Below are positions 1-12,080 of a DNA stretch of 12,080 nt, piece after piece. The stretch comes from Candidatus Altarchaeum sp. Its GTDB lineage: Archaea; Altiarchaeota; Altiarchaeia; Altiarchaeales; Altiarchaeaceae. The translations under genes were made by a program, and so were the position numbers. Below the pieces are notes generated by a model, which made no database searches, was not told where the DNA came from, and worked only from the letters and a program-made list of their open reading frames with translations. Position 1 is the first letter of the stretch; each line of letters opens with the position of its first letter. The stretch spans positions 1-12,080 of the forward strand of contig JAGTWP010000041.1 in assembly GCA_018260755.1 (NCBI GenBank), written 5' to 3'.

Positions 1-97
1 TATTGTTAAGTTTAATTTATTTATGAATTTAATTTAGTAATATATAAAATTACAAATCAATAATGTTGTTTATATGACTAAAGTTTTGCGTTTTACT

Positions 98-150
98 TTT
101 TTAACCTCGCTGTTGCTCAGATATTTTCAAATCTTTGCGATTTTGAAAAT
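98..150 (-). repeat. Diverged copy of a hairpin-plus-tail repeat
   Basis: Read on the minus strand from 150 to 98, this begins with an imperfect hairpin (ATTTTCAAAATC, then GCAAAGATTTGAAAAT) and continues into a tail containing GAGCAACAGCGAG. The plus-strand sequence at 3028-3078 has the same layout: an ATTTTAAAATCT/AGATTTTAAAAT hairpin with the shared core CAAAGATTT, then GAACGAAGTGAG. The two align over about 50 bases with roughly a third of positions changed. I infer that they are members of one dispersed family. Confidence 0.45.
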
Positions 151-178
151 GCGATTTAAAAATTGCGATTTAAAAATA
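137..178 (+). repeat. Three tandem 14-bp units
   Basis: Three consecutive 14-base units begin with GCGATTT at 137, 151 and 165. The second and third are identical over 13 bases, and the first differs at two or three positions. The first unit is also the 3' arm of the hairpin in the dispersed repeat at 98-150, so the tandem may have grown from that element. Confidence 0.7.
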
Positions 179-306
179 GCAAGTTAACTTTTGTAGTATA
201 TTTACCTTAATATACATTTGTCACAATTTTAGTAGATAAGCACCCATAAAGTAGAGTAATATAATTTAATTTACCTTGTTTTATTGAGGGGATACAAAAT
301 AAATTT

Positions 307-328
307 ATTATTCTTTTATTATTCTTTT
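307..328 (+). repeat. Two tandem 11-bp units
   Basis: The unit ATTATTCTTTT occurs twice in a row (307-317 and 318-328) about 75 bases upstream of the first gene. It may be simple slippage in A+T-rich DNA, or part of a pyrimidine-rich control region. No function can be assigned. Confidence 0.6.
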
Positions 329-382
329 ATTACAAATTTTATAATTGGATATTAATTTATATTAAAAACAAATTTTTAAATG

Positions 383-402
383 TTGGATATTTAATTATCC
401 AA
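383..402. promoter_or_regulatory. Dyad abutting the first start codon
   Basis: TTGGATA (383-389) and TATCCAA (396-402) are perfect inverted repeats around a six-base spacer. The right arm ends one base before the ATG at 404. The position suits an operator overlapping a leaderless transcription start, or a hairpin that would hide the start. I cannot tell these apart. Confidence 0.4.
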
Positions 403-403
403 A

Positions 404-634
404 ATGCAGTCAATTCAAACGATAGAGGAAATAAAGAAAAAATTTAAGAACAAATGGGTGTTGATGGGGGTTGCGGAAGAAGATAAGTTAGGGCGAACAA
501 TTAGCGGCAAGGTGCTTGCCAATAGCGAGAATAGAGACAATACTTATGCTATGCTGAAAAATTTTGTAGGAAAGTATGTTTACCACTTCTACACAGGTGA
601 AATTCCTGAAGAAGGATATGCGGTGGCTTTTTAA
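404..634 (+). CDS. Small DUF5678-like protein, partner of the retropepsin gene
   Basis: This is a 76-residue soluble protein with no membrane segment or signal peptide. The motif order (TIEEIKKKFKNKWVL near residue 6, a central acidic EEDKLGR, then KYVYHFYTGEIPEEGYAVAF at the C-terminus) matches my recollection of a small archaeal/bacterial family often annotated DUF5678. That family commonly sits directly before a clan AA aspartic protease gene, as here: the next start codon is one base past this stop. The function is unknown; the pairing suggests the product acts with, or is cleaved by, the protease. No Shine-Dalgarno motif precedes the ATG (context ccaaaATG). The DUF number is from memory and moderately sure. 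That the gene is real is well supported by the coupled spacing and conserved ending. Confidence 0.7.
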   Translation: MQSIQTIEEIKKKFKNKWVLMGVAEEDKLGRTISGKVLANSENRDNTYAMLKNFVGKYVYHFYTGEIPEEGYAVAF

Positions 635-635
635 A

Positions 636-1022
636 ATGGCTGAACACAAAATAAAAAGAGGTGTCGGAGTTATTACATTTGAGATAGAAATAGAAGATAA
701 AACAGGAAAATAAAAAATAAATATGGCATTAGATACGGGAGCAAGATATGTTATAATGACATGGAACTTTGCAGAAATTCTTGGTTACGAATCAGACGCC
801 ACAACAAAAAGAATACCTATAATTACCGCGAGCAGCGTCGAAAAAGTGCCGCTTATAATTTTAAAATCTGTCAGCGTGCTTGGTAAAAAAGCGGAAAATG
901 CCCCCGCGGTGGTTTATAATTTCATAGATAAAAGTTATGTTGATGGACTTTTGGGATTGAGTTATCTTATGAACTTTGATATTTACCTATACTTCAGAAA
1001 AGATGTATTGAAAATAAATTAA
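636..1022 (+). pseudogene. Retropepsin-like (clan AA) aspartic protease interrupted by an in-frame TAA
   Basis: One frame runs from ATG 636 to the stop ending at 1022 and is broken only by TAA at 711-713. The first 25 codons (MAEHKIKRGVGVITFEIEIE...) and the 99-codon part after ATG 723 join without a frame change into about 128 residues, the normal size for single-domain archaeal retropepsin-like proteases. Visible hallmarks are the catalytic ALDTGA (Asp 4 counted from ATG 723) and the second-half VDGLLGL motif. Enzymes of this fold act as homodimers, each subunit giving one catalytic Asp. Starting at 723 would remove the first beta-strand and leave only three residues before the catalytic Asp, so a stable dimer is doubtful. 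The stop could be a single substitution, a read-through signal or a sequencing error. TAA rather than TAG argues against pyrrolysine. It follows the DUF5678-like gene by one base. Confidence 0.8.
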
Positions 1023-1044
1023 AATCACGCATTCAAACTTGGAT

Positions 1045-1075
1045 AAATTTCATAAAATTTAATAAATTTAAAATG
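1045..1075 (+). repeat. 31-bp direct repeat, copy 1, ending in the ATG at 1073
   Basis: The 31 bases ending with this start codon are identical to 1488-1518, which ends with the ATG of the next gene. The block reads CATAAAATTTAATAAATTT through its middle and carries TTTAAAATG at the end. It probably holds promoter and start-site information (TATA-like AATAAATTT). Confidence 0.8.
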
Positions 1076-1498
1076 TATAAAAAAACAAAGATATTAATAA
1101 TATTAGGAATATTGTTATTTTTAACAAATGTAGATGCGTATAATAATTGTATTTGTGATAAATCAAATGTGGGCAGCAATCCATCAATTGTTTTTAATCA
1201 AAACTTTCAAAATTATAATCCTCCTATTACAACCATGCCATGGTGTTCTATTAATCCGCCATTATTAGGAAGAGATTTACATTTTTATTTATTTTTGGCA
1301 GGAGTGTTTGTAATGGTAGTTTTATTATTATCATTCTCGAGAATAGATTGGATGTGGGGTATTTTTGTAATTGGTTTTTATATGTTATTTAATAATTTAT
1401 TTAATTTCTTTTGCTTTCAATATCCATTTCCGCTTATTGTGCTAATGTTTTTATTAGGAGCAGCAGTATGGTATTTCAAAGGACGGAAAATTTCATAA
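1073..1498 (+). CDS. Small secreted-side membrane protein, unknown function
   Basis: A 141-residue protein that I do not recognise as any named family. Residues 5-20 form an N-terminal hydrophobic segment after KK and end at VDA, which resembles a signal peptide or first membrane anchor. Residues 22-68 are a polar loop rich in Asn, Pro and Ser with three cysteines (Cys26, Cys28, Cys58) that could form disulfides or bind metal outside the cell. Three more hydrophobic segments follow, at about 71-89, 92-113 and 119-134, and the protein ends in a basic KGRK tail expected on the cytoplasmic side. The ATG lies in the TTTAAAATG context shared with the next gene. The C-terminal codons overlap the first bases of the second copy of the 31-bp repeat. 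The GH57 gene starts 17 bases downstream, so co-transcription is likely. Confidence 0.65.
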   Translation: MYKKTKILIILGILLFLTNVDAYNNCICDKSNVGSNPSIVFNQNFQNYNPPITTMPWCSINPPLLGRDLHFYLFLAGVFVMVVLLLSFSRIDWMWGIFVIGFYMLFNNLFNFFCFQYPFPLIVLMFLLGAAVWYFKGRKIS

Positions 1499-1518
1499 AA
1501 TTTAATAAATTTAAAATG
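1488..1518 (+). repeat. 31-bp direct repeat, copy 2, ending in the ATG at 1516
   Basis: This is an exact duplicate of 1045-1075. It begins inside the last codons of the membrane-protein gene (its C-terminal KIS and stop) and ends with the GH57 start codon. The identity to the start of the preceding gene is the main reason for choosing ATG 1516 over the upstream in-frame ATG at 1411. Confidence 0.8.
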
Positions 1519-2889
1519 GCATCAATTGTATTTTATTTTGAGGTTCATCAGCCGAGACGACTGAAATGGTTTTGGCCTGATAGTGTCCGAAATGAAAATG
1601 TGGAAAATATTGAGAAATTTTACTACGACGACGATGAAAACAAAAAGATTTTTGAAAAGGTAGCGAAAAAGTGTTACTGGCCGACAAATAAAATTTTGCT
1701 TGGTTTGATAGATAAATTTAAGAATCAGAATAAGCGATTTAAAATTGCATTTTCAATAACGGGAACATGGCTTGAACAATGTGAAAAGTATGAACCCGCA
1801 TTGCTTGACACATTTAAGCAGATGGTGGAAAGCGGTTGCGTAGAATTTCTTGATGAAACATACTATCACAGTTTAGCAGGACTTTTTGCAGATAAAAGCG
1901 AGTTTAGAGAGGAAGTAAAATTACACAGGAATGCAATGAAGGAAATTTTAAATTTTTCCCCGAAGGTGTTCAGGAATACAGAATTACTTTACAATAATGA
2001 AATTGCAAAAGAAGTGGAAAATTTAGGATATGCCGGAATTTTTACGGAAGGTATTGAAAGAATATTAGGTGGAAGAAGTCCGAATTTTATATATAATGCA
2101 AAAACAGATAAATCAAACGATAAATCAAATAAATCAAACCTTGCTGTCTTGCTGAAGAATTATAAAATGAGCGATGATATTGCGTTCAGATTTTCGTGGA
2201 GAAACTGGAATGAATTTCCTTTGACAGCAGATAAATATGCGAGATGGCTTTCTGCCAGTGAAGGAGAGGTTATAAATTTATGTATGGATTATGAGACATT
2301 CGGCGAGCATCAGTGGGCAGAAACAGGCATATTTGAATTTCTGAAATTTTTGCCGGATGAAATTTTGAAACATGAAAATCTGGACTTTTTAACTCCAACA
2401 GATGCGATTTCAAAATATAAAAACACAGATGTGAACAAAGGTAAGATAATTGATGTTCCGTGGGATAAGACAATTTCATGGGCTGATACCGAGAGAGACC
2501 ACAGTGCGTGGCTTGGAAATCATAATCAGCTGTTGTGCTTTTCGGAAGTTCAGCGCATCGCTTATTTAATTGGCAAAATTTCAGATGAATCGGCAAAGCT
2601 CGAATTTAAAAAAATCTGGAGGTATCTGCTTACGAGCGACCATTATCATTATATGTCTACAAAAAATATTGCCGACCAGGAAATCCACAATTATTTCAGC
2701 AACAGAACCAATGCTTATGACGCAGCAGTAAATTTGATGTCAATAATTTCCGATTTAAAGGAGAAAATTTTAATTCAACTGCTCAATGAGGCAACATATC
2801 AAAAAGAAAAAATAAAGCAGGAAAAAGAAATAATAGAAACTGAACAAAGAAAAGAGACACATATGAGGAGCAGGATATTTAAAATGTGA
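1516..2889 (+). CDS. GH57 family alpha-amylase-like glycoside hydrolase
   Basis: A 457-residue cytoplasmic enzyme without signal peptide, predicted to hydrolyse or rearrange alpha-1,4-glucans such as archaeal glycogen. GH57 landmarks appear in order: HQP at 11-13; FLDETYYHS at 111-119; FRNTELLY at 152-159, whose Glu156 is the likely nucleophile; and MDYETFGEHQW at 257-267, whose Asp258 is the likely acid/base. The motifs match the methanogen-type (MJ1611-like) alpha-amylase subgroup more than 4-alpha-glucanotransferases or branching enzymes. Residues 197-208 (TDKSNDKSNKSN) come from an in-frame 12-bp DNA repeat. The C-terminus (about 420-457) is Lys/Glu-rich and probably helical. The start is set by HQP sitting close to the N-terminus and by the TTTAAAATG context. 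An upstream in-frame extension to 1411 lies inside the previous gene and was rejected. Confidence 0.88.
   Translation: MASIVFYFEVHQPRRLKWFWPDSVRNENVENIEKFYYDDDENKKIFEKVAKKCYWPTNKILLGLIDKFKNQNKRFKIAFSITGTWLEQCEKYEPALLDTFKQMVESGCVEFLDETYYHSLAGLFADKSEFREEVKLHRNAMKEILNFSPKVFRNTELLYNNEIAKEVENLGYAGIFTEGIERILGGRSPNFIYNAKTDKSNDKSNKSNLAVLLKNYKMSDDIAFRFSWRNWNEFPLTADKYARWLSASEGEVINLCMDYETFGEHQWAETGIFEFLKFLPDEILKHENLDFLTPTDAISKYKNTDVNKGKIIDVPWDKTISWADTERDHSAWLGNHNQLLCFSEVQRIAYLIGKISDESAKLEFKKIWRYLLTSDHYHYMSTKNIADQEIHNYFSNRTNAYDAAVNLMSIISDLKEKILIQLLNEATYQKEKIKQEKEIIETEQRKETHMRSRIFKM
2107..2139 (+). repeat. In-frame 12-bp coding repeat in the GH57 gene
   Basis: GATAAATCAAAC (2107-2118) is followed by GATAAATCAAAT (2119-2130) and a partial AAATCAAAC. 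It encodes a hydrophilic DKSN/DKSN/KSN linker. It falls between the nucleophile region and the acid/base motif, probably in a surface loop, and looks like replication slippage tolerated by the fold. Confidence 0.75.
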
Positions 2890-2918
2890 GGAAAACTTTA
2901 AATTTGTAAATTTATTTG

Positions 2919-3121
2919 GTAACTACTCACAGGTTAACAAAATTTACTGAAAATTTATAAATAAATTTTCAATCTTAAAAAATATTTCAAATATTTTTTA
3001 ATACCTGCAAAACTTTCAAAAAATACAATTTTAAAATCTCAAAGATTTTAAAATACACGAACGAAGTGAGCGTAAAAATCAAAAAATTTACCTGTAATTT
3101 TTTGGGCGGGTGAGTAGTTAC
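2919..3121. repeat. Composite palindromic element (nested hairpins, about 200 bp)
   Basis: Perfect 12-bp outer arms, GTAACTACTCAC (2919-2930) and GTGAGTAGTTAC (3110-3121), enclose a smaller ACAGGT/ACCTGT pair (2929-2934, 3090-3095) and three perfect local hairpins. These have 9-bp arms with a four-base loop (2949-2970), 13-bp arms with a one-base loop (2975-3001), and 12-bp arms with a CAA loop (3028-3054). The last hairpin runs directly into a tail (3051-3075) that also occurs in the CCA-enzyme gene. No reading frame of note is present. It could be a miniature inverted-repeat element, a bulky terminator after the GH57 gene, or a structured RNA. The lipoprotein gene starts 23 bases after the right arm. 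Confidence 0.7.
3028..3078 (+). repeat. Hairpin-plus-tail repeat copy
   Basis: A perfect hairpin (ATTTTAAAATCT, CAA loop, AGATTTTAAAAT) is followed by a tail ending in CGAACGAAGTGAGCGTAA. The last part (3051-3075) is identical over 25 bases to 6467-6491 in the CCA-enzyme coding region. The whole unit is similar to the minus-strand sequence at 98-150. Confidence 0.7.
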
Positions 3122-3143
3122 TTTATTTGTTATATACTTTAAA

Positions 3144-3803
3144 ATGTTAAAAATGCAGGGGAAAAATTTATCTTTGGTATTTGCAGCAGGTGTCGTCGGA
3201 ATTGTTTTAATTCTCGTCTTGATTTCCGGATGTATGGAAAATGCTCAAAATAAAGAAGTAAATGATACAACTTACTATAAAAGTATAGCGAAGGATAACA
3301 TTAAGACAGAATATGAATGGAAGATTCTTGAATTAAAGGCAACTACACTCAAAGCGGCAAGCGAAAATGATGAATTAATTGAAAACGAAACCGAAGAAAT
3401 TTTGAAAAATCTTACAAAGGATAATTTATTAAACGCGGCGGATGAATATGGATTGGGCGAGGAAGAAATTTCCTACATAAAAGGCATGACTGCAGAGGAC
3501 TTTGAAAATTTCAAAAATGAAACATTGAAGCCCTACGCCACTGATGAGGCAAAGAAAAATATAATAGATACAATTAAGGAAGCCGCTGATGAATATAATT
3601 TTACAATATTGGATGTTAAATCAAAGGATGAAATAAAAAACATTGATACCTATTTTGATGCCTATTCAATTGGTGAAGGGATGAAGGAAGATGTAAAAAA
3701 AAAGATGAATAATGGAACTTATGTTGCTATTATTGAGATGGATGTTGCCACAAAATTTAATGTTGCTGAAATTTGCGATGGAAAAGGAAAGATCATTAAA
3801 TGA
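3144..3803 (+). CDS. Secreted lipoprotein of unknown function with six N-glycosylation sequons
   Basis: A 219-residue exported protein. A short basic N-terminus (K3, K7) leads into a hydrophobic stretch at about 10-28 and a lipobox LISGC, so Cys30 is the likely lipidated residue anchoring it to the outer face of the membrane. The mature part is acidic, mostly helical in appearance, and has no recognisable catalytic motif. It carries six Asn-X-Thr sequons (Asn40, 81, 89, 125, 152, 190), which fits archaeal surface glycosylation. I do not recognise the family; a substrate-binding or surface-structural role would be guesswork. Two ATGs are possible (3144 and 3153); the first has the TTTAAAATG context used by neighbours. 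One of the two ~70-bp direct repeats begins seven bases after the stop. Confidence 0.75.
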   Translation: MLKMQGKNLSLVFAAGVVGIVLILVLISGCMENAQNKEVNDTTYYKSIAKDNIKTEYEWKILELKATTLKAASENDELIENETEEILKNLTKDNLLNAADEYGLGEEEISYIKGMTAEDFENFKNETLKPYATDEAKKNIIDTIKEAADEYNFTILDVKSKDEIKNIDTYFDAYSIGEGMKEDVKKKMNNGTYVAIIEMDVATKFNVAEICDGKGKIIK

Positions 3804-3809
3804 GGAAGT

Positions 3810-3878
3810 GTTGCTGTAAATAAGTAAGTAATTTATTTTTGGTGGGCATTACTTCTTAGTCACTACCAAAATTTATTA
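3810..3878 (+). repeat. Direct repeat A bracketing the methyltransferase cassette
   Basis: These 69 bases match 5091-5160 with two substitutions and one missing base, in the same orientation. Internally there is a TTTTGGT/ACCAAAA dyad and an AAGTAA/TTACTT pair that cross each other, so they can fold as alternatives or as a pseudoknot. It lies seven bases after the lipoprotein stop and could act as a terminator. The equivalent copy B follows a gene on the opposite strand, which makes a purely terminator role less certain. Confidence 0.85.
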
Positions 3879-3926
3879 ATTCGTCAATATTTTGTGCCGG
3901 AGTCATTTTGATATATTACATAACCA
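3879..3926. other. Short spacer, nothing recognised
   Basis: Between repeat A and the stop of the minus-strand remnant frame there is only A+T-rich sequence without dyads, repeats or codon structure that I can support. Confidence 0.5.
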
Positions 3927-4214
3927 TCATTTAACATTTGAAAGAAGTTTTTTATTATAATTAATTACCGCTGGTAAATTATTTATATTTATTAGAATGT
4001 CATTTGTAATGTCTATGTAATCACGATCGTTTATGGGATTAACTAATAGTATTCTCTCATTTCTATAATCGAGTTTGACAAATAGATTATAGTCAATCTG
4101 CTGACTTTTTACACTATTGAAACAGATTAATGAATCGAATATTGGGTGTAAAATGTTGATAGATTCACTATAACATATTATTGTTCTAAATTTAACTTTT
4201 CTTGAGATAATTTT
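3927..4214 (-). pseudogene. Startless reading frame after the methyltransferase; possible restriction-endonuclease C-terminal remnant
   Basis: Minus-strand codons from 4214 to the TGA at 3927-3929 are open for 95 residues and read like genuine protein: SLICFNSVKSQQIDYNLFVK is followed by LDYRNERILLVNPINDRDYI and a NDILININNLPAVINYNKK tail. The frame contains no ATG, GTG or TTG. Its first 37 bases overlap the 3' end of the methyltransferase in the -1 frame, and a TAA at 4215-4217 closes it upstream. In type II restriction-modification loci the endonuclease gene often abuts the methyltransferase, so I infer that this is the C-terminal end of a lost partner. Alternatives are translation by -1 slippage in the A6 run of the methyltransferase's ...AATAAAAAATTA, a non-standard start, or chance. 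I do not recognise the endonuclease family. Confidence 0.5.
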
Positions 4215-5035
4215 TTATTTATAACTTTTTTATAGGACTCCATTATTTCGTATCCAACATAATTTCTTTCCAAATCTCTTGCCACCTTTAAAGTTGTTCC
4301 GGACCCTGCAAAAGGATCAAGAACAGTGTCTCCGACATAAGTAAAAAGACGAATACACCTATAAACTATTTCTTCAGGCATAATTGCAGGATGTTCTCCA
4401 AAAGCAGAATCTTTTTTATTAGGAATAGGAATATTCCATATTTGTTTCGTCCATTCTATCCATTCTTTTTCAGTTAACTTACTTTTTTCTTTTAGTTCTT
4501 CAGGCAGATTATTTAATGGCTTTCCATCCTTAACATAAACAGTTACGAACTCTATAGTATTTTGAGCATAAAAATTTCGTGGGTAGGGATAACTTCCAAA
4601 CATCAATGCTTTAGACGGATTTGTTCTGTTCCAAATATACATATCGTATAAAAATAAATTTGTTTCTCTCAAAATAGAATGTTGTATATCTGCATTAATA
4701 TCAAAAATATGCCTATTATAGTGGGTATCCATCTTACTTTTCATCATAGGCATCAAAGGAACATTAATTATTAATTTGCCATTAGGAACAAGAACTCTTT
4801 CGCATTCTTTCCAGACACATAATAGTTCCTGAATATACTTTTTGTAATCTTCAATATCTCCAATTTGTGAGTCATTCTTTTCAGAAAGCTTTTTATTTTG
4901 ATATCCGTCTTTTGAATAATCTTTAATATTAAAATATGGTGGAGAAGTTATAATTAAATGAATGGAATTATCAGAAATTTCCGACATATTCCTTGCGTCC
5001 TTATAGTAAACTTTATTCAACCAATTTTCTTTCAT
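4178..5035 (-). CDS. Beta-class DNA methyltransferase (N4-cytosine or N6-adenine type)
   Basis: A 285-residue S-adenosylmethionine-dependent enzyme that methylates an exocyclic amino group in DNA. The catalytic motif IV TSPPY (residues 30-34) precedes the AdoMet-binding motif I DPFAGSGTT (240-248); this order defines the beta class. SPPY rather than DPPY is commoner in N4-cytosine enzymes, but target base and site cannot be read from sequence. The central region (NRTNPSKALMFGSYPYPRNF, 136-155, and AFGEHPAIMPEEI, 211-223) is typical of stand-alone type II methyltransferases. Length is normal and the C-terminus looks intact. It starts in ttaaaATG. It lies between two ~70-bp direct repeats, with a possible endonuclease remnant immediately downstream, so it may now be an orphan or epigenetic methylase rather than half of an active restriction system. 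Confidence 0.9.
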   Translation of the reverse strand: MKENWLNKVYYKDARNMSEISDNSIHLIITSPPYFNIKDYSKDGYQNKKLSEKNDSQIGDIEDYKKYIQELLCVWKECERVLVPNGKLIINVPLMPMMKSKMDTHYNRHIFDINADIQHSILRETNLFLYDMYIWNRTNPSKALMFGSYPYPRNFYAQNTIEFVTVYVKDGKPLNNLPEELKEKSKLTEKEWIEWTKQIWNIPIPNKKDSAFGEHPAIMPEEIVYRCIRLFTYVGDTVLDPFAGSGTTLKVARDLERNYVGYEIMESYKKVINKKLSQEKLNLEQ

Positions 5036-5090
5036 TTTAATTTATTATTGAAGTTTTGTGTCTATATTAAGTTTTAATTGTCTATAATTG

Positions 5091-5160
5091 GTTGCGGTAA
5101 ATAAGTAATGTAATTTATTTTTGGTGAGCATTACTTCTTAGTCACTACCAAAATTTATTA
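5091..5160 (+). repeat. Direct repeat B bracketing the methyltransferase cassette
   Basis: This is the second copy of the repeat at 3810-3878, 70 bases long. AAGTAATG (5103-5110) pairs perfectly with CATTACTT (5129-5136), and TTTTGGT (5119-5125) with ACCAAAA (5147-5153). The two helices interlock, as in a pseudoknot or a switch. It lies between the methyltransferase start and the 3' end of the SecB-like gene (stop at 5171). Relative to that gene the repeat is in the reverse sense to copy A and its gene. Confidence 0.85.
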
Positions 5161-5170
5161 TAGGTTAAAT

Positions 5171-5620
5171 TTATTGAATATATCTTGTCACATCACTATT
5201 AACCTCTGTCGGTTGAACTGTTTGCTCTTTTCCCAGATGAACATGCGGAATTGGAAATGGCGGAGGAAGTTGTATCTCTCTTGAAATAACTGCGGTCTCC
5301 ATCATACAATTAGAAATTATGGAGTTATGGACAGTTTCTGCCATCTCCTGCGGAAGGTGCTTATTTTCACTTGACTCCCATTCTTTAAGTGCATTATTTG
5401 CTTCTTCTGGATTTGCTGGAACATAAATTTCTCCCTCTATTCTTATAAATCCAATATTCGGCTCATAATTACTTGCGAAAACAAATCCCACAGATAAACC
5501 GTTTTCTGCCTTCGTAAGATGTGTTAAAGTGCTTTTGCTGCTTATCTGTATTGTTTGTCCGCTTGTTCCGCTTCCGAATTTTCTTGATTCAATTGCTTTA
5601 TAACTTGCAGTTACATTCAT
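5171..5620 (-). CDS. Conserved hypothetical protein, possibly archaeal SecB-like
   Basis: A 149-residue soluble protein without membrane segments. The pattern is beta-rich in the first half (SVGFVFASNYEPNIGFIRIE at 43-62), then an acidic helix-like stretch (PEEANNALKEWE) and a C-terminal LPPPFPIPHVHL (118-129). NYEPNIG followed by a helix and a LPPPxPxP tail recalls archaeal hypothetical proteins described as SecB-like (for example MJ0357), which are thought to bind unfolded proteins. This is recollection, not a search, so the function is tentative. The last 20 residues are polar and probably disordered. The start context is accaaaATG on the minus strand. Divergently placed from the helicase fragment, it shares the repeat-rich spacer at 5621-5911. 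Repeat B begins 11 bases after its stop. Confidence 0.6.
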   Translation of the reverse strand: MNVTASYKAIESRKFGSGTSGQTIQISSKSTLTHLTKAENGLSVGFVFASNYEPNIGFIRIEGEIYVPANPEEANNALKEWESSENKHLPQEMAETVHNSIISNCMMETAVISREIQLPPPFPIPHVHLGKEQTVQPTEVNSDVTRYIQ

Positions 5621-5649
5621 TTTGGTTTTATCTTTTTGATTTATTATAT

Positions 5650-5818
5650 TACATGACTATCGGCTATCAACCGAATTAAATATTACTATTTAAATACTTG
5701 TATTTCACGACTATCGGCAATTAACCAAAGTAGATTATACCACTTACACAAATATTTTTGCACAAAATGGTAACCTTCAGTTTGGTTGCACATCTACTTT
5801 GCAGCCGATACTCATGTA
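5650..5818. repeat. Inverted and direct repeats in the divergent spacer (possible miniature element)
   Basis: Outer arms TACATGACTATCGGCT (5650-5665) and AGCCGATACTCATGTA (5803-5818) are inverted repeats with one mismatch. A perfect inner pair, CAAAGTAGAT (5726-5735) and ATCTACTTTG (5792-5801), lies within them, and AACCAAA/TTTGGTT (5723-5729, 5781-5787) gives an alternative pairing. ACTATCGGC also recurs as a direct repeat near 5656 and 5710, about 53 bases apart. The ~170-bp unit has no reading frame. It may be a miniature inverted-repeat element, a structured RNA, or paired operator sites for the flanking divergent genes. Confidence 0.6.
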
Positions 5819-5864
5819 TTATTGAATTTGATTTATTATTAATTAGAAAGGAATAACAAAAAGG

Positions 5865-5897
5865 ACATAAATTTTACATAAATTTTACATAAATTTT
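5865..5897 (+). repeat. Three tandem 11-bp units before the helicase fragment
   Basis: ACATAAATTTT is repeated exactly three times (5865-5875, 5876-5886, 5887-5897), ending 14 bases before the ATG at 5912. Each unit contains a TATA-like TAAATTTT, so the tract may offer several promoter registers to this start. Confidence 0.85.
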
Positions 5898-5911
5898 ATA
5901 AACAATAAACA

Positions 5912-6220
5912 ATGATAAATTTTACCGAAATTTTGAAAATTTATAATATTGTAAGACTTTATGATTATCAGGAAAAAGCAATAGCTGAAATAGACAAAGG
6001 AAAAAATTTAATTGTTTCAACGCCCACAGCAAGCGGAAAAACCCTGCTTGCAGAATACGGAATAGTCAGGGCATTAAATAATAACGGAAAAGCCATATAT
6101 GTTGTGCCGATGCGTGCATTAGCAAGCGAGAAGTTCAGGGAATTTGAAATTTATAAAAATTTTGGATACAAAGTAGTGCTTGAAAGGGAGGATATGGAAA
6201 GTTTAGATTTGAAACACTGA
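5912..6220 (+). pseudogene. N-terminal fragment of a Hel308/Ski2-like DNA helicase
   Basis: The frame encodes 102 residues matching only the first part of a superfamily 2 helicase. LYDYQEKAIAEI (17-28) is Q-motif-like, VSTPTASGKTLLAE (35-48) is motif I/Walker A with the Lys that holds ATP, and AIYVVPMRALASEKFREF (61-78) is motif Ia. Full archaeal Hel308 proteins are around 700 residues and should continue with a DEXH motif II. Here the frame ends in a TGA at 6218-6220 after MESLDLKH, and I find no DEXH, motif III or motif VI in any frame up to 6418. The gene is therefore a truncated remnant or a recombined copy. Without motifs II-VI it cannot be a working helicase, although the short product could still be made. 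The start is preceded by the 11-bp tandem repeats. Confidence 0.8.
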
Positions 6221-6418
6221 AATACAAATACAGCCGTTTAAATTTTGATGTTTTATTCACTAAAATTCTGTGTTATTGTGTTTATTTGCTGATTTATCAG
6301 GAGGTATATTTCTGCTCGATTTTTCTTTTCGCACATTTAAATAGAAATTTCTGTAAAAACAGCAGAGATATGCTTATGTTAATAGATTATACTTGTAATT
6401 AATAAATATGTCTTAAAA
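6221..6418. other. Spacer after the helicase fragment
   Basis: No gene is supported. One frame (from 6184, ending about 6400) happens to stay open and would encode an aromatic, Cys-rich string without helicase features. It lacks an early start codon and was not accepted. The promoter for the CCA-enzyme gene is expected near its 3' end, where TTAATAGATTATACTTG (from about 6378) is the best TATA-like stretch. Confidence 0.4.
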
Positions 6419-7858
6419 ATGGATGATAAAATTTCCCAGATTTCACAATTTACGAGCGAAGCGAGTAAATACACGAACGAAGTGAGCGTAATATTAAAGG
6501 ATGTTCTGGCAAAGATAAAGCCGTCAGCTGACCTAAAAGCAGAAAAGCACGACATAGCAAAATGTCTGCTCGCAGAGATTAAAAAATTAGGTAAGCATGC
6601 GGAAATTGTCGGTTCGCTTGCCAAAGATACAGACCTTGCTTATACTGCTTATGATACCGATATAGATATTTTTATCAAATTTCCCGTCCGATTTAAGAAA
6701 GATGACTTGGGAAAGATAGTCATTGAAATAGGGGAGAAAATTTTAACCGATTGTGAGATTGACTATGCAGAACATCCTTATATTAAGGGAAAATTTAAAA
6801 ATTTTTCAATAGAACTCGTGCCGTGCTACGACTTTGGCGAAGGAATATTCGGCGACTTTAAAAATATAGCAACATCTGTTGACAGAACAATATATCACAC
6901 GAAATATGTCAAGGAAAAGATAGAAAAGATGGAAAAGATGGAAAAGATAGAAAAAACAAGCAATAAAATTTCTTTAAACGATGAAATACGACTTTTAAAG
7001 CAGTTTATGAAGGGTTGTAATGTCTACGGAGCAGAGGCAAGTGTTAAGGGATTCAGCGGTTATCTTGCCGAACTAATGTGCATTTATTCTGGTTCTTTTA
7101 TTAATGTTATTAAAGGTGCATCGAAGTGGAAATTAAACACATTCATAGATATTGAAAACCAGTGGGAAGGGCAGGGAAAAATTTTGTTTGACGAACCCCT
7201 GATTGTCATTGACCCCGTTGATAAGAACAGGAATGTTGCCTCAGCAGTAAGCGAGGAAAATATGGCTAAATTTATCTATGCGTGCAGAAAGTTTTTGTTA
7301 AGTCCGTCAATTGACTTTTTTATCAGTGCTAAAAAAAAAGAAAAGAGCACAAAAGAAGAAATTTTATCGGCTATAAAAGAAAGGGGAACAAAATTTATTG
7401 CAATAAGATATGAGCATCAGTATATAAATATAAACAATTTATATCCTCAATTAGAAAAAACACGAAAGACATTAATAAAACAAACGGAAAAATTTAAATT
7501 TTGTGTTATGAATTCAAAGTCATACACAAGTAAGGACTGCACCAAAAGCTTGATGTTATTTGAATTTGAAATTTTTGAACTGCCGAATGTTGAAATAGTT
7601 ATTGGACCTCCGATAGATACATCCCTTGCCGATCAGGAGTCATTCATAAACAAGCACGGACAGAGAAAATTAAATGGCTGGAGATGGATTGCTACACAGG
7701 AGAGGAAATTTAAAAATGCGGTTGATTGTCTGAAATTTTTACTTTCGCAAAGACATGGATTCGGAAAGGAATTTGTAAATTTAGATGGAAAAATTGAGGA
7801 AGATGAAGAAATTTTAAAAGAACCTGAAATAATAGAGATATTAAAAGAAATGTTGTAA
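6419..7858 (+). CDS. cca: CCA-adding enzyme (class I archaeal tRNA nucleotidyltransferase)
   Basis: A 479-residue enzyme that adds or repairs the CCA tail of tRNA without a nucleic-acid template. The nucleotidyltransferase signature is clear: VGSLAKDTDL (64-73) supplies the Gly-Ser helix turn, and DTDIDIF (79-85) gives metal-binding Asp81 and Asp83. SIELVPCYDF (130-139) brings the third carboxylate as Glu132, where the well-studied Archaeoglobus enzyme has Asp. AEHPYIKGK (117-125), LLKQFMKG and the later GFSGYLAELM region are typical of the archaeal class. Two local oddities: residues 11-24 (FTSEASKYTNEVSV) are encoded by a dispersed DNA repeat, and residues near 166-178 are KIEKMEKMEKIEK from four 9-bp units. 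Both lengthen surface regions, making the protein slightly longer than usual. The start is at cttaaaaATG. It converges with the aminotransferase gene across only 27 bases. Confidence 0.93.
   Translation: MDDKISQISQFTSEASKYTNEVSVILKDVLAKIKPSADLKAEKHDIAKCLLAEIKKLGKHAEIVGSLAKDTDLAYTAYDTDIDIFIKFPVRFKKDDLGKIVIEIGEKILTDCEIDYAEHPYIKGKFKNFSIELVPCYDFGEGIFGDFKNIATSVDRTIYHTKYVKEKIEKMEKMEKIEKTSNKISLNDEIRLLKQFMKGCNVYGAEASVKGFSGYLAELMCIYSGSFINVIKGASKWKLNTFIDIENQWEGQGKILFDEPLIVIDPVDKNRNVASAVSEENMAKFIYACRKFLLSPSIDFFISAKKKEKSTKEEILSAIKERGTKFIAIRYEHQYININNLYPQLEKTRKTLIKQTEKFKFCVMNSKSYTSKDCTKSLMLFEFEIFELPNVEIVIGPPIDTSLADQESFINKHGQRKLNGWRWIATQERKFKNAVDCLKFLLSQRHGFGKEFVNLDGKIEEDEEILKEPEIIEILKEML
6449..6491 (+). 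repeat. Dispersed repeat embedded in the CCA-enzyme coding sequence
   Basis: Two adjacent imperfect units, ACGAGCGAAGCGAGTAAAT and ACACGAACGAAGTGAGCGTAA, lie in frame near the 5' end of the gene. The stretch 6467-6491 is identical to the intergenic 3051-3075. The translation TSEAS/TNEVS shows the duplication at protein level as well. The GCGAAGC core is a sequence known to form unusually stable DNA mini-hairpins. Confidence 0.75.
6914..6949 (+). repeat. Four tandem 9-bp coding units
   Basis: GAAAAGATA, GAAAAGATG, GAAAAGATG and GAAAAGATA follow one another in frame and encode (E-K-I/M)-type triplets. Length change by slippage in steps of nine bases would keep the frame and alter only a charged surface helix or loop. 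Confidence 0.85.
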
Positions 7859-7885
7859 ATCTGTAAATCTTGCAAAATTTTGATT

Positions 7886-9052
7886 TTACTTTTTCAATGA
7901 TTTGCACTTACTCAATACATCCAAAAATTCATCACATTCCTTCTTTGAAATTATTAAAGGTGGAAGCAATCGAACAGTATTGCCCGTATAAATCGTTAAA
8001 ATTCCGTTTTCAATTAACTCCATAACTGTTTTTTTTGCATCTTCAACATCAATTCCTATTAATAATCCCTTTCCTCTTATCTCTTTTATTTTTAAATTTT
8101 TTCCCTTTAATTCATTTAAATTTTTTATCAGATATTCCCCCATAATGCGGGCATTTTCAGGCAGGTTGTTGTAAGTTATATAATCAATCGCGGCATTTGC
8201 CGATGCACACGCAAGTGGATTTCCGATGTATGTTCCGCCATGCTCTCCCGGATTAAAATCAATTCCTCTGCAAAGCATTGCACCGATAGGAAAACCCCCC
8301 CCCATTGCCTTGGCAATACATACAACATCGGGCATTATATTTTCATATTGGAAACAAAACATCTTTCCTGTTCTTCCAAAGCCCACTGCAACTTCATCAA
8401 CGAGCATATAAATTCCCTTTTCATCGCATAATTGCCTGACTGCTTTTAAATATCCTTTGTCTGGAATTATTGTTCCTGATTCCGACTGAATCGGTTCAAG
8501 TAATACTGCCGCCGTATTTTCGGTAATTGCTTTTTCCAGTGCGTCAATATTATTGTATTCGGCAAATTTTGTAAAAGGAATTAACGGCTCAAACGGTTTT
8601 CTGAAATTTTCCTTCCATGTTAAACTTAATGAGCCAAGTGTTCTACCGTGAAAATCGTGTTCCATAGCAATAATTTCTTTTTTCTTTCCCCTCCGGACTA
8701 ATTTTATTGCTGCTTCAACCGCCTCTGTTCCGTCATTTGTAAAGAATACCTTTTCCATTCCGCTGATTTTTGTAAGTTTTTCCGCAAGTTCAATTTGTGG
8801 AATTGTATAAAGCCAGTTCGAAGTATGCATTAAAATTCCTACTTGCTTTTTTATTGCTTTAACAACCTCTTTATTACAATGCCCGACACTGTTTACCCCG
8901 ATTCCGGCAAACATGTCCAGATACTTCGTTCCGTTAACATCCCATAAATACATTCCTTTTCCTCTTTCAATCACAACAGGCAATCTTGAAAATGTATGCG
9001 TATAAAATTTTGCCTCTTTTTCAATTATCTCCTTATCTTTAAAATTTTCCAT
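7886..9052 (-). CDS. argD: Class III PLP aminotransferase, probable acetylornithine aminotransferase
   Basis: A 388-residue cytoplasmic enzyme, the normal size for ArgD/LysJ-type aminotransferases that move an amino group between glutamate and N-acetylornithine (arginine route) or its LysW-linked or lysine-pathway equivalents. Features in order: YLDMFAGIGVNSVGH (44-58), FFTNDGTEAVEAAIK (103-117) for the PLP phosphate, HDFHGRT (132-138) with the ring-stacking Phe135, EPIQ (186-189), VDE with Asp219 contacting the pyridine nitrogen, and AKAMGGG with the Schiff-base Lys248. Departures from the usual motifs are QSESG for QGEGG after EPI, and DEVAV for DEVQT. The second loses a Gln that is conserved in the family, so substrate choice may differ. 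GGG at 251-253 is encoded by a run of nine G. Start context aatttaaaATG. Which pathway it serves cannot be decided from this window. Confidence 0.85.
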   Translation of the reverse strand: MENFKDKEIIEKEAKFYTHTFSRLPVVIERGKGMYLWDVNGTKYLDMFAGIGVNSVGHCNKEVVKAIKKQVGILMHTSNWLYTIPQIELAEKLTKISGMEKVFFTNDGTEAVEAAIKLVRRGKKKEIIAMEHDFHGRTLGSLSLTWKENFRKPFEPLIPFTKFAEYNNIDALEKAITENTAAVLLEPIQSESGTIIPDKGYLKAVRQLCDEKGIYMLVDEVAVGFGRTGKMFCFQYENIMPDVVCIAKAMGGGFPIGAMLCRGIDFNPGEHGGTYIGNPLACASANAAIDYITYNNLPENARIMGEYLIKNLNELKGKNLKIKEIRGKGLLIGIDVEDAKKTVMELIENGILTIYTGNTVRLLPPLIISKKECDEFLDVLSKCKSLKK

Positions 9053-9140
9053 TTTAAATTTGATGTTTCATATATAAACAAAAGGTTATTAATTATGATA
9101 CAAAATATAAAGTTTAAAAAATTGCTACATTTAATTTATT

Positions 9141-9228
9141 ACCTTGTAATACCAAATTTATTACCTTGTAATACCAAATTTATTACCTCGTAATACCAAA
9201 TTTATTACCTTGTAATACCAAATTTTTA
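9141..9228 (+). repeat. Four tandem 22-bp iterons
   Basis: Units start at 9141, 9163, 9185 and 9207. Each contains GTAATACCAAATTT after ACCTT (ACCTC in the third). Units 1 and 2 are identical over all 22 bases, unit 3 has one substitution and unit 4 differs only at its last bases. A further half-match, TAATACCTAATTTTT, lies at about 9247-9261. The 22-bp period is about two helical turns, so a protein bound to each unit would sit on the same DNA face. The units have no unique spacers, so this is not a CRISPR array. Confidence 0.9.
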
Positions 9229-9239
9229 TATAATTTATT

Positions 9240-9251
9240 GTATTATAATAC
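9240..9251. promoter_or_regulatory. 12-bp perfect palindrome
   Basis: GTATTATAATAC is its own reverse complement and shares the TAATAC core of the neighbouring iterons, so it can be read as two head-to-head iteron cores. It lies 35 bases before the ATPase start, near the expected TATA/BRE position, which suits a repressor or activator site. Confidence 0.5.
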
Positions 9252-9285
9252 CTAATTTTTTATTAAAATAATACATTATACTACA

Positions 9286-10605
9286 ATGAATATTGAAACT
9301 TTAAAAGAAATAATAGTTGATCAGGAAAAAGAAATAGATTTAATAATAAAAGAACAAAAGATAATAAAAAGAGACGTAACGGAACCATATAGCAAGTTTA
9401 TAAAAAAAGATATCATAATAGTTATCACAGGGGTAAGAAGATGCGGGAAGTCAGTATTGTGTCATCAATTATTAAACAATAAAAAACACAGGTATATAAA
9501 CTTTGATGATGAACGACTAAAAGGATTAAAAGCAGATGAGCTCAATAATGTATTGAAGGCATTTTATGAATTATATGGCGATGCATCAGTTATTCTTTTA
9601 GATGAGGTACAAAATGTAGATGGATGGGAAATGTTTGTGAACCGACTGAATAGAATGGGAATAGAAGTAATTGTTACAGGAAGCAATTCCATGCTTTTAA
9701 GCAGCGAGATGGCAACTCATATCACAGGAAGGTATATTCCTTTAATACTATTTCCTTTTTCTTTCAGGGAATTTCTTAAATATGAAAAGATAGAAATATT
9801 AAAGACCGATTTTTATGATAGCAAAAAGGCATCATTAATAAAGAAGAAATTAGAGGAGTACATTCAAATAGGCGGTTTTCCGCAGGTTGTGCAAAATAAG
9901 GAAATTTCAAAGGAATATTTATCATCTCTTTATGATTCAATCCTTTTGAAAGATATAGTGTTAAGGCACAAAGTAAGATTTAGCAATCAGTTAAGGGATA
10001 TTTCAAATTATTTGCTTTCTAATCCAGGAGAAATAGTAAGTTATAACCGACTTACAAATCTTTTTGAGATAAAAAATATTCGTACTGTAAAGCAATATGT
10101 GTCTTATTTAGAAGAGGCATATTTAGTGTGCATGCTTAATAAATTTTCCTTTAAACAGCAGGAAATTATAAGAGCGAGAAAAAAAGCGTATCCGATTGAT
10201 GTTGGTTTATCAAATATTGTATCTGTAATTTCGAGGGAAAATAAATGGAAGAAAATAGAATGTATCGTTGCATTGGATCTTTTGAGAAGAAAAGACGGAG
10301 AACTATTTTACTGGCAGGATCAACAGGGGAATGAAGTGGATTTTATTGTTAAAAAAGGAAATGACATTAAAGAATTAATACAGGTTTGCTATGATATTGA
10401 AAACGAACATACGAAAAACAGAGAATCACGTTCTCTTTTGAAAGGAAGTAAAGAATTAAAATGTTCTAATTTATCCGTCATAACCTGGGATTTTGAATCA
10501 AAAGAAGAAATAGAAGAAAAGAAAATAACCTTTATTCCCCTATGGAAGTGGTTGTTAAAAGTTAATAATGATTCGGCAACAAATGATGAAAATTCATTGA
10601 TATAA
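9286..10605 (+). CDS. AAA-type ATPase with DUF4143 C-terminal domain
   Basis: A 439-residue protein of the common archaeal/bacterial family that joins an ATPase domain (AAA_14) to DUF4143. Walker A is GVRRCGKS (49-56), Walker B is VILLDEVQ (102-109), and the sensor-like VIVTGSNS (128-135) is followed by the family's ITGRYIPLILFPFSFREFL (146-164). The middle region (about 200-290) looks like a helical winged-helix part. The C-terminal part has EVDFIV (350-355) and ELIQV (363-367), the pattern of a degenerate PD-(D/E)xK nuclease-like core, with Gln where an active enzyme would have a catalytic Lys. The biological role of the family is unclear; DNA-related or toxin-antitoxin-like roles have been proposed. 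Length is normal with no frameshift. It is divergent from the aminotransferase across the 22-bp iterons and convergent with malate dehydrogenase over 33 bases. Confidence 0.88.
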   Translation: MNIETLKEIIVDQEKEIDLIIKEQKIIKRDVTEPYSKFIKKDIIIVITGVRRCGKSVLCHQLLNNKKHRYINFDDERLKGLKADELNNVLKAFYELYGDASVILLDEVQNVDGWEMFVNRLNRMGIEVIVTGSNSMLLSSEMATHITGRYIPLILFPFSFREFLKYEKIEILKTDFYDSKKASLIKKKLEEYIQIGGFPQVVQNKEISKEYLSSLYDSILLKDIVLRHKVRFSNQLRDISNYLLSNPGEIVSYNRLTNLFEIKNIRTVKQYVSYLEEAYLVCMLNKFSFKQQEIIRARKKAYPIDVGLSNIVSVISRENKWKKIECIVALDLLRRKDGELFYWQDQQGNEVDFIVKKGNDIKELIQVCYDIENEHTKNRESRSLLKGSKELKCSNLSVITWDFESKEEIEEKKITFIPLWKWLLKVNNDSATNDENSLI

Positions 10606-10638
10606 ACATTAGTGTCTTCTGTTGTGAGCAAAAAGGTA

Positions 10639-11607
10639 TTAAATTTTTATTTGGGCCAAAGTATTCTTTAAATTTTCCGCTGCTTTCTTAATTTTGGTCC
10701 TTTCTTCGTCGGAAATTTTTAATTCTGCAATTTTCTCAACACCATTTTTTCCGATTCGTACCGGCAATCCGATAAATAATTCACCATTAATTCCGTAGTT
10801 TCCGTTTGAAAGAACAGAACATGGTAAAATTTCATTCGTATCTTTCATTATAGCATTAATCATTTTGGCAACGGCAACTCCCGGCGCAAAGTAAGCACTC
10901 GCCCCGAAATCAGCAATTGTTTTTCCCGCAGATGTTGTTTTTTTTGCCGCTTCATTTAATTTTTCTTTGTCTCCTTCCTTAATTTTTAGTCGTTTAAGCC
11001 GTACAGTGCTTTCCATAGGAACCATTCCTTCTCCGTGTATTCCGAGAACAATCGCACCGCTAACATCTTTTAGACCACAATTAAAGACATCTGCAATAAA
11101 TTTTCTGTATCTCATAGAATCAAGTACACCTCCCATACCTATAATTTCTTTGCTGCTTTTATTGGAAATTTTATGGAGCGTTTCGTATACAACATAACTC
11201 ATAACATCTAACGGATTTGACACGACGATTACCTTTGCATCAGGCGAAAATTTCGCAATGTCTTCTGCTATTACTTTGATTATTGCAGCATTTTCGGAAA
11301 GTAATTGCTCTCTCGTCATTCCGGGTCCTCTCGGCTTTCCAGCTGTTATTACAATAATGTCAGAATCCGCTGCATCTTTCCTATTATCACTCGCAAAAAT
11401 TTCAACATCGTTCATTACTGCGTCTTTTATGTCTATCGCCATTCCTTTCATTAAATTTAATGCCTGCGGAATATCTATCATTGCTATCGTATTTTTTGTA
11501 TTTTCGTTTCTTTTATTTTTTCTTTTATTTCCCAAAATTTCTGCTATATTTCTGACACAACTTGAACCAACCCTGCCTCCTGCACCTATTACTGAAATTT
11601 TTACCAC
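10639..11607 (-). CDS. mdh: Malate dehydrogenase, archaeal LDH/MDH superfamily
   Basis: A 322-residue NAD(P)-dependent oxidoreductase interconverting malate and oxaloacetate. The Rossmann loop is GAGGRVGS (8-15), the GxxGRVGS type seen in methanogen enzymes. Asp45 at the end of the second strand (MIDI) favours NAD over NADP. KPRGPGMTR carries Arg93, the residue that selects malate over lactate, and Arg99 on the mobile loop. Asn131 (SNPLDV), Asp163 and Arg166 (VLDSMRY) and the catalytic His191 (GIHGEGMVP) complete the active site. Residues 27-40 (NKRKNKRNENTKNT) form an unusual low-complexity Lys/Asn insert before strand two. The start is GTG at 11605-11607, in the same ttaaa context as neighbouring ATG starts; it puts the Rossmann glycines at the standard distance from the N-terminus. 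Its 3' end faces that of the ATPase gene. Confidence 0.92.
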   Translation of the reverse strand: MVKISVIGAGGRVGSSCVRNIAEILGNKRKNKRNENTKNTIAMIDIPQALNLMKGMAIDIKDAVMNDVEIFASDNRKDAADSDIIVITAGKPRGPGMTREQLLSENAAIIKVIAEDIAKFSPDAKVIVVSNPLDVMSYVVYETLHKISNKSSKEIIGMGGVLDSMRYRKFIADVFNCGLKDVSGAIVLGIHGEGMVPMESTVRLKRLKIKEGDKEKLNEAAKKTTSAGKTIADFGASAYFAPGVAVAKMINAIMKDTNEILPCSVLSNGNYGINGELFIGLPVRIGKNGVEKIAELKISDEERTKIKKAAENLKNTLAQIKI

Positions 11608-11809
11608 TTTAAGTTTTCTTAAATTTTCAAAATTTATTTTTTATTTTTTATCTATTTAAATTATGTTTATATTACTATAAGCAAGCATTCCAAGAATAAT
11701 TATTGCTGAGAATATATTTGTATATTTATCTTTTTTTCTATTTTTAATTGTAATTTTTATTTTTAATGCAACAAAGCACAATAAAGCACAACAAACCAAA
11801 AATTAAAAG
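11608..11809. promoter_or_regulatory. Divergent promoter region of mdh and the pentapeptide gene
   Basis: About 200 bases of A+T-rich DNA serve two diverging genes. On the plus strand AAAGCACAA is repeated (near 11773 and 11783) about 30 bases before the start at 11810. On the minus strand several TATA-like tracts precede the mdh start, and none can be singled out. No reading frame is supported here. Confidence 0.4.
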
Positions 11810-12080
11810 ATGTGCAAATGCAAATATTGCGACAGGAAAGCGTATGAGAAAGGCGAGTATTGTATTTTCCACTGCAACAAAGAGAAATTCACAGAGAAAG
11901 AAATAGAAAACTTTAAAACTATATTCTGGAAGGAATTTAAAGCACAGGAAGAAAGTGAAGCAAAAAAATTTAACTTTAGTGGTTTTATTTTTCCTGATAA
12001 TTTTTCTTTTGAAAAAAAAGAATTTAAAAAACCAGTAGACTTTAGGGGTGCGGAATTTAGCGGCGAGGCAAACTTTGAGG
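11810..12080 (+). CDS. Pentapeptide-repeat protein with N-terminal Cys/His cluster (partial)
   Basis: The gene starts at ATG 11810 and runs off the window; 90 codons are visible. The N-terminus MCKCKYCDRKA...YCIFHC has a C-x-C-x2-C group and a C-x3-H-C group within 22 residues, a likely zinc-binding knuckle. A charged helical stretch follows (about 24-55). From about residue 57 the sequence changes to the five-residue rhythm centred on Phe: NFSGF, then PVDFRGAEFSGEANF (75-89). That is the pentapeptide repeat, which folds as a right-handed four-sided beta-helix. Such proteins serve as binding scaffolds or, in some cases, DNA mimics; no specific partner can be named. This Zn-knuckle plus pentapeptide layout recurs in archaeal and bacterial genomes in my recollection. 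The context before the start is attaaaagATG. Confidence 0.85.
   Translation, partial: MCKCKYCDRKAYEKGEYCIFHCNKEKFTEKEIENFKTIFWKEFKAQEESEAKKFNFSGFIFPDNFSFEKKEFKKPVDFRGAEFSGEANFE

What the first reader, a model, noticed from the sequence alone, without database searches (positions are those of the whole stretch)
3810..5160. Near-identical ~70-bp direct repeats bracket the methyltransferase cassette
3810-3878 and 5091-5160 differ at two positions plus one indel. They enclose only the methyltransferase and the remnant frame (about 1.2 kb). This is what integration at, or recombination between, a repeated site would leave, and recombination between the copies would excise the cassette cleanly. Each copy also has two interlocking inverted repeats, so it could be an attachment-like site, a terminator, or a structured RNA recruited twice.
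Basis: partly seen in the sequence, partly recalled or inferred. Interest (0 to 1): 0.62.

Follow-up and report, generated by a model that had tools for sequence, protein, structure and literature searches.

The report
Twin mini-transposon scars bracket a methyltransferase
The two near-identical 70-base repeats are shrunken copies of a family of small 'jumping' DNA pieces (IS1-type MITEs) scattered through this Altarchaeum archaeon, and they bracket a leftover DNA methyltransferase from a broken restriction system; a matching pair elsewhere in the genome carried a gene into a conserved operon, but for this pair movement is only inferred.

Summary
In detail: 3810-3878 and 5091-5160 match at 96% over 70 bp (2 mismatches, 1 indel). 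The repeats are neither att sites nor terminators. Each is a 59/60-bp internal-deletion form of a MITE with ~22-bp terminal inverted repeats. The TIR pattern has 39 hits in the own genome versus 0 for its reversed control, and many hits form convergent pairs. A same-genus genome (Ca. Altarchaeum) carries an 840-bp IS1-family element with kindred ends. The short form occurs only at these two places, sharing one internal deletion, so the pair probably arose from one local event. Between them lie a methyltransferase (88% identical to one in a complete R-M operon of G002), the last ~60 codons of its restriction gene, and the first ~10 codons of an RNA ligase. The interval varies between species: G003 has other genes there. 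The window pair has no target-site duplication, so how it formed stays open. Elsewhere in this genome two direct MITEs bracket a surface-protein gene inside the L24e-NDK operon, with an 8-bp TSD and empty sites in relatives. MITE-bracketed units therefore have moved in this lineage. The kind is known (compare TIME-COMPs); the IS1-type archaeal example seems new.

The parts
3809..3867 (+). MITE copy 1 (59 bp, internal-deletion form of the C25-type MITE); begins 6 bp after the lipoprotein stop codon
5090..5149 (+). MITE copy 2 (60 bp, same deletion form, same orientation); 57/59 identical to the matching parts of the 147-bp MITE on contig C25
3868..3878 (.). 11-bp flank AAAATTTATTA shared with the right flank of copy 2
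5150..5160 (.). the same 11-bp flank; here it is the start of the segment duplicated from contig C13 (which reads AAAATTTATTG)
3879..3907 (-). scrap of an RNA ligase gene, MTPAQNIDEL, homologous to the 5' end of the ligase at the syntenic interval of G003 (L099:11045-12184); DNA homology spans 3878-3918
3927..4113 (-). 3' remnant of a restriction gene: DNA homology 3932-4113, 86% to the last ~60 codons of L098:4493-5575
4088..4171 (.). ~84-bp dispersed repeat at the junction where the second methyltransferase and most of the restriction gene are missing; relatives on C40, C59, C48, two of them with a MITE in or beside them
4178..5035 (-). intact N6/N4 DNA methyltransferase (PF01555), TSPPY and DPFAGSGTT motifs, 88% to first methyltransferase of the G002 R-M operon
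5150..5624 (.). segment duplicated from contig C13 (98.3%); contains the 149-aa ORF 5171-5620 (-); homology begins at the MITE copy 2 end
5911..6262 (+). truncated duplicate (95.8%) of the start of the C13 DEAD-box helicase gene
3144..3803 (+). left anchor: conserved lipoprotein-like gene of no Pfam family, present in G001-G003
6419..7858 (+). right anchor: CCA tRNA nucleotidyltransferase, same order in G003

Best explanation
Shown: the two direct repeats are 59/60-bp copies of an IS1-type MITE (TIRs GGT..GTAATG / CATTAC..ACC), both derived from the C25-type MITE by the same ~88-bp internal deletion, and they bracket a degraded restriction-modification cassette at a site that differs between related species. 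Inferred: because this short form is found nowhere else in the held genome, one local event produced the pair and placed or trapped the cassette between the copies. The likeliest routes are IS1-type replicative integration of DNA carrying one copy, or homologous recombination between a cassette-borne copy and a resident one. The restriction gene and second methyltransferase were lost at some stage, leaving a probably active solitary methyltransferase. Recombination between the copies could in principle delete the cassette and leave one MITE.
For: TIR pattern: 39 hits in own genome, reversed control 0; G001-G003 have 14, 8 and 21 hits versus controls of 0, 1 and 2, while the outgroup genomes tried are at control level. 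Many hits are convergent pairs 112-147 bp apart. Alignment to the C25 MITE shows one shared deletion; 57/59 and 55/58 identity to C25, 56/58 to each other. IS1 parent: L107:456-1295 is bounded by GGTAATGCTAAACATGTAAGG-type TIRs and encodes a 234-aa transposase (NF033558, 181 bits, cut-off 100; PF03400). The short form is found only twice in the own genome. Precedent in the same genome: the C42 unit MITE-surface gene-MITE has an 8-bp TSD CTACTTTT and empty sites in G001-G003. Cassette homology to the R-M operon of G002 and the RNA ligase of G003.
Against: No TSD at either window copy or around the pair: left flank ..GAGGAAG, right flank AAAATTTA. No relative with the same flanks and a single short MITE was found, so there is no true empty site for this pair. 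The right-hand neighbour is itself a rearranged duplicate of C13 DNA beginning at the MITE end, so more than one event has scrambled the locus. No intact IS1 transposase gene was seen in the held (85% complete) genome.
Confidence: 0.6

Rival explanations
1. Two independent insertions of the same short MITE happen to lie on either side of the cassette in an insertion-prone intergenic interval; no joint movement ever took place.
For: MITEs are common in this genome; the right-flank motif AAAATTT(ATT) recurs at an unrelated MITE end on C14 (10 bp), suggesting target preference; no TSD around the pair.
Against: The short form is found only at these two places; neither copy has its own TSD; the cassette junctions coincide with the repeat ends.
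Confidence: 0.22
2. The pair is a duplication formed during break repair: a staggered break in a resident ~70-bp MITE-plus-flank segment was filled in on both sides and foreign DNA was captured between the copies.
For: The duplicated block runs 11 bp past the TIR on the same side in both copies, and RNA ligase homology stops at that block; short gene scraps in the interval suggest end-joining-like capture.
Against: The 11-bp match can be partly target preference: AAAATTTATT occurs about once per 6.8 kb here and at the C14 MITE end. No direct evidence for such repair.
Confidence: 0.1
3. The repeats are transcription terminators or structured RNA elements used by the flanking genes.
For: Each copy is palindromic and can fold (-10 to -14 kcal/mol); copy 1 lies 6 bp after a stop codon.
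Against: No Rfam match up to E=1; the two copies give different folds; the family has TIR pairs, varied internal lengths, TSDs and empty sites as transposons do.
Confidence: 0.04
4. The repeats are attachment sites of an integrase-mediated element.
For: Direct repeats at both ends of a cassette.
Against: No recombinase gene was recognised in the window, although not every frame was scanned; the repeats have IS1-type TIRs and many genomic relatives.
Confidence: 0.02
5. Short-read misassembly joined the cassette between two copies of a repeat.
For: The source is a 78-contig MAG and several MITEs lie at contig ends.
Against: The copies differ at three places, and no chimerism is obvious in the flanking sequence.
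Confidence: 0.05

Closest known systems
TIME-COMPs (composite units bounded by two Tn3-derived miniature elements; PMC13367494)
   Same: Two copies of one transposase-less miniature element, in direct orientation, bracket passenger genes; the C42 unit here also has a TSD and empty sites.
   Different: Ends are IS1-type, not Tn3-type; host is an uncultivated archaeon; the window pair has no TSD, so movement as a unit is not shown for it.
IS1-family insertion sequences
   Same: Related TIRs and 8-bp TSDs in family members; the transposase in G002/G003 meets the IS1 model cut-off.
   Different: The window copies carry no transposase and are only 59/60 bp.
Archaeal MITEs (Sulfolobus, Haloquadratum, others; review PMC10969869)
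   Same: Short, non-coding, TIR-bounded, multicopy.
   Different: Altiarchaeota are not named in the list of archaeal genera read in that review; parent family here is IS1.
Solitary methyltransferases left by decayed restriction-modification systems
   Same: Intact methyltransferase with a truncated restriction gene beside it.
   Different: Bracketed by MITEs.

Membership tests
MITE | short non-coding element with terminal inverted repeats | tested here: met
   59/60 bp, ~22-bp TIRs
MITE | multiple dispersed copies | tested here: met
   39 TIR hits vs 0 control; full-length relatives on C25, C10, C14, C57 and C43
MITE | autonomous parent with the same ends | tested here: met
   IS1-family element with kindred TIRs in same genus; own genome holds a degenerate one on C64
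MITE | target-site duplication at the window copies | tested here: not met
   no match of flanks; other family members do have one: C30 AAAGTTTT; C29 7 bp, imperfect
IS1 family (of the parent element) | IS1 transposase over curated cut-off | tested here: met
   NF033558 181 and 192 bits, cut-off 100
IS1 family (of the parent element) | 8-9 bp TSD | tested here: met
   8 bp at the C42 unit and C30 MITE and at a G003 unit, AAACATAA; not seen at the G002 IS copy
MITE-bracketed composite unit (TIME-COMP-like), window pair | two copies of one element bracket cargo | tested here: met
MITE-bracketed composite unit (TIME-COMP-like), window pair | TSD outside the pair | tested here: not met
   GAGGAAG vs AAAATTTA
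MITE-bracketed composite unit (TIME-COMP-like), window pair | empty site in a relative | tested here: inconclusive
   G003 has other genes in the interval; G001 contig ends ~200 bp past the gene; G002 lacks MITE and cassette next to it
MITE-bracketed composite unit, C42 pair | TSD and empty site | tested here: met
   CTACTTTT both sides; uninterrupted L24e-NDK in G001-G003
integrase attachment site | linked site-specific recombinase | tested here: inconclusive
   none recognised among the window ORFs scanned, but not every frame was scanned
solitary methyltransferase from R-M | intact methyltransferase, decayed restriction gene | tested here: met
   the restriction role of the decayed gene is inferred from its place in the G002 operon

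The most novel reading that the evidence does not exclude
In Ca. Altarchaeum, IS1-type MITEs act as general carriers. Pairs of them, or one pair of their ends, pick up genes such as a surface protein, a TnpB or a restriction-modification fragment and insert them as units with 8-bp TSDs, so the window is a decayed instance of a MITE-driven gene-shuffling system in an archaeal lineage.
Probability: 0.3. Interest if true: 0.6.

Novelty: new member of a known kind. Interest (0 to 1): 0.4.

Why it matters
It turns an unexplained repeat pair into a named element family with a probable parent, and links it to a well-supported case, in the same genome, of a gene carried as a MITE-bracketed unit into a ribosomal-protein operon. 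That gives a concrete, testable route for gene turnover (surface proteins, restriction systems) in uncultivated subsurface archaea.

Tried and rejected
Rfam scan of the window: no match up to E=1. Viral contigs: no exact match to the right end, and no relative of the methyltransferase. TSD for each window copy and for the pair: none. The idea that the shared 11-bp flank proves a 70-bp duplication was weakened because an unrelated MITE end on C14 shares 10 of these bases. Two literature searches for Altiarchaeum with transposase or mobile genetic elements listed no title on insertion sequences or MITEs. An RNA ligase relative beyond the scrap was not found in the own genome.

Full report
The window is the whole of contig C75 of an archaeal MAG of 1.32 Mb in 78 contigs, 85% complete. 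The genus is therefore taken to be Ca. Altarchaeum (inference).

Observation. The repeats 3810-3878 and 5091-5160 match at 95.7% over 70 bp with two mismatches and one gap. They are direct and enclose 1,212 bp.

What the repeats are. Searching the genome with copy 1 gave five further places matching its right half. Reading these showed, at most of them, a second, inverted copy of the same end ~100-150 bp away. A pattern for this end has 39 hits in the own genome and none for the reversed control. Many hits are convergent pairs 112-147 bp apart, with some longer ones. These are MITEs. Aligned to the 147-bp MITE of contig C25, both window copies lack the same ~88 bp of interior, and the retained parts match at 57/59 (copy 2) and 55/58 (copy 1). 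By eye, the breakpoints fall in the similar strings ACATTGCTTAT and GCATTACTTAT. The searches found no other copy with this deletion.

The parent. The ends resemble those of IS1 elements (a lead from memory), so PF03400 was searched. G002 and G003 hold IS1 transposases over the curated cut-off. In G002 the transposase ORF lies within an 840-bp unit bounded by TIRs of the same pattern. The own genome has IS1-like fragments on C64, one of them next to a TIR nearly identical to MITE ends. Target duplications of 8 bp occur at the C30 MITE and at a TIR-bounded unit in G003, which fits IS1 (8-9 bp, own knowledge). The TIR pattern is above control in the three same-genus genomes and at control level in the seven others tried.

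The cassette. The methyltransferase is 88% identical to the first methyltransferase of an operon in G002 that also has a second methyltransferase and a 360-aa downstream gene, taken here as the restriction gene by position and by its apparent HNH-like motif (inference; no Pfam or NCBIfam match). The window keeps the first methyltransferase and 182 bp matching the end of the 360-aa gene. At the junction of the missing part lies an 84-bp dispersed repeat. Next to MITE copy 1, 41 bp match the start of an RNA ligase gene of G003 (alignment score 52; best of 500 shuffles 35), truncated after about 10 codons. The methyltransferase shows purifying constraint against G002 (dN 0.06, dS 0.53), though most of that divergence may predate the loss of the restriction gene.

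The site. The gene 3144-3803 and the CCA nucleotidyltransferase flank the interval both here and in G003, where the interval holds other genes, including the RNA ligase. In G002 and, as far as its contig reaches, in G001, no MITE or cassette follows the 3144-3803 homologue. The right neighbour of MITE copy 2 is a 98.3% duplicate of a C13 segment that begins at the MITE end; C13 itself has no MITE there. This interval is a rearrangement hotspot.

A cleaner instance. On C42 two 129/130-bp direct MITEs, 127/129 identical, bracket a surface-protein-like gene between L24e and NDK. Outside the pair is a perfect 8-bp duplication, CTACTTTT. G001, G002 and G003 have S28e-L24e-NDK uninterrupted, and G001 reads ...GATTTCTACTTTTTTACC at the join. 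So a whole MITE-gene-MITE unit was inserted there. The inner flanks (TATATTTT / TTATATTT) also resemble each other, as expected if a circle carrying one MITE had integrated by replicative transposition, but this is AT-rich and weak.

How the window pair formed. It has no TSD at either copy or around the pair. IS copies without TSDs are often due to recombination between copies or adjacent deletions (PMC11708052). Both right flanks read AAAATTTATTA. This may be copied DNA or target preference, since the C14 MITE end shares 10 of these bases. A single local event is favoured because the deleted form exists only here, but integration, homologous recombination, break repair and independent insertion cannot be told apart with these data.

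Comparison with known systems. Composite units bounded by miniature elements are known as TIME-COMPs for Tn3-type ends (PMC13367494), and archaeal MITEs are known (PMC10969869). The window pair works like a relic of such a unit, but it fails the TSD test and is not filed as a proven one. The element family itself is filed as IS1-type MITEs.

Noticed in passing
L049:7904-10239 (G000:C42): Two direct MITEs bracket a surface-protein-like gene inserted between L24e and NDK, with 8-bp TSD CTACTTTT and empty sites in three relatives.
   Followed up: yes
L169:1178-2510 (G003:C109:23677-25009): A 1,333-bp unit with the same IS1-type TIRs encloses a 400-aa TnpB-like protein (named from its sequence by eye, no family scan) and is flanked by the 8-bp duplication AAACATAA: possible capture of TnpB by IS1-type ends.
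   Followed up: partly
window 5647-5836: A ~190-bp element, 98-99% identical to copies on C53 and at the end of C64, with a possible inverted end ATGACTATCGGCT / AGCCGATACTCAT: likely a second MITE family.
   Followed up: partly
window 4088-4171: An ~84-bp dispersed repeat (92% to C40) at the restriction-gene deletion junction; other copies have IS1-type MITEs in or beside them.
   Followed up: partly
window 3051-3082 and 6467-6498: Two 91% matching 32-bp stretches (ACACGAACGAAGTGAGCG), one intergenic and one inside the CCA transferase gene.
   Followed up: no
L060:8283-8572, L061:7238-7524, L058 end: MITE copies that share up to ~180 bp of flank on one side only, suggesting larger repeats or one-sided duplication with the MITE.
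   Followed up: no
window 9129-9229: 22-bp tandem repeats (ACCAAATTTATTACCTTGTAAT) between the argD-like gene and the AAA/DUF4143 gene.
   Followed up: no
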